Assembly (NCBI RefSeq): GCF_023015695.1
Contig: NZ_JALKAS010000001.1
Span: forward strand, 744,001-808,000
DNA from: Jannaschia sp. S6380
Lineage (GTDB): Bacteria; Pseudomonadota; Alphaproteobacteria; Rhodobacterales; Rhodobacteraceae
DNA length: 64,000 bases
Reading direction: 5' to 3'
Shown: positions 1 through 64,000 of the stretch, one piece after another
How the letters are laid out: every line of letters begins with the position of its first letter
Numbering within the stretch: position 1 is the first letter of the stretch
Notes under the pieces: generated by a model
Databases searched by the model: none
The model's input: the letters and a program-made list of their open reading frames with translations, nothing else
Told to the model about the DNA's origin: nothing
Program-made: the position numbers and the translations under genes

Positions 1-44
1 GTTCCTGTCGCGATGAACTGTCTTCGGTTGAGTTTCAGGGTCAT
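1..44 (-). CDS. Tat-exported protein, first 14 codons only (runs off left edge)
   Basis: An ATG at 42-44 on the minus strand opens a frame reading MTLKLNRRQFIATG up to the window edge. The twin-arginine stretch NRRQFIA is a typical Tat signal start, so the product is probably exported folded, as multicopper oxidases and other cofactor proteins are. It lies 9 bases downstream of the diheme cytochrome gene and in the same direction, so it is probably the next gene of the same operon. The identity of the mature protein cannot be seen. Confidence 0.5.
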   Translation of the reverse strand, partial: MTLKLNRRQFIATG

Positions 45-53
45 CAAGTGCTC

Positions 54-959
54 TCAGTTCTCGGACAAGTCGTTGTCCATGATATAGCTCGCCATCGCAG
101 CGAGGTCGGCATCACTCAGAAACGCTGTTCCGTAGTTGACAACTTCTGCCATGCTTCCCCCGAAAACATCGCCTTCGGGTGTGATCCCGGTGCGCAGTGC
201 GTAGGCCAGACTATCCACGTCCCAACCGCCACCTTGTAGATCGGCAGGCAGAATGGAGGGTGCGCTTTTGCCACCCGGCAAGCTGTCGTTGCCAGCAAAG
301 ATGCGGCTCGCAATCCGTGCGCCTGCCAAGTTCCGATCCGTGTGACAGGCACCGCAATGGGCAGCTCCCCTCACGAGCCACTTTCCGCGATTCCAGGCCT
401 CGCTGCGGCCTGCCTCTGGAGCTGTATCCGGCTCCGAAAGGTAGGCGGCGCGCCAAAGCTTCAATCCCCAACGTTGATCGAATGGGAAACCGGCCTCGTG
501 TTCAAGCGACGGTTCTGGAACCGCAGGGACGGTTTGGAATGCGGCCCAGAGGTCGGCGATGTCCTGGTCCGTGAAGCCCGCGTAGAAAGGGTATGTGAAG
601 GTCGGAAAATACGGGTCACCGCTAGGCGAAACACCCTGCCGGACGGCCCGCGCGAAATCGGACATTGTCCAGGTCCCCATCCCGTGATCGGGATCGGTCG
701 TCAGGTTCGGCGGATAGAATGTCCCGAAGTCGGTCTCAAGCGGAGCGCCTCCTGCCAGAGGCGCGCCGCCGGCTTCGAAATTGCTGTGACAGGCAATACA
801 TCCGGAGGCGCGTGCAAGATATGCGCCGCGATCAACATTGCCTTCCAGTTCCTCAAGCGCGCTCGGAGGATCGACTCCGATCGGCCAGGCCATCAGGCCG
901 GCAACGCCGACCACTCCAAATACACCGACGAGCAGCAAAGACCTGAACAGGCGCGACAC
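54..959 (-). CDS. Diheme cytochrome c, secreted
   Basis: A 301-residue protein with an N-terminal hydrophobic segment (about residues 7-24) and two haem c attachment motifs: CIACH at 54-58 and CGACH at 202-206. The layout of two cytochrome c domains resembles the diheme electron-transfer subunits that serve periplasmic dehydrogenases or oxidases. The start is a GTG three bases after the stop of the preceding cytochrome gene, so the two are probably translationally linked. It is the third consecutive haem protein gene of this minus-strand operon. The electron donor and acceptor are unknown. Its neighbours suggest electron transfer linked to periplasmic copper or redox stress. Confidence 0.85.
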   Translation of the reverse strand: MSRLFRSLLLVGVFGVVGVAGLMAWPIGVDPPSALEELEGNVDRGAYLARASGCIACHSNFEAGGAPLAGGAPLETDFGTFYPPNLTTDPDHGMGTWTMSDFARAVRQGVSPSGDPYFPTFTYPFYAGFTDQDIADLWAAFQTVPAVPEPSLEHEAGFPFDQRWGLKLWRAAYLSEPDTAPEAGRSEAWNRGKWLVRGAAHCGACHTDRNLAGARIASRIFAGNDSLPGGKSAPSILPADLQGGGWDVDSLAYALRTGITPEGDVFGGSMAEVVNYGTAFLSDADLAAMASYIMDNDLSEN

Positions 960-962
960 GCT

Positions 963-1580
963 TCAGTTGTCCTCTGCGCGAAACTTCTGATGACAAGCCG
1001 AACAGGTCTGCGTCACGGCCATGAACCCGGCATTGACCGGCATTTCCGCCAGCATCTCTGTGGTCATCATCTGCGTCGGAGCGCCGCCCATCATGCCTTG
1101 GCCAGTGCCCATCATGGTTTGGTTTCCACCCATCATGACCTGCCCGGTTCCCATCATGCCCTGGCCGGATCCCATCATGCCGCCGCCCGGCATATCACCC
1201 GGTCTTTCCAGACCATTTGCGGCTGCCAGTTTCATTCCTTCGGCAGTGTTCCGGAGGGCTTCTGCCAGCGCCGCAAACTCTTCCCAATCCTCCCAGATCG
1301 TATCAAGCGCCTCGGAGGGTTCCCCATTCGAGCCTTCGGGAAACAACTCGGTCATTTGCTTACCGGCGTGACCAATCATCGTATCGGCGGCATTGCGCAC
1401 CACGTCAGGATCGTACTCGGTCTGACCGCGCATCATAGGTGCGAGACGTTTCATCTCGTCTCCCATCTCGCCCATCGCGTCCATACGCTCTTTCATCACA
1501 CCGGTCGCGCCGGAATGCGCCAATGCGGCCAACCCGACAGATGAAGCAACGAGGGCCGTCATCCAAATTCTTGTGTTCAT
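963..1580 (-). CDS. Cytochrome c'-like protein with a Met-rich insert
   Basis: A 205-residue secreted protein. A signal peptide (residues 1-21) is followed by a helical region and a C-terminal haem motif CSACH at 193-197, the arrangement of class II cytochromes (c'/c-556), which attach haem near the C-terminus. Family members are usually about 130-150 residues long. The extra length is a low-complexity segment at about 130-172 built of repeated GMMG(T/S)GQ-like units, with about 14 methionines. Met clusters of this kind bind Cu(I) in other periplasmic copper proteins, so a copper-buffering or copper-sensing role is plausible but inferred. The gene lies 24 bases after the upstream cytochrome gene in the operon. 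Confidence 0.8.
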   Translation of the reverse strand: MNTRIWMTALVASSVGLAALAHSGATGVMKERMDAMGEMGDEMKRLAPMMRGQTEYDPDVVRNAADTMIGHAGKQMTELFPEGSNGEPSEALDTIWEDWEEFAALAEALRNTAEGMKLAAANGLERPGDMPGGGMMGSGQGMMGTGQVMMGGNQTMMGTGQGMMGGAPTQMMTTEMLAEMPVNAGFMAVTQTCSACHQKFRAEDN

Positions 1581-1604
1581 GTTGCTTTTCCTTCTGCTCG
1601 GTTC

Positions 1605-2045
1605 TCAGTTGATACCGTTCGCCCGTTGCAGCTCGCGCACATATGCGATGATCATTTTCACATCTCCATCCGTCACGCCTTCGACCGCCGGCATGTTTCC
1701 AAAGCGCCAATGATGGGCCCGCACCCCGTTTTTCGCCGCCAGCAGAAACGCTGCGTCGCCATGGTGACTGGGTTCATAGATCTTGTGCACAAGCGGCGGC
1801 GCCACACCGTCCTGACCAGCGGCGTTTGCGCCATGGCAAACAGCACATTTCGCTTCAAAGGCAACTTGTCCGATCATCGCGTTTTCGGAGAAGGTCTCGG
1901 GCACGACGACCTGCACCATAGCACTACCGCTGGACCGAGATTCGACGGTCCCGGACGGATCGTCGCCCTCTTCAGTAGCGCTCCACCAAAAGCCGATGGC
2001 CATGATTGCCGCAATAGCAACAGCCAGAACTGTGTAGCGGCCCAT
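1605..2045 (-). CDS. Membrane-anchored monohaem cytochrome c
   Basis: A 146-residue protein with an N-terminal signal anchor (residues 4-22) and a haem motif CAVCH at 67-71. A distal Met is likely within FGNMPAV, as in class I cytochromes. The ATG at 2045 is chosen because it overlaps the stop of the L,D-transpeptidase gene (TGATG); an upstream in-frame start would lie deep inside that gene. It is the first of three consecutive c-type cytochrome genes, which suggests a small periplasmic electron-transfer chain. The partner is unknown. Confidence 0.82.
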   Translation of the reverse strand: MGRYTVLAVAIAAIMAIGFWWSATEEGDDPSGTVESRSSGSAMVQVVVPETFSENAMIGQVAFEAKCAVCHGANAAGQDGVAPPLVHKIYEPSHHGDAAFLLAAKNGVRAHHWRFGNMPAVEGVTDGDVKMIIAYVRELQRANGIN

Positions 2046-2614
2046 CAGATCAGCTTGACCTGCGTGCCGACGGGCGTCCGGTCGTACACCTCGATGATGT
2101 GCTCGTTGTAGAGACCGATGCATCCGCTTGAAGATCGTCTCCCGATCTTTCGCGTGTCATGGGTGCCGTGAATTCGATAATACTGCCATGACAGGTGCAT
2201 CGCGCGGGCACCGAGAGGGTTGTCCGGCCCAGGCGGCATGTAAGCCGGCAATGAAGGATCGCGCTCTCTCATTGACGGTGTCGGCGTCCAGTCTGGCGCA
2301 GGGTCCTTGAAAGTGATCTCTGTGTAACCGCGGCGCGTGAGTTCGTCGGTCATCGGTACCGATGTTGGGTAAATGAACATTTCCCCGCCTGGCATCCACT
2401 GTTGCATGACGCGGGAATTGGTGTCGGAAATGATGATGCCCTTGCCGAGCTCATCGAAATGATCCTGCCAATTGTGCAGTTTGAAGCCCGACGTGTTTCT
2501 CCGGACTACGCCTGAGGATTGGGCCCTGGCTACTGCGGGTGCACAGAGCACCAGAGCACCCAGGCTGCCGGCAAAAGCGCGCCGAGACATTGCAACTCGG
2601 TTTCTTGTCTGCAT
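2045..2614 (-). CDS. L,D-transpeptidase (YkuD/ErfK family)
   Basis: A 189-residue protein with a twin-arginine-type signal (SRRAFAGSLGALVL, residues 10-23). The catalytic signature of the YkuD domain is at 149-170: His149 in RIHGT and Cys165 in SSSGCIGLYN. Such enzymes cross-link peptidoglycan through 3-3 peptide bridges or attach proteins to it in the periplasm. It precedes three cytochrome genes and overlaps the first (TGATG), so it is part of the same transcript. A copper-inducible L,D-transpeptidase would suit envelope remodelling under metal stress, since copper inhibits some of these Cys enzymes; that link is inference. Confidence 0.88.
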   Translation of the reverse strand: MQTRNRVAMSRRAFAGSLGALVLCAPAVARAQSSGVVRRNTSGFKLHNWQDHFDELGKGIIISDTNSRVMQQWMPGGEMFIYPTSVPMTDELTRRGYTEITFKDPAPDWTPTPSMRERDPSLPAYMPPGPDNPLGARAMHLSWQYYRIHGTHDTRKIGRRSSSGCIGLYNEHIIEVYDRTPVGTQVKLI

Positions 2615-2759
2615 GGTTCTGCCTCATTTCCATGTCGAACGTCTTGATTTCTATCGAGCATTGCGGATTCCCGGAACTCTTCGGACCCTGCTTTTTTGTA
2701 AGGAAATGTATCAAAGCCGGATCGGACAGAACCGGTCAGATTTCGCTTGTTGGAACCGG

Positions 2760-4187
2760 CTAAGCGCCATCTGACACAGGGTCAAAACGCGCCATTTGTT
2801 CCGACGCTCGCTTGCGAGGCATCGCCAGGGGCAGAATAATTCGCGCACGGAGCCCGCCGTCGTCACGGTTCAACAACTCGATGGTTCCGCCATGCTCAAG
2901 AACAACGCTGCGCGCGATGGCAAGGCCCAAGCCGTGACCGCCAGTGTCGAGAGAGCGGGATTGTTCCATCCTTTGGAAAGGCTGGAATACGTCAGCGATA
3001 TGACTCTCCGGGATGCCCGGCCCGTTGTCATCGACCCGGATTTCGACGTCTGCACCCGTCACATCCCATGACAGAACCGGATCCTGCCCGTATCGTTGCG
3101 CGTTGTCGATGAGATTGCGCAAAGCACGTCGCATGGCCATGGGCTTTATCTGCACCACCGCTTCAGGCCCCATTTGCAGCTCAAGACCGCCGTGTGTGCC
3201 CATTTGGATGTCTGAGAGGTACCCTGCCACATCGATACGCTGCAGGTCTTCGCCCTGCCCAACGCCGCGGGCATAGGCCAGCGTGGCCTCGACCATATCC
3301 TGCATTTCATCGAGCGACGCCGAGATACCCTCTTTCGTTTCGACGTCGTCCACCATTTCTGCCCGGACCCGCAGTGCCGTCAGCGGCGTGCGCAGATCAT
3401 GGGCGAGTGCGGCCAGCATCCGTGTCCGGTCCGTCACGAAACGCGCGAGCCGCGCCTGCATGTCGTTGAACGCGATTGTCAGGTTTCGGACTTCGCTCGG
3501 ACCGACCGGCGTTTTCGGTCCTTCTCCGCCCCCACGACCGAACTCCTCGGCCGCCGCCGCGAGCTCGTTCAGCGGTCGCGTCAAACGGGTCAGAAGAAAC
3601 CAGAAGATCGCAAGAAGCAGCACCGCGGATGTCAGCGCAAATGACAGAGTGGACGTCCATGACCATTGTATCGGCGGTTTTTCGAACCGTGTAGCGACGT
3701 TCAACCAACGACCTCCCGCAATGGCGATTGAAACTTCCATTTCGATAGCCGCTAGCGTGCCTCGCATCATCTCTGCATGCATCCTGGCCATCTCGGGAGA
3801 GAGGTTGGGCAGCGGAAGGAGGCCCTGTTCGATCTCGTGGACCTCGACACGAATGTCGCGGCTATACCCGTCATTCAGAAGCGCACGGATGCGCGCTTCA
3901 ACGGCTCCATTTTCGTCATGATGCGTGTGCGTCACCGATGGACCCTCGCCAAGCTCAAAACGCACCAGGGGCGAGGTTGCCGCCGCAACGATCTCATCGT
4001 GTAACTCGGGCGGCGCGCCTTCGATCAGCCGGGCAACATTGGCGGCACGTCCCGCAGCCTCGCTTCCAATCGCCGCCTGGACCGCCAGCGACCGTTCATC
4101 GACGAACAGCCAAAGGCCCACGACCTGGGCAACAAAAAGCACCGAAACGACAAGAAGCGCAATCTGCGTGCGAAACCCCAACCGCAT
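2760..4187 (-). CDS. Sensor histidine kinase, probably metal/envelope stress
   Basis: A 475-residue two-component kinase. TM1 is at about 7-28, the periplasmic sensor at 30-175, TM2 at about 180-200, and a HAMP region follows. The phosphoacceptor His263 lies in LAHDLRTPL, and a C-terminal HATPase_c domain carries DNGPGIP and GGHGLGLA motifs. The sensor domain holds clustered potential metal ligands: HTHH at 87-90 and Met/His in 133-141 (MARMHAEMM). The ATG at 4187 overlaps the regulator's stop (TGATG), which fixes the start. Copper or silver sensing is inferred from these residues and the neighbours. Confidence 0.88.
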   Translation of the reverse strand: MRLGFRTQIALLVVSVLFVAQVVGLWLFVDERSLAVQAAIGSEAAGRAANVARLIEGAPPELHDEIVAAATSPLVRFELGEGPSVTHTHHDENGAVEARIRALLNDGYSRDIRVEVHEIEQGLLPLPNLSPEMARMHAEMMRGTLAAIEMEVSIAIAGGRWLNVATRFEKPPIQWSWTSTLSFALTSAVLLLAIFWFLLTRLTRPLNELAAAAEEFGRGGGEGPKTPVGPSEVRNLTIAFNDMQARLARFVTDRTRMLAALAHDLRTPLTALRVRAEMVDDVETKEGISASLDEMQDMVEATLAYARGVGQGEDLQRIDVAGYLSDIQMGTHGGLELQMGPEAVVQIKPMAMRRALRNLIDNAQRYGQDPVLSWDVTGADVEIRVDDNGPGIPESHIADVFQPFQRMEQSRSLDTGGHGLGLAIARSVVLEHGGTIELLNRDDGGLRARIILPLAMPRKRASEQMARFDPVSDGA

Positions 4188-4915
4188 CAGGCTTCGAACT
4201 CCACATCGCAATTCAGGCAATAGCCGCCGTTACGGACCGTCGAGATGATCCGCGGTCTCAACACATCCGGCTCGATCTTCCGGCGCAGCCTGGACACCTG
4301 GTTGTCAATGGTCCGGTCGAGCGGTCCAGCAACGCGACCGGCGCTGAGTTCGAGCAAATCGTCTCGGCTGATAACTGCGCGCGGGCGTTCCAGAAACACC
4401 GTAAGCAGCTTCGCCTCAGCTGTCGTGAGCGTGATCGTATCGCCGTCTTCCCTGATGACCTGACCGGCATCGTGGTCGAACGTGACACCGGCAAAGTTTA
4501 CGCGTTTCCCGGCAAGCGCCCCGCCATGCGGCGACGTTGCGCTGCTGGCGCGTCGCAGGATGGCGTTGATTCGCGCCAGAAGTTCGCGTGGATTGAACGG
4601 CTTGGCGAGATAGTCATCTGCTCCCGTATCAAGACCCGTGATACGTTCATTGTCCTCGCCAAGTGCTGTGAGCATGAGGATGGGAGTGGTGCAGTTCTCT
4701 TGACGTAAGCGTGTGCACGCGGAAAGTCCGTCTTCTCCCGGCATCATGATATCCAAGACAATCAAATCGATACTTGCACTGGCCAATTGGGCATCCATCT
4801 CGACCGTATTGCCCGCAGCAGTGGCCCGCATGCCGTTGTTCTCCAAGTAACGGGTGACCGACTGGCGGATCTCGGCATGATCGTCGACGACGAGGATATG
4901 CGGCTGCGCGGTCAT
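4187..4915 (-). CDS. OmpR/PhoB-type response regulator
   Basis: A 242-residue regulator. The receiver domain is at 1-120, with acidic DD at 11-12, phospho-acceptor Asp55 in VLDIMMPG, and Lys in YLAKPF. A C-terminal winged-helix DNA-binding domain ends near residue 235. The start MTAQPHILVVDD is chosen over a longer frame because the receiver fold begins there and it sits two bases after the upstream stop. It overlaps the kinase gene by TGATG, so the two are translationally coupled and form a cognate pair. Likely targets are this operon and the divergent genes at 6.3 kb, but no operator can be assigned. Confidence 0.9.
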   Translation of the reverse strand: MTAQPHILVVDDHAEIRQSVTRYLENNGMRATAAGNTVEMDAQLASASIDLIVLDIMMPGEDGLSACTRLRQENCTTPILMLTALGEDNERITGLDTGADDYLAKPFNPRELLARINAILRRASSATSPHGGALAGKRVNFAGVTFDHDAGQVIREDGDTITLTTAEAKLLTVFLERPRAVISRDDLLELSAGRVAGPLDRTIDNQVSRLRRKIEPDVLRPRIISTVRNGGYCLNCDVEFEA

Positions 4916-4917
4916 GA

Positions 4918-6219
4918 TCAGTTGCGCTCCGCCAGAACTGCGCGTCGGATTGCTATACTGTCTCCGTTCTCGTCGGGCTGGGTCCAGGCCAGATAGACTT
5001 CCCGGCCTAACCGCGCCATACGCGGGAAATTCACTGACGCACCTGCCGAGTTGATGGTCAGGATTTCCGGTGAAATGCATCCCGCGTCATGATGGACCTT
5101 GCAAAGATAGAGCGCTTCATTCCCTTCAACCCATTCGACCCAACTTGTCAGGGCCGTCCCATCATCGAGCAGTTCAAGATCGACCCGCCCGACTGGATTG
5201 CCTTGGTCAATCCGGACCGGTGTATCGAAGTCGCGCCCGCCATTGTCAGAGAAAGCAACTTTGACAGCAGCAACGTCATTGGCACCCGTGAACCAGGCGA
5301 CGGCTGCATTCCCGCCCTCGGCGTCGATGGCCGGACCGTTCACGGGACAGCCCGACAATTCCCATCCATCATCGTGGACCGAAACAGGTGTTTCCCATCC
5401 CTTTTCGGTCAGTCGTGCCACCGAGATGTCCCGGATCTCCCCCTCGGTACGGTCGCGATAGGCGGCAAGGATTGTGCCATCACCCGTCGCTGCGAGGCTA
5501 GTCTGGCAGCACGAACAGGTCTGCAAGTCGATGGCGACGTCATCGCCGAGCATACCTTCGCTTGTCAGCATGGTCGCGCGCAGTTGCATGGCGTCCGGCG
5601 CGGTAAGTGCCTTATCACCCTCTGCACCATAGGCGCGCCCATCCAGCCAGATCACGGCCAAGCTGCTCTGGCCCGCAGACCACATCGACGCGAACCCGTG
5701 CTGCGCAAATGACCGGTCGTCATGCGGGATCAGGGGTTGCCCCCAGGTCGTGCCGCCATCATGCGACAGAGAGATCTCAACCTGGTAGTCAAAACTCGAT
5801 GGACCGATTTCCCGAAGCCAGTGCACGGCAATCGTTCCGTCTTCGAATACGGCAATTCCGGGAAAATCGGCCCAGTTGACGAAGAGATCGTCTCCCTGTT
5901 GCACAAGACGCGGAACGGACCAACCCTCGCCCGTCCGGACTGCCATCATGACTCTGGTCTCTGGCCCCACCTGCTCCATCCAGCTCATGTAGAGCGTATC
6001 CTCATGGTCAGTCAGTGACGGCTCATGGGCACCCGGAGGCGAAGGTGCGGGCACATCCTCGATCTGTTCAAAGAGCGTCGAACTCATCTGTGCGGCGACC
6101 GGATGCGGCGTCATTGCCAGAATCGCGGCACTAAGTACGGCGATCAGTCCGAAACAAACCGGTCCATGGCGCCACCAGTTCGGCCACGCGCGTTTTCGTA
6201 TGTCAGCACCACACTTCAT
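4918..6219 (-). CDS. Secreted BNR/sialidase-fold beta-propeller protein
   Basis: A 433-residue protein with a long n-region and an export signal (about 17-43). Beta-propeller repeats follow, including an Asp-box SHDGGTTW at 152-159 and a weaker FSDNGGRDF. A Cys cluster TCSCCQT (Cys235, 237, 238) is unusual for a sialidase and could bind copper. Automated pipelines would call it an exo-alpha-sialidase, but no sialic acid genes are nearby. It heads a minus-strand operon with a two-component system, so I infer a periplasmic metal- or stress-related role. The ATG at 6219 is chosen; a TTG at 6273 is possible but would add an unneeded extension. Confidence 0.7.
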   Translation of the reverse strand: MKCGADIRKRAWPNWWRHGPVCFGLIAVLSAAILAMTPHPVAAQMSSTLFEQIEDVPAPSPPGAHEPSLTDHEDTLYMSWMEQVGPETRVMMAVRTGEGWSVPRLVQQGDDLFVNWADFPGIAVFEDGTIAVHWLREIGPSSFDYQVEISLSHDGGTTWGQPLIPHDDRSFAQHGFASMWSAGQSSLAVIWLDGRAYGAEGDKALTAPDAMQLRATMLTSEGMLGDDVAIDLQTCSCCQTSLAATGDGTILAAYRDRTEGEIRDISVARLTEKGWETPVSVHDDGWELSGCPVNGPAIDAEGGNAAVAWFTGANDVAAVKVAFSDNGGRDFDTPVRIDQGNPVGRVDLELLDDGTALTSWVEWVEGNEALYLCKVHHDAGCISPEILTINSAGASVNFPRMARLGREVYLAWTQPDENGDSIAIRRAVLAERN

Positions 6220-6297
6220 AAGGCCCAGAATAGTTTGGTTTTTCCCGAATGACCCGAACTTCCTTTGTCGCAAAATGTATCAAGCGCCACGGAGGCC

Positions 6298-6328
6298 TTG
6301 ACCTTCCAGTCACTGGAAGCCCTAGGTC
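6298..6328 (+). promoter_or_regulatory. CueR-type MerR-family promoter and operator
   Basis: A -35 TTGACC at 6298-6303 and a -10 TAGGTC at 6323-6328 are separated by 19 bases, the over-long spacer that MerR-family activators need. The spacer holds the dyad CTTCCAGT-C-ACTGGAAG (6303-6319), close to known CueR operators. Expected transcription start is near 6335. No cueR-type gene is in the window. Confidence 0.8.
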
Positions 6329-6335
6329 ATGTGTC

Positions 6336-6788
6336 ATGAAGCGTGAGATTCAAAACACCACCGACCGTGTTGTCGGATCCCAGAACACCGCCCCTGTTCA
6401 TCGGCCAGCATGGGTCGGAGCAGGCCTGTTCGGGATAACCGCACCATTGCATCTTTTCCTCGAGCCGAATGCGTCCGTCGCTGTCGCCGCAATTACACTT
6501 GCACTGATTGGCGGAGCGTATATCGGTTTCGGCGCGGCGGATGGCAAAGCCCGTGTGTTCTGGTCCGAACTGGCGGTCGCCATTCTTTTCGGGACAGCTG
6601 CCGTATTGGGGATGCTCTGGCATTGGCTCGCCCTGCCGCTTGGCCTTGCGCTTCATGCTCTCTGGGACCTGCTCCACCACAAGCCGAACAAACTTGCGCG
6701 AATCCCCGGATGGTACATCCCGCTTTGCGTTGTCTACGACCTGCTGGCGGCGTCCTTCTTGATCCTGCTCTACGGAGTATGGATGTGA
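6336..6788 (+). CDS. Multi-pass membrane protein of unknown function, copper-inducible promoter
   Basis: A 150-residue protein with about four to five hydrophobic helices between residues 28 and 150 and His-rich loops (LWHWLALPLGLALHALWDLLHH). I do not recognise the family with certainty. The ATG at 6336 follows a MerR-type -10 element by only seven bases, so the message is probably leaderless. Longer in-frame starts (from 6249) would lie upstream of or inside the promoter. It is the first gene of a rightward operon with a TVP38-like protein, a CDF-like protein and a DUF411 protein, overlapping the second gene by 10 bases. A copper-related membrane role is inferred from this. Confidence 0.6.
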   Translation: MKREIQNTTDRVVGSQNTAPVHRPAWVGAGLFGITAPLHLFLEPNASVAVAAITLALIGGAYIGFGAADGKARVFWSELAVAILFGTAAVLGMLWHWLALPLGLALHALWDLLHHKPNKLARIPGWYIPLCVVYDLLAASFLILLYGVWM

Positions 6789-7444
6789 CCCGTCTCATTC
6801 TTCTCGTTCTTCTTGTGCTCCTGATTATCGCGTTGGCTTGGCGCGATGCATTCGGCTTCGACATCGATCTTCCACAACGCGAGGAACTCCAACGATGGAT
6901 TGATGCCGCAGGCCTCCTCGGACCTGTTTTGGTGGTCGCCCTCATGACAGTGGCAATCGTTGCCAGCCCCCTGCCCTCTGCGCCCGTCGCACTCGCCGCC
7001 GGGGCCGCTTACGGACACACATTTGGGACGATGTTGGTTGTCCTCGGAGCCGAGCTCGGCGCCGTAGCGGCATTCTTGCTAGCGCGCAGACTAGGGCGAC
7101 CTTTTGTTGAGAGACATGTCGGACAGAAGCTGAGTGAGGGATTTCTTGGCTCGCAGAACACGCTGACGTTTCTGGTATTCGGCAGCCGTCTGCTGCCGTT
7201 CCTGTCCTTCGACATGATTAGCTATGCGGCGGGCCTTAGTAAATTGCACTTCTGGCGATTTGCTCTCGCCACTCTGGCAGGAATCATACCGGCGAGTTTT
7301 CTGCTCGCGCATCTCGGCAGCGAAGCGATGAACGGAGATGCGCGCACCGCGACTTGGACGGCGGTTGCTCTTGGCGGCTTCACGGCTCTGTCGCTCGTCT
7401 TCGCCATCTGGCGCGACCGTCACAACGCACGAAAGGAGGGCTGA
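6779..7444 (+). CDS. TVP38/TMEM64-family (VTT/DedA-like) membrane protein
   Basis: A 221-residue integral membrane protein with a first helix at about 5-22 and a VTT/SNARE-associated core. The signatures are the glycine-rich AAGAAYGHTFGT stretch, ARRLGRPF, and FGSRLLPFLSFDMISYAAGLS. The family is linked to lipid movement across membranes and is often found with mercury- or copper-resistance genes in proteobacteria. The ATG lies inside the end of the preceding gene (10-base overlap). A CDF gene follows one base after its stop. The transported molecule cannot be read from the sequence. Confidence 0.82.
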   Translation: MDVTRLILLVLLVLLIIALAWRDAFGFDIDLPQREELQRWIDAAGLLGPVLVVALMTVAIVASPLPSAPVALAAGAAYGHTFGTMLVVLGAELGAVAAFLLARRLGRPFVERHVGQKLSEGFLGSQNTLTFLVFGSRLLPFLSFDMISYAAGLSKLHFWRFALATLAGIIPASFLLAHLGSEAMNGDARTATWTAVALGGFTALSLVFAIWRDRHNARKEG

Positions 7445-7445
7445 C

Positions 7446-8429
7446 ATGGCTGCCCAATCACACGCCGGGCATATGCCCACATCCGGTAAAGCCCTCGTTA
7501 TCTCCGCCTGGTTGACAGGCGTCTACTTCGTCATCGAACTCGCTGTCGGTCTCTGGACTGGATCGATTGCGGTGCTTTCCGATGCTTTCCACACGCTCTC
7601 AGCAGTAGGAGGCGTCTTGGTCGCGATCATTGCACAACGTATCGCGCAACGGCCTGCCGACGCGCAACGCAGTTTTGGCTGGTACCGTGCCGAGATCATC
7701 GGCGCGCTGGTCAATGGCGGCTTCCTGCTCGGCATGGCGCTTCTTGTCATTTGGATGGGCGTGATGCGGCTCGGCAATCCGATCCATCTGCCAACCGGCC
7801 CCATGCTCTGGGTAGCGTTCGGCGGATTGGTCACAGAGATCATCTCGCTTGGCCTGATGTGGAAATCGAGTCGCGATGATTTGAACGCGCGCGGCGCGCT
7901 TTGGCACATCATCCAGACCTTCGTCGGCAGCCTTCTGATCATCGTGACTGCCCTGGTGATCCAGTTCACCGGCTTTCTTCAAATCGACCCGATCCTTGGG
8001 GCCGTATTCGGGGTCGTTCTGCTCTGGGCCTCGATCGGCGTCATTCGCGAAGCCGTACACATCCTCATGGAGGGGACACCAGAGGAGACGGACCTCGATG
8101 CAGTGATCGACGATCTCCGTGATCAGGACGGTGTCCTCGATGTCCATCATGCACATGCCTGGACACTGACAAGCGGCAAACACGCTTTTTCCGCGCATTT
8201 GCGCCATACCGATCCGGCCGAAGCCGCCGGGATTCTCGAAAACGCGTACAGTCGGCTGACGCGCGACCACGGCTTCCATATGGTGACCCTGCAACTTGAG
8301 ACCGACTGCCTCGACGAACGACATGCTCAAGATCTTGATGTGACGCGCGACACGATCGGCAGCACGCTCGACATGGACGAGCACCCCGCTACAACTGGTG
8401 ATAAAACAAAAGGGAGCCACCACCATTGA
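7446..8429 (+). CDS. CDF-family transporter with a substituted metal site
   Basis: A 327-residue protein with the six-helix cation diffusion facilitator fold and a C-terminal cytoplasmic domain (HVHH-like DVHHAHAW region), ending in a His-rich tail. Canonical CDF exporters use H/D-x3-D in TM2 and H-x3-D in TM5. Here TM2 is H49-TLS-A53 and TM5 is H154-IIQ-T158, so both transport-site aspartates are missing; the canonical CDF at 12129-13058 has H49/D53 and H154/D158. Either the metal specificity has changed or this copy does not transport. It sits behind a CueR-type promoter and overlaps the DUF411 gene by four bases. Confidence 0.85.
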   Translation: MAAQSHAGHMPTSGKALVISAWLTGVYFVIELAVGLWTGSIAVLSDAFHTLSAVGGVLVAIIAQRIAQRPADAQRSFGWYRAEIIGALVNGGFLLGMALLVIWMGVMRLGNPIHLPTGPMLWVAFGGLVTEIISLGLMWKSSRDDLNARGALWHIIQTFVGSLLIIVTALVIQFTGFLQIDPILGAVFGVVLLWASIGVIREAVHILMEGTPEETDLDAVIDDLRDQDGVLDVHHAHAWTLTSGKHAFSAHLRHTDPAEAAGILENAYSRLTRDHGFHMVTLQLETDCLDERHAQDLDVTRDTIGSTLDMDEHPATTGDKTKGSHHH

Positions 8430-8875
8430 AACGACGAATTTTTCTGATTTCCACGGCTTCTACAGTCCTGGCACGTCCACTGTGGGCAAACACCTCTCCA
8501 GTTATCCAGGTGCTGAAGACACCGACATGCGGCTGTTGCACGGCATGGGTGGAGCACGTCCGACAAGCCGGATTCGCGGTCGAGGCGGAAAACGTTGATC
8601 AGGACGCGCTTTACGCATTCAAAGACAGGCTGCAAATCACGCCTGAGTTCGCCGGATGCCATACTGCAATTGTGGGTGACTATTTCATTGAAGGCCATGT
8701 GCCTGCCTCGGACATCGAACGCCTTCTAGCTGAGCGGCCCTCGGCGCGCGGCCTGGCCGTACCCGGCATGCCGATGAGCTCGCCTGGAATGGGCGGGCCC
8801 GGCGCAGGAGATACCTTTGACACGCTGCTTGTGGGCTCGGACGGATCAACCTCCGTTTTTGCCAGCCACAGTTAG
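8426..8875 (+). CDS. DUF411 metal-binding periplasmic protein
   Basis: A 149-residue protein with an RR-containing signal (residues 1-21). The DUF411 signature TPTCGCCTAW (Cys35, 37, 38) is followed by AGCHTA and by EGHVP and PGMPMSSPGM motifs. DUF411 proteins are thioredoxin-like and repeatedly found in copper and silver resistance clusters. The start is TTG at 8426, overlapping the CDF stop (TTGA), with an AGGGAG ribosome site at 8411-8416. The gene's last four bases overlap the end of the convergent Crp/Fnr gene. A second DUF411 copy lies at 15279-15773. Confidence 0.85.
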   Translation: MKRRIFLISTASTVLARPLWANTSPVIQVLKTPTCGCCTAWVEHVRQAGFAVEAENVDQDALYAFKDRLQITPEFAGCHTAIVGDYFIEGHVPASDIERLLAERPSARGLAVPGMPMSSPGMGGPGAGDTFDTLLVGSDGSTSVFASHS

Positions 8876-9444
8876 AAAGCCCCCGGTAAGCGATAAATGC
8901 CGCGGGACGGGTTTGTGACACGTCCTGCCTCAACGAGCGCCCGAAGCGCGCGATACGTCGCCTCGTGGCTCAGGCGCAAGAGCGCTGCGAAATCGATAAC
9001 TTGACCATCGAGCAGTCCGGCGACAAGCCCGGCCATTACACGCTCTTCCGCGCTTCGAATGCCGACGATTTCGAGAAGCTGTCGCTGCGCTTGTATCTGT
9101 CGGGCAGCCTGACGACCATAGGCGCGCGCGAACTCAACATCTCCAAACGCTCCTAGGACAGCGGTTTTGTCGATCCTCATGAACTCACCCGCTTCGATTA
9201 CAAGAGCGTCGCAGTGGTAGTGTTCCGAGAATATCGAGGCCTCGGCGAAACTCGTCCCAGCCTTTGCGCGATGGATCACGAAACGCTCGCCATTCGGCCC
9301 AACCCGCTCAAGATGCACGCTCCCGGTTAGTACGATGTACAGTCCCGTCGTCTCGGCGCCTTGCCGAAAGAGCGTTTCGCGAGCGTCGGCGGAGAAGAGT
9401 TTCTGCGCGGATTTTGGAAGGCGGGCGTAGGGATCAGGCATCAT
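8872..9444 (-). CDS. Crp/Fnr-family regulator, module 1
   Basis: A 190-residue regulator with an N-terminal cyclic-nucleotide-binding-like barrel (about 15-110), a dimer helix and a C-terminal winged helix (about 145-190, LLRLSHEATYRALRALVEAG). It lacks the N-terminal Cys cluster of FNR. The barrel carries FAEAS...YHCDA with His77-Cys78, a motif shared with the second copy at 13629-14159. The start codon (ATG at 9444, or 9441) lies in or beside a 20-base palindrome with no Shine-Dalgarno in front, suggesting autoregulation and possibly a leaderless message. Its divergent neighbour is a secreted protein. Confidence 0.85.
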   Translation of the reverse strand: MMPDPYARLPKSAQKLFSADARETLFRQGAETTGLYIVLTGSVHLERVGPNGERFVIHRAKAGTSFAEASIFSEHYHCDALVIEAGEFMRIDKTAVLGAFGDVEFARAYGRQAARQIQAQRQLLEIVGIRSAEERVMAGLVAGLLDGQVIDFAALLRLSHEATYRALRALVEAGRVTNPSRGIYRLPGAF

Positions 9445-9461
9445 ATGATTGAAATCATATG
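9442..9461. promoter_or_regulatory. Palindromic Crp/Fnr operator, module 1
   Basis: A perfect inverted repeat CATATGAT-TGAA-ATCATATG. Its core ATGAT-N4-ATCAT (9445-9458) matches the spacing of FNR-type boxes (TTGAT-N4-ATCAA) and recurs at 14158-14171. The regulator's start codon is within it, and the divergent gene begins about 60 bases away. Confidence 0.75.
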
Positions 9462-9518
9462 CGGAGATACGCGCTCTTGCTAGAGCTTGCCGAAATCATC
9501 TTCGCGAAGGATCAGCCC

Positions 9519-10043
9519 ATGCGTTTTCCCATTTTGGTATTCTCCCTTTTGGTTGCAGCCCCTGCGTTCGCTCAACACAGCCACTCAGGAAACGTCCGCA
9601 TGATGGCCGGGCCACAGGAGGCCGGCCAATCCGGTTTTGCCGCCCTGACCGAAATCGTGACGATCCTCAGAGACGACCCGGAAACCGACTGGAGCACGGT
9701 CGATATAGCCGCTCTCCGTCGACACCTAGTTGACATGGACTTGCTGACCACGGAGTCCAAGGTCGATGTCATACAACGCCCCGAAGGAGCCAGGTTCGAG
9801 ATACGGGGAACTCAGCGTGTTCTTGAGGCCATCCGCGCCATGGTGCCGACCCACGCACCTTTCCTCGCTGCGGAGACGGGTTGGGATGTCTCAACCGAAG
9901 AACTTGAAGACGGCGTGGCCCTGATCGCCGATGGCGACGCTGCACAAATCCAGGGTCTGGGCTTCTTCGGAGTGATGACGATCGGGGCGCATCACCAGGA
10001 ACATCATCTGATGTTGGCAAAGGGTGCCGCACCTCATCGATAG
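9519..10043 (+). CDS. Secreted HLVDMD-motif protein, module 1 (unknown family)
   Basis: A 174-residue protein with a clear signal peptide (1-18, ending AFA). A mature region starting with His residues (QHSHSG) follows. It shares with the protein at 14228-14806 the blocks TDWSTVD/TDWSQVD, HLVDMD (69-74), AMVP(T/A)HA, GLGFFG (146-151) and a C-terminal HHxxHHLM (158-165). The His and Met clusters suggest metal binding in the periplasm. I cannot assign a named family. The ATG at 9519 is preceded by GAAGGA at 9506-9511; an earlier in-frame ATG at 9459 lies in the palindrome and is less likely. The divergent Crp/Fnr gene is the probable regulator. Confidence 0.7.
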   Translation: MRFPILVFSLLVAAPAFAQHSHSGNVRMMAGPQEAGQSGFAALTEIVTILRDDPETDWSTVDIAALRRHLVDMDLLTTESKVDVIQRPEGARFEIRGTQRVLEAIRAMVPTHAPFLAAETGWDVSTEELEDGVALIADGDAAQIQGLGFFGVMTIGAHHQEHHLMLAKGAAPHR

Positions 10044-10661
10044 AAAACGAGGTCGAATAGATCGCGCGGGTGACTATGCCATTAGCCTTTGCGCTGCCCC
10101 TAGGGAATTTGCCACAACGTGTTGCGAGGGAGTTTCTGATTGAACGGAATTGCAGATACTCGAAACGTACCCGACGTAGTGCGACAGAGCCCGAACGCAA
10201 CATGAACATAAGCTGCACACACCACCACGTAAGCTACTGAAATCACGCCATAATCGCCACCATCCATCATCGGCGCAGTAGACAATCGCGCTGCCGCGTA
10301 GGCTGCGTTGTTGGGCATTCAAAGCTCTCCTCGGGTCCGCCATCACTTGGGACGGACCTGCTCTGCACACCATACGCACACGAGAGACATGCCGCCACCC
10401 TGCCCCGTAGAACGACAGGGTTTCGGCGGCTCTTGGGCGGGTCAGGCTCCTATCCCGCGTATGACGACCGTTCCGGTCGCGTTCCAAACTTGGGTGATCT
10501 TTGTCGCCGACCTGCCCGGGAACGGTCGTTCGTGAAACTTGCCGCAAATGACGGCTGTGAGCCCAACGCAACCGATGCTGCAAAATGTACGAATGTCAGC
10601 TTTCAAAGCATAATCGACGCAGTGGTGCCATCTGCGATGACGCATAATTATGCTGTCCTGG
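10044..10661. other. Intergenic stretch, no convincing gene apart from a dispersed repeat
   Basis: About 620 bases between the HLVDMD gene and the HMA-CDF gene. Open frames here are short, overlap on both strands and have no family signature. The only structure I can support is the repeat copy at 10172-10298, which matches 23699-23825. Confidence 0.6.
10172..10298 (-). repeat. Dispersed repeat, copy A (possible small coding unit)
   Basis: This stretch aligns with 23699-23825 at roughly 65-70% identity by eye, with a few small gaps. On the minus strand both copies read an APMMDGGD peptide followed by IS and CAAxVHV in the same frame. Several differences fall in third codon positions. It may be a decayed small-protein gene or a dispersed intergenic element. 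Confidence 0.55.
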
Positions 10662-11531
10662 CTACAGCGGTCGGCTATTTCTTGATGCCAACTGCTCTCG
10701 CAAATCAGCTCGCGCGTCGCGAATAATGGCCCAGGACGAGTGCAGGAACAGCGCCGCGATCCCGAAAGCGACGACCAAGTCCGGCCAGGCGCTGCCGGAC
10801 CACGCGACAAGCCCGGCCGCGATCACGACGGCAAGGTTGCCGATGGCGTCGTTGCGCGAGAACAGCCAGACCGCCCGCATGTTGGCGTCTCCCTTCCGGT
10901 GCTTCAGAAGCGGCAGGACGGCGAGGATATTGACGATCAGCGCACCCACGGCGAAGGCACCCATCAGCCCCGCCTCGGGCGTGGCCTGATTCAGGACGCG
11001 CCAGAGAGTGCTGGCAACGACACCGAGACCCAGAAGGCCAAGGAACACGCCCTGGATCATGGCGGATCGGGCACGCCACGTCAGGCTCCAGCCGATGGCG
11101 AGCAGGCCGAGAAACGTGATCGCCCCGTCGCCGAGGAAATCGAGGGCATCCGCCTTCAGCGCCTGCGAGCCGGACAGAAACCCACCCGCCATTTCCACGA
11201 CGCCATAGCCGAGGTTGAGCACCACCACGATCCAGAGCGCCCGGCGATAGGACGGGTCCTTGTAGGCCGGATCGGTCGAGGTGTCGTCGCCCTCGATCCG
11301 CTCGAAGCCGTATCCTGTCGCTTCCAGTGCTGGGCGCAGCTTCGGAAGATCGCCTTCCGCGATGCGCAGCGTCATGATGTGGGTTGCAGACGAGACCTTG
11401 ACGTCTTCCGCCGCGACGCCCGCCGACCGCGCGGCACGTTCGATCTCGGCCGCATCCTTCGCGCAATCCGTCCCGTGCACCCGCATCCGGATAGGGGTGT
11501 TCTGATCGCCGGTCTTTTCTCGCTTTGTCAT
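10662..11531 (-). CDS. HMA-domain cation transporter, CDF superfamily
   Basis: A 289-residue protein. A ferredoxin-like heavy-metal-associated domain at about 14-75 keeps only one Cys (GTDCAKDA). A six-helix CDF-type membrane domain follows, with KADALDFLGDG in TM2 and FSRNDAIGNLAV in TM5. These acidic sites resemble the cation transporter branch found beside czcD-like genes. The ATG at 11531 is chosen because the longer frame runs into the methyltransferase gene. It is the last gene of the CDF/methyltransferase operon, 13 bases after the previous stop. The probable substrate is Zn, Cd or Co, inferred from the regulator at 13188. Confidence 0.8.
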   Translation of the reverse strand: MTKREKTGDQNTPIRMRVHGTDCAKDAAEIERAARSAGVAAEDVKVSSATHIMTLRIAEGDLPKLRPALEATGYGFERIEGDDTSTDPAYKDPSYRRALWIVVVLNLGYGVVEMAGGFLSGSQALKADALDFLGDGAITFLGLLAIGWSLTWRARSAMIQGVFLGLLGLGVVASTLWRVLNQATPEAGLMGAFAVGALIVNILAVLPLLKHRKGDANMRAVWLFSRNDAIGNLAVVIAAGLVAWSGSAWPDLVVAFGIAALFLHSSWAIIRDARADLREQLASRNSRPL

Positions 11532-11544
11532 CTCGAAAATTCTC

Positions 11545-12132
11545 TCAACGTGAAGGAACGCCCCATCCCGGCCAGCCCAAGAACCGTGGAACGCGATTGC
11601 GGTAACATCGATAGGCTTCGCCATAGACATCTTCCAGCCACGGCTCTTCGGCGAACGGGGCAAGAGCCAGCGCCGCAAAACCGCCCGCCGCGATGATCCA
11701 GGCCGATGGCGATGCGGATAGAACGGCCCATCCGATCAGAATGCCCATGTCGGCGAGGTATTGCGGGTTGCGGCTGTAGCGATAGAGGCCGTCCGTCTTC
11801 AGGTGACTGCGCGCCCCGCTCGTCGCATCCATGTCGATGCCGAAAACCGCGCGCCACACAATCAGATTTCCGGCCAGAATGAGAGGCAACCCAACGCCGA
11901 ACCGTAGCCAGCCGGGCCAGTCGAGCGCATTCCATTCGATAATGCCCACGAGGGATGCAGCCGCAAAAATTGCGACGGTCGGAGACCAGATCTTGATCTG
12001 TGTGAACGGGGTGACTCGACCAGTCGGCCAGAGACGGCGCGATGGAAAAAAGATCGACCAGACAAGCACCGCACCGAGAAACGTTGCGCTGATGAGCGCT
12101 AGGAAAGTCACCGACGCCACGAAAGCGCTCAC
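11545..12132 (-). CDS. Isoprenylcysteine methyltransferase-like membrane protein
   Basis: A 195-residue protein with four to five hydrophobic helices. The signature of the ICMT/PEMT-like family is near the C-terminus: GLYRYSRNPQY, then EEPWLEDVYGEAYRCY. Bacterial members are poorly understood membrane methyltransferases and are often encoded beside metal efflux genes. The GTG at 12132 overlaps the CDF stop (GTGA), so it is translated with the upstream exporter. A much longer frame to 12480 reads through the CDF gene and is rejected. The methylated substrate is unknown. Confidence 0.78.
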   Translation of the reverse strand: MSAFVASVTFLALISATFLGAVLVWSIFFPSRRLWPTGRVTPFTQIKIWSPTVAIFAAASLVGIIEWNALDWPGWLRFGVGLPLILAGNLIVWRAVFGIDMDATSGARSHLKTDGLYRYSRNPQYLADMGILIGWAVLSASPSAWIIAAGGFAALALAPFAEEPWLEDVYGEAYRCYRNRVPRFLGWPGWGVPSR

Positions 12133-13058
12133 GTCGCCGCCCCACCGTGCCCGCGCCCGCCGAATTCGGACGGTGCATCGCAGGCGTGTCGCGCGCATTC
12201 CAGCTCCAGCGTGGTGTGCTCGATGTCGAACCTGTCGGAAAGGACGGCTTTGATCCGTTCCTTGATCGCGTCGGCATCGTTCCAGCGTCCCTCCTCGATC
12301 ACGACATGGGCGTCGAGCGCCGCGTGATGCTCGTTCATCTGCCAGAAATGCGCGTGGTGGATGCCCGTGACGCCGGGCACATTGCGCACAGCGTCGAGAA
12401 CGCCGCGCGTCTCGATGTCGGGCGGCGATCCAAGCATCAGGATGCGGATGACTGGGCCGATTTCCCGGAAGGATTGCCACAGGATGTAGCCCGCGATCAT
12501 GACCGTCACGATGGGGTCGATCAGTCGCCAGTCGTAGAGCAGGATCAGCGTGCCCGCGACAATCACGGCAATCGAGCCGAGCGCGTCAGCGACATTGTGC
12601 AGGAACGCTGCACGGATGTTCACGCTGGATTTGGACATCGTGTAGGTCAGCAGCGCCGTTGCCGCGTCCACGACCAGAGCGATGCCCGCGATGATGACGA
12701 TCAGCCATCCCTCGACGTCCTGCGGGTCTGCGAACCGCATCGCCGCCTCGTAGAGCAGGTAGAGGCCGATCACGATCAGCGTCGTGTAGTTGATGAGCGC
12801 GGCGACCACCTCGACCCGGCCGTAGCCGAACGTCATGTCTTCATCTCTCGGCCGTCGCGCGATCTTGCGGGCAGCGAAGGCGATGATGAGCGAGATCGCG
12901 TCGGAGAAGTTGTGCAGCGCATCGGCGATCAGCGCGAGCGAGCCGGAGACGATCCCGCCGACAATCTGCGCGACGGTCAGCCCGAGATTGACGGCAATCG
13001 CCGCAAACACCCGGCGGTCGCCCGCCTCCGGGTCAATGTGAACGTGGTCATGCGGCAT
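12129..13058 (-). CDS. CDF-family divalent metal exporter (CzcD/ZitB type)
   Basis: A 309-residue six-helix transporter with an N-terminal His segment (MPHDHVH). The complete transport site is H49-NFS-D53 in TM2 and H154-NVA-D158 in TM5, and a C-terminal domain carries HHAHF and HVVIEE motifs. This family exports Zn, Cd or Co against protons. Start ATG 13058 is preferred over 13109 because it has AAGGTG ahead and matches family length. It is the first gene of a three-gene operon read from a 19-base-spacer promoter beside the MerR-type gene. Confidence 0.9.
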   Translation of the reverse strand: MPHDHVHIDPEAGDRRVFAAIAVNLGLTVAQIVGGIVSGSLALIADALHNFSDAISLIIAFAARKIARRPRDEDMTFGYGRVEVVAALINYTTLIVIGLYLLYEAAMRFADPQDVEGWLIVIIAGIALVVDAATALLTYTMSKSSVNIRAAFLHNVADALGSIAVIVAGTLILLYDWRLIDPIVTVMIAGYILWQSFREIGPVIRILMLGSPPDIETRGVLDAVRNVPGVTGIHHAHFWQMNEHHAALDAHVVIEEGRWNDADAIKERIKAVLSDRFDIEHTTLELECARHACDAPSEFGGRGHGGAAT

Positions 13059-13145
13059 TCGCTGCACCTTGCCTAGAATATTTGGCCCGACATCGGGGCG
13101 GAAAAACACGAGTCATTGCAAGCCTCTGGATTCGTTGCTGCCGAC

Positions 13146-13176
13146 AAGATAGGGTCTCTAGTCACTAGAGGTTCAA
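13146..13176 (-). promoter_or_regulatory. MerR-type (CadR/PbrR-like) promoter of the CDF operon
   Basis: On the minus strand, a -35 TTGAAC (13171-13176) and a -10 TATCTT (13146-13151) are spaced by 19 bases. Between them is a perfect 7-1-7 palindrome, CTCTAGT-C-ACTAGAG (13156-13170), close to published PbrR/CadR operator cores. The adjacent MerR-family gene starts 12 bases beyond, so one site probably serves both directions. Confidence 0.82.
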
Positions 13177-13187
13177 GAGGTAATCCC

Positions 13188-13604
13188 ATGCTGTCGATTG
13201 GCGAGCTTTCCAGACGCACCAGGGTCAAGGTTCCGACCATCCGCTACTACGAGACTGTCGGCCTGCTGACCGCACCCGAGCGCACCGGAGGCAATCAAAG
13301 ACGATACGATCAGGCAGGCCTGGAGCGGTTGAGCTTCATCAGGCACGCACGGGACCTCGGTTTCTCGATTGAAGCGATCTCGTCGCTGATCGAGCTTCAG
13401 GATCACCCCGACCGGTCCTGCCAGGCGGCGACCGAGATCGCCGCCGCCCAGCTCTCGGATGTCCGGGCGAAGATCAAACGGCTCCGCGCGCTGGAGAAGG
13501 AGCTTCTGCGCATCGCCGATGGGTGTGACGGCGATGGCGTCTCGGAAGACTGCTATGTGCTGGCGTCCCTCGCCGACCACGACCTGTGCCAGCGGGAGCA
13601 TTGA
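13188..13604 (+). CDS. MerR-family metal regulator, Zn/Cd/Pb type
   Basis: A 138-residue regulator. The MerR winged helix begins MLSIGELSRRT and continues VPTIRYYETVGLL; a dimerisation helix and a C-terminal metal loop follow. The sensor Cys pattern is one Cys before the long helix (RSCQAA) plus C-x8-C in the loop (GCDGDGVSEDC), with a further His and Cys near the end. That pattern matches Cd/Pb/Zn sensors (CadR, PbrR) better than CueR, which lacks the first Cys and has C-x7-C. The ATG at 13188 follows its operator. It probably activates the divergent CDF operon. Confidence 0.87.
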   Translation: MLSIGELSRRTRVKVPTIRYYETVGLLTAPERTGGNQRRYDQAGLERLSFIRHARDLGFSIEAISSLIELQDHPDRSCQAATEIAAAQLSDVRAKIKRLRALEKELLRIADGCDGDGVSEDCYVLASLADHDLCQREH

Positions 13605-13628
13605 TCGGTTAGAACCTCTATGCCTCCG

Positions 13629-14159
13629 TCATTGTTCTTTACGGCTCCGTCGCCGTGCCAACTCTCGGTAAAGTGCGGGTGGCGAAACTCCGATCTGATT
13701 GGCAACCTCGGTCCAGCGGCCCTTCCGCGGCTCGCCGTGAAGGTCCAACCATGCGTCCAGCCTGTCTGCCACACGGCGCAGGCGCAGTGTCTCGATCCGC
13801 GCCCTCTGCGCCTGAACCTCTTTCGCGTGGGTTTCGACAAGGCTTAGGGCGGCATCCGGCTCACTCCGTAGCGCCGTGAGAAATTCCACCCTCGGCAAGT
13901 TGGCAATCGAGGCCTCCGATCTTGCAACCGCATCGCAGTGATAGGTCGCGGCAAAAAGGGAGGCTTCGGCCAACGCGGTGCCTGGCGTGGCAACATGCAG
14001 CGTCAGCGGTGTTCCGTCTTCCAGCGGGCGTTCCAGGGCGACAGCTCCTGCTCGGACCAGGAACATGGATCGGACCGCCTCTTCGCGCCGGAATAGATAC
14101 GCGCCCGACTCGATCTCGCGGACAGGCGCGCCGTCAAAGATATGTATCCAGCCCGACAT
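13629..14159 (-). CDS. Crp/Fnr-family regulator, module 2
   Basis: A 176-residue paralogue of the regulator at 8872-9444, with an effector barrel and a C-terminal helix-turn-helix (TEVANQIGVSPPALYRELARR). It has the same LAEAS...YHCDA block (His74-Cys75) and no FNR Cys cluster. The start MSGWIHIF (ATG 14159) is taken; an ATG at 14171 adds four residues. Both lie inside the palindrome at 14158-14171, and there is no Shine-Dalgarno. It faces the second HLVDMD gene, reproducing the arrangement of module 1. The signal sensed is unknown; copper or redox is inferred from the neighbourhood. Confidence 0.85.
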   Translation of the reverse strand: MSGWIHIFDGAPVREIESGAYLFRREEAVRSMFLVRAGAVALERPLEDGTPLTLHVATPGTALAEASLFAATYHCDAVARSEASIANLPRVEFLTALRSEPDAALSLVETHAKEVQAQRARIETLRLRRVADRLDAWLDLHGEPRKGRWTEVANQIGVSPPALYRELARRRSRKEQ

Positions 14160-14171
14160 GATAGATATCAT
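14158..14171. promoter_or_regulatory. Palindromic Crp/Fnr operator, module 2
   Basis: ATGAT-AGAT-ATCAT, the same half-sites and spacing as the site at 9445-9458. Outer bases GACAT and ATGTC (14155-14159 and 14172-14176) are also mirrored. It covers the start codon of the Crp/Fnr gene and lies 57 bases before the divergent gene. Confidence 0.72.
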
Positions 14172-14227
14172 ATGTCCGTTGTTCTGCTTTGGGTAGGGTG
14201 AGGCAACTCTGTGGATGGAGGTCGGGT

Positions 14228-14806
14228 ATGCAAATGAAGGTCATTCTGGGGGTGGCGATCCTGATCGGTGGAGCGGTTTTTGCGGTGGCGCAAACCGATC
14301 ATTCCGGCCATGGCGACGGTATGAACCACGCAGCACACAGTCAGGCAGGCGGATCGGCCCTGACCGAGCCTGGCCAAGACGCATTCGCCGCACTGTCCGA
14401 AGTCGTCGCCCTTCTGGAAGCCGATCCCGCGACGGACTGGTCACAGGTCGATCTTCGTGGCCTGCGCGATCATCTGGTCGACATGGACCGGCTGGTGAGC
14501 TTCACCGAAGTGGAAGAGGAGCCTGTCGATGGCGGTCTGCGCATGATCGTGACCGGTGATGCACAAACACTGGCGACATTGCGGCGGATGGTTCCTGCCC
14601 ATGCGGGCCAACTTGCCAACGATCCCCGCTGGACAGTCGATGTGACGGAGAGCAGGTCGGCGGTTGAGCTGGTCGTCACCAGCGATGATCCAGCGGTTAC
14701 GGCAAGGATAGGGGGACTCGGGTTCTTCGGCTTGATGGCAAGCCAGGATCATCATCGCGCGCATCACCTGATGATGGCGCGCGGGGAAGATGCGCACGCC
14801 CACTGA
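14228..14806 (+). CDS. Secreted HLVDMD-motif protein, module 2 (unknown family)
   Basis: A 192-residue paralogue of the protein at 9519-10043. A signal peptide (1-21) is followed by a His/Met-rich start (DHSGHGDGMNHAAHS). Shared blocks are FAALSEVV, TDWSQVD, HLVDMD (82-87), RMVPAHA, GLGFFG (163-168) and HHRAHHLMMARG (175-186), and the protein ends HAH. The likely role is periplasmic metal (copper) binding; no known family is recognised. The ATG at 14228 follows GGAGG at 14217-14221. It is divergent from the second Crp/Fnr gene and upstream of the DUF411/CopC/CopD/oxidase operon. Confidence 0.72.
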   Translation: MQMKVILGVAILIGGAVFAVAQTDHSGHGDGMNHAAHSQAGGSALTEPGQDAFAALSEVVALLEADPATDWSQVDLRGLRDHLVDMDRLVSFTEVEEEPVDGGLRMIVTGDAQTLATLRRMVPAHAGQLANDPRWTVDVTESRSAVELVVTSDDPAVTARIGGLGFFGLMASQDHHRAHHLMMARGEDAHAH

Positions 14807-14847
14807 GCCGCGACAGGATGTATCGCAGCTCCGGCTTGCAAATGCCC

Positions 14848-14868
14848 ATATACCCCATATAGGTATTT
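14848..14868. promoter_or_regulatory. CsoR-type operator 1
   Basis: The 21 bases here match the CsoR box at 21141-21161 in 19 positions (core ATACCCCATAT). It overlaps the expected -10 region behind a TTGCAA -35 at 14836-14841. It ends four bases before the ATG of the 104-residue protein, so CsoR binding should block this promoter. Confidence 0.75.
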
Positions 14869-14871
14869 GGT

Positions 14872-15186
14872 ATGGTTTTGTTCCGGCTTCTCCTTGTCGT
14901 CATGGTAACGCTCTCCGCTTCGGTTTCGGGCGCGATGAACGCTAGCCATATGGCTGCTGTGGAGCATAGCCACACCTCGGTGGGAGAAGTGGCTGACGAT
15001 CAGCCGATCTGCTGTTCGGAAGGCTCCGAACGCACGCAGACCTGTCACTCCTTGGCCGCGCTGCTTCCCGGCGCTGATTTGAACGATACTGCGCCCGCCA
15101 CCTGTGAGGACGTGTCCATTGTCACGGGCGTGCTTCTGACGGGTATCGAGCCTTCCGGTCCTCTCGACCCTCCCCGCGCGTTGTGA
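14872..15186 (+). CDS. Small secreted Cys/His protein under a CsoR box
   Basis: A 104-residue protein with a signal peptide (about 1-21). A mature part follows with candidate copper ligands: His26, His32, His34, vicinal Cys47-Cys48, Cys58-His59 and Cys78. No named family is recognised. The start codon lies four bases after a CsoR-type operator that overlaps the -10 region, so the transcript is likely leaderless or has a leader of a few bases. It is the first gene before the second DUF411 gene, with a 92-base gap. A periplasmic copper-scavenging role is an inference. Confidence 0.65.
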   Translation: MVLFRLLLVVMVTLSASVSGAMNASHMAAVEHSHTSVGEVADDQPICCSEGSERTQTCHSLAALLPGADLNDTAPATCEDVSIVTGVLLTGIEPSGPLDPPRAL

Positions 15187-15278
15187 TGCGTTTCGTGCCC
15201 TTTCGGGCGCGGAGTCTCAACTTGCAACCACACCTGAGCGGGCCTTGCCCGTGCGCATTCCTGTCGAGAGGAACTGAC

Positions 15279-15773
15279 ATGAAACCTATCAAGACTCTTA
15301 TCGCTTTCACCCCTGCCGCCGCCCTTGCACTTGGCCTCGCCTCTTTCGGTGCGGTCGGGATGGCGCATGCCGACGGCCATTCCGCCATGGCCGATCACGG
15401 CACGATGCACGTAACCAAAAGCCCAACATGCGGCTGCTGCGGCGCGTGGGTCACCCTGGCCCGCGAAGAGGGATACGACATCGAGGCCACGGACATCGCC
15501 GATGTCACCGGCGTCAAGCTGGACAACGAGGTGCCCGCAACGATGTGGGCCTGCCATACCGCGACGATCGACGGCTATGTGGTCGAGGGTCACGTGCCGT
15601 TCGCGGCTCTTGCCAAGCTGCTGGAAGAGCGTCCGGACATCGCGGGGATCGCGGTGCCGGGAATGCCCGGCGGCTCCCCCGGCATGGGAAACGACCCGGC
15701 AGCGCGATATGACGTGATGGCGTTCGGCGGCGAGGCCGGTGACGGCGAGGTCTTCTACAAGGCCGGTCTGTGA
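15279..15773 (+). CDS. DUF411 metal-binding periplasmic protein, second copy
   Basis: A 164-residue protein with a signal peptide (about 1-31) and a His-rich linker. The DUF411 signature SPTCGCCGAW has Cys51, 53 and 54. WACHTATIDGYVVEGHVP and PGMPGGSPGM motifs follow. It is a paralogue of the protein at 8426-8875, with the same order of motifs. GAGAGGAA at 15265-15272 supports the ATG at 15279. The stop overlaps the GTG of the cytochrome gene (GTGA). DUF411 proteins accompany copper and silver resistance determinants; here it leads the CopC/CopD/oxidase genes. Confidence 0.86.
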   Translation: MKPIKTLIAFTPAAALALGLASFGAVGMAHADGHSAMADHGTMHVTKSPTCGCCGAWVTLAREEGYDIEATDIADVTGVKLDNEVPATMWACHTATIDGYVVEGHVPFAALAKLLEERPDIAGIAVPGMPGGSPGMGNDPAARYDVMAFGGEAGDGEVFYKAGL

Positions 15774-16231
15774 ACCGGATTGCAGCGCTTGGCCTCGGGA
15801 CAGCGGCGCTGGCGGGGGCCGCTGTCCTCGCCTTCACATGGGGGGCGTCCACACCGGCCGGAACCGTGCTTGTTCCGTCAGATCGGGATGTCGTGGCCCT
15901 CGGGGAGACGATCTACGCCGATACCTGTGCGGCCTGTCATGGTGTGGACCTCGAAGGTCAGCCGAACTGGCGTTCGCCGGGGGAGGATGGACAGCTGCCC
16001 GCGCCGCCGCACGATGAAACCGGACACACCTGGCACCATGATGGCGACACGCTGTTTCGTCTGACGAAATACGGAACCGGCGCTCTGATCGGCGATCCCG
16101 GCTATGAATCCAACATGCCCGTTTACGAGGGCGTCCTGACGGATGACGAGATCATCGCCGTCCTCAGCTACATCAAATCGACTTGGCCGGAAGACATCCG
16201 CGCCCGTCACGACGAAATGGAAAACAGATGA
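15770..16231 (+). CDS. Monohaem cytochrome c
   Basis: A 153-residue protein with an N-terminal signal or anchor (about 1-25). The haem motif CAACH is in TCAACHGVDLEGQPNWR. A distal Met is likely in ESNMPVYEGVLTDDE, giving a class I fold similar to cytochromes found beside copper oxidases. The GTG start overlaps the DUF411 stop, and its own stop overlaps the copC-like start (ATGA). It may pass electrons to or from the multicopper oxidases downstream, which is inference. Confidence 0.85.
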   Translation: MNRIAALGLGTAALAGAAVLAFTWGASTPAGTVLVPSDRDVVALGETIYADTCAACHGVDLEGQPNWRSPGEDGQLPAPPHDETGHTWHHDGDTLFRLTKYGTGALIGDPGYESNMPVYEGVLTDDEIIAVLSYIKSTWPEDIRARHDEMENR

Positions 16232-16575
16232 TGAAGAGTATCACTCTGGCCCTCGTGGCCACACTGGCAACGGCGACAGCCGCGCTGGCCCACTCGAAAG
16301 CCGAAGACACAACCCCGGCGAACGAGGCGACTGTCGAGACGGTGGAGGTCATCGAACTGCGCTTCGACGACCCGATGCGCGTCACGGCGATCAGCCTCAT
16401 TGGGCCGGACGGCGAGATGGAAATCACCCGCGAAACCGGTCTCGATCCGGTGACGGAATTTCGCGCCATTCCGCTCGAAGCCATGCCCGCCGGGGCCTAT
16501 TCTGTAGATTGGCGCGGGTTGTCGGCGGACGGCCACCCGATGCAGGGCGCCTTCGCCTTTACGGTCTCGGACTGA
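16228..16575 (+). CDS. copC: CopC-family periplasmic copper-binding protein
   Basis: A 115-residue protein with a signal peptide ending at ALA (1-20). The mature protein therefore begins with His (HSKAEDTTPANE), the usual N-terminal Cu(II) ligand of CopC. The C-terminal motif YSVDWRGLSADGHPMQGAFAF is characteristic, and its DGHP His is the second expected ligand. The Cu(I) Met-rich site of Pseudomonas CopC is not evident, so it resembles the Cu(II)-only class. The ATG overlaps the upstream stop (ATGA), and the copD-like gene starts three bases after its end. Confidence 0.88.
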   Translation: MMKSITLALVATLATATAALAHSKAEDTTPANEATVETVEVIELRFDDPMRVTAISLIGPDGEMEITRETGLDPVTEFRAIPLEAMPAGAYSVDWRGLSADGHPMQGAFAFTVSD

Positions 16576-16578
16576 TCG

Positions 16579-17457
16579 GTGGAAGGACTTGCCCCGATTG
16601 ACGGGTGGGCGCTTCTCGCGATCCTGGCGAAAGCCATCGGATACGCGGCGGCGCTGATTGCCATGGGCGGGCCATTGTTTCTCGCCGTCTTCCGATCCGC
16701 GCCTCCCGACGTGCGGCGCATCGCCCGAAAACTCGCGGTCATTGCGGCGCTCATTGGTCTTGCGGTGCTGGCGCTGCGCTTCGGTATCCGCGCGGCCCGT
16801 ATTTCGGGCATGGGGCTGTCCGGGGCAACGGATACGATGATGCTGGGTTTCGTCTGGGACAGCCCGCTCGGCACGGCGGCACTCTGGCGGGGTGCGGGTG
16901 AATTGCTGATCGTCGCCGTTCTGATCGAAGGCACCATCGGCATGACGGCAAGTCTTCTCGGCGCATTGCTGATTGCCATGTCCTACGCCTTCGTCGGTCA
17001 CTCCCTGGGTGATCCGCGCTGGATACTGGCGGGGCTTCTGGTGACGCATTTGCTGGCGGCGGCCTTCTGGGTCGGATCACTGGCTCCACTGCATCGCGCG
17101 GCGGCGAAAGGCGAGAACGCGGCTCTTCTTCATCGCTTCGGCACCATCGCCAGCGGCACTGTAGCGATTCTTGTGATCGTCGGCGTGTCTTTCGCATGGC
17201 TCATGATCGGGTCACCCACCGGACTGTTTGGCACGGCCTACGGTTGGACGCTGATTATCAAAATTGCCGTCGTCACCGGCCTTCTCGGGCTGGCGGCAAG
17301 GAACAAACTCCGGCTCGTGCCCGCGCTTGCCTCCGGCGCACCTTCGGCTTCCGCCAGGCTGCGTCGCTCCATCCGTATGGAAATCATCATCGTCGCCCTG
17401 ATCCTGCTGGCGACGGCCACCCTCACTTCGATCACCACACCCCCGGTAAACCTTTGA
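16579..17457 (+). CDS. copD: CopD-family inner-membrane copper protein
   Basis: A 292-residue protein with about eight membrane helices and the CopD signature YAFVGHSLGD...THLLAAAFWVGSLAPL in the central part. CopD works with CopC to move copper across the inner membrane. Start GTG 16579 sits right after the copC stop. Two multicopper oxidase genes follow 14 bases downstream. The copC-copD order is the classical one and makes the calls mutually supportive. Confidence 0.86.
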   Translation: MEGLAPIDGWALLAILAKAIGYAAALIAMGGPLFLAVFRSAPPDVRRIARKLAVIAALIGLAVLALRFGIRAARISGMGLSGATDTMMLGFVWDSPLGTAALWRGAGELLIVAVLIEGTIGMTASLLGALLIAMSYAFVGHSLGDPRWILAGLLVTHLLAAAFWVGSLAPLHRAAAKGENAALLHRFGTIASGTVAILVIVGVSFAWLMIGSPTGLFGTAYGWTLIIKIAVVTGLLGLAARNKLRLVPALASGAPSASARLRRSIRMEIIIVALILLATATLTSITTPPVNL

Positions 17458-17471
17458 AAGGGACAACCCGA

Positions 17472-18971
17472 ATGTCACCGCTTTTCCGCCGATCACTTCT
17501 GAAAGGGGCCGCCGCCCTCGGCGGCACGTTGGCACTGCCGACCTATGGTTTTGCGCAGACTTCGCCCCAAACCACCCTGACTGTCGGCACGCGCACGCTG
17601 GAGATTATGGGCCGCGCTGCGACCGTCATGGGCATCATGAACGATGCGGGAACGCCCGGCCTGGTGATACCTGTGGACGCGCCTTTCGACGTGCGGGTGA
17701 GGAACACGCTGGCCGATCCGACCGTCATTCACTGGCACGGGCTGACGCCGCCTTTTGCCCATGACGGCAGCAATGTCTCGCAGGCACCTGTCGCGCCGGG
17801 CGGGACGCACGATTATCTCTTCGATGTCAGTCGATCCGGCACCAACTGGATGCACTCGCATTTCGGCTTGCAGGAGGCGCAGCTTCTGGCCGCGCCTCTC
17901 ATCGTGGAGTCAGCCGAAGATGCCTCGGCGGATCGGCAGACCGTCACGATCATGCTGCACGATTTCAGCTTCACCCCACCGGAAGAACTCCTCGCAGGTC
18001 TGCGATCCGGTGAAATGTCGCATATCGGGTCGGGGATGGCCGCGATGCACATGGGGATGGTGCGCGGCGGAGATGGCAGCATGGCCGGAATGGATCATGG
18101 CAACATGAACACGGGCGATGCACCCGCGATGGACCACGGCAACATCGTCATGTCCGGGATGGCGATGGATCTGAACGACATCGCGTTCGATGCCTTCCTC
18201 GCCAACGACCGCGACCTGTCGGACCCCGAAATCGTACCGGTCGAAAGAAGCGGTCGCGTGCGACTGAGGATCATCAACGCGGCCTCGTCCAGCAACTTCT
18301 GGCTCGATCTGGGCAATCTGCAAGGGCGGCTTCTGGCGGTTGACGGGAATGACGTGCTTCCCATCGACGGCACACGCTTCGAGATCGCGATGGCGCAGCG
18401 GTTGGACATAGAGGTATCGATACCTTCGGAAGGCGGTGCTTTCCCGATCATCGCGCAGCTCGAAGGTGCGAAAGCCCGCACGGGGATCGTTCTTGCGACG
18501 GCATCGGCAGCGATTGAGCGGATATCCGGGTTTGCCGAAGTCACCGCGCCACCGGTTCTGCTCGATCTGGAACGGCAACTTGTTGCGGCGAGCGGATTGC
18601 CCCGCAAACCCGCCGATGCAGCCGTGAGTGTCGATCTGACCGGCGATATGCAGCCCTACGCCTGGGGGTTCGCCGGGCGGTCGTTCGACAATCGCGCTCC
18701 GGTCGAGATCGTGTCCGGTCAGAGGGTCGATATCACGCTGCGCAACCGCACGATGATGTCCCATCCGATGCACCTGCACGGTCATCACTTCCAGGTCGTC
18801 GGATTGGGACGTGCGCGGCTTTCCGGGGCTATCCGCGATACCGTTCTGGTTCCCGCGATGGAAAGCGTGACGATTGCCTTCGACGCCGACAACCCCGGCG
18901 AATGGCCGCTCCATTGCCACAACATGTATCACATGGCCGCCGGTATGATGACGACGGTGACATACGCATGA
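17472..18971 (+). CDS. Multicopper oxidase, CopA-like, Met/His-rich
   Basis: A 499-residue Tat substrate (FRRSLLKGAAALGG). Copper-site motifs are VIHWHG (85-90), WMHSHFG, MHLHGHHF (433-440) and HCHNMYHMAAGM (481-492), so the type 1, 2 and 3 sites look complete. Between the first and second domains (about 177-235) is a segment rich in Met, His and Asp (GMAAMHMGM, GSMAGMDHGNM), as in CopA/CueO-type enzymes that oxidise Cu(I). It is shorter than plant-pathogen CopA. The stop overlaps the second oxidase gene (ATGA). Confidence 0.88.
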   Translation: MSPLFRRSLLKGAAALGGTLALPTYGFAQTSPQTTLTVGTRTLEIMGRAATVMGIMNDAGTPGLVIPVDAPFDVRVRNTLADPTVIHWHGLTPPFAHDGSNVSQAPVAPGGTHDYLFDVSRSGTNWMHSHFGLQEAQLLAAPLIVESAEDASADRQTVTIMLHDFSFTPPEELLAGLRSGEMSHIGSGMAAMHMGMVRGGDGSMAGMDHGNMNTGDAPAMDHGNIVMSGMAMDLNDIAFDAFLANDRDLSDPEIVPVERSGRVRLRIINAASSSNFWLDLGNLQGRLLAVDGNDVLPIDGTRFEIAMAQRLDIEVSIPSEGGAFPIIAQLEGAKARTGIVLATASAAIERISGFAEVTAPPVLLDLERQLVAASGLPRKPADAAVSVDLTGDMQPYAWGFAGRSFDNRAPVEIVSGQRVDITLRNRTMMSHPMHLHGHHFQVVGLGRARLSGAIRDTVLVPAMESVTIAFDADNPGEWPLHCHNMYHMAAGMMTTVTYA

Positions 18972-20410
18972 GAAACCGGTCCAACAGGCTGCCCGGCCGC
19001 CGCACCTTCCTGACCGGTGCGGTCGCCCTCGGCGCAACGACCCTGCTGCCCCGTGGACTGTTCGCGGATACGGGCTGGCCGATCCTGCGCGCCGCGCCCT
19101 CGACCGCGCAGCTCGCTCCGGCAGGATACCCGGCCACGTCGGTCTGGGCCTACGCGACAGAAGGCGCAGGCAGGGTTCCCGGCCCTGAAATCCGCGTGAC
19201 GGCGGGGGACCGGGTGCGCCGCCAGCTCGCCAACGATCTGCCTCAGGCCACGGCAGTTCACTGGCACGGCATCCGCATCGACAACGCGATGGACGGCGCG
19301 GCCCCGCTGACACAGGCAGCTGTCGCGCCGGGGGCATCCTTCGACTACGGCTTCATCGCCCCCGATCCCGGCACCTATTGGTATCACTCGCACAATCGCG
19401 GCCAGGAACAGGTCGCCCGTGGTCTGGCCGGTCCCCTGATCGTGGAGGACCGCGAACCGTGGCTCGGCCTGCCCGGTGCGGCCACGCGCGAGCTGACGCT
19501 GGTTCTCGATGACTGGCTGCTCGATGCAGATGCGGCCATCGTCGAGGACAGATGGGACGACTTGCACGCGGCCTCCCATGACGGTCGGATGGGCAACACC
19601 GTCACGGTAAACGGCGCGGCCTATCCCGATCTGCCGGTCCGCCCCGGTGAGCGTCTCCGGCTGAGGATCGTTAACACAGCCATCGACCGGATCATGCTTC
19701 TCGGCCTGCCAAACCTGTCGGCGCGGTTGATTGCGCTCGACGGGCATCCCGTCTCGCCCCGCGATGTGGAAACGCTATTGCTCGCCCCGGCGCAGCGGGC
19801 CGATGTCGTGATCGACGTGCCGTCGCAGGATGACGGGACGCATGGCCTTCTGCTCGATCCCGGAAACGGCGCGTGGGTCGAGGTCGCGACGTTCAGGTCG
19901 GACGGCGCGCCGGTGGCACCGGGCGAAGGTGAAGTCCGCCCGCTGCACGCCTGGGGCACACTGGCCCCTCCCGATACGTCCGATCCGCAACGCGAACGCC
20001 TGCTCATGGAAGGTGGCGCGATGCGCGGCATTGCTGAGGCCACTTATCGCGGTGAGCGGATGGGGTTCCGCAAACTGGCATCGAACGGCATGGTCTGGGC
20101 TTTCAACGGCATGGCGCACGGGATGAAAACTCCGATGTTCCGCGCGCCCCTCGGCCGGACAGTGCATCTGGAAATGGTGAACCGCTCGATCTTCCCGCAC
20201 GCTATTCACCTGCACGGGCATCATTTCACGGTCCTGTCGCGCAATGGCGCACCTGACCCGCACCGCGACGTGCGCGATACGGTTTTGATCGGCGGCGATG
20301 AAACGCTGGAAATCGCTTTCGTCGCGGACAATCCCGGCCAGTGGATGATCCATTGCCATATGCTATCGCATCAGGCGTCCGGGATGATGGCCTGGTTCGA
20401 GGTCGCGTAG
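18968..20410 (+). CDS. Multicopper oxidase, second copy
   Basis: A 480-residue Tat-exported oxidase (LPGRRTFLTGAVALGA). It has the four copper-binding motifs: AVHWHG (96-101), YWYHSHNRGQEQ, AIHLHGHHF and MIHCHMLSHQASGMM. It differs from the preceding oxidase in lacking the long Met-rich insert, so the two are not recent duplicates. Like that enzyme it probably oxidises Cu(I) or organic substrates in the periplasm. The ATG overlaps the upstream stop (ATGA). One base after its own stop an interrupted membrane-protein gene begins. Confidence 0.87.
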   Translation: MRNRSNRLPGRRTFLTGAVALGATTLLPRGLFADTGWPILRAAPSTAQLAPAGYPATSVWAYATEGAGRVPGPEIRVTAGDRVRRQLANDLPQATAVHWHGIRIDNAMDGAAPLTQAAVAPGASFDYGFIAPDPGTYWYHSHNRGQEQVARGLAGPLIVEDREPWLGLPGAATRELTLVLDDWLLDADAAIVEDRWDDLHAASHDGRMGNTVTVNGAAYPDLPVRPGERLRLRIVNTAIDRIMLLGLPNLSARLIALDGHPVSPRDVETLLLAPAQRADVVIDVPSQDDGTHGLLLDPGNGAWVEVATFRSDGAPVAPGEGEVRPLHAWGTLAPPDTSDPQRERLLMEGGAMRGIAEATYRGERMGFRKLASNGMVWAFNGMAHGMKTPMFRAPLGRTVHLEMVNRSIFPHAIHLHGHHFTVLSRNGAPDPHRDVRDTVLIGGDETLEIAFVADNPGQWMIHCHMLSHQASGMMAWFEVA

Positions 20411-20411
20411 G

Positions 20412-20816
20412 ATGGTGTTCGGCCTGCCATTTGTCGCCGGACTTGTCCTCGGGGGCATGACCCATGGGGCTATGGCGCTCGGGGGTGTCTTGCGCCAGCG
20501 AGGGACGTGGGCAACCACAATGGTCGCCATCGCTGCTTTCTGTGTGGTCTTTGCAATCTAGACCGGCGACACCGCCGAGATTGTCGTCCATTCCGGCCTC
20601 GCCGCCGGATTTGCCGCCTTGGCGATCATCGGCGCGCGGGCGTCGGCATGGATACTCGCGGCCGCTCTGCTCGGGCACGGGATGTTCGATGTCAGTGTGG
20701 GATTGTTTCTATCGAACCCCGCACCGGGCTGGTGGGGCCCGTTCTGTCTTGGCATCGACGTGGTGCTGGCACTTGGTCTGGCCGTCCTGTTGATCCGAGA
20801 GAAGACGCTGCAATGA
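20412..20816 (+). pseudogene. Small membrane protein interrupted by an in-frame amber codon
   Basis: From ATG 20412, one base after the oxidase stop, a single frame encodes 134 residues with about four hydrophobic helices. It is broken only by TAG at 20559-20561 (codon 50). No frameshift is present, and coding character continues to the TGA at 20814-20816 (GLAAGFAALAIIGARASAW, then GLAVLLIREKTLQ). The family is not recognised. It could be a recent nonsense mutation, a sequencing error, or a message read through by a suppressor. Translation might also restart at ATG 20619. Confidence 0.7.
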
Positions 20817-20819
20817 TGG

Positions 20820-21092
20820 TTAGCGGGACGCCTTTTGCAACAGACCGATCAGCTCGTCGAACTTGGCCCGCTGTTCTTCGGGGTCGCCGCTCTGGATCGC
20901 GGTTTCGACGCAATGCTCCGCGTGGTTCTCAAGGATCAGCTTCTCGACGCCCAGGATCGCCGATCTGATCGCAGCCGTCTGCGCAAGGATGTCCATGCAG
21001 TAGCGGTCGGCCTCGACCATGCCCTTTATGCCGCGCACCTGACCTTCGAGCCGTGACAGCCGGTCCAGCGTCTTGTCCTTGTTCGCCTTCAT
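20820..21092 (-). CDS. csoR: CsoR-family copper-responsive repressor
   Basis: A 90-residue four-helix repressor with the DUF156/CsoR signature RLEGQVRGIKGMVE. The metal triad C-H-C is visible: Cys in ADRYCMDILAQ, then H-x3-C in ENHAEHCVE. That matches Cu(I)-binding CsoR rather than RcnR or FrmR. Start ATG 21092 (MKANKDKT) fits family length; upstream in-frame ATGs at 21122 and 21182 fall near or across the operator. It is divergent from the DUF305 gene, with a CsoR box at 21140-21162 between them and a second at 14848-14868, so autoregulation is likely. Confidence 0.88.
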   Translation of the reverse strand: MKANKDKTLDRLSRLEGQVRGIKGMVEADRYCMDILAQTAAIRSAILGVEKLILENHAEHCVETAIQSGDPEEQRAKFDELIGLLQKASR

Positions 21093-21139
21093 CGGACTGC
21101 ACTCCGTGTCTTTTGGAACCATGGGGCTGAAATTACAGT

Positions 21140-21162
21140 TATATACCCCATATGGGTATATA
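21140..21162. promoter_or_regulatory. CsoR-type operator 2, divergent promoter
   Basis: A perfect 9-5-9 palindrome with arms TATATACCC and GGGTATATA around CATAT. For the rightward gene, TTACAG (21133-21138) and TATATA (21157-21162) could be -35 and -10 at 18-base spacing, so the box covers the core promoter. It is placed to control both csoR and the DUF305 gene. Confidence 0.82.
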
Positions 21163-21175
21163 GAAGAGTCAGACA

Positions 21176-21730
21176 ATGGCACATCGAAACGACACTACAA
21201 TGGATTCAGACGACACGCATCAGGACAGCCACTCCAGGAAAAGCGGCGGCTACGGCAGGTTCCTCGCCATGATCGGCACCTCGACCGTGATGATGTATGG
21301 GCTGATGTATCTCAATACCTATGCGCTGGATCATGTCTTCTTTTCCCAGACGCGCATGTGGATGGCGCTCTACATGGGCGGGACGATGGCGGTCATCATG
21401 CTGGCCTTCATGCTCGGCATGTATTCTAACCGGAAAGCAAACATCGCGATCTTCGCCGTAGCCGCGATTGCCTTCGCGGCGGGCCTCTACCTCGTCCGCT
21501 CCCAAGACACGGTCGGCGATATCGCCTGGATGAAGGCGATGATCCCGCACCATTCCATTGCGATCCTGACCAGCGAACGTGCGAACATTTCCGATCCGCG
21601 CGTGCGCAAGCTGGCCGATGCCATCATCGAGGCGCAGCGGGGCGAGATCGCGGAGATGCAGCGATACATCGCAGACATCGAAGCCAACGGAGATGCACCA
21701 GCAGGCACAGAACGAACAAAGTCGGAATAA
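21176..21730 (+). CDS. DUF305-domain membrane protein
   Basis: A 184-residue protein with a His/Asp-rich N-terminal tail and three membrane helices (about 27-110). A C-terminal DUF305 region follows, with DIAWMKAMIPHHSIAI, in which the HH pair and Met residues are conserved in the family. DUF305 proteins are ferritin-like small helical domains frequently found with copper genes. The ATG lies 13 bases after the CsoR box. A Met-rich 43-residue gene follows 18 bases after the stop. Role in copper storage or export is inferred. Confidence 0.83.
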   Translation: MAHRNDTTMDSDDTHQDSHSRKSGGYGRFLAMIGTSTVMMYGLMYLNTYALDHVFFSQTRMWMALYMGGTMAVIMLAFMLGMYSNRKANIAIFAVAAIAFAAGLYLVRSQDTVGDIAWMKAMIPHHSIAILTSERANISDPRVRKLADAIIEAQRGEIAEMQRYIADIEANGDAPAGTERTKSE

Positions 21731-21748
21731 ATACAGGAGACCGTAACG

Positions 21749-21880
21749 ATGATGATGAATGGTGAAATGATGCAAGGCAGCGGATGGATGATGGGAGGCA
21801 TGATGCTGATCATGCTTCTTGTGGTCGTCTTCCTGATTACGGGAATTGCCTATTTCATTCGAAATTCCCGCGGACGCTGA
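21749..21880 (+). CDS. Met-rich 43-residue single-pass membrane peptide
   Basis: A frame of 43 codons beginning MMMNGEMMQGSGWMMGGMM, with ten methionines in the first 19 residues. One hydrophobic helix (about 20-37) and a basic end, RNSRGR, follow. ACAGGAGA at 21733-21740 is a good ribosome site. It lies between the DUF305 and glutaredoxin-like genes with the same orientation and spacing as a true operon member. The Met-rich N-terminus could bind Cu(I). It is too short for standard gene callers. Confidence 0.7.
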   Translation: MMMNGEMMQGSGWMMGGMMLIMLLVVVFLITGIAYFIRNSRGR

Positions 21881-21899
21881 CATACGAAGGAGACCCACG

Positions 21900-22688
21900 A
21901 TGCCCAAGGACACCCGCGATGTCGCTGATGTGACAACCGATCCCGCCACGGCCGCCACTGGAAAGACAGCCGTTCTCTACCGCATGGCGCTGCCGAACCA
22001 TCTGTGCCCTGCGGGCCAGAAGGCGCGTTGGCTTTTGGACAGCAAGGGATTCAAGGTCGATGATCGACTGTTCCGCGAGCGGTCGGAGGTCGATGCCTTC
22101 AAGGAAGCGCACGATGTCCCCACCACACCGCAGATATGGATCGAGGGCGAGCGGGTCGGCGGCTACGACGCCCTGCGCCAGAAACTCACCGATTACGACC
22201 CGGATGCCACGACCTACAAGCCGGTGATCTACCTTTTCGCGGTGGCCGCCGCGACGGCGCTCGCGCTGTCCATCGGCTTTCTCGGCGCGATCACTTGGCA
22301 GACGCTCGGCTGGTTCATTTCGGTCTCGATGATCCTGCTGGGGATGCAGAAGCTCCGCGACATCGAGAGCTTTACAACGATGTTTCTCAACTACGACCTG
22401 CTGGCGCGGAAATGGGTGCCCTATGCCTATGTTTACCCTTGGGTCGAGACCGGGGCAGGCATCCTGATGACGGGCATGTTGCTGACCCCGCTCGCGGCCC
22501 CTGCGGCGCTCTTTATTGCCACGGTCGGCGCGATAAGCGTGTTCAAGGCAGTCTACATCGACAAGCGCGAGCTGAAATGCGCCTGTGTAGGCGGCGGATC
22601 GAACGTGCCTCTTGGTTTCGTCAGCCTCACGGAAAACCTCATGATGATGGGGATGGCCATTGTGATGCTCGCCCGGATCGCGAACTGA
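21900..22688 (+). CDS. Glutaredoxin-like / MauE-like membrane fusion protein
   Basis: A 262-residue protein. The N-terminal thioredoxin fold (about 22-98) has a glutaredoxin-type active site reduced to one Cys (HLCPAGQKARWLL) plus TTPQIWIEGERVGG. A C-terminal four-helix MauE/DoxX-like membrane domain follows (about 105-262) with a Cys pair in ELKCACVGG. MauE-type proteins transfer electrons or assist disulfide formation in the periplasm. GAAGGAGA precedes the ATG at 21900. Its stop overlaps the start of the DsbA-like gene (TGATG), so a thiol-redox pair is likely, perhaps serving copper protein maturation. Confidence 0.8.
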   Translation: MPKDTRDVADVTTDPATAATGKTAVLYRMALPNHLCPAGQKARWLLDSKGFKVDDRLFRERSEVDAFKEAHDVPTTPQIWIEGERVGGYDALRQKLTDYDPDATTYKPVIYLFAVAAATALALSIGFLGAITWQTLGWFISVSMILLGMQKLRDIESFTTMFLNYDLLARKWVPYAYVYPWVETGAGILMTGMLLTPLAAPAALFIATVGAISVFKAVYIDKRELKCACVGGGSNVPLGFVSLTENLMMMGMAIVMLARIAN

Positions 22689-23461
22689 TGGCAGCGAGAA
22701 CCGACTGGAAGCGACGGGCTCTGCTGGCTGGCGGAGCCCTCGCTGTTGCCGGATGGGTGAAAGGCGTTCCATATCTGGCATCGCTGGGACAGCCGGACTT
22801 TGCGTTCGAAGACATCCCCGATCTGCCGCCCTTCCGACGACTGCAGGGGGTCGGCGCATCGACACCGGGAGCGGCGATTTTCACGGGTATAACCGCAAAT
22901 GAATCGGAACCCGAAACTGATTACGAACTCGAACAGTTTGTCAGGACAAACCCCTGCGCTGCATTCTTCGGTGAAGGGTCCAGCGACACCGTTCCGGTAG
23001 CGATGTTTTCCGACTTCGCCTGCCCGATCTGTCGTGTGATGGATGACCGCCTGACCGATCTTCAGGAAAGCGAGCCTGAGACATTTCACATTGTTCGGCA
23101 CCAGCTCCCACTTCTCGGCATCGCCTCGGCCACAGCCAGCCGCGCTGTGCTGGCCGCCGATTTGCAGGGCCGTTACCGTGACATGCACACGCGCCTTATT
23201 CGAACGCCTGCCGTCACGGATGAACGCTTCATCGCGGCCATTGCGGAAAATCTCGATCTCGATGCTGACCGGCTGCTCGAAGATATGCAATCGAACGCCA
23301 TTGACCGCCGCCTGCGGCTGACAGCGGCCATCGCGGATGTCTTCGGCTTCTTCGGCACACCCGCCTTCGCGGTCGGTCGGACAGTGTTCATGGGGTCGAT
23401 CCAGACAGGCTCGCTAAGCAAGTTGATCGCAGACGAGAAAGCAAATCTCTGTCTGATCTAA
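22688..23461 (+). CDS. DsbA-like periplasmic thiol oxidoreductase
   Basis: A 257-residue protein with an N-terminal signal (about 7-25). A thioredoxin-fold domain with the active site FACPICRVM (CPIC) follows, with a DsbA-like helical insert and a cis-Pro loop FGTPAFAVG near the C-terminus. It probably oxidises or isomerises disulfides in exported metalloproteins. The ATG at 22688 overlaps the stop of the glutaredoxin-like/MauE-like gene. It is the last gene of the copper region; a gap of about 830 bases follows. Confidence 0.83.
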   Translation: MAARTDWKRRALLAGGALAVAGWVKGVPYLASLGQPDFAFEDIPDLPPFRRLQGVGASTPGAAIFTGITANESEPETDYELEQFVRTNPCAAFFGEGSSDTVPVAMFSDFACPICRVMDDRLTDLQESEPETFHIVRHQLPLLGIASATASRAVLAADLQGRYRDMHTRLIRTPAVTDERFIAAIAENLDLDADRLLEDMQSNAIDRRLRLTAAIADVFGFFGTPAFAVGRTVFMGSIQTGSLSKLIADEKANLCLI

Positions 23462-23542
23462 CTTACTATATTCAACTCCTGCGGCCCTTGGTTCTTGTTT
23501 TTCCGAAGCAGACATTGGGGCTGATGAACTGGAGGTCCGAAT

Positions 23543-23559
23543 TGTCCGCTATGCGGACA
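23543..23559. promoter_or_regulatory. Perfect 17-base palindrome, possible IclR-like operator
   Basis: TGTCCGC-TAT-GCGGACA is a perfect 7-3-7 inverted repeat. Palindromes of this form occur as IclR-family operators. The nearest gene downstream, the sugar kinase, is 730 bases away, so its target is unclear. Confidence 0.35.
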
Positions 23560-23698
23560 TAACCTGTGCCCGCTTCGAACGACTGCTTTACAGTGGACCA
23601 CGCAGCTCCTGCGCATGAGCCACTATTGAGCGCTCACCCCCGGTGCACACCATAAGCCCTCGAGGAAATCAGAATCGGCCGACGCACCGAAATGCGTA

Positions 23699-23825
23699 CG
23701 ACGCAGTGCGAGATTACGCGATCAAAACATGAACATGTGCTGCACACGACGCGCCGCAACCTGTTGAAATTAAGCTACAATCGCCGCCATCCATCATGGG
23801 GGCAACGGACAGCCTGTTGCGTTGG
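23699..23825 (-). repeat. Dispersed repeat, copy B (possible small coding unit)
   Basis: Matches 10172-10298 (see that entry). Here the minus-strand frame reads APMMDGGD, then IS, then CAAHVHVLIA and a stop at 23714. Confidence 0.55.
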
Positions 23826-24288
23826 TCGAAATGCATACTCATCGCGTCATTCATTTCCCGGCGGCGGAGTTGCATCCGGTCGTATTCGCACGCGGATACT
23901 GAGGTCCGCCCCTCCAATACCCTCCGAAGCATGGCCAGTCCATTCGATGCGGAGGGGCATGAACTTCCCATCGGCAGAAGGTCCCGTGCCTGAACCTCGG
24001 CAGCGTCCTCCTGATTTTCAAGGCTGCCTTGCGCAGGTTCCGCGGGGCGCCAGGGTCGCCCTGACTATGGCTCCTGGTCCGGCCGAGAAACCACCCCCGA
24101 ACATCCGTGCCAATGCGCCCAGCCCCGGCATGCGGCGGATTGAGGCCGAAGCACCGCTCGGGTGGCCAGCAAAGGCCGAAAATTCCGCCCACCTTGTGCT
24201 GTGTCCCGCCTGCGACGACAGTGCCTTTACCACCCGCACCGGTATCGAGATCGGCGGTGGTGTGTCTTTTTCCTGGCCGGAGGGGTCC

Positions 24289-25203
24289 ATGCGCATACTG
24301 GCGATTGGTGAATGCATGGCCGAACTCGCTCCGACGGAGGCCGAAGGCGAATACCGCCTAGGTTACGCCGGGGACACGTTCAATACCGCTTGGTATCTGG
24401 CCCGCTGCGCACGGGGCGTGTCGGTGTCCTACCTGACGGCGGTGGGTAACGATGCGATCTCGCGGGGGTTGACGGTTTTCATGAGGTCGAGCGGCATCGA
24501 CGACCGCTTCGTGCGGATCGCGCCGGACCGAAGCATCGGCCTCTACCTGATTTCGCTGGATCGCGGAGAGCGCAGCTTTGCCTATTGGCGCGACCGCTCG
24601 GCGGCGCGGACGCTGGCGGATGACAGCGCGTTCCTGTCCGGCGCGATGGCGGCGTCCGACATGATATATTTCTCCGGCATCACCCTCGCCATCCTCCCCC
24701 CCGAAAAGCGCGCGACCCTGCTGACGACGCTTGCCGATGCCCGACGTGACGGGAAGACCATCGCCTTCGATCCCAATCTGCGTCCGCGGCTGTGGGAGTC
24801 GAACGAGGTCATGACGGCCGCCATCATGGACGGCGCCGCGGCCAGTGACATCGTCCTGCCGTCCTACGAGGACGAGGCCGATTGGTTCGGTGACGTCAGC
24901 CCCCGCGCAACGCTGGAGAGATACGCTGCAGCGGGCGCCACTACGGTCGTCGTGAAGAACGGGGCCGCGCCGGTGCTTTACGCCGACAGGGGTGAAACGG
25001 GCGAAGTTTCCGTCGATCCACTGGAAGAGGTCACGGACACGACCGCGGCAGGCGACAGTTTCAACGCCGGGATCCTGGCCGGCCTCGCCGCGGATCACGC
25101 GCTGGCGGACGGGATCGCCTATGCCTGTGCCCTGTCGCGGAAGGTCGTCCAGCACAAGGGCGCGCTGGTCGAGACGGGCCTTCCCGCCCCCATCGGCCCG
25201 TAA
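24289..25203 (+). CDS. PfkB-family sugar kinase, probably 2-keto-3-deoxygluconate kinase
   Basis: A 304-residue ribokinase-family enzyme. It starts MRILAIGECMAEL, as in KdgK, and has substrate-loop YAGDTFNTAWYLAR, FDPNLRPRLW and the C-terminal catalytic motif DTTAAGDSFNAG with the base Asp. Sequence features favour 2-dehydro-3-deoxygluconate as substrate, which would place it in sugar-acid breakdown, but fructose or ribose kinases share the fold. A long upstream extension (to 23692) has no domain and is rejected. It is convergent with the GH38 mannosidase gene. Confidence 0.83.
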   Translation: MRILAIGECMAELAPTEAEGEYRLGYAGDTFNTAWYLARCARGVSVSYLTAVGNDAISRGLTVFMRSSGIDDRFVRIAPDRSIGLYLISLDRGERSFAYWRDRSAARTLADDSAFLSGAMAASDMIYFSGITLAILPPEKRATLLTTLADARRDGKTIAFDPNLRPRLWESNEVMTAAIMDGAAASDIVLPSYEDEADWFGDVSPRATLERYAAAGATTVVVKNGAAPVLYADRGETGEVSVDPLEEVTDTTAAGDSFNAGILAGLAADHALADGIAYACALSRKVVQHKGALVETGLPAPIGP

Positions 25204-25211
25204 GGGGGCGG
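25184..25211. terminator. Possible stem-loop between convergent genes
   Basis: CCGCCCCC (25184-25191) and GGGGGCGG (25204-25211) can pair around a 12-base loop that spans the kinase stop codon. It lies between convergent genes, but there is no T-run, so intrinsic termination is uncertain. Confidence 0.3.
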
Positions 25212-25258
25212 AACGATCGGCGCCGGTGCCCGATGGCGTCGGATGGCATGCCGTCCAG

Positions 25259-28200
25259 CTACGCCCGGACCGGTCGGCATCTGAGAGAGACGATTTCGAA
25301 CGGGGCGAGGTTCAGCGTGCATTCCCTGCAGGCGTGGCGGACCCGCTCGCCGTCGCGCTCAAGCAGGTCGCAGCGATGCACCTCTTCCATCGTCTGTGAG
25401 AAGGAGATGGTAACCGGCCCCCGCCGGCGACCGGCTTCGTAAAGCCGCAGGATGAATCCATCGCCATCTTCCGCAGGCTTCAGGGTTTCCAGAACGACGT
25501 TCGTCGATACGCAGGAAACGAGCGGCCGCACCCCGCCGGGTTGCCGTCCCGGAATGGCGATCGGCGGATGACCCAGCCGCCGCGCCTCGTCGCGGACGCG
25601 GTACAGGTCGCCGGAATGTGCCATGACGGCATAGGTGAGGACGTGACGGCCCTGATCCGCCTGGGGGTCGGGGCTGGTGGCGGACTTGATGAGCGAAAGC
25701 CGCATGACGTTCCCGTGGATGTCGTAGCCGTGCTTGCAGTCGTTCAGCAGCGCCACACCGAAGCCGCCCTCGCCCAGTTCCGCCCATCGCTGGGCGGGCA
25801 CCTCGAACCGGGCCGCGTCCCAACTGGTATTGCGATGGGTGGGCCGTTCGATCTCGCCCCACTGGATTTCGTAGGTCGCACGGGGGCTGAGAACATCTAC
25901 CGGGAACGCGACCTTGAAGAGCGTGTGCTGCTCGTGCCAGTCCACCTCGGTCACGAAATCGAGCCGGGGCGATCCGGCGGCCAGGCGAACGTGCTGGACG
26001 ATCCGGCTGTTCCGCCAACGCCAGGTCAGGTGGATGGCCGCGCGCAGGGGGCCGGTCTCCGCGACCTCGACGCTTTCAGGCGGGCCGATACGTTCGGCGC
26101 GATCCTCGAAGAACGGGTCGATGTCCCAGGCGTCCCAACTGACGGGACGATCCTCGAACGCCCAGAGCTGGTTGCCGTCCTCGCCGGGGGCGAGAAGCTC
26201 GCGGCCGGTCCTCTTGTCGGTGACGGATTCAAGCTGCCCTTCCAGCGAAAACCGACATTCGATCTGCCCATTCTGAAGGATGATCGCGTCGCCCCGGTCC
26301 AGCCGCACGGCATCGGCCGGACAGGATGGCCCACCACCGCCATAAGCGGGAAGGTCGACCCAGAGAAGCGTTCCGCCCTCGACCCCCTGCCCGTCTTTCC
26401 CGTCCGGCAGCAAGGCCGGCCCCGCCGTCATCACGGGTGCGGGATTGAAAAAGACCGCGTCGTCGCCGCTCGGGAACAGTTGCGTCAGGGCGGCGTCGCG
26501 CAGGGCCGTCGCGCGCGACGTGATCGCGGCAAAGTCCCGGCGGGCATCCTCGAATACGGCCCCGATCGACGTGCCGGTCAGGACGTCGTGGAACTGGTTG
26601 GTGCAGAGCATTCGCCAGAGGTCGGTCAACTCGGCCCGGACATCCGCGCCGACGCCGCCGGGATGGGCCGTGACAAGCGCGGCCTCGGTCGCGTGCAGCA
26701 GCGCCTCGGCCCGGCGGTTGGCGCGCTTGATCCAGCCTTGCGACGTCAACACGCCGCGATGGCCCTCGAGATAGAACTCGCCGTTCCAGATCGGCAGATT
26801 TTCCGCATCCGCCCGGATCGTCTCCATCGCGGCACGGACGGTCGCGAAGGCGACCCGGGGCGCACCCGGCATCGCCTCGAACGCCTTGGCCTTCTCGATC
26901 AGTTCCTCCGTCGGCCCCCCGCCGCCATTGCCGTAGCCATAGGCGATCGGCAGGTCACGGATGCGTCCTTCCGTGGTCGCGTTCGTCCACGTGCCGATGA
27001 CCTCGGCCGCGCTCAGGTCGGATTTGTAGTTCGTCGGAAAGGGCAGATGCTGAACCTCGCGCGGCGTCGTCAGGAAATGGGCAAGGACACGCGTACCGTC
27101 GATCCCCTGCCACCAGGTCGTCGAGGACGGCATCCGGTTGGTCTGGTTCCAGTTCAGCTTGTTGGTGACGAACGACGTCAGCCCCGATTGCGCCATGAGC
27201 TGCGGGAGCGACCAGGGAAAGCCGAACGTGTCCGGCAACCAGAGGACCGGGGTTTCGACATCGCCGAAGCTCTCGCGGAAATAGCTCCGCCCCAGCAAGA
27301 TCTGCCGGACCAGCGCCTCTGCGCCCGGCATGTTGCAATCGGGCTCGACCCACATGCCGCCCATGACCTCCCACCGACCTTCCGCCACCCGCTCGGCAAC
27401 GCGCGCGAACAGGTCGGGGAAATCGGTCTCGAGCCAGGAATAGAGTTGCGGCTGCGAGTGCGAGAAGAGGAAATCGGCGTGCCGGTCCATCAGTCGCAGC
27501 ACGTTCGAGGTCGTGCGCGCGCTCTTCTGCCGGATCTGCGAGATCGGCCAGAGGTAGGCGATGTCCATATGCGCGTGCCCGATGGCGTGCAGCCGCGTGT
27601 CCAGCGGTGCGCCGGCCGCCGCTATCCCCTCCGACAGCCGCGTCATCGCGTCCGGCACCGTGGCACGCAGCGCGTCGCCGAGCGGGTCGCGCGTGTCGAG
27701 GACGAGGAACGCCGCGTCCAGCGCATCCAGAAGGCGCACGCCGGTGTCCGCATTATCGGTGGTCTGGGCCACGTCCAGCGCGACATCGGCCAAGGCAACG
27801 AACGCCTGCAGCCGCCGGTCGATATCGACGACGGCACAGGGCCGGATCAGGAGGCGGACCGGATCGGCCGGATCGGGGGGCCAGCCGGCAAGCCCGGTCC
27901 ACCCGCAAAGACGCAACTCGCGCACCGCGCCGTCCGCCAACGACGGGTCGAGCGGCAGGCTGTGATGATACCGATCGGCCGAGCCGAGGATTTCCCCGTC
28001 GAGCCGGACGAGCGCCTCGGGATGGGTGAAGATGTCGCCGGCGACGCCCATGGGCAGGTGCAGGGCGGGATGGGCGAAATGCTCCGGCACGGTGGCCGAT
28101 GTCCGCAGCACGAAATGCGTATCCTGACCGGCCCAGTAGCTGTTCCACGCGATCTCGCCCCGATCGTCGCCGCTGCCTACCGGCGCGTCGCAGGCTTCCA

Positions 28201-28312
28201 GCACTTCGAGGCGAAAGGGCGGTAGATCGGCCCGCGCCCGGTGGATCAGCGGACGGATGAGGGCCAGGCGCTTGCCGATCTTTTCGGCGGTGAACCTTTG
28301 GCCGTGGTTCAT
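25259..28312 (-). CDS. GH38 alpha-mannosidase
   Basis: A 1017-residue glycoside hydrolase of family 38. An N-terminal sandwich domain is followed by the catalytic barrel with HAIGHAHMDIAYLWP (Zn ligands His and Asp) and WVEPDCNMPGAEALVRQ (with the nucleophile Asp), then LPDTFGFPWSLPQL and long C-terminal beta domains. No signal peptide is seen, so it acts in the cytoplasm on imported oligosaccharides. The ATG at 28312 overlaps the stop of the ABC ATPase gene (TGATG). It is the last gene of the uptake operon, which suggests that the transporter imports a mannose-containing glycan. Confidence 0.9.
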   Translation of the reverse strand: MNHGQRFTAEKIGKRLALIRPLIHRARADLPPFRLEVLEACDAPVGSGDDRGEIAWNSYWAGQDTHFVLRTSATVPEHFAHPALHLPMGVAGDIFTHPEALVRLDGEILGSADRYHHSLPLDPSLADGAVRELRLCGWTGLAGWPPDPADPVRLLIRPCAVVDIDRRLQAFVALADVALDVAQTTDNADTGVRLLDALDAAFLVLDTRDPLGDALRATVPDAMTRLSEGIAAAGAPLDTRLHAIGHAHMDIAYLWPISQIRQKSARTTSNVLRLMDRHADFLFSHSQPQLYSWLETDFPDLFARVAERVAEGRWEVMGGMWVEPDCNMPGAEALVRQILLGRSYFRESFGDVETPVLWLPDTFGFPWSLPQLMAQSGLTSFVTNKLNWNQTNRMPSSTTWWQGIDGTRVLAHFLTTPREVQHLPFPTNYKSDLSAAEVIGTWTNATTEGRIRDLPIAYGYGNGGGGPTEELIEKAKAFEAMPGAPRVAFATVRAAMETIRADAENLPIWNGEFYLEGHRGVLTSQGWIKRANRRAEALLHATEAALVTAHPGGVGADVRAELTDLWRMLCTNQFHDVLTGTSIGAVFEDARRDFAAITSRATALRDAALTQLFPSGDDAVFFNPAPVMTAGPALLPDGKDGQGVEGGTLLWVDLPAYGGGGPSCPADAVRLDRGDAIILQNGQIECRFSLEGQLESVTDKRTGRELLAPGEDGNQLWAFEDRPVSWDAWDIDPFFEDRAERIGPPESVEVAETGPLRAAIHLTWRWRNSRIVQHVRLAAGSPRLDFVTEVDWHEQHTLFKVAFPVDVLSPRATYEIQWGEIERPTHRNTSWDAARFEVPAQRWAELGEGGFGVALLNDCKHGYDIHGNVMRLSLIKSATSPDPQADQGRHVLTYAVMAHSGDLYRVRDEARRLGHPPIAIPGRQPGGVRPLVSCVSTNVVLETLKPAEDGDGFILRLYEAGRRRGPVTISFSQTMEEVHRCDLLERDGERVRHACRECTLNLAPFEIVSLRCRPVRA

Positions 28313-30036
28313 CACCCGGTCCGGAGCGAGAAGCCCGGCACCTCGCCGCGAAAGACGGTGCGATGCGCGGTCCCGTCCGCGTCAAGGGTCTTGAGGGCAA
28401 GCGTGCCATCCTCGACCCTGCCCCAGTCGCGGTCCAGATCGGGCCACGGGATCGAGTCGATCAGAAGCCGCGTGTAGGGATGCCGCGGATCCCCGATCAC
28501 CGCCCCCGGCGGCCCGGCTTCCACCACCCGCCCGTGATACAGCACCATGACGTAGTCGCTGACGTGATAGGCGGTGGCCAGGTCATGGGTGATGTAGAGG
28601 ATCGAGATGCCGTGCCGGTCCTTCAGGTCGTGGATGTTCTTGAGGATTGTCGCACGCAGGCTGGCGTCGACCATGGAGACCGGTTCGTCGGCGATCAGCA
28701 GCTTCGGCGACAGCATGAGCGCGCGGGCCACGATCAGCCGCTGGCGCTGACCGCCCGAAAGCTGGTGCGGATAGCGGCGCAGCACCAGCGCCGGGTCGAG
28801 GCCCACGGCCTCGCACGCCTCTTCCATCGCCGTGCGAACGTCGGCATCGGATCGTGCCAAACCGAACCGCTTGAACGGAAACGACAGCGCGTGATCGACG
28901 CGGTAGAACGGGTTGAAGCACGCATATGGGTCTTGGAACACCGCCTGGACGTCCTTGCGGAAATCCAGTCGCGCGCCCTTGTCCAACCGGTTGATGTCGC
29001 GGCCCCGGAACAGGATGCGTCCTTCCGTCGGCGGGGTGAAACCCAGCATCAGGCTGCCCATCGTGGACTTGCCCGAACCGGATTGTCCGACGACGGAGAT
29101 GATCTTCGGCACCTCGCCGTCGAGCGCGAACGAGAGCGGATGCAAAGCCGTCACGGCACCGTAGCGTTTGGTGACGTTCTCGAACTCCAGAAGCGCGCCG
29201 GCTTGGCCGCGCAGGATGTCCGGCGTGGCTTCGATGAAGCTTTCGCCACCCACCAGGGGAACCGACGCGATAAGCTGCCTGGTGTAGTCGTGCTGCGGAT
29301 CCTCGATGATCTGGCGAACGGGGCCGAATTCCACCAGCTCGCCCAGCTTCATGACCGCCAGATCGTCCACCGACTGCGCCATCAGTCCCATGTCGTGACC
29401 AATCAGGAGGAGGCCGGCGGCGATCTTGTCCTGAGCGGTGCGGAGGGTCTGCATGACTTGCCGCTGCGTGATCACGTCGAGCGCCGACGTGGGTTCGTCC
29501 GCAATGATGAGGTCGGGCGCCAGGCAGACCCCGATGGCGATGCAGACGCGCTGTTTCATGCCGCCCGACAGCTCGTGCGGGTAAAGCCGCCCGGTGTCGG
29601 CCGGCAAGCCCACGCTTTCCAGGACGAGGCCGGCGCGCCGCCGAAGTTCGGCCCTTCCGACATGGCCCTCATGCGCGACGATCGCGTCCCAGATCTGGTC
29701 TTCGACCCGCATCACGGGGTTGAGCGAGTTCATCGCCCCCTGCGGGATATACGCGATCTTCTTCAGCCTAACGCGCCGCATCTCTTCGTCCGAAAGACCG
29801 AGCAGGTTCGTGGCGTCCAGGGAGTTCAGGTGGATCTCGCCTTGCGAGACGTAGCCCGGTGCCGCCAGCATGCGCATTGCGGCAAGGGCCGTCGTGGTCT
29901 TGCCCGATCCGCTTTCCCCGATGAATCCGATCCTGCGGCCCTTCGGCACGGACAACGTCATGTCGCTGACCGCGTGGACGACGCCCTTCGAGGTCGGGAA
30001 GTCGATGGAAAGGTTCCTGATGTCGAGAATGGTCAT
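28312..30036 (-). CDS. ABC transporter ATPase with two fused domains (Opp/Dpp type)
   Basis: A 574-residue protein holding two complete nucleotide-binding domains. The first has Walker A GESGSGKTT, signature ELSGGMKQR and DEPTSALD; the second has GQSGSGKST, QLSGGQRQR and DEPVSMVDA. Each is followed by the oligopeptide-type C-terminal extension (YTRQLIASVPLV, YTRLLIDSIPWP). It is equivalent to a DppD-DppF fusion. It energises import through the two permeases encoded just upstream. The gene begins 13 bases after the permease stop. Confidence 0.9.
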   Translation of the reverse strand: MTILDIRNLSIDFPTSKGVVHAVSDMTLSVPKGRRIGFIGESGSGKTTTALAAMRMLAAPGYVSQGEIHLNSLDATNLLGLSDEEMRRVRLKKIAYIPQGAMNSLNPVMRVEDQIWDAIVAHEGHVGRAELRRRAGLVLESVGLPADTGRLYPHELSGGMKQRVCIAIGVCLAPDLIIADEPTSALDVITQRQVMQTLRTAQDKIAAGLLLIGHDMGLMAQSVDDLAVMKLGELVEFGPVRQIIEDPQHDYTRQLIASVPLVGGESFIEATPDILRGQAGALLEFENVTKRYGAVTALHPLSFALDGEVPKIISVVGQSGSGKSTMGSLMLGFTPPTEGRILFRGRDINRLDKGARLDFRKDVQAVFQDPYACFNPFYRVDHALSFPFKRFGLARSDADVRTAMEEACEAVGLDPALVLRRYPHQLSGGQRQRLIVARALMLSPKLLIADEPVSMVDASLRATILKNIHDLKDRHGISILYITHDLATAYHVSDYVMVLYHGRVVEAGPPGAVIGDPRHPYTRLLIDSIPWPDLDRDWGRVEDGTLALKTLDADGTAHRTVFRGEVPGFSLRTG

Positions 30037-30048
30037 CCGCCCCTCCCC

Positions 30049-30984
30049 TCACAGCTTCCGCAGGCGCGGGTTCGACACCTCGTCGAGCCCGAGATTGATG
30101 AGGAGGAGGCCGATGAACATCACCGCCAGAAGAAGCGTCGGGATGCCCCACCACCACCAGAGGTTCTGGATCAGGGCGCCGGAATTGATCGCCTCATAGA
30201 TCGTGCGGCCGAGGGTCGGGATGCGTTGGGGACCGAGGCCCAGCACCTCCAGACCCACCGCCGTCACGATCGACGTGGTGACGTTGGCGATGAACGAGCC
30301 GAAGAGATAGGGAACGAGGTTCGGCATCATCTCGCGGAACATGATGTGCATGGTCCCCGCGCCGGACAGCCGCGCCATCTGGACGTAGCCGCTCTCGCGC
30401 ATGGACAGGACCTGCGCCCGGATCAGCCGCGTCGGCGACTGCCACACGAAACACGCGATCAGGATCGCCATCATGGTCAGCGACACGTCGCCATAGGCGG
30501 CCTGGAACACGACCAGGATCAGCAGCGGCGGAATCGTGATCATCACGTCCGACAGCACCCGGATCACGTCGTCGACCCGCCCGCGCAGGAAGCCGGCCGA
30601 GAAGCCCAGGAAGATGCCGATGCTCATGCCGATCAGGGACGCGAGGATGCCGACGAGGAGCGAATTCGGCGCGCCCACGATCAGCAGCGACAGCATGTCC
30701 CGTCCCGATCCGTCCGTTCCCAGCGGATAGGCCCATTCGCCGGCCTGCCCCCGCAGGTTCTCGAACCCGACGGGCGGGAGCTTCAGGGGCGCGGAGGCCG
30801 TGAAGACGAGATCGAGGTTCCAGACGAGCCGCCCCAGAAGCCCCACCGCGATGATGCCCAGCAGCAGCCCTGCGCCCCAGGCCAGTTTCGGATTGCGCCA
30901 CGGGTTGTCGAACCGCTTCATGCGCTTGATCTGGCGGGCGGTAAGGTCGGGGTGCTGTGCGCCGGCGGTGTCGGGCGTGGACAT
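30049..30984 (-). CDS. ABC transporter permease (OppC/DppC-like)
   Basis: A 311-residue membrane permease with an N-terminal OppC_N region (RQIKRMKRFDNPWRNPKLAWGAG), six helices and the EAA-type motif VLSMRESGYVQMARLSGAG. It is the second half of the permease pair for the family 5 substrate-binding protein at 32129-33865. It starts four bases after the stop of the OppB-like gene. Confidence 0.9.
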   Translation of the reverse strand: MSTPDTAGAQHPDLTARQIKRMKRFDNPWRNPKLAWGAGLLLGIIAVGLLGRLVWNLDLVFTASAPLKLPPVGFENLRGQAGEWAYPLGTDGSGRDMLSLLIVGAPNSLLVGILASLIGMSIGIFLGFSAGFLRGRVDDVIRVLSDVMITIPPLLILVVFQAAYGDVSLTMMAILIACFVWQSPTRLIRAQVLSMRESGYVQMARLSGAGTMHIMFREMMPNLVPYLFGSFIANVTTSIVTAVGLEVLGLGPQRIPTLGRTIYEAINSGALIQNLWWWWGIPTLLLAVMFIGLLLINLGLDEVSNPRLRKL

Positions 30985-30987
30985 AGC

Positions 30988-31995
30988 TCAGCCCCCGTGC
31001 CGGATACGGGGATCGATGAACGGATAGACGAGATCGACAATGAAGACCGAAAGCGCGGTCATCAGGATGATGACGAAGCTGACGCCCTGGATGACGGGGA
31101 AATCCTGATTGAGGATCGCGTCGTAGAGCAGCTTGCCCATCCCGTTATATGCGAAGATGCGTTCCACCAGCACCTGCCCGGCGATCAGCAGCCCGATCTT
31201 CAGCGCGAAGGCCGTGATCTGCGGCAGGATCGCGTTGCGGATCATGTAGCGGTAGAGGATATAGCGCGGGCGCAGGCCCTTGGCCTTGGCTAGGGTCGTG
31301 TAATCCTCGCCCTGCACCGTGATCATCAGCCCGCGCATCCCCAGCGCCCAGAAGCCGAAAGTCACCACCACGATCGAGAGCGCCGGCAGGAAGCCGTGGT
31401 ACAGCACCGATTGGACGAAGCTCCACGACCAATCGGGCGTGACGGTCAGGCCGTAAGCCCCGGTCAACGGGAACCACTGGAGCCGGGCCGCGAAGATCCA
31501 CATCAGCAGCAGTCCCGACAGGATCGGCGGGATCGATGTGAAGACCATGGCCGCCGGGATCGCGACGCGGACGAGCTTCGGCGAATGCTCCCACACCATC
31601 AGCGCACCCAGCAGGTTGCCGACGAAGAAGGTGATCAGGAGCGAGACCAGCATGAGCCCGATCGTCCAGGGCAGCGCATTGGCGATCAGCGCCGAGACCG
31701 GCGTGGGGAAGTTGGCCGTCGACAGTCCGAAATCGAACCGCAGGACACCCCCGAGATATCTTGCGTATTGCACGATCAACGGCTGGTCGATCCCGAGCCG
31801 GGCGCGCAGCTGTTCCAGGATCGTGTCGGAGTTTGCCACCGATCCGGCCCCGGCCGCCATCCGACCCAGCGCGATCTCGGCGGGGTCGACGGGCGACAGG
31901 CGGGGGATGATCCAGATCAGCGTCGCGGCGATAAAGATCGTGAGGAACAGCGTCACGAACCGGTTCACCAAATAGTCTCGGGGGATGCCTCCCAT
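30988..31995 (-). CDS. ABC transporter permease (OppB/DppB-like)
   Basis: A 335-residue permease with six helices, an N-terminal TM followed by a periplasmic loop (SPVDPAEIALGRM), and the EAA loop GEDYTTLAKAKGLRPRYI. The ATG at 31995 (MGGIPRDYLVNRF) is chosen for its GGAGG-like ribosome site; a longer frame to 32031 is less likely. It pairs with the OppC-like permease directly downstream. Confidence 0.9.
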   Translation of the reverse strand: MGGIPRDYLVNRFVTLFLTIFIAATLIWIIPRLSPVDPAEIALGRMAAGAGSVANSDTILEQLRARLGIDQPLIVQYARYLGGVLRFDFGLSTANFPTPVSALIANALPWTIGLMLVSLLITFFVGNLLGALMVWEHSPKLVRVAIPAAMVFTSIPPILSGLLLMWIFAARLQWFPLTGAYGLTVTPDWSWSFVQSVLYHGFLPALSIVVVTFGFWALGMRGLMITVQGEDYTTLAKAKGLRPRYILYRYMIRNAILPQITAFALKIGLLIAGQVLVERIFAYNGMGKLLYDAILNQDFPVIQGVSFVIILMTALSVFIVDLVYPFIDPRIRHGG

Positions 31996-32128
31996 GGTTC
32001 CGTTTCCTCCGTAGTGCGGTCCGGGACTCACTTGCGCGGACCCGAACCCCCGCCCTGCTCCTCACCTGCCCCGCACGGCCCGCCCGATGGTCCTGGGATC
32101 AGGGCCACCGGGGGCGTACCGGGCAACG

Positions 32129-33865
32129 TCAGCCACCCGCCTTTTCCAGGTTGTGGATGATTTGGTGCGTGTGCCCCCACCAGAACGCCGGGTGATTGTA
32201 GGCGTTCTCCGCCGTGGGCCAGCCCGTCCAGTAGGTCGTGTTGTAGGGAAGCAGCTTCGCGGCCTGCACCAGCGGGATGAAAGGCATTTCGGAATCGAGA
32301 TCGGCGTAGGCCCCGGCAACCATTCCAGGCAGAGCCGGATCGTCGCCCGCCATGTCGGCCATGTCGTTAACGGTGGCGGTATAGGCCTCCGCCGCCGCGC
32401 TGTCCCAACGTGCGCTGTTGTTGAACCCGGGGCTGCGTTCCCCCACCGGCACGACGCTGTCGGTCGTGTAGCGGCTCATCGACGTCCAGGGCTCGTTGAC
32501 GGACCCGCAGGACAGCCAGCTGTAGGACATCTCGTAGGCGCCGAAGGGCAGGACCTCGCCCCAGAACACGCCGTTCTCGACCGGAACGGCCTTGGCGGAA
32601 ATGCCGGCGCGGTTGAGTTGCTCGACGATGACATCGATCGTGCGGGTGTATTCCGTGGAAGCGGAATTGACGTGGATATCGACGGTGAGGTCTTCGCCAT
32701 CCTTCTCGTAGATGCCATCGTCGCCCTTGGCATATCCCGCCGCCTCGATGGCCATGGTGGCCGCATCGACATCCGCCGCGGGCGTCAGGCCGTGGCCGGC
32801 ATCGACGATCGCGTCGATATAGGGCTGCATGGCGCCATACTGGACGAACATCGTCTGCGAGGGGACGGTCGTGCCCTCGTAGGCGACGTTCACGATCTGG
32901 TTGCGGTCGATGATGTCGGCCACGGCCTGGCGCATGGCCGGATCGTCCCATGGCGCCACCGTGGTATTGATTTCGAGCTGGCGCGGGCACGGGTCCGGCC
33001 ACGCGAAGGGATAGCCCGCGTGCCACGCGATCACGTTGGGGTTCTGCGCCTGAAGGGCCTCGAACGTGCCGACGCTGACGTTCTGGCTGGCGTCGATCTG
33101 ATTCGTCGCCATGAGCTGCGCGCGGCTTTCCTCGCCCCCCGTCTCCAGCCAGATCAGGCGCCGTGGTTCCGGCAGGTCCATGAAGCCGGTCCTCGCACCC
33201 CACCAATCGTCGTTGCGGTCCCAGATCATCCGGTTCGTCGCCCCGGAACTGTAGGTATAGGGCCCGGTCCCGATCGGCGGATAGAATTCGAAGGTCGCGG
33301 GATCCTCGGCCTCGCTCCAGACATGCTCGGGCATGATCAGGAAGGAGCTGAAGAGCCGCACGCCGAAATTCTCCGCCGCGAAGCGCGGGTTGGGTTCGGC
33401 CAGGGTGAACTTTACCGTCAGGTCGTCGACCTTCTCGACGCTCTCCACCTGGGAACGGAGTGTCGCGGCCTCGCGTTCCGACAACTCCTCGTTGTCGAGC
33501 GCCATCTGGACGGTGAACACGACGTCGTCGGCGTTGAATGCCTCGCCGTCGGACCACTCCACGCCTTCGCGCAGCGCCATCGTCCACTCGGTGAAATCCT
33601 CGCTCGGCTCGATGCCGGTGGCCAGCCAGGGGTCGAGCTTGCCGGTGGTGTAGTTGAGGATGAACAACGGCTCCCACATCGCCTGATGCGCACCATGCTC
33701 GCGTTTCGTGCCGGCGGTGAACCAGTTGAAGTTCTCCGGGTCCTGGATGGTCCGGTCGAGATCGAAGATCACCGTATCCTCCCGCCCGACTTCCTGCGCG
33801 AACGTCATCCCCCCGGAAGCCGCGATCGCAATGGCCGATGCGGTCAGCATTATCGTTCGTTTCAT
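32129..33865 (-). CDS. ABC transporter substrate-binding protein, family 5
   Basis: A 578-residue periplasmic protein with a signal peptide (MKRTIMLTASAIAIAASGG...FA, about 1-24) and an SBP_bac_5 fold: DEALNP-like start, FTEWTMALREGVEWSDGEAFNADDVVFT, and a C-terminal SAKAVPVENGVFW region. Family members bind peptides but also oligosaccharides and opines. With a GH38 mannosidase in the operon, a mannose-containing ligand is inferred. A 133-base gap separates it from the permease gene. Confidence 0.9.
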   Translation of the reverse strand: MKRTIMLTASAIAIAASGGMTFAQEVGREDTVIFDLDRTIQDPENFNWFTAGTKREHGAHQAMWEPLFILNYTTGKLDPWLATGIEPSEDFTEWTMALREGVEWSDGEAFNADDVVFTVQMALDNEELSEREAATLRSQVESVEKVDDLTVKFTLAEPNPRFAAENFGVRLFSSFLIMPEHVWSEAEDPATFEFYPPIGTGPYTYSSGATNRMIWDRNDDWWGARTGFMDLPEPRRLIWLETGGEESRAQLMATNQIDASQNVSVGTFEALQAQNPNVIAWHAGYPFAWPDPCPRQLEINTTVAPWDDPAMRQAVADIIDRNQIVNVAYEGTTVPSQTMFVQYGAMQPYIDAIVDAGHGLTPAADVDAATMAIEAAGYAKGDDGIYEKDGEDLTVDIHVNSASTEYTRTIDVIVEQLNRAGISAKAVPVENGVFWGEVLPFGAYEMSYSWLSCGSVNEPWTSMSRYTTDSVVPVGERSPGFNNSARWDSAAAEAYTATVNDMADMAGDDPALPGMVAGAYADLDSEMPFIPLVQAAKLLPYNTTYWTGWPTAENAYNHPAFWWGHTHQIIHNLEKAGG

Positions 33866-33905
33866 GTCGTCCTCCCTAGACGCCACGCCCGACAGCGGGT
33901 GCGGC

Positions 33906-34586
33906 TCAACGCACGTAGTCTATCACCAGGACGCGCGTCGCGTCCGGGATGTCGCCTTTGCGGATGTCCACCTCATGCGCGCAGGCGAAATCCACGTTCT
34001 CGTCCTCGAAATGGTTCAGGAAGCTCTCGATCCACAGCGTATTGCGGGGCCGGTAGGTCAGCGTTCGGAAATGCATCGGAATGACGAACTTCGGGCGGAC
34101 GCGGCGGATCATGTCCATCAGATCGGGAAGCTCGATCGTGAGATAACCGCCGGCCAGCGCGAAAAGGACATCCACGCCTTCGAAGAACTGCTGCTGAGCC
34201 GTGGTGAGCGGGTTTCCGACATCGCCCATATGGGCAAAGCTGATCCCGTCCATCTCCCAGCGGTACATGCCGTTCTGGCCGGGCACTGCGTGTTCGGGGT
34301 GGTGATCCCATTCGGCCGCCTCGATGGCCTGCACGCGCAGGCCGGCCGCCTCGGCGGTTCCGCCGGCCCGCGCTACCTCCAGGGCGTTCAGCACCTCCGG
34401 TTCGCCCGAAATCAGGTCGGCGCGGCAATGGGCGTCATCGTCGTCCGATGAAATCAGGACCAGGTCGGCCGGATCACGGATCGGCGCATAGCCGACACCC
34501 TCCGGCGTATAGGGGTCGGTTATCACCGTCGGCCCGTCCTGCGGTCGCAGCCGAAATGCCGCGTGTCCATACCATTTTATCTGCAT
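33906..34586 (-). CDS. MBL-fold metal-dependent hydrolase (UlaG-like)
   Basis: A 226-residue metallo-beta-lactamase-fold protein, beginning MQIKWYGHAAFRL as UlaG/YddR-type hydrolases do. Further metal-site residues are SSDDDDAHCRAD, WDHHPEHAVPGQ, HMGDVG and VIPMHFRTL. It is cytoplasmic, with no signal. It sits between the PhyH-like gene (10 bases upstream) and the substrate-binding protein gene. Its substrate may be a lactone or phosphoester in the same pathway, which is inference. The ATG at 34586 is the start of the fold; the longer frame has no homology features. Confidence 0.8.
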   Translation of the reverse strand: MQIKWYGHAAFRLRPQDGPTVITDPYTPEGVGYAPIRDPADLVLISSDDDDAHCRADLISGEPEVLNALEVARAGGTAEAAGLRVQAIEAAEWDHHPEHAVPGQNGMYRWEMDGISFAHMGDVGNPLTTAQQQFFEGVDVLFALAGGYLTIELPDLMDMIRRVRPKFVIPMHFRTLTYRPRNTLWIESFLNHFEDENVDFACAHEVDIRKGDIPDATRVLVIDYVR

Positions 34587-34596
34587 GGCCCACCCA

Positions 34597-35427
34597 TCAG
34601 TTGTTGCCCACGACGCGCGGACTGGACGTCTTGGTGATGTCGTTGTTTTCGGGCCGCGAGTGATGCACCCAATGCCCCGACGGGTCGGCACCGCGGCAGA
34701 TGATGGCCTCCACCCCCCTGGCCCAGTCCGCATCGACCATGCGGACATCGGTCGGACAGTAGCGCAGCGTCAGACCACAACGCCGGCGGTCGGACATATT
34801 AGCGCGGCTGCCATGGACCAGCATATCGGCATGAAGGCTGATCTGCCCCGCCTTCAAGGTGTTCGTGAAGGGATCGCCCATGTCCTTCGTAGGCACGATG
34901 CCCTTATGGAACACGGAATCGGGGCCCATCGCCGACTGTGCGATCTGGCCGCGGTCATGGGTGCGCGGCAGGAAGCGCATCGCCGAATTGCCGTCGTCGA
35001 CGTCGTCGATGGCAAGCCAGACCGTCACGGTTCGCGCCGGCGAAAGCTTCCAGAAGCTCGCATCCTGGTGCCAGGGGACCTGTTTGGGGTCGCGCGGCGC
35101 CTTGCACAGTACGGCACTTGCCCAACATACGATGTCTGGTCCGATGATGTCCTCGACGCAATCGAGGATCCGGCCGTCGCGGGCGATCTCCCACAGCCCT
35201 GCCAATCGGGCCTGGTAGCAGTTGATGCCATAGGCGCCGTCCTCGCCCATGTCGGCGATCAGGCCATCGATATAGCGGCGAATGCGCGCCATCTCGCCGG
35301 CCGTGTAGATGTCGAAGGGCTGGATGAACCCCTCGCGGTTGTAATGCGCGATCTGGGCAGGCGTCAGGCGTTTCAGGTCGGTGTCAGTACTGGGCCTGAA
35401 GGACAGGTCGAGGATGTCCGTCTGCAT
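34597..35427 (-). CDS. PhyH-family Fe(II)/2-oxoglutarate dioxygenase
   Basis: A 276-residue protein with the phytanoyl-CoA dioxygenase fold. The metal site is H-x-D in PWHQDASFWKL plus the distal His in DMLVHGSRANMSDRRRCGLTLRY, whose Arg should bind 2-oxoglutarate. Family members hydroxylate diverse small molecules. It is the first gene of a leftward operon with the ABC transporter and mannosidase, divergent from an AraC-type regulator. The ATG at 35427 is used; upstream codons to 35532 cross the regulator's promoter. The substrate is unknown, possibly a substituent on the imported glycan. Confidence 0.82.
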   Translation of the reverse strand: MQTDILDLSFRPSTDTDLKRLTPAQIAHYNREGFIQPFDIYTAGEMARIRRYIDGLIADMGEDGAYGINCYQARLAGLWEIARDGRILDCVEDIIGPDIVCWASAVLCKAPRDPKQVPWHQDASFWKLSPARTVTVWLAIDDVDDGNSAMRFLPRTHDRGQIAQSAMGPDSVFHKGIVPTKDMGDPFTNTLKAGQISLHADMLVHGSRANMSDRRRCGLTLRYCPTDVRMVDADWARGVEAIICRGADPSGHWVHHSRPENNDITKTSSPRVVGNN

Positions 35428-35500
35428 GAGAACGTTCCCTGGCTTGGCCCCCGAAGTGTAGCAACCGCGCCGCCACGCCTCCATGACGCAGGTTGATCGG

Positions 35501-35557
35501 TTCTTGCGCCAGATTGACGTTTCGGCTGCCACGACGGAATTTCTTGTGCCAGAATGA
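35501..35557. promoter_or_regulatory. Direct repeats, probable AraC-type operator
   Basis: Two 17-base copies, TTCTTGCGCCAGATTGA (35501-35517) and TTCTTGTGCCAGAATGA (35541-35557), match at 15 positions. They are exactly 40 bases apart. The second ends four bases before the AraC-type gene's ATG. Direct repeats at near whole-turn spacing are typical AraC-family sites. Confidence 0.6.
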
Positions 35558-35561
35558 GGTC

Positions 35562-36407
35562 ATGCAGGTTCGATCCCTCCGTATCGATTCCTATCTCGCA
35601 CCGGGCGAACATTTCCACGTTGCCCGCAAGGCGCTCGACGCGCGGCGTCCCAGGTTTCTCCACCGTCATGACTTCCACGAGATGTTCCTGGTCGAGAAGG
35701 GAACGGTCCGGCACCGCGTCGACGATCACCAGGAGACATTGGAGCAGGGCAGCATCGTTTTCATCCGACCCGAAGATGCCCATTCGCTCTGGGCGGCGAA
35801 GGGCAAGAGCTGCTGGATCACCAACGTGATGTTCCGCAGCCAGACGGCGGACCACCTGCGCGCCCGCTACGGCGAAGAGATCGGCGCCCGGTTCTTCTGG
35901 CGCGAGGACCGGAGCCCCGACAGGTATCTGCTCTCGGGGCCGCGGATCGAACGCGCCGCAAACGCGCTTCTGGAGCTTCGGGCCGCGCGGCGGACGCTGA
36001 CGCGGATCGAACAGTTTCTGCTCTACGTGATGACGCGGATCGTGGACCACACGGTCATGGTTCCCTCGGACATGCCGTCCTGGCTGGCCTCCGCGTGCCA
36101 GGCGGCACGATCCCCGGAGGTCTTTCGCGGTGGCGCCCCCGCGCTGGTCGCCGCGACGGGAAGAAGTCACGAGCATGTCTGCCGCACGATCCGGCGACAT
36201 CTGGGCCTGTCGCCGTCGGCCTATGTGAACCGCATCCGCATGGAATTCGCCGCGATGCATCTCGGCTCTTCCGAGACCTCGATCGCCGACATCGCCGCGG
36301 ATTGCGGCACGGCGAATGTCAGCCACTTCTACAAGCTGTTCCAGGCGCACTACGGAAGCACGCCGAAACAATACAGGATGCGCCACCGCAAGAACCCGGT
36401 TCACTGA
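35562..36407 (+). CDS. AraC-family transcriptional regulator
   Basis: A 281-residue regulator. The N-terminal cupin-like sensor domain includes HRHDFHEMFLVEKGTVRHRV-type His residues and IRPEDAHSLWA. The C-terminal double helix-turn-helix has GRSHEHVCRTIRRHLGLSPSAYVNRIRMEFA and SIADIAADCGTANVSHFYKLFQAHYGSTPKQYR. Such regulators usually sense a sugar. Divergence from the PhyH/ABC/mannosidase operon, and direct repeats between them, make that operon the likely target. Confidence 0.88.
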   Translation: MQVRSLRIDSYLAPGEHFHVARKALDARRPRFLHRHDFHEMFLVEKGTVRHRVDDHQETLEQGSIVFIRPEDAHSLWAAKGKSCWITNVMFRSQTADHLRARYGEEIGARFFWREDRSPDRYLLSGPRIERAANALLELRAARRTLTRIEQFLLYVMTRIVDHTVMVPSDMPSWLASACQAARSPEVFRGGAPALVAATGRSHEHVCRTIRRHLGLSPSAYVNRIRMEFAAMHLGSSETSIADIAADCGTANVSHFYKLFQAHYGSTPKQYRMRHRKNPVH

Positions 36408-36634
36408 CCGCGCCGACAGCGGCCGGAACGGCACGGGCATGTGGCGGCGATCCCCGGTTCAAGGCCCCTTCCGGGTCGGCCGTGGACCTGAACCGGGGTG
36501 TCGTGCGTTGGCAGGGCTCAAGGGACCGATACGGAATGAAGGGGGCGCCGTCGTCGGATCGCGCCGCCATCACCATTTCGGCAGGGCCGTCGCCACGCGG
36601 TCCGGTACCGCGACGCACACGACGGAAAGACCGC

Positions 36635-38068
36635 ATGACCCAGACACCGATCATCGACAGCGAGGCGACCGTCTGGCGTCGGGTGAATGCCGATCGATTG
36701 GCGATCATCGTCGACGGGGCCGAGTATTTCCGCGCGGTCAAGAGCGCGATCCTCCAGGCCAAGGAACAGGTTCTGATGGTCGGCTGGGATTTCGACACGC
36801 GCATCCCGCTGGAGCCCGGCGGCCCGACCATGGAGGGCCCGAACGAACTGGGCGACTTCCTGAACTGGATCATCGACGAGCGGCCCGAAGTCGAGATGCG
36901 GATCCTGAAATGGAACCTCGGCATGGTCGAGTCGCTCAAACGCGGAGAGACCCCCCTGTTCATCCTGGAATGGATGACGCGGGACGGGATCGAGTTGAAG
37001 CTGGACGCCGCGCACCCACCCGGGGCCAGCCATCACCAGAAGATCATCGTCATCGACGACGCCGTGGCCTTTTGCGGCGGCATCGACGTGACCAAGGGCC
37101 GTTGGGACACCCGCGCGCATCGCGATGACGATCCCGAACGGACGGACACGCATGGCAAGCCGTTGAAGCCTTGGCATGACGCCACGACTTGCTCCGACGG
37201 CGAGATCGCCCATGCGCTTGGTCTGATCTGCCGCGAACGCTGGCGTCGTGCGACCGGCGAGGAGGTGGCGGAGCCGGAAGGGGGAAACGCCCCATGGCCC
37301 GACGGGATCGAGCCGGCCTTCCGCGACGTGGAGGTCGGAATTTCGCGCACGAACGGCGCCTTCGACGAGTACGAGCAGGTCTCGGAGATCGAGCGGATGA
37401 CGCTCGCGATGATCGCCGAGGCGCGAGAGACGCTGTACATCGAAAGCCAGTACTTCGCGTCCCGCAAGATCGCCGAGGCCATCTGCAAGCGCCTCTCCGA
37501 CGCCAAGTGTCCCGAAATCGTTCTGATCAACCCGCAGTCGCAGGATGGCTGGCTGGAGGAGAAGACGATGGGATCGGCCCGGTCCAAGCTCCTGCACATG
37601 GTCCGACAGGCCGACGCGCACGACCGCTTTCGCCTCTACTATCCCGTCACGGAAGGGGGGAACCCGATCTACGTCCATGCCAAGATCATGATTGCCGACG
37701 ACAGGGCGCTGAAGATCGGGTCGGCCAACCTGAACAACCGTTCGATGGGGCTGGATACGGAATGCGACCTCTCGGTCTCGGCCGAACCCGACGACGCGGA
37801 ACTGCGCCTCGCGATCCGCAACGTGCGCGACGATCTGCTCTGCGAACATCTGGGCGTCGACCGACAGACGCTGACGGCCAAGCTGCAGCCGACCGGATCG
37901 CTGATCGCGACAATCGAGGCTTTCGGCGACCGGGGCCGCGGCCTCCGCGAGCTGCCGGCGCGCGAGGTCGACGCGGTGGACGAGACCCTTCGCGAAGGGG
38001 AGCTGTTCGACCCGGAACGCCCCGGCAAGCTGATCGACCGCATGAAGGGTTGGGTGGGCGCGGACTGA
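36635..38068 (+). CDS. Phospholipase D-family protein
   Basis: A 477-residue protein with two HKD catalytic motifs: H134-x-K136 in ASHHQKIIVIDDAVAFCGG, and H348 in VHAKIMIADDRALKIGSANLNNR, with the Asn/Ser of SANLNNRS. No signal peptide or N-terminal membrane helix is present, unlike cardiolipin synthase. It resembles bacterial phospholipase D enzymes similar to eukaryotic PLD, which cleave phosphatidylcholine. The ATG at 36635 is chosen; upstream sequence is non-coding. No operon partner is evident. Confidence 0.83.
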   Translation: MTQTPIIDSEATVWRRVNADRLAIIVDGAEYFRAVKSAILQAKEQVLMVGWDFDTRIPLEPGGPTMEGPNELGDFLNWIIDERPEVEMRILKWNLGMVESLKRGETPLFILEWMTRDGIELKLDAAHPPGASHHQKIIVIDDAVAFCGGIDVTKGRWDTRAHRDDDPERTDTHGKPLKPWHDATTCSDGEIAHALGLICRERWRRATGEEVAEPEGGNAPWPDGIEPAFRDVEVGISRTNGAFDEYEQVSEIERMTLAMIAEARETLYIESQYFASRKIAEAICKRLSDAKCPEIVLINPQSQDGWLEEKTMGSARSKLLHMVRQADAHDRFRLYYPVTEGGNPIYVHAKIMIADDRALKIGSANLNNRSMGLDTECDLSVSAEPDDAELRLAIRNVRDDLLCEHLGVDRQTLTAKLQPTGSLIATIEAFGDRGRGLRELPAREVDAVDETLREGELFDPERPGKLIDRMKGWVGAD

Positions 38069-38793
38069 TCCGCGCCGCGCGCCGCCAGCAGGCTCGGTAC
38101 CGTTTGGTCATAAGGTCATCACCATTCAGGAAGGGTTCTGCCCTGAACATTTCCGCCCCGGTACTCACATCCAGAATTGATGCCTGCTCGGCCAGGGCAA
38201 GATGATGCCAAACGACACTTTTCAACCAAAGCGGCAAAGCAGCCGTTCGACTGGCCCGAGGATACGCTGCGTCGGGTGCGCCCGGTCGATGCACCCTCCT
38301 CGCCGACGTCGCGGTGGTTCACCAAGGCGTCGTCACGCGGCAGTTGCCGACGAAGGCCCCCCGCCGCCCCGGGAACCGCACGAAGAGGTTCGCATCCACC
38401 AGCTGACCCACGGCAATGGGGTTGACGCCGTATGCCGCCTCGATTTCGTTGCCGCCAGGCAAGGGTCCGCCGACTTTCGTTCCCCCCGATGATGGCACCG
38501 CATATCGGTGAAGACTGACTGTATGGCGGCATCCTTCCCTTTCGGCTCAGTGCCGGACCCCGGGCCGCAACCCTGTTTGTCGCGGGATCTTCCAACTTCG
38601 ATCCCTGGAAAGTCATAGCCTCCAACCGATCAGGGGCACGTTGCCCTGTCTTTCTACCGCTCCGGTTCTGCCGACGCGATCGGGAAGCCTGGCATCGCCA
38701 ATGATGATGCCAGGCTTCCCGATCCGGCATGCAGCATATCGGCACCCCGCGTCTACAACCGCAGGGGGAACAGTCCATTCAGGGAGGAATAGG
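38069..38793. other. Intergenic region before the Tct operon
   Basis: 725 bases with only short overlapping frames on both strands, none with recognisable domains; it may hold decayed coding sequence. The clear structure is the long hairpin at 38678-38724. A good ribosome site (AGGGAGGAAT) sits just before the tctC-like start at 38794. Confidence 0.55.
38678..38724. repeat. Perfect 19-base inverted repeat with 9-base loop
   Basis: GATCGGGAAGCCTGGCATC (38678-38696) is exactly complementary to 38706-38724, leaving a 9-base loop. It lies about 70 bases before the tctC-like ATG. Possible meanings are a terminator or attenuator in the leader, or a small mobile-element end pair. Confidence 0.65.
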
Positions 38794-39768
38794 ATGGAAC
38801 TCAAGGGAATCGTATCGGGCAAGCTCGTCCTCGCGACCGTCGCCGTCATGTCGGTAAATGCCGCGCCGGCCTCGGCGGCGGAATGCATCGCGCCGTCGAA
38901 CCCGGGGGGCGGATGGGACTTTACCTGCCGAACCATCGGGCGGATCCTGACGGAACTGGATCTGGTCGACGGCAACGTGCAGGTCACGAACATGCCCGGC
39001 GGCGTGGGCGCCGTCACCTACGCCATGGTCGCGTCCGACCGTCCGGATGACGCCGACCTGATCGTCGCCACCTCGACCGTGGGGATCACCCAGATCGCAC
39101 AGGGGCGCTATCCCGCCCCGCTCGACACGATGCGGTATCTGGGCATGCTGGGCGCCGATGTCGGCGTGATCGCCGTCGACGACGACAGCGAGATCCAGTC
39201 GCTGGAGCAACTCAACGAGATCATGGTGAACGATCCCGCCTCGATCGTCACCGCCGGTTCCTCGGCGGCGGGCGGATGGGATCACCTTCGCCTTCTGATG
39301 GTCGCCAAGGAAGCCGGGCTGGAGGATCTGGGACAGCTTCGCTGGGTCCAGTTCGACGGCGGCACCGATGCGGTCACGCAGATGATGGGCGGCCAGATCG
39401 ACGTCGTGTCGACCGATATCGGCGAGATCGGCGGGTTCGTCGAATCCGGTGACATCCGCATCCTCGCGGCACTCTCGGACGAGCCGATCCCGGCCTTTCC
39501 CGACGTGCCCACGGCCAAGTCGCTAGGCATCGACGTGACCGGCTACAACTGGCGCGGCCTCTATACCGGTGGCGAAGTCTCGGACGAGGACTATGCCGCC
39601 TGGGTCGAGAAGCTCGAGACCCTCTACAACTCCGACGAATGGCAGACCGCCGCGGTGGAGTTCGGCCTGGTTCCGATCTGGCGCGGGGGCGACGATTTCG
39701 AAGCCTATGTGCGCGAGCAGGAGAAGGTGATGGGCGACATCTCCCGCGAAATCGGCGTCATCGAATGA
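38794..39768 (+). CDS. tctC: Tripartite tricarboxylate transporter substrate-binding protein
   Basis: A 324-residue periplasmic protein with a signal peptide (1-28, ending ASA). The TctC/Bug fold shows in CIAPSNPGGGWDFTCR near the N-terminus, which binds carboxylates, then NMPGGVGAVTY and SSAAGGWDHLRLL. Bug proteins bind citrate, sugar acids or aromatic acids. It leads an operon with tctB, tctA and four sugar-acid enzymes, so an aldonic acid-like substrate is likely. ATGA overlap with tctB. Confidence 0.9.
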   Translation: MELKGIVSGKLVLATVAVMSVNAAPASAAECIAPSNPGGGWDFTCRTIGRILTELDLVDGNVQVTNMPGGVGAVTYAMVASDRPDDADLIVATSTVGITQIAQGRYPAPLDTMRYLGMLGADVGVIAVDDDSEIQSLEQLNEIMVNDPASIVTAGSSAAGGWDHLRLLMVAKEAGLEDLGQLRWVQFDGGTDAVTQMMGGQIDVVSTDIGEIGGFVESGDIRILAALSDEPIPAFPDVPTAKSLGIDVTGYNWRGLYTGGEVSDEDYAAWVEKLETLYNSDEWQTAAVEFGLVPIWRGGDDFEAYVREQEKVMGDISREIGVIE

Positions 39769-40202
39769 GCGTAAGGCTCGCAGGCGCCGCGATCCTGGTG
39801 GTCGCGGCGTTCTACACCTATTTCGGACGCGGCTATTCCGCCGCGTTCGGGGACGTGCTGGGGCCCTCGGTCTTTCCCGTCTTGGTGGGCACGGTCGCGA
39901 TGATCCTGGCCGGCTCGCTCGTGATCTTTCCGTCGGGCACGGTTGCCTGGCCAAGCGCGGGTCGGATGGGCCGGCAGCTCGGCGCACTGGTCGTCCTGTT
40001 CGGCTATGCCTGGGTGCTGGTGCCGTTGGGCTTTCCGCTGGCGACGTTCGGCCTGATCGCGGGGCTGGCCATCGTATTGGGCGGCCCCGTCTGGAAATCT
40101 ATCCTTCTCGGTGCCGTCATGTCCCTGGGCCTCTGGGCGCTGTTCGACCAGGTGCTCGGCCTGCCGCTCGCCTTTCTGGGCGATGCTCTGACGGGGGGGT
40201 GA
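39765..40202 (+). CDS. tctB: Tripartite tricarboxylate transporter small membrane subunit
   Basis: A 145-residue membrane protein with four hydrophobic helices and the TctB layout. Position between tctC-like and tctA-like genes, with ATGA overlap at the 5' end and a four-base gap at the 3' end, supports the call. It joins TctA to form the permease. Confidence 0.86.
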   Translation: MSVRLAGAAILVVAAFYTYFGRGYSAAFGDVLGPSVFPVLVGTVAMILAGSLVIFPSGTVAWPSAGRMGRQLGALVVLFGYAWVLVPLGFPLATFGLIAGLAIVLGGPVWKSILLGAVMSLGLWALFDQVLGLPLAFLGDALTGG

Positions 40203-40206
40203 TCCG

Positions 40207-41721
40207 ATGGACGTCTTCGCACAACTCGCCACCGGGTTCACCGTCGCGCTCACGCCGCTGAACCTGACGCTTCTGCTCCTGGGCTGCTTCTCGGGCACGC
40301 TGATCGGCGCGATGCCGGGGCTTGGGCCCGTCAATGGCGTGGCCATCCTGATCCCGCTGACCTTCAGCTTCGGCTTCGACGCCACCTCGTCCCTGATCCT
40401 GCTGTCGGCGGTCTATTTCGGCTGCATGTACGGCGGACGCATCAGCTCGATCCTGCTAAACATTCCGGGGGACGAGCCTGCGGTGATGACCACGCTCGAC
40501 GGCTATCCGATGGCCCAGCAGGGGCGGGCCGCCGACGCTTTGGGCATCTCCGGCGTCGCCTCCTTCGTGGGCGCGACCTTCGCCGTGATCGGCCTGTCGC
40601 TTTTCGCGCCGCTTCTGGCGCGCGCGGCGATCCATTTCGGGCCGGCGGACTATTTCGCGCTCTATATCCTGGCCTTCGCGACGATCGGCGGCGTGGCCGG
40701 TGTCGACCCTCGCAAGACGCTGCTTTCGGCCCTGATCGGGTTGATGATCGCGACCATAGGTCTGGACCCGATCTCGGGCGTGCCGCGGTTCACCGGCGGC
40801 GATTTCCACCTCTACGACGGGATCGAGGCCATGGTGGCCCTTGTCGGGCTCTTCGCCATCTCCGAGGTGCTGATGCTGCTCGAGGCGCATCTCAAGGATC
40901 GCAAGAACGCGATCCCCGTCACGTCATGGCTTCCCGATTTCCGCGCGATCGCAGCAACCAAATGGGCGATGGCGCGCGGCTCGGTGATCGGCTTCGTCGC
41001 CGGCGTGCTGCCGGGCGCCGGCGCTTCGCTGGGCTCGGTCATGTCCTATTCGATGGAAAAGCAGGCCAGCGACAAGGACGGAACCTTCGGCAAGGGCGAC
41101 CCGCGCGGCGTCGCGGCCCCCGAGGCCGGCAACAACGCGGCCTCGGGCGGCGCGCTCATTCCGATGCTCTCGCTGGGCGTTCCGGGCTCGGGCACGACGG
41201 CGGTGATGCTGGCGATGCTGATCTCGCTCAACGTACAACCCGGCCCCCTGCTGTTCGAGCGGCAGCCGGAGCTGGTCTGGGGCCTGGTCGCGTCGCTATA
41301 CATGGCGAACCTCACGCTGCTGGTGCTCAACCTGCCGCTGATCGGGATCTTCACGCGGCTGATGGCGGTGCCGACCTGGGCGCTGATGCCGGTCGTGGCG
41401 GCGGTCAGTTTCGTGGGCGTGTTCTCGATCTCCAACTCGGTGTTCCACCTGGAGATGATGATCGCCTTCGGCGTGCTGGGCTACATCCTGCGCAAACTCG
41501 ACGTCAGCCTCGTGCCCCTGGTACTGGGTCTGCTTCTGGGCGGCGACATGGAGCGGAACCTGCGCCGGGCCATGTCGATCTCGAACGGAGACTGGGGCGT
41601 GCTGCTGGAGAGCCCGATCTCGATCACGCTCTACATCATGACGGCGGGGTTCCTGGCGCTGTCGATCTGGCTTACGCGGCGTGACCACAAACGGACGCAG
41701 GCGCGGGTCCTCGAGGGATGA
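40207..41721 (+). CDS. tctA: Tripartite tricarboxylate transporter large permease
   Basis: A 504-residue protein with about eleven to twelve membrane helices. TctA motifs are GTLIGAMPGLGPVNGVAILIPL at the first helices and a second PGAGASLGSVMSYSMEK repeat, each with the glycine-rich stretch expected to face the substrate. It uses an ion gradient to import the carboxylate delivered by TctC. The last codon overlaps the dehydrogenase gene (ATGA). Confidence 0.92.
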   Translation: MDVFAQLATGFTVALTPLNLTLLLLGCFSGTLIGAMPGLGPVNGVAILIPLTFSFGFDATSSLILLSAVYFGCMYGGRISSILLNIPGDEPAVMTTLDGYPMAQQGRAADALGISGVASFVGATFAVIGLSLFAPLLARAAIHFGPADYFALYILAFATIGGVAGVDPRKTLLSALIGLMIATIGLDPISGVPRFTGGDFHLYDGIEAMVALVGLFAISEVLMLLEAHLKDRKNAIPVTSWLPDFRAIAATKWAMARGSVIGFVAGVLPGAGASLGSVMSYSMEKQASDKDGTFGKGDPRGVAAPEAGNNAASGGALIPMLSLGVPGSGTTAVMLAMLISLNVQPGPLLFERQPELVWGLVASLYMANLTLLVLNLPLIGIFTRLMAVPTWALMPVVAAVSFVGVFSISNSVFHLEMMIAFGVLGYILRKLDVSLVPLVLGLLLGGDMERNLRRAMSISNGDWGVLLESPISITLYIMTAGFLALSIWLTRRDHKRTQARVLEG

Positions 41722-42599
41722 TCTGGGGCTTCGTCGGACTTGGTCAGATGGGCCTGCCCATGGCGCGCAACCTCGCGCGGCGAGCGACGGTCGTGGCCCT
41801 CGACCGGCGGGGCCGCGACTTCGATGGCCTGACCACGGTCCGTGACACCGGGGCCCTTGCAGGTTGCGATGTCGTGCTGACGTGCCTGCCCGACGCCGGG
41901 GCCGTCGAACAGGTGCTGCTGGGCAAGCGGGGCCTGGCCCATCGGCTGGCACAAGGCGCGACGGTGATCGACAGCTCGACAACCTCCCACGGGACGGCCC
42001 GTCGGATCGGCGCGGCGCTGGCGGAACGCGGCCTTGGCTTCCTCGATGCGCCGATCTCCGGCATGGCCGCACGCGCGGAAGACGGCACCCTGACTATGAT
42101 GGTCGGCGGCGATGCCGACCTGCTGGCAAGCCATCGCGACGCATTGTCGACCATGGCATCGACGGTACTGCATGTGGGGCCGGTCGGCGCGGGACAGCTG
42201 GCAAAGCTCATCAACCAGCTTCTGTTCGACATCAACATGGCCGCACTGGCCGAAATCCTGCCGATCAGCGCCAAGCTGGGCCTCGACCCCGAACAGGTGA
42301 CCGAGATCGTCAATTCCGGCACCGGCCGCAGCCATGCCAGCGCGTTCTTCCTGCCCAATATCCTGCAGGGCGTTTTCGACAAGGGATACCCGATGGGGGC
42401 CGCCTACAAGGACCTGATCGCCGGCGCCGAGGTGACGGCGCAGAACGGATTTCCAGCACCGGTCCTGGCGGCGGCCACGGCGACCTACCAGCAGGCGCTG
42501 GCGGACGGGTTCGGCGCCGAGGACAAGGGCGCCATGATCAAGGTGTTCGAGCGTCTGACAGGCGCGGAGTTTCGTTCGGAGAGAGGGAAGGATGTCTGA
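41718..42599 (+). CDS. 3-hydroxyisobutyrate dehydrogenase-family oxidoreductase
   Basis: A 293-residue beta-hydroxyacid dehydrogenase. The N-terminal Rossmann motif is GFVGLGQMGLPMARNL; substrate motif DAPISGMAARAEDGTLTMMVGG follows; the catalytic Lys is in GQLAKLINQLL. Related enzymes oxidise tartronate semialdehyde, threonate or other sugar-acid-derived hydroxyacids. Translation overlaps tctA (ATGA) and the next dehydratase gene (8 bases), so it belongs to the same pathway. The exact substrate is unknown. Confidence 0.86.
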   Translation: MIWGFVGLGQMGLPMARNLARRATVVALDRRGRDFDGLTTVRDTGALAGCDVVLTCLPDAGAVEQVLLGKRGLAHRLAQGATVIDSSTTSHGTARRIGAALAERGLGFLDAPISGMAARAEDGTLTMMVGGDADLLASHRDALSTMASTVLHVGPVGAGQLAKLINQLLFDINMAALAEILPISAKLGLDPEQVTEIVNSGTGRSHASAFFLPNILQGVFDKGYPMGAAYKDLIAGAEVTAQNGFPAPVLAAATATYQQALADGFGAEDKGAMIKVFERLTGAEFRSERGKDV

Positions 42600-44313
42600 C
42601 GATCACGGGTTGCGGCGCGGCCTGACGAATTACGGCGACCGGGATTTCGCGGTCTATCTGCGGCGCAGTTTCGCGCGGTCCATGGGATTGTCGGGCGAGA
42701 TGCTGGAGAAGCCGATCATCGGCATCGCGATGACGCCCTCGGGGTTCAACAATTGCCACCGGACGATGCCCGAACTGGTCGAGGCCGTCTCTCGCGGGAT
42801 CCTGGCCGCCGGCGCCCTGCCCCGGGTCTTTCCGACGGTCAGCCTGGGCGAGGTGTTCCTGAACCCGACCTCGATGGTCTACCGGAACCTCATGTCCATG
42901 GACACCGAGGAGATGGTCCGCGCGCAGCCGATGGACGCCGTCGTTCTGATCGGCGGCTGCGACAAGACGGTGCCCGCGCAGCTGATGGGTGCCGCCAGCG
43001 CCGACATTCCCGCGATCCAATTGGTCACCGGGCCGATGAGCACGGGCCGCCACCGGGGCGAACGGCTGGGCGCCTGCACCGATTGCCGCCGCTTCTGGAG
43101 CCGCTTCCGCGCCGGAGAGATCGAGCGCGACGAGATCGACGTGGTCGAGGGCCGGCTTGCCGCGACGGCGGGCACCTGCGCCGTCATGGGCACCGCCAGC
43201 ACGATGGCCATCATCGCCGAAGTCCTGGGCATGTCGCTGCCCGGCACCGCCGCCATCCCCGCCGTCGCCGCCGACCGTCTGGTCGCGGCCGAGGAGACGG
43301 GGAAGGCCGCGGTCGGGTTGCTGACGCATCCACGCAAGCCGTCCGAGATCATCACCGAACGGTCGGTGGAGAACGCCATGCGCGCGCTGATGGCGGTCTC
43401 GGGCTCGACCAATGCGGTGGTCCATCTGGCCGCCATCGCGGGGCGGCGCGGCATCCGCATCAGCGATGCGCGCCTCAACGAGATCAGCGACGAGACGCCG
43501 GTGCTGGTGGACCTCAAGCCCGTCGGCAAGGGGTATCTGGAGGATTTCCACCATGCCGGGGGCGTCGGCGCGCTGCTGCGCGAGCTGAAACCCCTGCTGC
43601 ATCTCGATTGCGTGGACGTGACGGGCCAGCGTCTGGGCGATCGGCTGGAGGAACCGCTGGACTGGGTGGACCGCGACGTGATCCGCTGCGTCGACGACCC
43701 CGTCAGCCCGCAGGGGGGTCTGATCGCACTGGGCGGCAACCTCGCGCCGCAGGGGGCCATCTTCAAGCGCGCCGCCGCGACCGAGGCACTGTTCGAGACG
43801 GAGGGACGGGCCGTGGTCTTCGACAGCCTCGAAGACCTTGCGAAACGCATCGACGACCCCGATCTCGACATCACGGCCGACGATATCATGGTTTTGCAGA
43901 ACGCGGGCCCCGTGGCGGCGGGCATGCCCGAAGCGGGCTATCTGCCGATCCCGAAAAAGCTGGCGCGGCAGGGCGTCAAGGACATCGTCCGCATCTCGGA
44001 CGCGCGCATGTCGGGCACTGCCTTCGGCACCATCGTGCTGCATATCGCGCCCGAGACCGCGCGGGGCGGGCCGTTGGCTGCCGTGCGAACGGGCGACCGG
44101 ATCCGCCTGTCGGTGGCCGAGAAACGGATCGACCTGCTGGTGGACGAAGCCGAGATCGCGCGGCGGCTGGCCGGATACGTGCCGTCCGCGCATCCCGAAC
44201 GCGGCTATCGCGGCCTCTATGCCAGAACCGTGACTCAGGCGCCCGAGGGCGCTGATTTCAACTTCCTGCAACACGAGAGCACCGCCCGCTGGGGCGAGGA
44301 GGGGAACGGATGA
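42592..44313 (+). CDS. IlvD/EDD-family sugar-acid dehydratase
   Basis: A 573-residue dehydratase with three likely Fe-S ligands: Cys55 (FNNCH), Cys123 (GGCDKTVPAQ) and Cys196 (GTCAVMG). Further motifs are DARMSGTAFG and VLQNAGP. The family includes dihydroxyacid dehydratase (IlvD), 6-phosphogluconate dehydratase and aldonate dehydratases. With a Tct transporter and a lactonase in the operon, an aldonate such as arabinonate or xylonate is the more likely substrate than a branched-chain precursor. It overlaps the following gene (ATGA). Confidence 0.87.
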   Translation: MSDDHGLRRGLTNYGDRDFAVYLRRSFARSMGLSGEMLEKPIIGIAMTPSGFNNCHRTMPELVEAVSRGILAAGALPRVFPTVSLGEVFLNPTSMVYRNLMSMDTEEMVRAQPMDAVVLIGGCDKTVPAQLMGAASADIPAIQLVTGPMSTGRHRGERLGACTDCRRFWSRFRAGEIERDEIDVVEGRLAATAGTCAVMGTASTMAIIAEVLGMSLPGTAAIPAVAADRLVAAEETGKAAVGLLTHPRKPSEIITERSVENAMRALMAVSGSTNAVVHLAAIAGRRGIRISDARLNEISDETPVLVDLKPVGKGYLEDFHHAGGVGALLRELKPLLHLDCVDVTGQRLGDRLEEPLDWVDRDVIRCVDDPVSPQGGLIALGGNLAPQGAIFKRAAATEALFETEGRAVVFDSLEDLAKRIDDPDLDITADDIMVLQNAGPVAAGMPEAGYLPIPKKLARQGVKDIVRISDARMSGTAFGTIVLHIAPETARGGPLAAVRTGDRIRLSVAEKRIDLLVDEAEIARRLAGYVPSAHPERGYRGLYARTVTQAPEGADFNFLQHESTARWGEEGNG

Positions 44314-45656
44314 ACCTTGCGACCATGCTGGCGAAACGCGCCGAGGAAGGCCGCCCCATCCGCGTCGGCATGATCGGTGCGGGCAAGTTCGGGACGATGT
44401 TCCTGGCCCAGGCCGAACGGCAGCGCGGCATCCATGTCGTCGGCATCTGCGACCTGAACCCGGCGAACGCGAAGTCGAACCTGGACCTCGTGGGCTGGGA
44501 TGCGGCGCGCTATGGCGCCGACAGCCTGGATGCGGCGGCGCGGGACGGCACCACCCATGTCGGCGACGACTGGCGCGCGCTGGTCGCCCATCCGGCGGTC
44601 GAGATCGTCATCGAATGCACCGGCGCGCCGCTGGCCGCCGTGACCCACATCTTGACCGCGTTCCGCCAGGGCAAGCACGTCATCAACGTCACCGTCGAGG
44701 CGGACGCCTTCGTCGGCCCGGGCTTCGGCGTGAAGGCGGCCGAGGCGGGCGTGATCTATTCGATGGCTTACGGTGACCAGCCGGCGCTGGCCGCAGACCT
44801 GGTGGACTGGGCGCGCGCCTGCGGGTTCAGCGTCGTGGCCGCCGGGCGCGGGCACAAATGGCTGCCGCATTACCGTCAGTCGACGCCCGACACCGTCTGG
44901 GACCACTGGGGCCTGACCGCCGAGCAGGCCGAACGCGGGCGCCTGAATCCCAAGATGTTCAACGCCTTCCTCGACGGGTCCAAGCCCGCCATCGAGAGCG
45001 CGGCCATCGCGAATGTCTGCGGCCTGGATGCGCCGTCCGAGGGGCTGGTCTTTCCACCCGGTTCGATCGACGACATCCCCACCCTCGCCCGCCCCCGGTC
45101 CGAGGGCGGCGTGCTGGAGCGGAAGGGCATGGTCGAGGTCATCTCCTGCCTGCGCGAGGACGGCACGCAGATCGACCATGACATCCGCAAGGGCGTCTGG
45201 GTCTGTTTCGAGGCGGATACCGAATACCTCCGCAACTGCTTCGAGGAATACAAGGTCGTGACCGATCCGTCGGGCCGCTACATGTGCGAAAGCCGCCGCT
45301 GGCACCTGATCGGGCTGGAGCTGGCCTATTCCGTCGCCTCCATCGGCCTGCGCGGCGAGCCGACGGGCGTGGCGCGCGAGTTCCGCGGCGACGTGGCCGC
45401 CGTCGCCAAGCGCGTGCTGAAGGCGGGCGAGGTGCTGGACGGCGAAGGCGGCTACACCGTCTCGGGCGGATTGCGCCCGGCGGCCATGTCGGTCGCCGGC
45501 GGCTACGTCCCCCTGGGACTGGCCCATGACGTCAAGCTGGTCCGCGATGTGGCCGAAGGCGCACCCGTCACCTGGGACCATGTCGAGATCGACACGACGA
45601 CCGACGCCTATCGCCTTCGCCGCGAGGTCGTGGCCGGCCTGGATGCCGGCGCGTGA
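44310..45656 (+). CDS. NAD(P)-dependent oxidoreductase with C-terminal SAF domain
   Basis: A 448-residue protein. The N-terminal Rossmann domain (IRVGMIGAGKFGTMFLAQAERQ) and VIECTGAPLAAV are followed by a homoserine-dehydrogenase-like middle part. A C-terminal SAF-like domain ends near the last 80 residues (AVAKRVLKAGEVLDGEGGYTVSG). The combination is known in uncharacterised sugar-acid or branched carbohydrate clusters; I cannot name the reaction. Overlaps of four bases at both ends place it firmly in the sugar-acid operon. Confidence 0.8.
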   Translation: MNLATMLAKRAEEGRPIRVGMIGAGKFGTMFLAQAERQRGIHVVGICDLNPANAKSNLDLVGWDAARYGADSLDAAARDGTTHVGDDWRALVAHPAVEIVIECTGAPLAAVTHILTAFRQGKHVINVTVEADAFVGPGFGVKAAEAGVIYSMAYGDQPALAADLVDWARACGFSVVAAGRGHKWLPHYRQSTPDTVWDHWGLTAEQAERGRLNPKMFNAFLDGSKPAIESAAIANVCGLDAPSEGLVFPPGSIDDIPTLARPRSEGGVLERKGMVEVISCLREDGTQIDHDIRKGVWVCFEADTEYLRNCFEEYKVVTDPSGRYMCESRRWHLIGLELAYSVASIGLRGEPTGVAREFRGDVAAVAKRVLKAGEVLDGEGGYTVSGGLRPAAMSVAGGYVPLGLAHDVKLVRDVAEGAPVTWDHVEIDTTTDAYRLRREVVAGLDAGA

Positions 45657-46630
45657 TTGCGGGGATCTCGTATATCGGGCACGGATTGCGGCGGCCGGAA
45701 TCCGTTCTGACCACGTCCGCGGGCGACGTGTTCTGTTCGCACGGCGCGCGCGGGGTGGCGCGCATTCGCCCCGGCGGAAGCCAGCTGGCCCTCGCCCCCG
45801 AAACGCAGATCGGCGGCCTGCCGGTGCTGGCCAACGGGATCGCGCTGCGATGGGACGGTGGGTTCCTTGTCGCCAACATCTCGGATGCCGGCGGCCTGCT
45901 GGAGCTGGATGCCGACGGGATGCGGCTGTTCCACCCCTGCACCGACGGCGACACCGCCCAGCCGGTGAATTTCGTGATGCTGGACCCGCTGGGCAAGATC
46001 TGGGTCACCGTGTCGTCGACTTTCTCGCCCCGGTCACGTGCCTACAACCGGCAGACCGCCAACGGATATGTCGCCACGATCGAAGACGGACGCTTTCGCG
46101 TCTGCGCCGGGGGACTGGCCTACACCAACGAGGTGCGGACCGATTACGAGGGCGGCTGGCTCTATATCGCCGAGACGATGGGCCAGCGGATCAGCCGCGT
46201 GCGCCTGGACGAAAGGGGCGTGCACGGCGGGCCCGAGGTCTTCGCCCGGATGCCGCGCGGCGCTTTCGTCGACGGGCTCGAAATCGACGCGGAGGGCGGC
46301 GTGCTGGCGGCTTGCATCATCTCGAACGAGTTGATCCGCATTGACCCCGATGGCGGCCAGACCGTGATCGCGGGTGAACGCGACGAGGCCTGGGTGGATG
46401 AGGTCGAGGCCGATTTCGACGCCGGCGATCTTGGTCGTCGCCATCTGGACACCGCCCCGACGAATACGCTGCGCAACATCTCCAGCGTGGCCTTCGCCGG
46501 CCCCGACCTGGACCGCCTCGTCTGCGGGAACTTGCTGGACGACCGCCTGCCCACCCTGCCCGCACCCGTTCCCGGGCGCGCCCCGCCCCACTGGGACGTC
46601 GACGTGCCGATCTGGGGTGATGCGTTCTAG
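45653..46630 (+). CDS. SMP-30/gluconolactonase-family lactonase
   Basis: A 325-residue beta-propeller enzyme of the SMP-30/regucalcin family. Expected metal ligands are visible as Glu in RRPESVL near the N-terminus, Asn in the NFVML region, Asn in AYTNEVRTD and Asp in FVDGLEID. It probably opens a sugar lactone to the aldonate used by the IlvD-type dehydratase. The GTG start overlaps the upstream stop (GTGA), fixing it. No signal peptide, so cytoplasmic. Confidence 0.86.
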   Translation: MIAGISYIGHGLRRPESVLTTSAGDVFCSHGARGVARIRPGGSQLALAPETQIGGLPVLANGIALRWDGGFLVANISDAGGLLELDADGMRLFHPCTDGDTAQPVNFVMLDPLGKIWVTVSSTFSPRSRAYNRQTANGYVATIEDGRFRVCAGGLAYTNEVRTDYEGGWLYIAETMGQRISRVRLDERGVHGGPEVFARMPRGAFVDGLEIDAEGGVLAACIISNELIRIDPDGGQTVIAGERDEAWVDEVEADFDAGDLGRRHLDTAPTNTLRNISSVAFAGPDLDRLVCGNLLDDRLPTLPAPVPGRAPPHWDVDVPIWGDAF

Positions 46631-46657
46631 GTCGGCACCCGCTAGGGTTCCCGGATC

Positions 46658-47647
46658 ATGCGCCACGATCTCTATTCGCTGCAGCTTTTCATGACGGTGG
46701 CCGCCTGCGGCAGCATCGCCGCCGCAGCCAGCCGCCACAACACCGTCGCGTCGGCCATCAGCAAACGGATTTCCGACCTGGAGGCGGGGATCGGCACGCC
46801 GGTCCTGTCGCGCAAGCGCCACGGCGTGGAACTGACGCCCGCCGGTCAGGACCTGCTGCGCCACGCGCAGGCCGTGCAGGACGCCGTTCGGCGGATGGAG
46901 GCCGACCTGTCACGCCATGCGGCCGGTCTCCGGGGTGCGATCCGCATCGCGGCCAACACCTCCGCCATCACCCAGTTCCTACCCGAGGATCTGGCCGCCT
47001 TCGTGGCCGATCATTCCGACCTTGCTATCGAACTCGTCGAGCTGACCAGCGATGCGGCGCTGGCTGCCGTGCGTTCCGGGCAGGCCGATCTGGGCATCTA
47101 TTCCGGCCTGAGCGATGCGGGCGACCTGCGCATCTGCCCCTATCGCAGCGATACGCTGGTCGTGGCCGCCCACCGGGGTCACCGGCTGGCCCTTCGGCGC
47201 AGGGTCCGGTTTGCCGATGTGCTGGACGAGGATTTCGTCGCGCTTCAGCAAGGCAGCTCCATCCAGGCGCATCTGGAGCGTCAGGCCGCACGACATGGCG
47301 ACAAGCTTCGCACGCGGGTCCAGGTCATGAGCTTCGACGGCGTCCGCCGCATGGTTCAGGCCCGGCTAGGCATCGCGATTTTGCCCTTCGGCGCGGTGGA
47401 GCCGTATCTGGAGGGCTCGAACCTGGCGATGATCCCGATCGACGAGCCTTGGGCGCGCCGCGAATTGCGGATTGCCATTCGCGACCCGGAATTACTGACC
47501 ATTCAGGCGCGGACGCTCTTGCAGGTGCTGACCGGGACCGAGGATGCCCGGCCTTCGGTGCGGCAGCCGGCCCCGCGTCAAGGAAACGTGACTTTGGCGG
47601 CCCCTCGGTCCGCGTTATCCCCCGAAGGGAAGGAGCCTTGCCGATGA
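46658..47647 (+). CDS. LysR-family transcriptional regulator
   Basis: A 329-residue regulator. An N-terminal winged helix (YSLQLFMTVAACGSIAAAASRHNTVASAISKRISDLEAG) is followed by a LysR effector-binding domain (from about 90). It lies 27 bases after the lactonase gene in the same direction and overlaps the rhodanese gene (ATGA), which is unusual for a LysR gene, as most are divergent from their targets. It may regulate the sugar-acid operon. The effector is unknown, perhaps the sugar acid. Confidence 0.88.
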   Translation: MRHDLYSLQLFMTVAACGSIAAAASRHNTVASAISKRISDLEAGIGTPVLSRKRHGVELTPAGQDLLRHAQAVQDAVRRMEADLSRHAAGLRGAIRIAANTSAITQFLPEDLAAFVADHSDLAIELVELTSDAALAAVRSGQADLGIYSGLSDAGDLRICPYRSDTLVVAAHRGHRLALRRRVRFADVLDEDFVALQQGSSIQAHLERQAARHGDKLRTRVQVMSFDGVRRMVQARLGIAILPFGAVEPYLEGSNLAMIPIDEPWARRELRIAIRDPELLTIQARTLLQVLTGTEDARPSVRQPAPRQGNVTLAAPRSALSPEGKEPCR

Positions 47648-48108
47648 CAGATGCCCGACCCTTCGTGCCGTCCCGCCGCAACCTGCTGCTGGGCGGTGTC
47701 GCGCTCCTGGGTCTCGGCGCAGTCTCGGCCACGGCCGTCGCCCGCCGGGATCGCTTCGCCGGCGAAGAGATGACGCCGCCGCAGGCCCTGGCCGCGGCCC
47801 GGGCGGACGATCTGCTGTTGGTCGACATTCGACGGCCCGAAGAATGGGCGCGGACGGGCATACCCGAAGGGGCTACCCCGATCGACATGCGGCGCGACGA
47901 CTTCATCGAGGTTCTGTCCGGCCTGACAGGTGCGGACAAGGACCGACCCGTCGCCCTGATCTGCGCGCGCGGCGTCCGGTCCGACCGCCTGGGCGCGCGG
48001 CTCGCATCCGCCGGGTTTGCGCGGATCGTCGACGTGCCCGAAGGCATGTTGGGTTCGGACGCCGGGCCCGGCTGGCTGGATCGCGGCCTGCCGGTCCGAC
48101 ATCCATGA
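47644..48108 (+). CDS. Rhodanese-domain protein, membrane-anchored
   Basis: A 154-residue protein with a twin-arginine-like N-terminal signal (PSRRNLLLGGVALLG). A single rhodanese domain follows, with DLLLVDIRRPEEWARTGIP and active-site loop ICARGVRSDRL. The catalytic Cys is present. It transfers sulfane sulfur or binds metals in the envelope. Overlaps of four bases with the LysR gene before it and the hydrolase gene after it imply a co-translated set, though no functional link to sugar acids is obvious. Confidence 0.82.
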   Translation: MTDARPFVPSRRNLLLGGVALLGLGAVSATAVARRDRFAGEEMTPPQALAAARADDLLLVDIRRPEEWARTGIPEGATPIDMRRDDFIEVLSGLTGADKDRPVALICARGVRSDRLGARLASAGFARIVDVPEGMLGSDAGPGWLDRGLPVRHP

Positions 48109-48926
48109 AGGCGCTGCTGACCTGGCTCGCGCTGACGTTGCCGGCGATGGCGCAGGCCGATTGCGGGCGCGACGCCCCGCCCTGCCGGACAGCGAACGGC
48201 AGCTATCACATCGCCCTGCCCGAGGACCCGCGGGGCGCCCCGGCGGTCATGTTCCTGCACGGCTTCGGCGGCAGTGGCAGCGGCATGTTGGGCCTGCAGG
48301 GAACCGTTCGCGCCCTGACGTCGCGGGGATACGCCGTCATCGCGCCCGACGGTCAGACGCGCGATGGCCGCAGCGGTCGGTTCTGGGCGTTCCGAGATGA
48401 TATCGGCGGCGAAGCCCGCGACGAGGCCGCGTTCCTGGCCGAGGTCGTGGCGGAGGCCGGGGCCGAACACGGCATCGACGTCGATCGGATGATCCTCGCG
48501 GGGTTCTCGAACGGGGCGTTCCTGGTGAACTACCTCGCGTGCGGGACGCCGGGGGCCTTCGCCGCATACGCACCGGTGGCGGGCGGCTTCTGGCAACCCC
48601 AGCCGGAGGCATGCGCGGGTCCGGTCCGTCTGCTGCACACGCATGGCTGGCGGGACTCGACGGTGCCGTTGGAGGGCCGCCCGCTGCGAGACGGACAATG
48701 GCTGCAAGGCGACATCTTCGCGGGCCTGACGATCTGGCGGGCGGCCAATGGCTGTACCCGCCCCGATCCTTCGGGATATCGGGCGACGGGCGATTATCAG
48801 CACCGTTTCTGGACCTGCGCGTCCGGATCGGCGCTGGAACTGGCGTTGCATCCGGGGGGCCACGGCGTGCCCGAAGGCTGGTCCGAGATGATGCTGGACT
48901 GGTTCGAGGGGCTGCCCGAGAGCTAG
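48105..48926 (+). CDS. Secreted alpha/beta hydrolase (PHB depolymerase/LpqC-like esterase)
   Basis: A 273-residue protein with a signal peptide (1-18) and an alpha/beta-hydrolase fold. It has VMFLHGFGGSGSG oxyanion region, nucleophile Ser in LAGFSNGAFLVNYLA, Asp in GWRDSTVP and a C-terminal His in LHPGGHGVP, which together give a complete triad. Feruloyl esterases and polyhydroxybutyrate depolymerases share the pattern. Its two Cys pairs suggest disulfides. The gene ends three bases before the convergent opgH stop. Confidence 0.8.
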   Translation: MKALLTWLALTLPAMAQADCGRDAPPCRTANGSYHIALPEDPRGAPAVMFLHGFGGSGSGMLGLQGTVRALTSRGYAVIAPDGQTRDGRSGRFWAFRDDIGGEARDEAAFLAEVVAEAGAEHGIDVDRMILAGFSNGAFLVNYLACGTPGAFAAYAPVAGGFWQPQPEACAGPVRLLHTHGWRDSTVPLEGRPLRDGQWLQGDIFAGLTIWRAANGCTRPDPSGYRATGDYQHRFWTCASGSALELALHPGGHGVPEGWSEMMLDWFEGLPES

Positions 48927-48928
48927 GA

Positions 48929-50782
48929 CTATTCCGCCGGGGTCACCGTGACCTGGGCGCGCAGCTCCTCGCGCCATCGGGCGGCGCGCTTGGCCACCAG
49001 TGGCGAGCGCACCTCCTGCGGGGTGGCCATCGTGCCGGTCATCGGCACCGCGGACAACCGCGACAGGGGCGCGGCCAACAGAAGGCTGCCCATGATCGGC
49101 ACCAACCAGAGCGAGACGTATCCCGTCGCCATCCCGGTCAGAAGGACGGCACCCAGGACGGTCTCGAAACAGTGGAAGCGGATCAGTGTCCGCCAGCCCT
49201 GTGCACCGCCTGCCCGCGATTGCGGTGTCCAGTCCGGGCGTCGGCCGGTCAGGGCGGACAGCACGGCCAAGGTCTGCTGCACCATCAGGATCGGCGCGTA
49301 GGCGATCGAAACCGCGATCTCCAGCAGCAGCGACCCCGCGAACCGCCGGCCCCCGCCCAGATGCGACAGCTTGGTTCCCGACGCGATCAGGACCGATGCA
49401 CCCACCAGCTTGGGCGCCAGAAGCAATGCGTACATCGTCACCATCAGCCAGACATGGCTGACGGGCGACATCTCGGGCCAGTTGGGCATCGTCGGGTTCG
49501 AGGGCGAGAAGTAGTTGATGACCGAGCGTTCCTCGGACACGCCGATCACCGCCCACAGCGTCAGCAGGAGGAACCATAGCGGCGAAAGCAGGTATCCGAC
49601 GGCGCCGTGGAACAGGTGGAAACGCGACAGGGCGTGGAACCCGCGCGTGCCCAGCAGGCCCAGATGCTGCAGGTTGCCCCGGCACCAGCGGCGGTCGCGC
49701 AGGACATGGTCGATCAGCGTGGGCGGCGTTTCTTCATAGCTGCCGCGCAGGCGGGGCAGAAAGCGCACCGACCAGCCGGCGCGACGCAGGAGGCCCGCCT
49801 CGACGAAATCATGGCTCAGGATCAGGCTATCGCGCCCGCCGCGAAACGAACGGACATGCGGCAGACCCGCCGAGGCGGCGAAGGCCTGCGTGCGGATGAT
49901 GGCGTTGTGGCCCCAATAGTTGCCCTCGCGTCCGGTCCAACGGGCCAACCCTTCGGCCAGGGCCACGCCATAGATCGCGTTGGCGAACTGTTGACTGCGG
50001 GCGAACAGCGTCCGCGCGCCGATGAGCTGGGGGAAGGACTGGATCAGGCCTGCCGCCGGATCGCGGCCCAGCGCGTCCGACAGGGCGCGGATCGCCTGCG
50101 CCGACATCAGGCTGTCGGCATCCAGAACCAGCATGGCGTCGTGCCCGCCGCCCCATTCGGCGACCCATTGTGCCAGGTTACCGACCTTGCGATCGGTGTT
50201 CTCGACCCGTCGACGGTACCACAGGGCGGCCTGCGGCATCCGCGCCCGCAGCGCGGCATAGGCGGCCTCCTCCTGCAGGGCGCGGTCCGCATTGCGCGTG
50301 TCCGACAGGATATAGAGCGCGTAGCGATGCGCGCCCGGTGCCGCCGCCAGCCGCTCCAGCATCGCGGCGGCATTGCCCATCACGTCCCAAGGGGCCTCCT
50401 CGTGCACCGGAACCAGCAGGGCCACATCCAGCGTGCGCACCGGGCCCGCTTCGGGCGCGGTGTGCCGGAGCATCGCGGCGGCCCCAGCCAGGACGGTCGC
50501 GAAGGTGAGCGCGATCCAGAAGAAGCCCACCCCGATCAACACCGTCAGCAGACCTTCGGCCCAGGTCGTCCCGCCACTGGCGAACCAGGACAGGAAGCCC
50601 CAAAGCAGCAGGGCCGTGCCCACCGCCGCGGGCAGGAACGTGCCCAGCCGCCAGAACGCCGCCCCGGTGTCGATGGCCGACCCGGGTGCCGCGGCGTCGC
50701 GAAAGCTGCGCGACAGATCCTGCCGCGGATGCGGCATCGGACGCGGCGGCGGCATCGCGCCGTGGGGGCACTGACTGGTCAC
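48929..50782 (-). CDS. opgH: Osmoregulated periplasmic glucan glucosyltransferase
   Basis: A 617-residue membrane glycosyltransferase 2. Membrane helices near the N-terminus are followed by a cytoplasmic catalytic domain with VPVHEEAPWDV, DADSLMS, and RRWCRGNLQH (a (Q/R)xxRW-like acceptor motif), then several more helices. It makes the beta-glucan backbone of OPGs from UDP-glucose. The GTG at 50782 overlaps the opgG stop (GTGA); an ATG at 50794 or 50755 is possible. It is the last gene of opgC-opgG-opgH. Confidence 0.88.
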   Translation of the reverse strand: MTSQCPHGAMPPPRPMPHPRQDLSRSFRDAAAPGSAIDTGAAFWRLGTFLPAAVGTALLLWGFLSWFASGGTTWAEGLLTVLIGVGFFWIALTFATVLAGAAAMLRHTAPEAGPVRTLDVALLVPVHEEAPWDVMGNAAAMLERLAAAPGAHRYALYILSDTRNADRALQEEAAYAALRARMPQAALWYRRRVENTDRKVGNLAQWVAEWGGGHDAMLVLDADSLMSAQAIRALSDALGRDPAAGLIQSFPQLIGARTLFARSQQFANAIYGVALAEGLARWTGREGNYWGHNAIIRTQAFAASAGLPHVRSFRGGRDSLILSHDFVEAGLLRRAGWSVRFLPRLRGSYEETPPTLIDHVLRDRRWCRGNLQHLGLLGTRGFHALSRFHLFHGAVGYLLSPLWFLLLTLWAVIGVSEERSVINYFSPSNPTMPNWPEMSPVSHVWLMVTMYALLLAPKLVGASVLIASGTKLSHLGGGRRFAGSLLLEIAVSIAYAPILMVQQTLAVLSALTGRRPDWTPQSRAGGAQGWRTLIRFHCFETVLGAVLLTGMATGYVSLWLVPIMGSLLLAAPLSRLSAVPMTGTMATPQEVRSPLVAKRAARWREELRAQVTVTPAE

Positions 50783-52332
50783 GCCCGCGTCCATCGATAA
50801 AGCCAGACTTCGGACGCGGCGGCCCCGTCGCGGAAAAGCTGCGCGCGCAGTTCCACGGCGTCCGCGTCGCCGGGGTCGAAGCCGAAGGCCAGCCGGACGC
50901 CGCCCGTCTCGGGGTTGCGCTGGACGATCCCGTCGGTCGTCTCGCCCCGGTTCGCGGCGACGTAGACAACCAGCCCTTCGACCGCGCCGAACCGTTCGGG
51001 CAGGTCCAACGCGGGATGATCGGCGAAGTCGATGGCCGCGATCCATCCATCCTGATCGAAATTCAGGCCCATATGCGTGTCGAGGACGCGCGCGACATCG
51101 TCCCGTCGGGGCGGGGCGGCGGCGCCCGCGGCCTCCTGCCCCCAGGTCATGCGATAGGCGAAGCGGTGCTCGCTGCCGGCGGCGAGAACCTCGCGCGGGC
51201 GCCAATAGGCAACGATGTTGTCGTAGATCTCCTTGTCGGAGGGGATCTCGACCAGGCGCACGACGCCGGGGCCCCAGCCTTCCTCCGGCTCGATCCAGAG
51301 GCTGGGCCGTTCGTGGTAATGCGCCTCCAGATCGGCGAAGTCGGACAGCCGGCGCGCCCGCTGCATCAGGCCGAAGCCCCGCGGCCCGTCATCGACGAAG
51401 CTGGATACCTGCAGCGTCGTCGGGTTCGCCAACGGACGCCAGAGCATCTCGCCCGCGCCGTTCCAGACCAGCAACCCGTCGCTGTCGTGGATCGCCGGGC
51501 GGAAATCTTCGAAGCGCGGGCGGTTCGTCTGATCGTAGAGGAACATCGAAGTCAGCGGCGCGATGCCGACATGGTCCAGGTCTACGCGCGGGAACAACAC
51601 GGACTCCACCCGCATCTCGCAGGCCGGGCCGGGCGTGACCTCGAAACGATAGGCTCCGGTGACCGACGGGCCGTCCAGGAGCGCGTGCATCGTGATCGTG
51701 GCATCGCCCGGTTGCGGCTCCTCGACCCAGAACCGCACGAAATCGGGAAACTCCTCGCCATCCGGGTCACCGGTGCGCAGGGCCAGGCCGCGCGCGGACA
51801 GCCCGTACTGCTGCGCCGCGCCGATCGCCCGGAAGTAGCTGGCCCCCTGAAAGACCGCGAACTCGCGATAGTTCCATTCGTCGGGGAACAGGTGCCGCAG
51901 ACGCAGGCCGGAATATCCCATCGACTCGTCCACCGGCAGGTCGGGGGCGTCGTCCGTGCGGTCAAACAGGGCCAAATCGAAGGCCAGACGGTTCGCCTCG
52001 CCCGCGCGGACGACGTCGATATCCACCGCGCGCGGGAAGTAGAGGCCGGGATGGAACAGATCCATCTCGAAGGGCAGCGCGTCCTCGGCCCAGATCGCGT
52101 TGCGCGTGTCGAACCAGATGCGCCGGTATTCGTCATAGGTCAGGTCGCGCCATTCGGCGGGCACCTCGGGGCGGGGCATGTGCGCGTCCGCGGCCATCCG
52201 GCGCGCCAGGTCGATCACCGTGTCAGGCCCGAACGGCGTGGTCGCCAGAAAGCGCGGCATCGCCGCATGTGCGGGCAGTGCCATCGCGACGGCCACCCCC
52301 GAGACGGATGCCAGGAACGCGCGGCGCTTCAT
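50779..52332 (-). CDS. opgG: Periplasmic glucan biosynthesis protein OpgG/MdoG
   Basis: A 517-residue protein with a signal peptide (1-23, KRRAFLASVSGVAVAMALPAHA) and the MdoG beta-sandwich sequence: YDEYRRIWFDTRNAIW, NRPRFEDFRPAIHDSDGL, WRPLANP and DFADLEAHYHERPSLWIEP. It acts in the periplasm on the OPG chain. The ATG overlaps the opgC stop (ATGA), and the gene is followed by opgH. Confidence 0.92.
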   Translation of the reverse strand: MKRRAFLASVSGVAVAMALPAHAAMPRFLATTPFGPDTVIDLARRMAADAHMPRPEVPAEWRDLTYDEYRRIWFDTRNAIWAEDALPFEMDLFHPGLYFPRAVDIDVVRAGEANRLAFDLALFDRTDDAPDLPVDESMGYSGLRLRHLFPDEWNYREFAVFQGASYFRAIGAAQQYGLSARGLALRTGDPDGEEFPDFVRFWVEEPQPGDATITMHALLDGPSVTGAYRFEVTPGPACEMRVESVLFPRVDLDHVGIAPLTSMFLYDQTNRPRFEDFRPAIHDSDGLLVWNGAGEMLWRPLANPTTLQVSSFVDDGPRGFGLMQRARRLSDFADLEAHYHERPSLWIEPEEGWGPGVVRLVEIPSDKEIYDNIVAYWRPREVLAAGSEHRFAYRMTWGQEAAGAAAPPRRDDVARVLDTHMGLNFDQDGWIAAIDFADHPALDLPERFGAVEGLVVYVAANRGETTDGIVQRNPETGGVRLAFGFDPGDADAVELRAQLFRDGAAASEVWLYRWTRA

Positions 52333-53648
52333 CGGCGCACCCGCCACGGCTGCGACTTGAACCAGCCCGCGCCGTAGGCACAGGCCACCAGCAGGCCGAA
52401 CCCGGTCAGGTTGATCAGCGCCCAGGTGCCTGCCGAGCGACCGATCACATCCAGCAGGTAGCCGTTGATGCGCGCCAGCACCATCGAGAAGACGAAGACC
52501 GCCAGACTCTGCTGGCCGACCTTCATCACAACGGCCACGAACTCGTCCCAGAGGCGGGCCAAGGCGCCCTGCCCCGTCGCCACCAACCTGTGCCCGCCCG
52601 CGCCTGCCAGCGCCCAGGCCAGATAGGCCAGCGCCAGGAAATGGGCATAGTGGAGGATCCCGTGGTCGGACTTGTCGAACCAGCCGCCATGCGCCTGGCG
52701 CCAGTCGAAGACCGGATTGCAGGCGCCGAACCCTGTCTCGGCACAGCCCGTTAGGGCCGTATAGACGCCCTTGACGGCGTCGGTCTGGAACAGGCGAAAC
52801 CCCATGCTGGACAGGAAGAAGCTGACGATCACGAATGCGATCGCAAGGCCGATCAGCCAAGGGCGGACCGGCGGCGCCGGGATCCAGCCGCGCATGAAGG
52901 CGAAGCCGGTGAAGAACAGCAGTTGCCAACCGAACGGGTTGAAGAACCACTGCCGGTCGGACCACGGCTCGGCCGGCAGGGACAGGTGCAAGTGGCCGAG
53001 GTTCAGCCATTCCAGCAGCGCGCCTTGCGCGAACAGCCACACGGTGACCGATGCCAATGCCAGCAGCGGCAGGGACACCCGGGCCAATGCGACGACCAGC
53101 GGCATCATCACCAGCACCACCATATACATCGGCAGAATATCGAAATAATTCGGCACGTAGGTCAGCGTCATCAGCCCGATCAGCTGTGGCGCCGGGTCGG
53201 CGAAGAACTTCCACAGGTTCAGCGAGCCGATGTATTCCTTGTCCGGGTGCCATCCGGTCGCGTCGATCGCGGCCAGGATCGTGGCGAGCGCCAGGAACAT
53301 GCAGATATGCGCCCAGTAGATCTGCCAGACGCGGTAAGCCACGCGCGCCGCGCCCATCGTCCAGCCCGCGCGGTCAAAGGTGCGGCCGAACGCGATGGCC
53401 GACGCCATGCCCGAACAGAAGACGAAGATCTCCGTCGCGTCCGAAAAGCCCCAGCGGGCCGGGATCCAGAGCGTCCAGGCGTTGCCGGGCGTGTGCGCCA
53501 GCAGAATGATGAACATTGCCAGCCCGCGGAAGAAATCCAGCCGGGGATCGCGGATCGCTGCGCCCGCCGTCGCCATCGTGACGGGACGTCCGGCATACGC
53601 GGCATCCGGGGTGGTCGTTGTCATCTGGGCTCCGGCCTCTGTGTCCAT
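52329..53648 (-). CDS. opgC: OPG succinyltransferase OpgC
   Basis: A 439-residue integral membrane protein with about ten helices and the OpgC/acyltransferase signature RDPRLDFFRGLAMFIILLAHTP, WSFSDATEIFVFCSG and LTYVPNYFDILPMYMVV. It adds succinyl groups to periplasmic glucans, as in Rhodobacter sphaeroides. It starts the opgCGH operon, and its last bases overlap opgG. The TTC38-like gene upstream lies 10 bases before it in the same direction and may be cotranscribed. Confidence 0.9.
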   Translation of the reverse strand: MDTEAGAQMTTTTPDAAYAGRPVTMATAGAAIRDPRLDFFRGLAMFIILLAHTPGNAWTLWIPARWGFSDATEIFVFCSGMASAIAFGRTFDRAGWTMGAARVAYRVWQIYWAHICMFLALATILAAIDATGWHPDKEYIGSLNLWKFFADPAPQLIGLMTLTYVPNYFDILPMYMVVLVMMPLVVALARVSLPLLALASVTVWLFAQGALLEWLNLGHLHLSLPAEPWSDRQWFFNPFGWQLLFFTGFAFMRGWIPAPPVRPWLIGLAIAFVIVSFFLSSMGFRLFQTDAVKGVYTALTGCAETGFGACNPVFDWRQAHGGWFDKSDHGILHYAHFLALAYLAWALAGAGGHRLVATGQGALARLWDEFVAVVMKVGQQSLAVFVFSMVLARINGYLLDVIGRSAGTWALINLTGFGLLVACAYGAGWFKSQPWRVRR

Positions 53649-53657
53649 CGCGGCAAC

Positions 53658-55022
53658 CTAGGCGGTCGCCCCGGCCCTGCAAGAGGATGTCGCTGCATCC
53701 GCGAGTATCCGCCGCCGCACCGCGGCATACCCGTCCTCATGCCCCCCGCGCCGGGCCGTTCGGTCGGCCAGGATCGCCTCGGTCTCAGCCAAGCGTCCGG
53801 CGCGCAGGCCGGCGTCGATCGTCAACCGCTCGAACACGTCGCGCTGTGCGTGGCTGCCGCCGGCGGCCTGCATATGCGGGCGGGCCCGGGCAAGCGCGGC
53901 AAAGGCGCGTCCGTAGTCACCGTTGCCGAAAGCCTCGAGCCCGTGGGCGGCGTCGAGCCCCGGAGCAGCCATGCAACGTTCGACATCGTTGCCCCGGCGG
54001 TCGGCGTCGGCGGCCATGCGCGCGATCAGGCGGGTTGTCGCCTCCGGGCGTCCATCATTCGTCAGCGCCAGCAGATAGTGCAGATCGGCGAAGATCAGGC
54101 AGCCGTCCTCCGTCCGTGCTTCCGACAGGTCAGCCAGTTCCTCCCACCGGGTGCCGACATCGACGCCTTCCAGTTCCAAGCGCGAAAGGAGCGATGTGGC
54201 GTTCGAGATATCGCGGTAGTCGTCGGTGCGGTCCGCGCGGACATGACTGTCATAGAGGGCCAGCGCCTCATCCAGTCGACCGAGATCCAGCAACATCAGC
54301 GCCTTGTGCCACCAGACGTGGAAGCGGAAATTGTTGCAATGCGTCCAGGCCGCCTCGTGCCCCGTCAACCATGCCAGCCCGCCCGCCGCGTCCGCGGTCA
54401 TGTCGTGGACATGGGCCACGGCGTGCAAGCCCCAGGCGTCGTCCGGTGCCAGCGTCAGCGCGGCGCGCCCCCGCAGGGCGGCGGCGGCGTATTCGCCCGT
54501 CTCCTCGAGCGCGAAGGCGTGGCAGCCAAGCAGATAGCCGCGCCCCGCGTGGTGGATGTCGTAGCGCGGCAGCACCGCCTCGACCGACGCGCGCATGCCG
54601 GTGCCGTCGCCGATCACGAAGCGCAGGGCGTGGCTCATCTTCATGGCCAGCGTGTCGGTCGGGGCATCCCGCAGGATGGCCTCGAACGCGGCGATGCCGT
54701 CGCGGAACCGGCCATCGAGCACATGACCCAGCGCATCGACGAAGTGCCGCTCCCGCGCATTGGCGCCGTCCAGGCGGGTGCGCGCCGTGGCAAGGGCGCC
54801 GCGCGCCTCCGCCATCAACTCGCGGCGACCAAGCAGCACGTAGAACAGGCCGCGCAGCGCATGGCTGGCAGCATGGTCCGGTGCCAGATCCAGCAGGCGG
54901 CCCAGGTGAACCGGGGTGGCCGCACCATGCGCCAGAAACGCGCGCACCGTGGCGTCCCACTCGGCGATCGCCGCCGGATCCGTCAGGCTAACGGGCTGCT
55001 CGAGATGGTCATGGCGGGTCAT
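53658..55022 (-). CDS. Tetratricopeptide-repeat protein, TTC38-like
   Basis: A 454-residue soluble protein. Helical repeat content (ASHALRGLFYVLLGRRELM, DGIAAFEAILRDAPTD) and the TTC38-specific block WGLHAVAHVHDM, then GLAWLTGHEAAWTHCNNFRFHVWWHKAL, identify the family. Its function is unknown; family members occur from bacteria to man. A 10-base gap to opgC suggests a shared transcript, but no role in glucan synthesis is established. Confidence 0.82.
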   Translation of the reverse strand: MTRHDHLEQPVSLTDPAAIAEWDATVRAFLAHGAATPVHLGRLLDLAPDHAASHALRGLFYVLLGRRELMAEARGALATARTRLDGANARERHFVDALGHVLDGRFRDGIAAFEAILRDAPTDTLAMKMSHALRFVIGDGTGMRASVEAVLPRYDIHHAGRGYLLGCHAFALEETGEYAAAALRGRAALTLAPDDAWGLHAVAHVHDMTADAAGGLAWLTGHEAAWTHCNNFRFHVWWHKALMLLDLGRLDEALALYDSHVRADRTDDYRDISNATSLLSRLELEGVDVGTRWEELADLSEARTEDGCLIFADLHYLLALTNDGRPEATTRLIARMAADADRRGNDVERCMAAPGLDAAHGLEAFGNGDYGRAFAALARARPHMQAAGGSHAQRDVFERLTIDAGLRAGRLAETEAILADRTARRGGHEDGYAAVRRRILADAATSSCRAGATA

Positions 55023-55183
55023 GGCGGCTCCGGAACGGTCAGGGCATCTGATCCGACACCTATCGGGCCGACCCCGCCCCTCCTATAGCGCAGCGGGGCG
55101 CATGACGGACATGTGAGGGGGCGTCATCGCCGCATGGGCGGAAAGCCGAGGCAATCCCGACGCTTCGGGCGCCTTCCCGCCGA

Positions 55184-56368
55184 TCACTCCTCGGCGAAAG
55201 GGTCGTCGCGCGACAGCCGGTCGGTATCTGCGCCGAAACGCGGCGGCGGGTGGCGATAGGTGACCGGCGTGGCGGACAGCTTGAGGGGGTTGCCGATCAA
55301 CGGCAGGGTCAGGCCGTTCGCCTCCATGTCCAGCACCATGCCGCGCACCTTTGCCTGCTCGGAGGCGAAGACCTGCGGCAGCGTCTGCACCGGCCCGACC
55401 GGAACGCGCGCACCCTCCAGCCCATCGATCACCGCTTGCGTCGTGCGGGCCCGGATCGCCGGAACCAGATGTTCGGCCAACGCATCGCGATTGGCCAGAC
55501 GGGCCGGGTTGGTGGCGAACCGCGCGTCCCCGGCCAGATCGGGCAATTCCAATACCTGGCAGAACCGCGCGAACTGACGATCGTTGCCGACGGCAACGAT
55601 CACATGGCCATCGGCGGTTTCATAGACGCCGTAGGGCACGATATTGGGATGCCCGTTCCCGCGCCGGAGGGGTGCCTCGCCCGACAGGCGCGTGTTGACG
55701 CCCTCGTTGATCATCCAGGCGATCTGGCTGTCGACCAGGGCCACGTCCACCTGCTGACCCTCGCCCGTCGCCTCGGCATGGCGCAGGGCGGCCAGAATGC
55801 CCACGCAGGCATACATGCCGCACATGACGTCGGCGATGCCAACGCCCACCTTCATCGGTTGGCCATCCGGCTCGCCGGTCAGGGACATGATCCCGCCGTA
55901 CCCCTGCGCCATCAGGTCGTAGCCCGGCTTGGATGCGTTCGGCCCCGTCTGGCCGTAGCCCGAGATGGATCCGTAGACGAGCTTGCCGTTCACCTCGCGA
56001 AGGCTGTCGTAGTCGAGGCCGTACTTCGCCAGACCGCCGGGCTTGAAATTTTCGAGTAGGATATCGGCCACGCCCGCCAGACGCCGAATCTGCGCCTGCC
56101 CGTCGGCGGATGCGATATCGATGGCAACCGATAGCTTGTTGCGGTTCGCGCACATGAAATAGGCCGAAAGATCCGTATCTTCCGCGCCGTCCTTCATGTA
56201 AGGCGGGCCCCATTGCCTGGTATCGTCGCCGCCGGTCGCCGGGTTCTCGATTTTCAGGACGGTCGCGCCCAGATCGCCCAGCAGCTGCGAACAGGTCGGG
56301 CCCGCCAGGATCCGGCTCAGGTCGAGGACGCGAACGCCCGCCAGCGGCCCCCTAGATGCGTCCGTCAT
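55184..56368 (-). CDS. Class III CoA-transferase (CaiB/BaiF family)
   Basis: A 394-residue enzyme with the family start RVLDLSRILAGPTCSQLLGDLGATVLKIE. Catalytic-type Asp is expected in LMAQGYGGIMSLTGEPDG-adjacent residues, and GQQVDVALVDSQIAW and the C-terminal VGPVQTLPQVFAS follow. These enzymes move CoA between acyl groups. It overlaps the ThDP enzyme gene by 17 bases and is last in an acyl-CoA dehydrogenase/ThDP enzyme/CoA-transferase operon. The acyl group is unknown. Confidence 0.88.
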   Translation of the reverse strand: MTDASRGPLAGVRVLDLSRILAGPTCSQLLGDLGATVLKIENPATGGDDTRQWGPPYMKDGAEDTDLSAYFMCANRNKLSVAIDIASADGQAQIRRLAGVADILLENFKPGGLAKYGLDYDSLREVNGKLVYGSISGYGQTGPNASKPGYDLMAQGYGGIMSLTGEPDGQPMKVGVGIADVMCGMYACVGILAALRHAEATGEGQQVDVALVDSQIAWMINEGVNTRLSGEAPLRRGNGHPNIVPYGVYETADGHVIVAVGNDRQFARFCQVLELPDLAGDARFATNPARLANRDALAEHLVPAIRARTTQAVIDGLEGARVPVGPVQTLPQVFASEQAKVRGMVLDMEANGLTLPLIGNPLKLSATPVTYRHPPPRFGADTDRLSRDDPFAEE

Positions 56369-57959
56369 AGGCCATCCTGTCGATCTCGGCTGCGATCAGC
56401 GTGAAGGTGTCGCCGGCCAGCGCTGCAGTCATGGCCGCCCGCAGACCGTCGCGGTGGCGCACGGTGACGCCGTGGCCGCCGAAGGCACGGGCCACGGCGG
56501 CGTGGTCGGTCGATCCGAAGTCGACCCCGGCATTGGGCATCTGCCGCTGGCGCTGCTTCAGCTCGATCAGGGCGAGCGATCGGTCAACGAAGACGACGAA
56601 CACGACCGGCAGCCCCAACGCCTTGGCCGAGGCCAGCTCCCCCGCGACCATCAGGAACCCGGCATCGCCCATGAAGCCCACCACCGCGCGATCGGGCGCC
56701 GCGCGCTTGGCACCGATGGCCAGCGGCAGGGCGCAGCCCATCGTGCAGAGACCGGTCGATTGCAAAAGTGTCCGCGGCGCGTCGCAGGCCCACATCTGGC
56801 TGAGCAGGATGCGATGCGCGCCCGAGTCCACCGTGGCGATGGTGCCGGGCGGACAGACCTCGCGGCAGACTTCGATCACGGCGCCGGGCCCCCACGGCTC
56901 GGCGGCGAACGCGCCATGCAACGCCGTCCGCCTGTCCGAGACGTCCCAGACCCGCCCGCCTTCCACCCCGTCCGAGATCGCGGCCAGCGTTTCGCCCACC
57001 GGTGCGATCACTTCCAGGGTTGCACCGTGCATGCCGTGCAGGTTGGCGTCGTGGGCGATGTCGATGACGTTCTGGCTCTCCGGGTTCCAGACCTCGCGCC
57101 ACCCGGTACGCATCTCGATCGGGTCGTAGCCCGCCAGGATCACCAGATCCGACTCCCGAAACAGTGGCAGCAGGTGCCCGTCCGCCTTGGGCGACAATCC
57201 GGCCCCGCCGAGCGACAGCGGATGATCCTCGGCCAGCAGGCCCTTGCCCTTGTAGGTCGTGACCAGCGGGACGGAATGCGCCTCGCAGAACGCCCGGATT
57301 GCCGGCCCGGCATCGTCGCGAACAGCGTCTAGGCCGGCCAACATGATCGGCCGCCGCGCCTCGGCCAGCCAGCCGCGCGCGCTTGCCAGCGCCCCTGCCC
57401 CGATCGCGCCGGTCGCCGTCGCCGGCCTTTCGACGCCCCCCTCGGGCGCAGGGGCGTCGGCCACCGATATGGGCACGTCGATCAGGACCGGACCGGCCCG
57501 CCCGCCGGCCGCGCCGGTCGCGATGCGGACGGCCTTGTCGACCTGCACCGCCGCAACCTCGGGCACCAGGGTGAAGGTCGCCTTGGTGATGGGCGCGAAG
57601 ACGGCGCGATGGTCCAAAACCTGATGCGTGTAGTTCTCTGCCTCGGCGGCATCGACGCAGCCTGTCAGCACGATCATGGGCACGCGATCCTGCTCGGCAT
57701 TCGCGACGACGTTGACCCCGTTCATGGCCCCCGGTCCGACCGTGGCGACCAGGATCGCGGGCGCCCCGTCGACGTGATGCGCGCCTTCGGCCATGAAGCC
57801 GGCCGCATTTTCGTGATGGCACAGCACGAACTCGATCCCCGCGCGGCCGAGGGCGTCCAACAGCGTCAGCACCTCGCCCCCCGGCATCCCGAAGGCACGC
57901 CGGCAACCGGCGGCATGCAATCTGCGGGCAAGGGCGTCGGCGGCGCGAAGCGATGTCAT
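56352..57959 (-). CDS. Thiamine-diphosphate enzyme, acetolactate-synthase-like
   Basis: A 535-residue ThDP enzyme with all three domains: N-terminal Pyr domain with the ThDP Glu in CHHENAAGFMAEG, a middle domain, and a C-terminal PP domain with the Mg-binding GDAGFLMVAGELASA. The GDG start of that motif is GDA here. It is related to acetolactate synthase, benzoylformate decarboxylase and oxalyl-CoA decarboxylase. With a CoA-transferase and an acyl-CoA dehydrogenase it probably acts on a 2-oxo acid or its CoA ester. The ATG overlaps the dehydrogenase stop (ATGA). Confidence 0.83.
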   Translation of the reverse strand: MTSLRAADALARRLHAAGCRRAFGMPGGEVLTLLDALGRAGIEFVLCHHENAAGFMAEGAHHVDGAPAILVATVGPGAMNGVNVVANAEQDRVPMIVLTGCVDAAEAENYTHQVLDHRAVFAPITKATFTLVPEVAAVQVDKAVRIATGAAGGRAGPVLIDVPISVADAPAPEGGVERPATATGAIGAGALASARGWLAEARRPIMLAGLDAVRDDAGPAIRAFCEAHSVPLVTTYKGKGLLAEDHPLSLGGAGLSPKADGHLLPLFRESDLVILAGYDPIEMRTGWREVWNPESQNVIDIAHDANLHGMHGATLEVIAPVGETLAAISDGVEGGRVWDVSDRRTALHGAFAAEPWGPGAVIEVCREVCPPGTIATVDSGAHRILLSQMWACDAPRTLLQSTGLCTMGCALPLAIGAKRAAPDRAVVGFMGDAGFLMVAGELASAKALGLPVVFVVFVDRSLALIELKQRQRQMPNAGVDFGSTDHAAVARAFGGHGVTVRHRDGLRAAMTAALAGDTFTLIAAEIDRMAYDGRI

Positions 57960-59095
57960 TGCGCCGCGATACCATCCCGGACGTTGGCTTCAAAGCCCTC
58001 CGCGCGCTGCGGCAGCTTGCGCGCGAGAACGTGAGCGGCGATCTGGTTGCGCAGCACCTGCGCCGTGCCGCCGCCGATGGTGAACATGCGCACGTCACGG
58101 TACATCCGCTCCAACGGGGTGCCGTCGCCGTAACCGGCCGCGCCGAACATCTGCAGCGCCCGGTCGACCACCCGCACCGCCGTCTCCGACGCCATCAGTT
58201 TGGCGCGGGCCGCTTTGGTCCGGTCCGGCAAGGGCATATCCCCCGCCGCATCCATCAGCATGAGGCGAACGGCGGCGAGTTCCGTGTCCATGTCGGCCAG
58301 CATCCATTGCAGGCCCTGGAAATCGGCCAGCGGCTGCCCGAACTGCCGACGCTCGAGCAGATGGTCGCGCGCCAGGTTCATCGCTTCGGCGGCGACGCCC
58401 AGGGCGATGGTGCCGGCGCCAATCCGCTGCACGTTGTAGGCCGCCATCAGATCGCCGAACCCGGCATTCAGCACGTTGGCGTCGGGCACGAAATGGTCGT
58501 TCAGATGCAACTCCGCCTCGGGCATGCCGCACAGGCCCATGGTCCGCTCCAACCGGGCGACGGTCAGACCCGGCCCCGGTCGGGTGAGAAAGCCGCGGAT
58601 CCCGTCATCGGTCTGCGCGAACACGAGGTGAAGCTGCGTCACGCCCCCGCCCGTGATCCAGTGTTTGCATCCGGTCAGACGCCACCCGCCGGCCACGGGA
58701 ACGGCGCGGGTGGTCATGGCCCGCGCGTCGGACCCGGCCCCTGGTTCGGTGATGCAGATCGCGGGCTTGTCGCCGGCCAAGACCGTCCGTGCCCAATCCG
58801 CCTGCTGCGCGGGTGTGCCGTAGGCCATGACCGCCGTCAGCGCGCCCATGTTCCCCTCGACGACGATCCGCGCGGTCAGGGTGCAGGCCCCGGCAATAAC
58901 CTCCACGACCGGCAGGATTTCCGCCAACGGGAGGTCCGGCCCGCCCAGTCTCCCTGGAACGCTCATCCCCATCAGGCCGGCCCCGACGAGATCGGCGACG
59001 TTCCGATGCGGATACCGGCGCTCCCGGTCCCACAGGCCGGCGCGGGATGCGAAGACCGGTGCAAGTGCCTTTGCGCGTTCCAGATGTTCGGACAT
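57956..59095 (-). CDS. Acyl-CoA dehydrogenase family protein
   Basis: A 379-residue flavoprotein with GVSMPGRLGG-like N-terminal helix region, FAD/substrate motif CITEPGAGSDARAMTTRAV, WITGGGVTQLHLVFAQ and C-terminal QMFGAAGYGDGTPLERMYRDVRMFTIGGGTAQ. The catalytic base position near GGGTAQV is not the usual Glu at first sight. It oxidises an acyl-CoA to its enoyl form with electron-transfer flavoprotein. A good ribosome site (GAAGGAGG) precedes the ATG at 59095. It is the first gene of a leftward operon divergent from a LysR gene. Confidence 0.87.
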   Translation of the reverse strand: MSEHLERAKALAPVFASRAGLWDRERRYPHRNVADLVGAGLMGMSVPGRLGGPDLPLAEILPVVEVIAGACTLTARIVVEGNMGALTAVMAYGTPAQQADWARTVLAGDKPAICITEPGAGSDARAMTTRAVPVAGGWRLTGCKHWITGGGVTQLHLVFAQTDDGIRGFLTRPGPGLTVARLERTMGLCGMPEAELHLNDHFVPDANVLNAGFGDLMAAYNVQRIGAGTIALGVAAEAMNLARDHLLERRQFGQPLADFQGLQWMLADMDTELAAVRLMLMDAAGDMPLPDRTKAARAKLMASETAVRVVDRALQMFGAAGYGDGTPLERMYRDVRMFTIGGGTAQVLRNQIAAHVLARKLPQRAEGFEANVRDGIAAQ

Positions 59096-59141
59096 GACGC
59101 CTCCTTCGACAGCAGCATCGCCGCTCGACAAGATCAAGTCC

Positions 59142-60089
59142 ATGAACTTAGGTTGGCAAGAAAATACAGGAAAGTTGAACTTGCAGAACCGCGACCTGAC
59201 CACGCTGCGCATGATCGCCCGCACCGGCAGCTTTCGCGAGGCCGCCGAGCGTCTGAACATGACGCAATCGGCGGTGTCGATGCAGATGAAGGCCCTGCAA
59301 CGGAGCCTTGCCGCATCGCTCTTCGATCGGAACACACGTCCGCCGACCCTGACGCCGCTGGGGCGCGCTGTCGCCGCGGCCGCCGGCGACGTGCTGGCGG
59401 CCGAGGCCCGGCTGCGCGATCTGACGGGCCCGGACGCGCCGCTGGCCGGGACGTTCCGGATCGGCCTGGTCGCCAGCGCGGGGCCCCGCCTGTTGCCGGG
59501 GTTCCTTCCCCTGTCGGCGCGCGCCCTGCCCCATGCCCGGTTCACATTCCGCACCGGCCTGAGCGAGACGCTGGAGCAGGACGTGGCCCGCGGCATGCTG
59601 GATGCCGCCGTCGTCACCGCCACCGGCGTTCCTCCGGGCGGTCTCCGCCACCGCGGCCTGATGCGCGACCGCCTGTTGCTGGCCGCGCGGGCCGACCTGC
59701 CCGAGGACGCGCCGTTCCTGCAGTTCGCCCCCTCGACGGGGATCGGTCGGCTGATCGCGGCGGCCCTTCCCGAACATCGCGCGATGGCCGAACGGCCGCG
59801 CGTCGTGCTGGACCATGTCGAAGCGATCCGGGCCTGCGTCGCCGAGGGCGTCGGCGCGACGATCCTGCCCGAGAGCGACCTGGCCGGGATCCGCGGGATC
59901 GAATGCACCGCGCTTGCCCGGTCACGCGACCTTGTCCTGGTGACCCGGATCGGCACGAAGCTGGATGCGCAGGCGGCGATGTTCGCCGAACTTCTGACGG
60001 GTCAGCGCAGCGCGGCATCCGCGACGGCGGCGAAGGCCGCATCCAGTTCGCGCGCGACCTCCTCCAGCGCCGGAGCCTCGGACGCATAG
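59142..60089 (+). CDS. LysR-family transcriptional regulator, divergent
   Basis: A 315-residue regulator. An N-terminal winged helix (RDLTTLRMIARTGSFREAAERLNMTQSAVSMQMKALQ) is followed by an effector domain. The ATG at 59142 lies 46 bases from the acyl-CoA dehydrogenase ATG on the other strand, the usual layout for a LysR gene and its target. Its last 88 bases overlap the 3' end of the convergent DUF302 gene, and the tail (SSRATSSSAGASDA) is low-complexity, so the natural stop may have been moved. Confidence 0.87.
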   Translation: MNLGWQENTGKLNLQNRDLTTLRMIARTGSFREAAERLNMTQSAVSMQMKALQRSLAASLFDRNTRPPTLTPLGRAVAAAAGDVLAAEARLRDLTGPDAPLAGTFRIGLVASAGPRLLPGFLPLSARALPHARFTFRTGLSETLEQDVARGMLDAAVVTATGVPPGGLRHRGLMRDRLLLAARADLPEDAPFLQFAPSTGIGRLIAAALPEHRAMAERPRVVLDHVEAIRACVAEGVGATILPESDLAGIRGIECTALARSRDLVLVTRIGTKLDAQAAMFAELLTGQRSAASATAAKAASSSRATSSSAGASDA

Positions 60090-60478
60090 GGCGCCAGCAC
60101 CACCGACGGCAGCTTGTAGGAGAGCGTCGCGCTGTCATCGGCATTCTCGGTCACGTAGACCCGGATCGGCGCCTCGATCATCGCGGGCGTCGAAAGCCGC
60201 AGGATCCGAACGGCGAAATCGTTGTTGAACAGGCCGATCACACGGTTGCCCGGAATGTCGACCCCGCGCCGCGCGGCGGCATCGGTCGGCCCGGCCATGG
60301 TCACGACGGCCAAGCCCCCGGCGGCGGCGGCCCTGCGCGTGGCATCCACGAGGTCGTCGAACCCCTTGGCCGAACGCGTCACGACCCAACCGTCGCGCGT
60401 CGTGATATCGGCCACGCCCTGGGCAAAACACGGCAACGCCAGGACGAGGCAGAGCGGAAGGGCACGCAGGAAAGGCAT
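60002..60478 (-). CDS. DUF302-domain secreted protein
   Basis: A 158-residue protein with a signal peptide (1-18) and a DUF302 fold: GFDDLVDATRRAAAAGGLAVV, RVIGLFNNDFAVRIL and APIRVYVTENADDSATLSYKLPS. DUF302 proteins have an unknown periplasmic function. The ATG at 60478 is preferred; a longer frame to 60532 adds 18 residues before the signal peptide. Confidence 0.82.
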   Translation of the reverse strand: MPFLRALPLCLVLALPCFAQGVADITTRDGWVVTRSAKGFDDLVDATRRAAAAGGLAVVTMAGPTDAAARRGVDIPGNRVIGLFNNDFAVRILRLSTPAMIEAPIRVYVTENADDSATLSYKLPSVVLAPYASEAPALEEVARELDAAFAAVADAALR

Positions 60479-60631
60479 CTCGACCTCCGGTTCGTTCGCG
60501 TCGATACGGCCATGTTGGCGCGTCGCCGGCAAGACCCGGGGCGATCACGTTCGCGGCAGCCGCGCCACACCCGGCGGGCCGGCCGAAACCGGTCTTGCGA
60601 ACCCTGCCCGCCTTGTCATAGACCCGCCCGC

Positions 60632-60721
60632 GGAGCGGTGGCCGAGTGGTCGAAGGCGCACGCCTGGAAAGTGTGTAGGCGGGAGACCGTCTCGAGGGTT
60701 CGAATCCCTTCCGCTCCGCCA
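60632..60721 (+). tRNA. tRNA-Ser (anticodon GGA)
   Basis: A 90-base class II tRNA. Acceptor stem GGAGCGG (60632-60638) pairs with CCGCTCC (60711-60717); discriminator G and encoded CCA (60719-60721) follow. The anticodon loop CTGGAAA gives GGA at 60666-60668. The T-loop GGTTCGAATCC and a long variable arm with GTAGGCGGGAGACCGTCTC are present. It borders the mobile-DNA scar to the right, a usual integration site. Confidence 0.95.
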
Positions 60722-60963
60722 CGATCGCACTGGCTAGACTTCATTAAGCTGTTGGAGTGTAAAAATTTTCCGGGTGATTGTGGTCTGAGGGCCTGCGATT
60801 TCGGGCATTTTGCTACACATTTTGCTACACATGTCGTTTTGTCGGTGCCGCCGCGCATTGCAGCCAAAGCGTAGAAACACCACCGGTTGACTAAATGCTC
60901 CCTCGCGTTTGTTTGAAGGTATGTGTGGAAGGCGTGAGCCCCGTTGTGGCGTCTAAGCTGATC
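60722..60963. other. Scar between tRNA-Ser and the IS element
   Basis: About 240 bases without a gene. It contains a 12-base tandem duplication at 60806-60829 and, near 60888, a short stretch (TGACTAAATGCTCCC) resembling the end of the second IS at 62507-62520. Antisense frames here only read through the tRNA. Confidence 0.5.
60806..60829. repeat. 12-base tandem duplication beside tRNA-Ser
   Basis: CATTTTGCTACA occurs twice in direct succession. It lies 85 bases after the tRNA, where integrase-linked sequence would be expected. Confidence 0.6.
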
Positions 60964-61016
60964 TGAACCGCCCCGGGTTTGCCGGTGGCTCCAACTCTTG
61001 AGTAGATGGAGTCATC

Positions 61017-61340
61017 ATGAGCAAGACGACGAACAGGTTTTCCCCTGAAATGCGTGAGCGCGCCGTTCGCATGGTCCTCGACAATCCGGGTCAGCATGGA
61101 TCGCGCTGGCAGGCGATCGCCTCGGTGGCCGCGAAGATCGGATGCTCCGCGAACACATTGAACGGCTGGGTCAGGACGGCCGAGGTGGACAGCGGGCGGC
61201 GCGTTGGCATCCCAAGCGACTTGGCTGAGAAGATGAAGGCGCTCGAGCGGGAGAATCGGGAGCTGCGCCAGGCGAACGAGATCCTCAGGAAGGCGTCGGC
61301 GTATTTTGCCATGGCGGAGCTCGACCGCCGGTCGAAATGA
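61017..61340 (+). CDS. IS3-family transposase OrfA
   Basis: A 107-residue protein with a helix-turn-helix ([20 protein letters not shown]... [11 protein letters not shown]) and a leucine-zipper-like region ([21 protein letters not shown]). This is the DNA-binding part of an IS3 transposase. Its stop overlaps the orfB start (ATGA); in active elements a programmed frameshift joins them. Confidence 0.88.
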
Positions 61341-62282
61341 TGGTGAATTTCATTGACGCGCATAGGAGCGCACACGGGGTCGAGCCGATCTGCAAGGTGC
61401 TGCCGATCGCCCCGTCCACTTACTGCGACCACCTGTCGAAGCGGGCTAACCCAGCTCGCCTGTCTGACCGTGCCCGCCGCGATGAGGCCCTGCGACCCGA
61501 GATTCGTCGTGTCTTCGAAGGGAACTGGCGGGTCTACGCCGTTCGCAAGGTCTGGCGACAACTCGTCCGGGAAGGGTCCGATGTCGCATGTTGCACCGTG
61601 GCCCGGCTCATGAAGGACATGGGCATTCAAGGCATCATCCGCGGTAAGCCGCACCGGACGACGATCCCAGACAAGAAGGCGCCATGTCCACTCGACAAGG
61701 TGAACCGGCAGTTCCGCGTGCCTGCCCCGAACATGCTGTGGGGTCGTTCATCGTGGCGCCATCGGTTCAAGCCCGATGGACGACGATTTCACCTACGTGG
61801 CCACCTGGAAGGGCTTCATCCATGTTGCCTTCGTCATCGACGCTTATGCCAGGCGGATCGTGGGCTGGCGGGTCAGCACCTCGGCCCATGCAGGGTTCGT
61901 TCTCGATGCCTTGGAACAGGCTGTTCACGAACGTCGGCCAGCAAAGGGGATGGGGCTGGTCCACCACTCCGATCGCGGCTCCCGATACCTGTCCATCAAG
62001 TATACGGAGCGGCTCGGCGAGGCTGGCATCGAGCCATCCGTCGGCAGTGTGGGCGACAGCTACGACAACGCACTGGCCGAGACAATCAACGGCCTGTTCA
62101 AAGCCGAGGTCATACACCGACGCGGCCCGTGGCGCAGCTTTGAGGCCGTGGAATACGCAACCCTCGAATGGGTGGACTGGTTCAACAAACGCCGTCTGCT
62201 CGAGCCCATCGGGAACATCCCACCCGCAGAAGCCGAAGCCAACTTCTACGCAGCTCTGGATACCGAAGCCGAGGCTGCGTAG
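61337..62282 (+). pseudogene. IS3-family transposase OrfB, frameshifted
   Basis: The frame from 61337 gives a normal N-terminal region ([19 protein letters not shown] to VPAPNMLWG). After 61740 the reading frame is lost and resumes in another frame at DDDFTYVATWKGF, continuing through the catalytic DDE region (FVIDAYARRIVGW, VHHSDRGSRYLS, ETINGLFKAE) to 62282. Between the parts lie about 43 extra or altered bases (about 61744-61787), including a small inverted repeat CCATCGG/CCGATGG. In related transposases TLW is followed directly by a VSDFTY-like stretch, so this is an insertion, not a programmed shift. Confidence 0.8.
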
Positions 62283-62321
62283 CTAACGAAACTCAGCCTC
62301 CGGCAAACCCGGGGCGGTTCA

Positions 62322-62520
62322 AATATCTCAACGAGCACCTGTTCCCAACTCTGCGCCAAGCCCGCCAATTAATTGCGGCATGGCGCGATGACTACAACCA
62401 TCACCGCCCGCACTCGAGCCTCGACGGGCTCACCCCGCGGGAGTATCACCAAAGGTCGAGAGATGACCAAACCCTGAACAGAGCTAACATATAGACGCGG
62501 ACTCCAGGGGGAGCAGGTCA
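62322..62520 (+). mobile_element. 3' remnant of a second IS3-type element
   Basis: Bases 62324-62494 encode the C-terminus of a different IS3 OrfB (YLNEHLFPTLRQARQLIAAW, DYNHHRPHSSLDGLTPREYH) ending at TAG. The sequence GGGGGAGCAGGTCA (62507-62520) is a probable terminal repeat. The element's left part is missing, removed by or before the insertion at 60964-62321. Immediately after 62520 a phage gene fragment starts in frame. Confidence 0.75.
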
Positions 62521-62793
62521 CTGGCGACGGCCTTCGCGTCGGAGACGCAGCCCGCACGCGAAGTGCTGGTCGACAGCCGCACCATGAAGGGCGGTGGCGC
62601 GGCGGGTGTTGCGACGCTGGGTACCGCAGGTGTCGAGGTGGCGCAGAGCGTCCTAGCGGAGACCCAATCCGCGATCCTGCCGCTGGTCCCGTATCTCGAC
62701 ACCCTGCGCTGGGTGTTCATCGCCGTCGCGCTCGGGGGCATCGCGGTCACGATCTATGCCCGGCTTGACGACTGGAAGCGGGGGCGTCGGTGA
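62521..62793 (+). pseudogene. Phage lysis protein, C-terminal fragment with membrane anchor
   Basis: A frame open from the IS end gives LATAFASETQPAREVLVDSR and continues to a single hydrophobic helix (LRWVFIAVALGGIAVTIYARLDDWKRGRR). This looks like the tail of a membrane-linked phage muramidase or holin-like protein cut by the IS; the catalytic part is absent. A GTG at 62563 could restart translation. The stop overlaps the Rz-like start (GTGA). Confidence 0.6.
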
Positions 62794-63047
62794 TCGGCGG
62801 ACTCGTCGCCACGCTCGCCGGATCGGCATGGGCGCGCGCGGCGCTCCGCTACGGCGTAATCGCACTCACGATCCTTCTGTTCCTGCTTTCCCTGCGCCGC
62901 TCCGGCGAGCGGGCTGGTCGGCTGGCCGAACGGCTCGAGACCATGGAGAAAACCCATGACGCCCAAAGACGGATGTTCGAGGCGGCGGCGCGTCGCCCTC
63001 GCTCTCGCGATGATCTGGCTCAGCGGCTGCGCGACGGTCAGATCTGA
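62790..63047 (+). CDS. Rz-like inner-membrane spanin subunit
   Basis: An 85-residue protein with one N-terminal membrane helix (about 18-34) and a charged helical tail (ERAGRLAERLETMEKTHDAQRRMFEAAARR). This is the form of a phage i-spanin. GTG start overlaps the previous stop. Its last 92 bases overlap the lipoprotein gene in another frame, as in Rz/Rz1 pairs. Confidence 0.65.
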   Translation: MIGGLVATLAGSAWARAALRYGVIALTILLFLLSLRRSGERAGRLAERLETMEKTHDAQRRMFEAAARRPRSRDDLAQRLRDGQI

Positions 63048-63213
63048 CGTCGACGAACGCGGGGCCTGTCCTCCTGTCGTCGAGTACAGCCCGGAGTTCC
63101 AGGCGCGAGCCGCCGAGGAACTGGCTCTGGTGCCAGAGGGCTCGGCGATAGCGGGGATGCTGGCGGACTACGCGGTGATGCGGGAGCAAGCGCGAACGTT
63201 TTGGTTGGACTAA
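62956..63213 (+). CDS. Rz1-like outer-membrane spanin lipoprotein
   Basis: An 85-residue protein with a basic N-terminus (KDGCSRRRRVALALAMIW) and lipobox LSGC, then a short mature part. It starts inside the Rz-like gene in a different frame. Overlapping out-of-frame genes with a lipobox are the hallmark of phage Rz1. The Pro-rich segment of lambda Rz1 is not obvious, so the function is inferred from arrangement. Confidence 0.65.
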   Translation: MTPKDGCSRRRRVALALAMIWLSGCATVRSDVDERGACPPVVEYSPEFQARAAEELALVPEGSAIAGMLADYAVMREQARTFWLD

Positions 63214-63728
63214 GTCCCCGAGTGAACGCATTGCGCTGACGTGCGCAAGTCGGCGCTCTCAGTCTCGAGCCGGAACTTGAGGAACTTGGCCCCGTCATAC
63301 TCGATCTCGCCGAGCGACTGAGCACCGATTTTTCGGAGCGCACCGAGGTTCTTTCGGGAGGGTGGCAGAAGAAACGTTACGAAAGGGATTCGAGCATCCG
63401 CAACTGCAAAGTCGATGGCTTTGCCAGAGATCCGCCTCCCGAGCCCGAAAGCGTCCGGCCGCAGCACCAGTCCGAAATCCCACTCGTCTCCTTCCCTCTG
63501 GAAACCGCCCCAGCCGACATATCGGCCATCTGCCAGAAACGCCCAATGGCCGAGCCCGTCTCGCGCCCAGCAGGCTTCCTTCATGGCGACGAACTTGGCT
63601 GCCGCGGCTTCGTCCCAAGCCGCGGTCAGCAGCGGCATGTGCTCTGCCACGCGCGGATCGGACATGTGGTCCGCGATTTCCGCCGGCGCGATCTCCGACA
63701 ACCGAACGAACGCAATTTCACTTCTCAA
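63210..63728 (-). CDS. GNAT-family N-acetyltransferase
   Basis: A 172-residue protein with a GNAT fold of the RimJ/RimL type: WAFLADGRYVGWGGF, FGLVLRPDAFGLGRRISGKAIDF (acetyl-CoA binding loop) and PPSRKNLGALRKIGAQSLGEIEYDG. Substrate unknown. It is convergent with the Rz1-like gene, whose stop overlaps its stop by four bases. Confidence 0.82.
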   Translation of the reverse strand: MRSEIAFVRLSEIAPAEIADHMSDPRVAEHMPLLTAAWDEAAAAKFVAMKEACWARDGLGHWAFLADGRYVGWGGFQREGDEWDFGLVLRPDAFGLGRRISGKAIDFAVADARIPFVTFLLPPSRKNLGALRKIGAQSLGEIEYDGAKFLKFRLETESADLRTSAQCVHSGT

Positions 63729-63833
63729 GATGACGTCCTCTGGTGTCGACGCGTGGAGTCGCTTGTCCTGTAAAGCAGGCTTTCGCGCATGCGCAGGTTA
63801 CGGGTTCCAGGGATGGGTTGAGCGTTCGGTCGG

Positions 63834-64000
63834 TCATGGGGCCGGCGCCTCGGGTATTTCTGCTTCATTGCCATGGCAAAGGATCGTGAACCCTTCATCC
63901 ACCGCCGGTTCCGTGAAGTAGCCGGTCATTTCGTGGAACAGGGCGTCTGTCACAACGAACGGATGATCGCCCGAGTTATTGCGCGCGCGCAGCCTCGCGA
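63834..64000 (-). CDS. Partial gene, C-terminal 55 codons at the right edge
   Basis: From the right edge a minus-strand frame reads ARLRARNNSGDHPFVV, then TDALFHEMTGYFTEPAVDEG and FTILCHGNEAEIPEAPAP, ending at TGA 63834-63836. Only the tail is visible. The tail gives no firm family; an MBL-fold or metallo-hydrolase end is one possibility. It points the same way as the acetyltransferase. Confidence 0.4.
   Translation of the reverse strand, partial: ARLRARNNSGDHPFVVTDALFHEMTGYFTEPAVDEGFTILCHGNEAEIPEAPAP

Follow-up and report, generated by a model that had tools for sequence, protein, structure and literature searches.

A candidate copper-linked switch formed by a Crp/Fnr-type regulator and a secreted His/Met protein in Jannaschia sp. 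S6380

In this study, we analyzed a 64,000-nucleotide stretch of DNA from Jannaschia sp. S6380 (the window) and found two homologous blocks, each with a Crp/Fnr-type regulator gene (REG) on the reverse strand, a palindrome and a gene for a secreted His/Met protein (SEC) on the forward strand; an earlier note on this DNA had proposed both, and both are real. The block probably represents a self-contained switch with one target, in which REG would activate SEC from a class II position, limit its own production and respond to a copper-linked signal, and SEC would buffer copper. In sequence, this reading is based on the gene pair, the operator, the -10 spacing, the start codon embedded in the operator, the co-divergence of the two proteins and the copper neighbourhood; from these we infer binding, activation and autorepression by REG, its inducer and metal binding by SEC, the -10 being placed by alignment.

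The two blocks and their relatives in other genomes

All six genes are open reading frames at or near the positions given by the earlier note (Table 1). REG1 is a long form with a C-terminal stretch past the recognition helix, whereas REG2 is a short form that ends directly past this helix, and its reading frame has an alternative start at 14171. SEC2 most likely starts at 14228. The start previously proposed for SEC1 (9459) was not retained: because it lies upstream of the predicted transcription start at 9493, and because a ribosome-site-like AAGGA stretch precedes 9519, the latter is most likely the start.

Table 1. Features of the two blocks and their DUF411 neighbours in the window
Feature	Position	Strand	Details
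DUF411a	8426..8875	+	Pfam DUF411 E 6.8e-27; optional module neighbour
REG1, Crp/Fnr-type regulator, long form	8872..9444	-	Pfam cNMP_binding 4.1e-16; YHCDA motif; operator-embedded ATG
Operator 1, CATATGAT-TGAA-ATCATATG	9442..9461	no strand	centre 9451/9452; core ATGAT-N4-ATCAT 9445-9458
Predicted extended -10 of SEC1	9478..9486	+	TG 9478-9479, TAGAGC 9481-9486; by alignment
Predicted transcription start of SEC1	9493	+	from aligned -10
SEC1, secreted His/Met protein	9519..10043	+	no family model at cut-off
REG2, Crp/Fnr-type regulator, short form	13629..14159	-	Pfam cNMP_binding 4.9e-15
Operator 2, GACATGAT-AGAT-ATCATATG	14155..14174	no strand	centre 14164/14165; core ATGAT-N4-ATCAT 14158-14171
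Predicted -10 of SEC2	14194..14199	+	TAGGGT; by alignment
Predicted transcription start of SEC2	14206	+	from aligned -10
SEC2, secreted His/Met protein	14228..14806	+	no family model
DUF411b	15279..15773	+	Pfam DUF411 E 1.5e-24; part of adjoining copper operon

Pairwise identity is 40% between SEC1 and SEC2 (185 columns, E 5e-38), 32% between REG1 and REG2 (117 columns) and 41% between the two DUF411 proteins (92 columns), both of which carry the PF04214 domain. The highest identities of SEC1 (82%, to L018) and SEC2 (75%, to L004) were both to proteins of other genomes. The two copies are distantly related, and each is much closer to its relatives elsewhere. The blocks are homologous, but the earlier term duplicated module is misleading: a local duplication was rejected by the trees, in which the nearest relatives of each copy belong to other genomes. 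REG and SEC co-diverge, their distances being correlated with r 0.68 (n=46), whereas 999 permutations gave at most 0.21.

A Crp/Fnr gene had been expected next to homologues of the HLVDMD protein SEC, and tabulation of neighbours revealed REG as the immediate, divergent neighbour in 73 of the best-scoring 80 genome_contigs loci, which formed our SEC locus set; it was present in 24 of the 29 non-redundant loci. At least 428 SEC-matching stretches, in which one gene may count twice, were found among the matches listed, and SEC genes probably number several hundred in total. The module occurs in marine and soil bacteria, usually next to genes for copper resistance. The plasmid records examined annotate SEC as a hypothetical protein, and a 102-kb D. 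shibae plasmid carries a SEC match. With regard to a viral origin, two viral_contigs loci had a SEC match with REG adjoining. Weak SEC matches in frames of 261-379 aa, the sole match in 4 of 50 genomes, were taken as chance after five such places had been examined; these five frames appear to resemble YcjF-type membrane proteins. Among the titles and abstracts listed in an open-access literature search, none dealt with the REG-SEC pair.

The two proteins and their metal-related neighbourhood

Both REG1 and REG2 passed the Pfam cut-off for PF00027 (cNMP-binding), showing that the Crp/Fnr beta-roll is present, and the best PDB profile match of REG was DNR (3dkw, E 4.6e-18). HTH models of Pfam gave nothing above cut-off for either protein; a C-terminal helix-turn-helix of Crp/Fnr type was recognized from the alignment of the REG profile with 4ev0, which extends C-terminally as far as residue 198, from the E-x-x-Y-R recognition helix (R in 30/30 rows) and from the two-fold operator. 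Among 30 diverse REG rows, only one column held Cys in at least 80% of rows, the YHCDA motif having it in 29, and the four-cysteine 4Fe-4S set of FNR was not found. The Arg-Ser of the cAMP phosphate-binding motif is absent from REG, and YHCDA stands at what we take to be its place in E. coli CRP, judging from the DNR alignment and the CRP sequence.

For SEC, neither Pfam nor NCBIfam gave a match at cut-off (DUF2087 for SEC1, E 0.043, was below it), so the module still appears undescribed and SEC is assigned to no non-metal family in either collection. Eight residues (H51, M55, M90, H94, H140, H141, H144 and H145) were identical in 39/39 rows, as were the motifs HxxxM, MxxxH and HHxxHH, and this His/Met pattern suggests metal binding. 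The predicted order of elements is helix-helix-(strand-strand-helix)-(strand-strand-helix)-helix; the conserved His and Met lie on helices. No clear match of the fold was obtained among PDB and viral models, an absence that is no proof of a new fold.

Copper or metal genes were present near SEC in 24 of the 29 non-redundant loci and in none of 20 controls, the latter being fixed stretches of 11 SEC-bearing genomes on long contigs, so that plasmids are under-represented among them. This count, whose queries were proteins of the window's own cluster, bears out the metal setting suggested earlier. Multicopper oxidase was the commonest tested neighbour (16/29 versus 0/20); cytochrome c proteins occurred in 13 of the 29 loci, CopC and CopD in 9 each and CDF transporters in 8. 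The accompanying Pfam tally covered 243 of 284 neighbour frames in 25 of the 29 loci, L072, L096, L098 and L104 being omitted from it and included in the metal count. On the other hand, the tested metal neighbours were absent from 5/29 loci, and some copies lie among catabolic or sulfur genes or have a DsrE gene adjoining REG, both of which count against a copper reading. On its own, a lone conserved Cys would be an unusual Cu(I) site, which counts against a copper-sensing REG.

DUF411 genes had been described as accompanying each copy. This is true of both copies in the window, but across the locus sets DUF411 was found beside SEC in 36 of the 80 best-scoring and 9 of the 29 non-redundant loci; it is an optional neighbour and was rejected as a core part of the module. 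A CsoR-like palindrome of its own belongs to the copper operon that adjoins SEC2, so SEC cannot simply be counted as a member of this operon; together with the CsoR-like gene in the window cluster, this means that copper may already be sensed in another way, which counts against the copper reading.

The strongest competitor of the copper reading, although an unlikely one, is that the signal for the REG-SEC pair is zinc, silver or some other metal. The His-rich sites would fit zinc; however, the conserved Met amid His suits Cu(I) or Ag(I) better. CDF transporters also point to this alternative, whereas multicopper oxidase, CopC and CopD point to copper. The available excerpt of PMC9426580 describes D. 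shibae with and without a 102-kb plasmid as alike in Cu, Co and Zn resistance and slightly different toward silver, and the silver effect favors another metal. A SEC match is encoded on a D. shibae plasmid of the same size, and the resistance result, as far as the excerpt goes, was counted against the copper reading.

Somewhat less likely still, the switch may sense redox state or reactive sulfur species, with SEC as a redox- or sulfur-stress protein and copper clusters merely as frequent company. The nearly invariant Cys of the pocket motif, the cytochrome c neighbours and the sulfur genes adjoining some copies would agree with this, but SEC contains no Cys in 39/39 rows, and the multicopper oxidase neighbours, absent from the controls, speak against it.

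Operator and promoter geometry

The palindrome ATGAT-N4-ATCAT is present in both intergenic regions, as previously noticed. The window has three sites against 0.11 expected from shuffles, the third (21800-21813) lying within a short Met-rich reading frame; the source genome has seven, and the five outside the two blocks are all inside reading frames. In 875 kb of loci, 64 sites belonged to the module and one did not. With this single further operator, and none upstream of the window's copper operon, REG was rejected as controller of that operon.

Alignment of upstream regions revealed that the palindrome is indeed conserved: it precedes SEC in 78 of 84 distinct REG loci (the upstream stretches left once identical ones were dropped; shuffled mean 0.35), and the six loci without the strict core count against our best explanation. 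Among SEC loci lacking REG, it was found in 2 of 11 (Fisher 2e-7, too sharp a value because the rows are not fully independent, L071/L072 and L105/L107 being near-identical pairs among these 11). The operator-embedded start was likewise general. An operator was recognized in 70 of 77 rows, and among these 70 the REG start codon lay inside the palindrome in 64 and the embedded ATG was missing in six. Eight further loci from other families, outside the training set, comprised five with REG and operator and three with neither within the available stretch. REG also occurs in loci that lack SEC; there this operator lies in front of genes for different secreted proteins, and two of these proteins show a weak resemblance to Metal_resist (below cut-off). 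One such partner (L162) was considered as a distant SEC, which profile comparison did not support; as a query it had no match in 200 genomes, an uninformative search.

For promoter analysis, 40 of the 78 operator loci, those less than 75% alike, were aligned. Since the core TGAT-N4-ATCA was a condition of selection, it is present in all 40, and only the outer bases and downstream columns count as evidence. The outer base was A in 36 and G in 4. The sole invariant downstream column was A at +30 from the palindrome centre (40/40), followed by T/C at +29 (39), G at +27 (29), T at +34 (24) and T at +26 (19); no conserved -35 element was present in this alignment. The A at +30 reads as part of a -10 box, which would place the palindrome at about -41.5 of a promoter whose start is predicted, the class II activator position, a geometry seen by alignment that goes beyond the earlier note. 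Given this position, REG most likely activates SEC, and most likely represses itself.

It is rather improbable that REG instead represses SEC from the palindrome and is freed by a metal or oxidant, as in CsoR-type control. Although repression is common among metal regulators, the palindrome overlaps the -35 place and the REG start lies within the operator, no -35 is conserved and the -10 keeps a fixed class II spacing; without a -35, transcription would be expected to depend on an activator. This spacing also holds where REG is not divergent, since L182, L183 and L185, with REG upstream on the same strand, retain the operator and the A at +30 before SEC. That the palindrome is a chance occurrence or an ordinary FNR/Dnr box, with REG acting elsewhere, is highly improbable, as it resembles TTGAT-N4-ATCAA but the outer T occurred in 0/40 non-redundant loci and the palindrome is mostly missing where REG is missing.

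According to the activator model, REG would bind ATGAT-N4-ATCAT as a cAMP-independent Crp/Fnr-type homodimer, with the centre of the site near -41.5 in the SEC promoter, replace the absent -35 and bring RNA polymerase to the -10, which is often extended. Bound REG would also cover its own start codon, so that less REG would be made. Copper is the presumed signal; it, or thiol oxidation caused by it, may switch REG on via the lone conserved Cys of YHCDA, which would lie where cAMP-binding Crp proteins have the phosphate-binding Arg. Exported SEC may then bind and buffer periplasmic copper with three helices carrying HxxxM, MxxxH and HHxxHH. A bolder form, which we regard as possible though doubtful, would have a Cys/His/Asp site of REG, in place of the cAMP-phosphate contact, sensing copper (or silver) directly, SEC as the one target and a new family of periplasmic His/Met copper buffers with a fold not yet seen, and the whole, in which a single binding event activates the target and shuts the REG start codon, as a minimal portable metal switch spread by plasmids.

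Comparison with known systems

At least 80 loci encode SEC, a hypothetical protein that nevertheless has a dedicated regulator, operator and promoter geometry. If our reading is right, the metal-responsive regulators would be joined by a Crp/Fnr branch with REG, and SEC would represent a new class of periplasmic metal proteins in marine and soil Alphaproteobacteria.

REG shares with Dnr/FnrL-type regulators the cNMP-binding domain, the match to DNR 3dkw and the TGAT-N4-ATCA core, and its predicted operator geometry matches the class II spacing of FNR given in the excerpt available of PMC7349173. It differs from them in lacking the FNR cysteine set, in having YHCDA instead of the cAMP-binding motif and A instead of T as the outer operator base, in its target, which was local only within the source genome and the 875 kb of loci, and in the subtype that ends past the recognition helix. 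CueR and CsoR are likewise local regulators and occur in the same copper clusters, but they belong to other protein superfamilies and use other operators; the window separately contains both a MerR-type and a CsoR-like gene. Like SEC, the CopC, CusF and Spy/CpxP/ZraP-like proteins are secreted, His/Met-bearing and located near metal genes, and at some loci with REG, Metal_resist-like proteins (below cut-off) stand downstream of this operator in place of SEC, whereas SEC has no Pfam family at cut-off and its own predicted order of helices and strands. DUF411, of which a P. aeruginosa member responded to copper stress according to the excerpt available of PMC6444534, is a family separate from SEC, with one gene beside each copy in the window.

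REG-SEC pairs and their operator

Both blocks that the earlier note described, each consisting of a Crp/Fnr-type regulator gene (REG), a palindrome and a gene for a secreted His/Met protein (SEC), were found in the window (see table), and both of the accompanying proteins that it had called DUF411 match that family (Pfam). A cyclic-nucleotide-binding domain is present in REG1 and REG2 (Pfam). The secreted protein appears undescribed by family, as had been proposed: neither SEC1 nor SEC2 reached the cut-off of any Pfam or NCBIfam model, and SEC2 as query found no match among PDB sequences. Within the 3.5-Mb host genome, these two were the only SEC genes apart from one match at E 0.465, and only REG1 and REG2 were REG matches at E ≤ 0.01.

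Features of the two blocks and the neighbouring copper cluster
Feature	Position	Strand	Remark
Block 1 (REG1/palindrome/SEC1)	8872-10043		DUF411 gene nearby
DUF411a	8426-8875	+	
REG1	8872-9444	-	
Inferred -10 of SEC1, TAGAGC	9481-9486		TG before box
SEC1	9519-10043	+	start moved
Block 2 (REG2/palindrome/SEC2)	13629-14806		DUF411 gene nearby
REG2	13629-14159	-	
Inferred -10 of SEC2, TAGGGT	14194-14199		no TG
SEC2	14228-14806	+	
CsoR-like palindrome, ATACCCCATAT-N-GGTAT	14850-14866		upstream of CopC/CopD/multicopper-oxidase operon next to SEC2
Small open frame	14872-15186		first in copper operon
DUF411b	15279-15773	+	
RicR/CsoR-like gene	20823-21095	-	below model's cut-off
Second CsoR-like palindrome	21143-21159		near-identical; upstream of DUF305 gene

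In the family, 50 of 295 genomes contained SEC-type matches; four of these 50 had nothing beyond a weak hit in a long reading frame, which we attribute to chance. The corresponding counts were 11 of 385 for the class and 9 of 398 for the phylum. SEC-type matches also occurred in 66 plasmid records and on two viral contigs; at least 428 stretches of genome_contigs matched SEC, of which 80 loci were kept. Named hosts among the plasmid and genome_contigs matches listed were nearly all Alphaproteobacteria; two metagenome bins among them bear the titles Thiotrichaceae and Phycisphaerae. Consistent with the proposal that a Crp/Fnr gene regularly neighbours SEC homologues, a divergent REG lay within 200 nt of SEC in 73 of these 80 loci. 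REG was also present in 24 of 29 non-redundant loci and 25 of 29 family loci, and was located upstream on SEC's strand in two Rhizobium plasmids and three other genomes. One locus (L006) had REG broken across two reading frames, with SEC and operator intact.

Alignment of upstream regions likewise bore out the conserved palindrome: of 84 distinct loci with REG, 78 had the core TGAT-N4-ATCA 5' of SEC (0.35 in shuffled sequences) and 71 had the full ATGAT-N4-ATCAT (0 in shuffled sequences), with two subtypes, CATATGAT..ATCATATG and GACATGAT..ATCATGTC. The site was kept in 2 of 11 REG-less loci (Fisher p 2e-7 for loci with versus without REG, rows not fully independent). These two, L105 and L107, come from bins titled Phycisphaerae and Nitratireductor and are near-identical, with no REG in the stretch; perhaps they represent one mis-binned organism. 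Among nine other-family loci (including L183, which is L123 of the earlier set), the site was present in 6/6 with REG and 0/3 without REG in the stretch examined. The 875 kb of fetched loci contained 64 module sites and one other; the host genome has seven sites, the five outside modules falling within reading frames, one short and Met-rich. Overall, these comparisons indicate that REG-SEC is a real, widespread and dedicated regulator-target pair.

REG was detected at E ≤ 1e-20 in 19 of 149 family genomes, five of which had no SEC match. Four of the five (L160-L163) carried the same palindrome at REG's start, facing a different secreted protein; the fifth (L164) had no palindrome at REG. The partners in L160, L161 and L163 resemble one another, the two of these that were scanned weakly resemble Metal_resist (26.9 and 20.2 bits vs cut-off 29.2), and that of L162 is His/Met-rich without a family. 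Because the same operator faces other secreted proteins where SEC is missing, REG appears to act as a portable switch for secreted metal-stress proteins.

SEC promoter and REG start

When 40 non-redundant loci were aligned on the palindrome, A was found at +30 in all 40, T/C at +29 in 39, G at +27 in 29, T at +34 in 24 and T at +26 in 19. We read these columns as a -10 box, often extended; a box at -12 to -7 would place the start at +41 and the palindrome centre at -41.5, and its position at SEC1 led us to move the SEC1 start. According to a passage of PMC7349173, the commonest arrangement where one FNR site activates an E. coli promoter is class II, with the site centred at ~-41.5, and TG-extended -10 elements are frequent at promoters with a weak -35. 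A at +30 was retained in 6/6 operator-bearing other-family loci, three with non-divergent REG, which argues that the spacing serves SEC rather than REG's start codon. REG bound at -41.5 is predicted to activate the SEC promoter by a class II mechanism, most likely driving a putative secreted metal protein in copper surroundings.

Of 70 distinct loci with an operator, 64 have an in-frame REG ATG within it, and an in-frame stop inside the palindrome precludes an earlier translation start at several loci. No ribosome site was seen within the palindrome upstream of this ATG, and the REG start may be leaderless or weak. Operator-bound REG would also block its own expression.

Copper surroundings

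We compared the neighbours of 29 non-redundant SEC loci with 20 control stretches, counting relatives of the window's own cluster proteins. Multicopper oxidase relatives were found in 16 loci, cytochrome c in 13, MerR in 10, CopC and CopD in 9 each and CDF in 8, each in 0/20 controls. At least one of multicopper oxidase, CopC, CopD, DUF411, CsoR or CDF was present in 24/29 loci versus 0/20 controls (p 2e-9). The proposed copper tie was supported as far as the metal and copper gene neighbourhood goes; DUF411 itself was present in only 9/29 loci (0/20 controls). PA4714, which is DUF411-like, responded to copper stress, as stated in part of PMC6444534. Response regulator, DUF305 and PEMT genes did not distinguish the 29 loci from the 20 controls. 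A Pfam scan that covered 25 of the 29 loci, with 243 neighbour frames, identified 14 multicopper oxidases, 6 CopD and 7 DUF411. Five of the 29 loci had no metal neighbours, three of which (L072, L099 and L108) also lacked REG. Some plasmid modules occupy non-copper settings with catabolic or sulfur genes, and one lies beside a DsrE gene, with other metal genes farther off.

Copy 2 precedes cytochrome c, CopC, CopD and two multicopper oxidases; copy 1 is accompanied by a two-component system, a VTT protein and a CDF transporter. Since the same cluster contains two CsoR-like palindromes (0 expected by shuffles) and a RicR/CsoR-like gene, copper control separate from REG probably exists there. 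The small secreted-looking frame contains His and Cys; neither Pfam nor NCBIfam gave a match to it at E ≤ 1e-5.

In D. shibae, resistance to copper, cobalt and zinc was equal with and without a 102-kb plasmid, with a slight silver difference, according to a section of PMC9426580. A plasmid of 102,061 bp recorded for D. shibae contains a SEC match and is judged by size to be the same plasmid; in the strain that lacks it, a further SEC copy is present, disrupted by an IS. At L140 (D. shibae pDSHI03, ~5938-6913 of the locus), an IS630 insertion truncates SEC; REG and DUF411 are annotated whole.

Two module lineages and comparison with known regulators

The description of the blocks as a duplicated module did not hold. 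Identity between copies was 40% for SEC, 32% over 117 residues for REG and 41% for DUF411. In SEC and REG trees of 46 non-redundant loci (quick trees, with long REG branches and unsure deep branches), SEC2 shared a starred set with L004, L005 and L113, SEC1 was nearest by path to L018, L034, L052 and L031, and the REG tree gave the same groupings for both copies. The SEC and REG distance matrices were correlated (r 0.68; maximum of 999 permutations 0.21). On the basis of these trees and this correlation, we conclude that REG and SEC diverge together and that the host genome carries two distant module versions. Local duplication was rejected as the origin of the blocks, as each copy groups with other genomes' loci.

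Among 30 diverse REG rows, the YHCDA motif is near-invariant (Cys 29/30, His 29/30), preceded by E in 30/30, and the recognition helix has Y in 27/30 and R in 30/30; no other column reached 80% Cys. One subtype, including REG2, stops just past the recognition helix and seems to lack the usual C-terminal wing, with the operator kept. Alignment with DNR placed the REG Cys two positions before a conserved Ala. We take this to be the place of the phosphate-binding Arg of cAMP-binding CRP, and REG would thus differ from CRP in having Cys there. The REG operator also differs from the FNR/Dnr box, given in part of PMC5398030 as TTGAT-N4-ATCAA: whereas the outer base of that box is T, the REG operator has A (36/40 non-redundant loci) or G (4/40), and never T (0/40).
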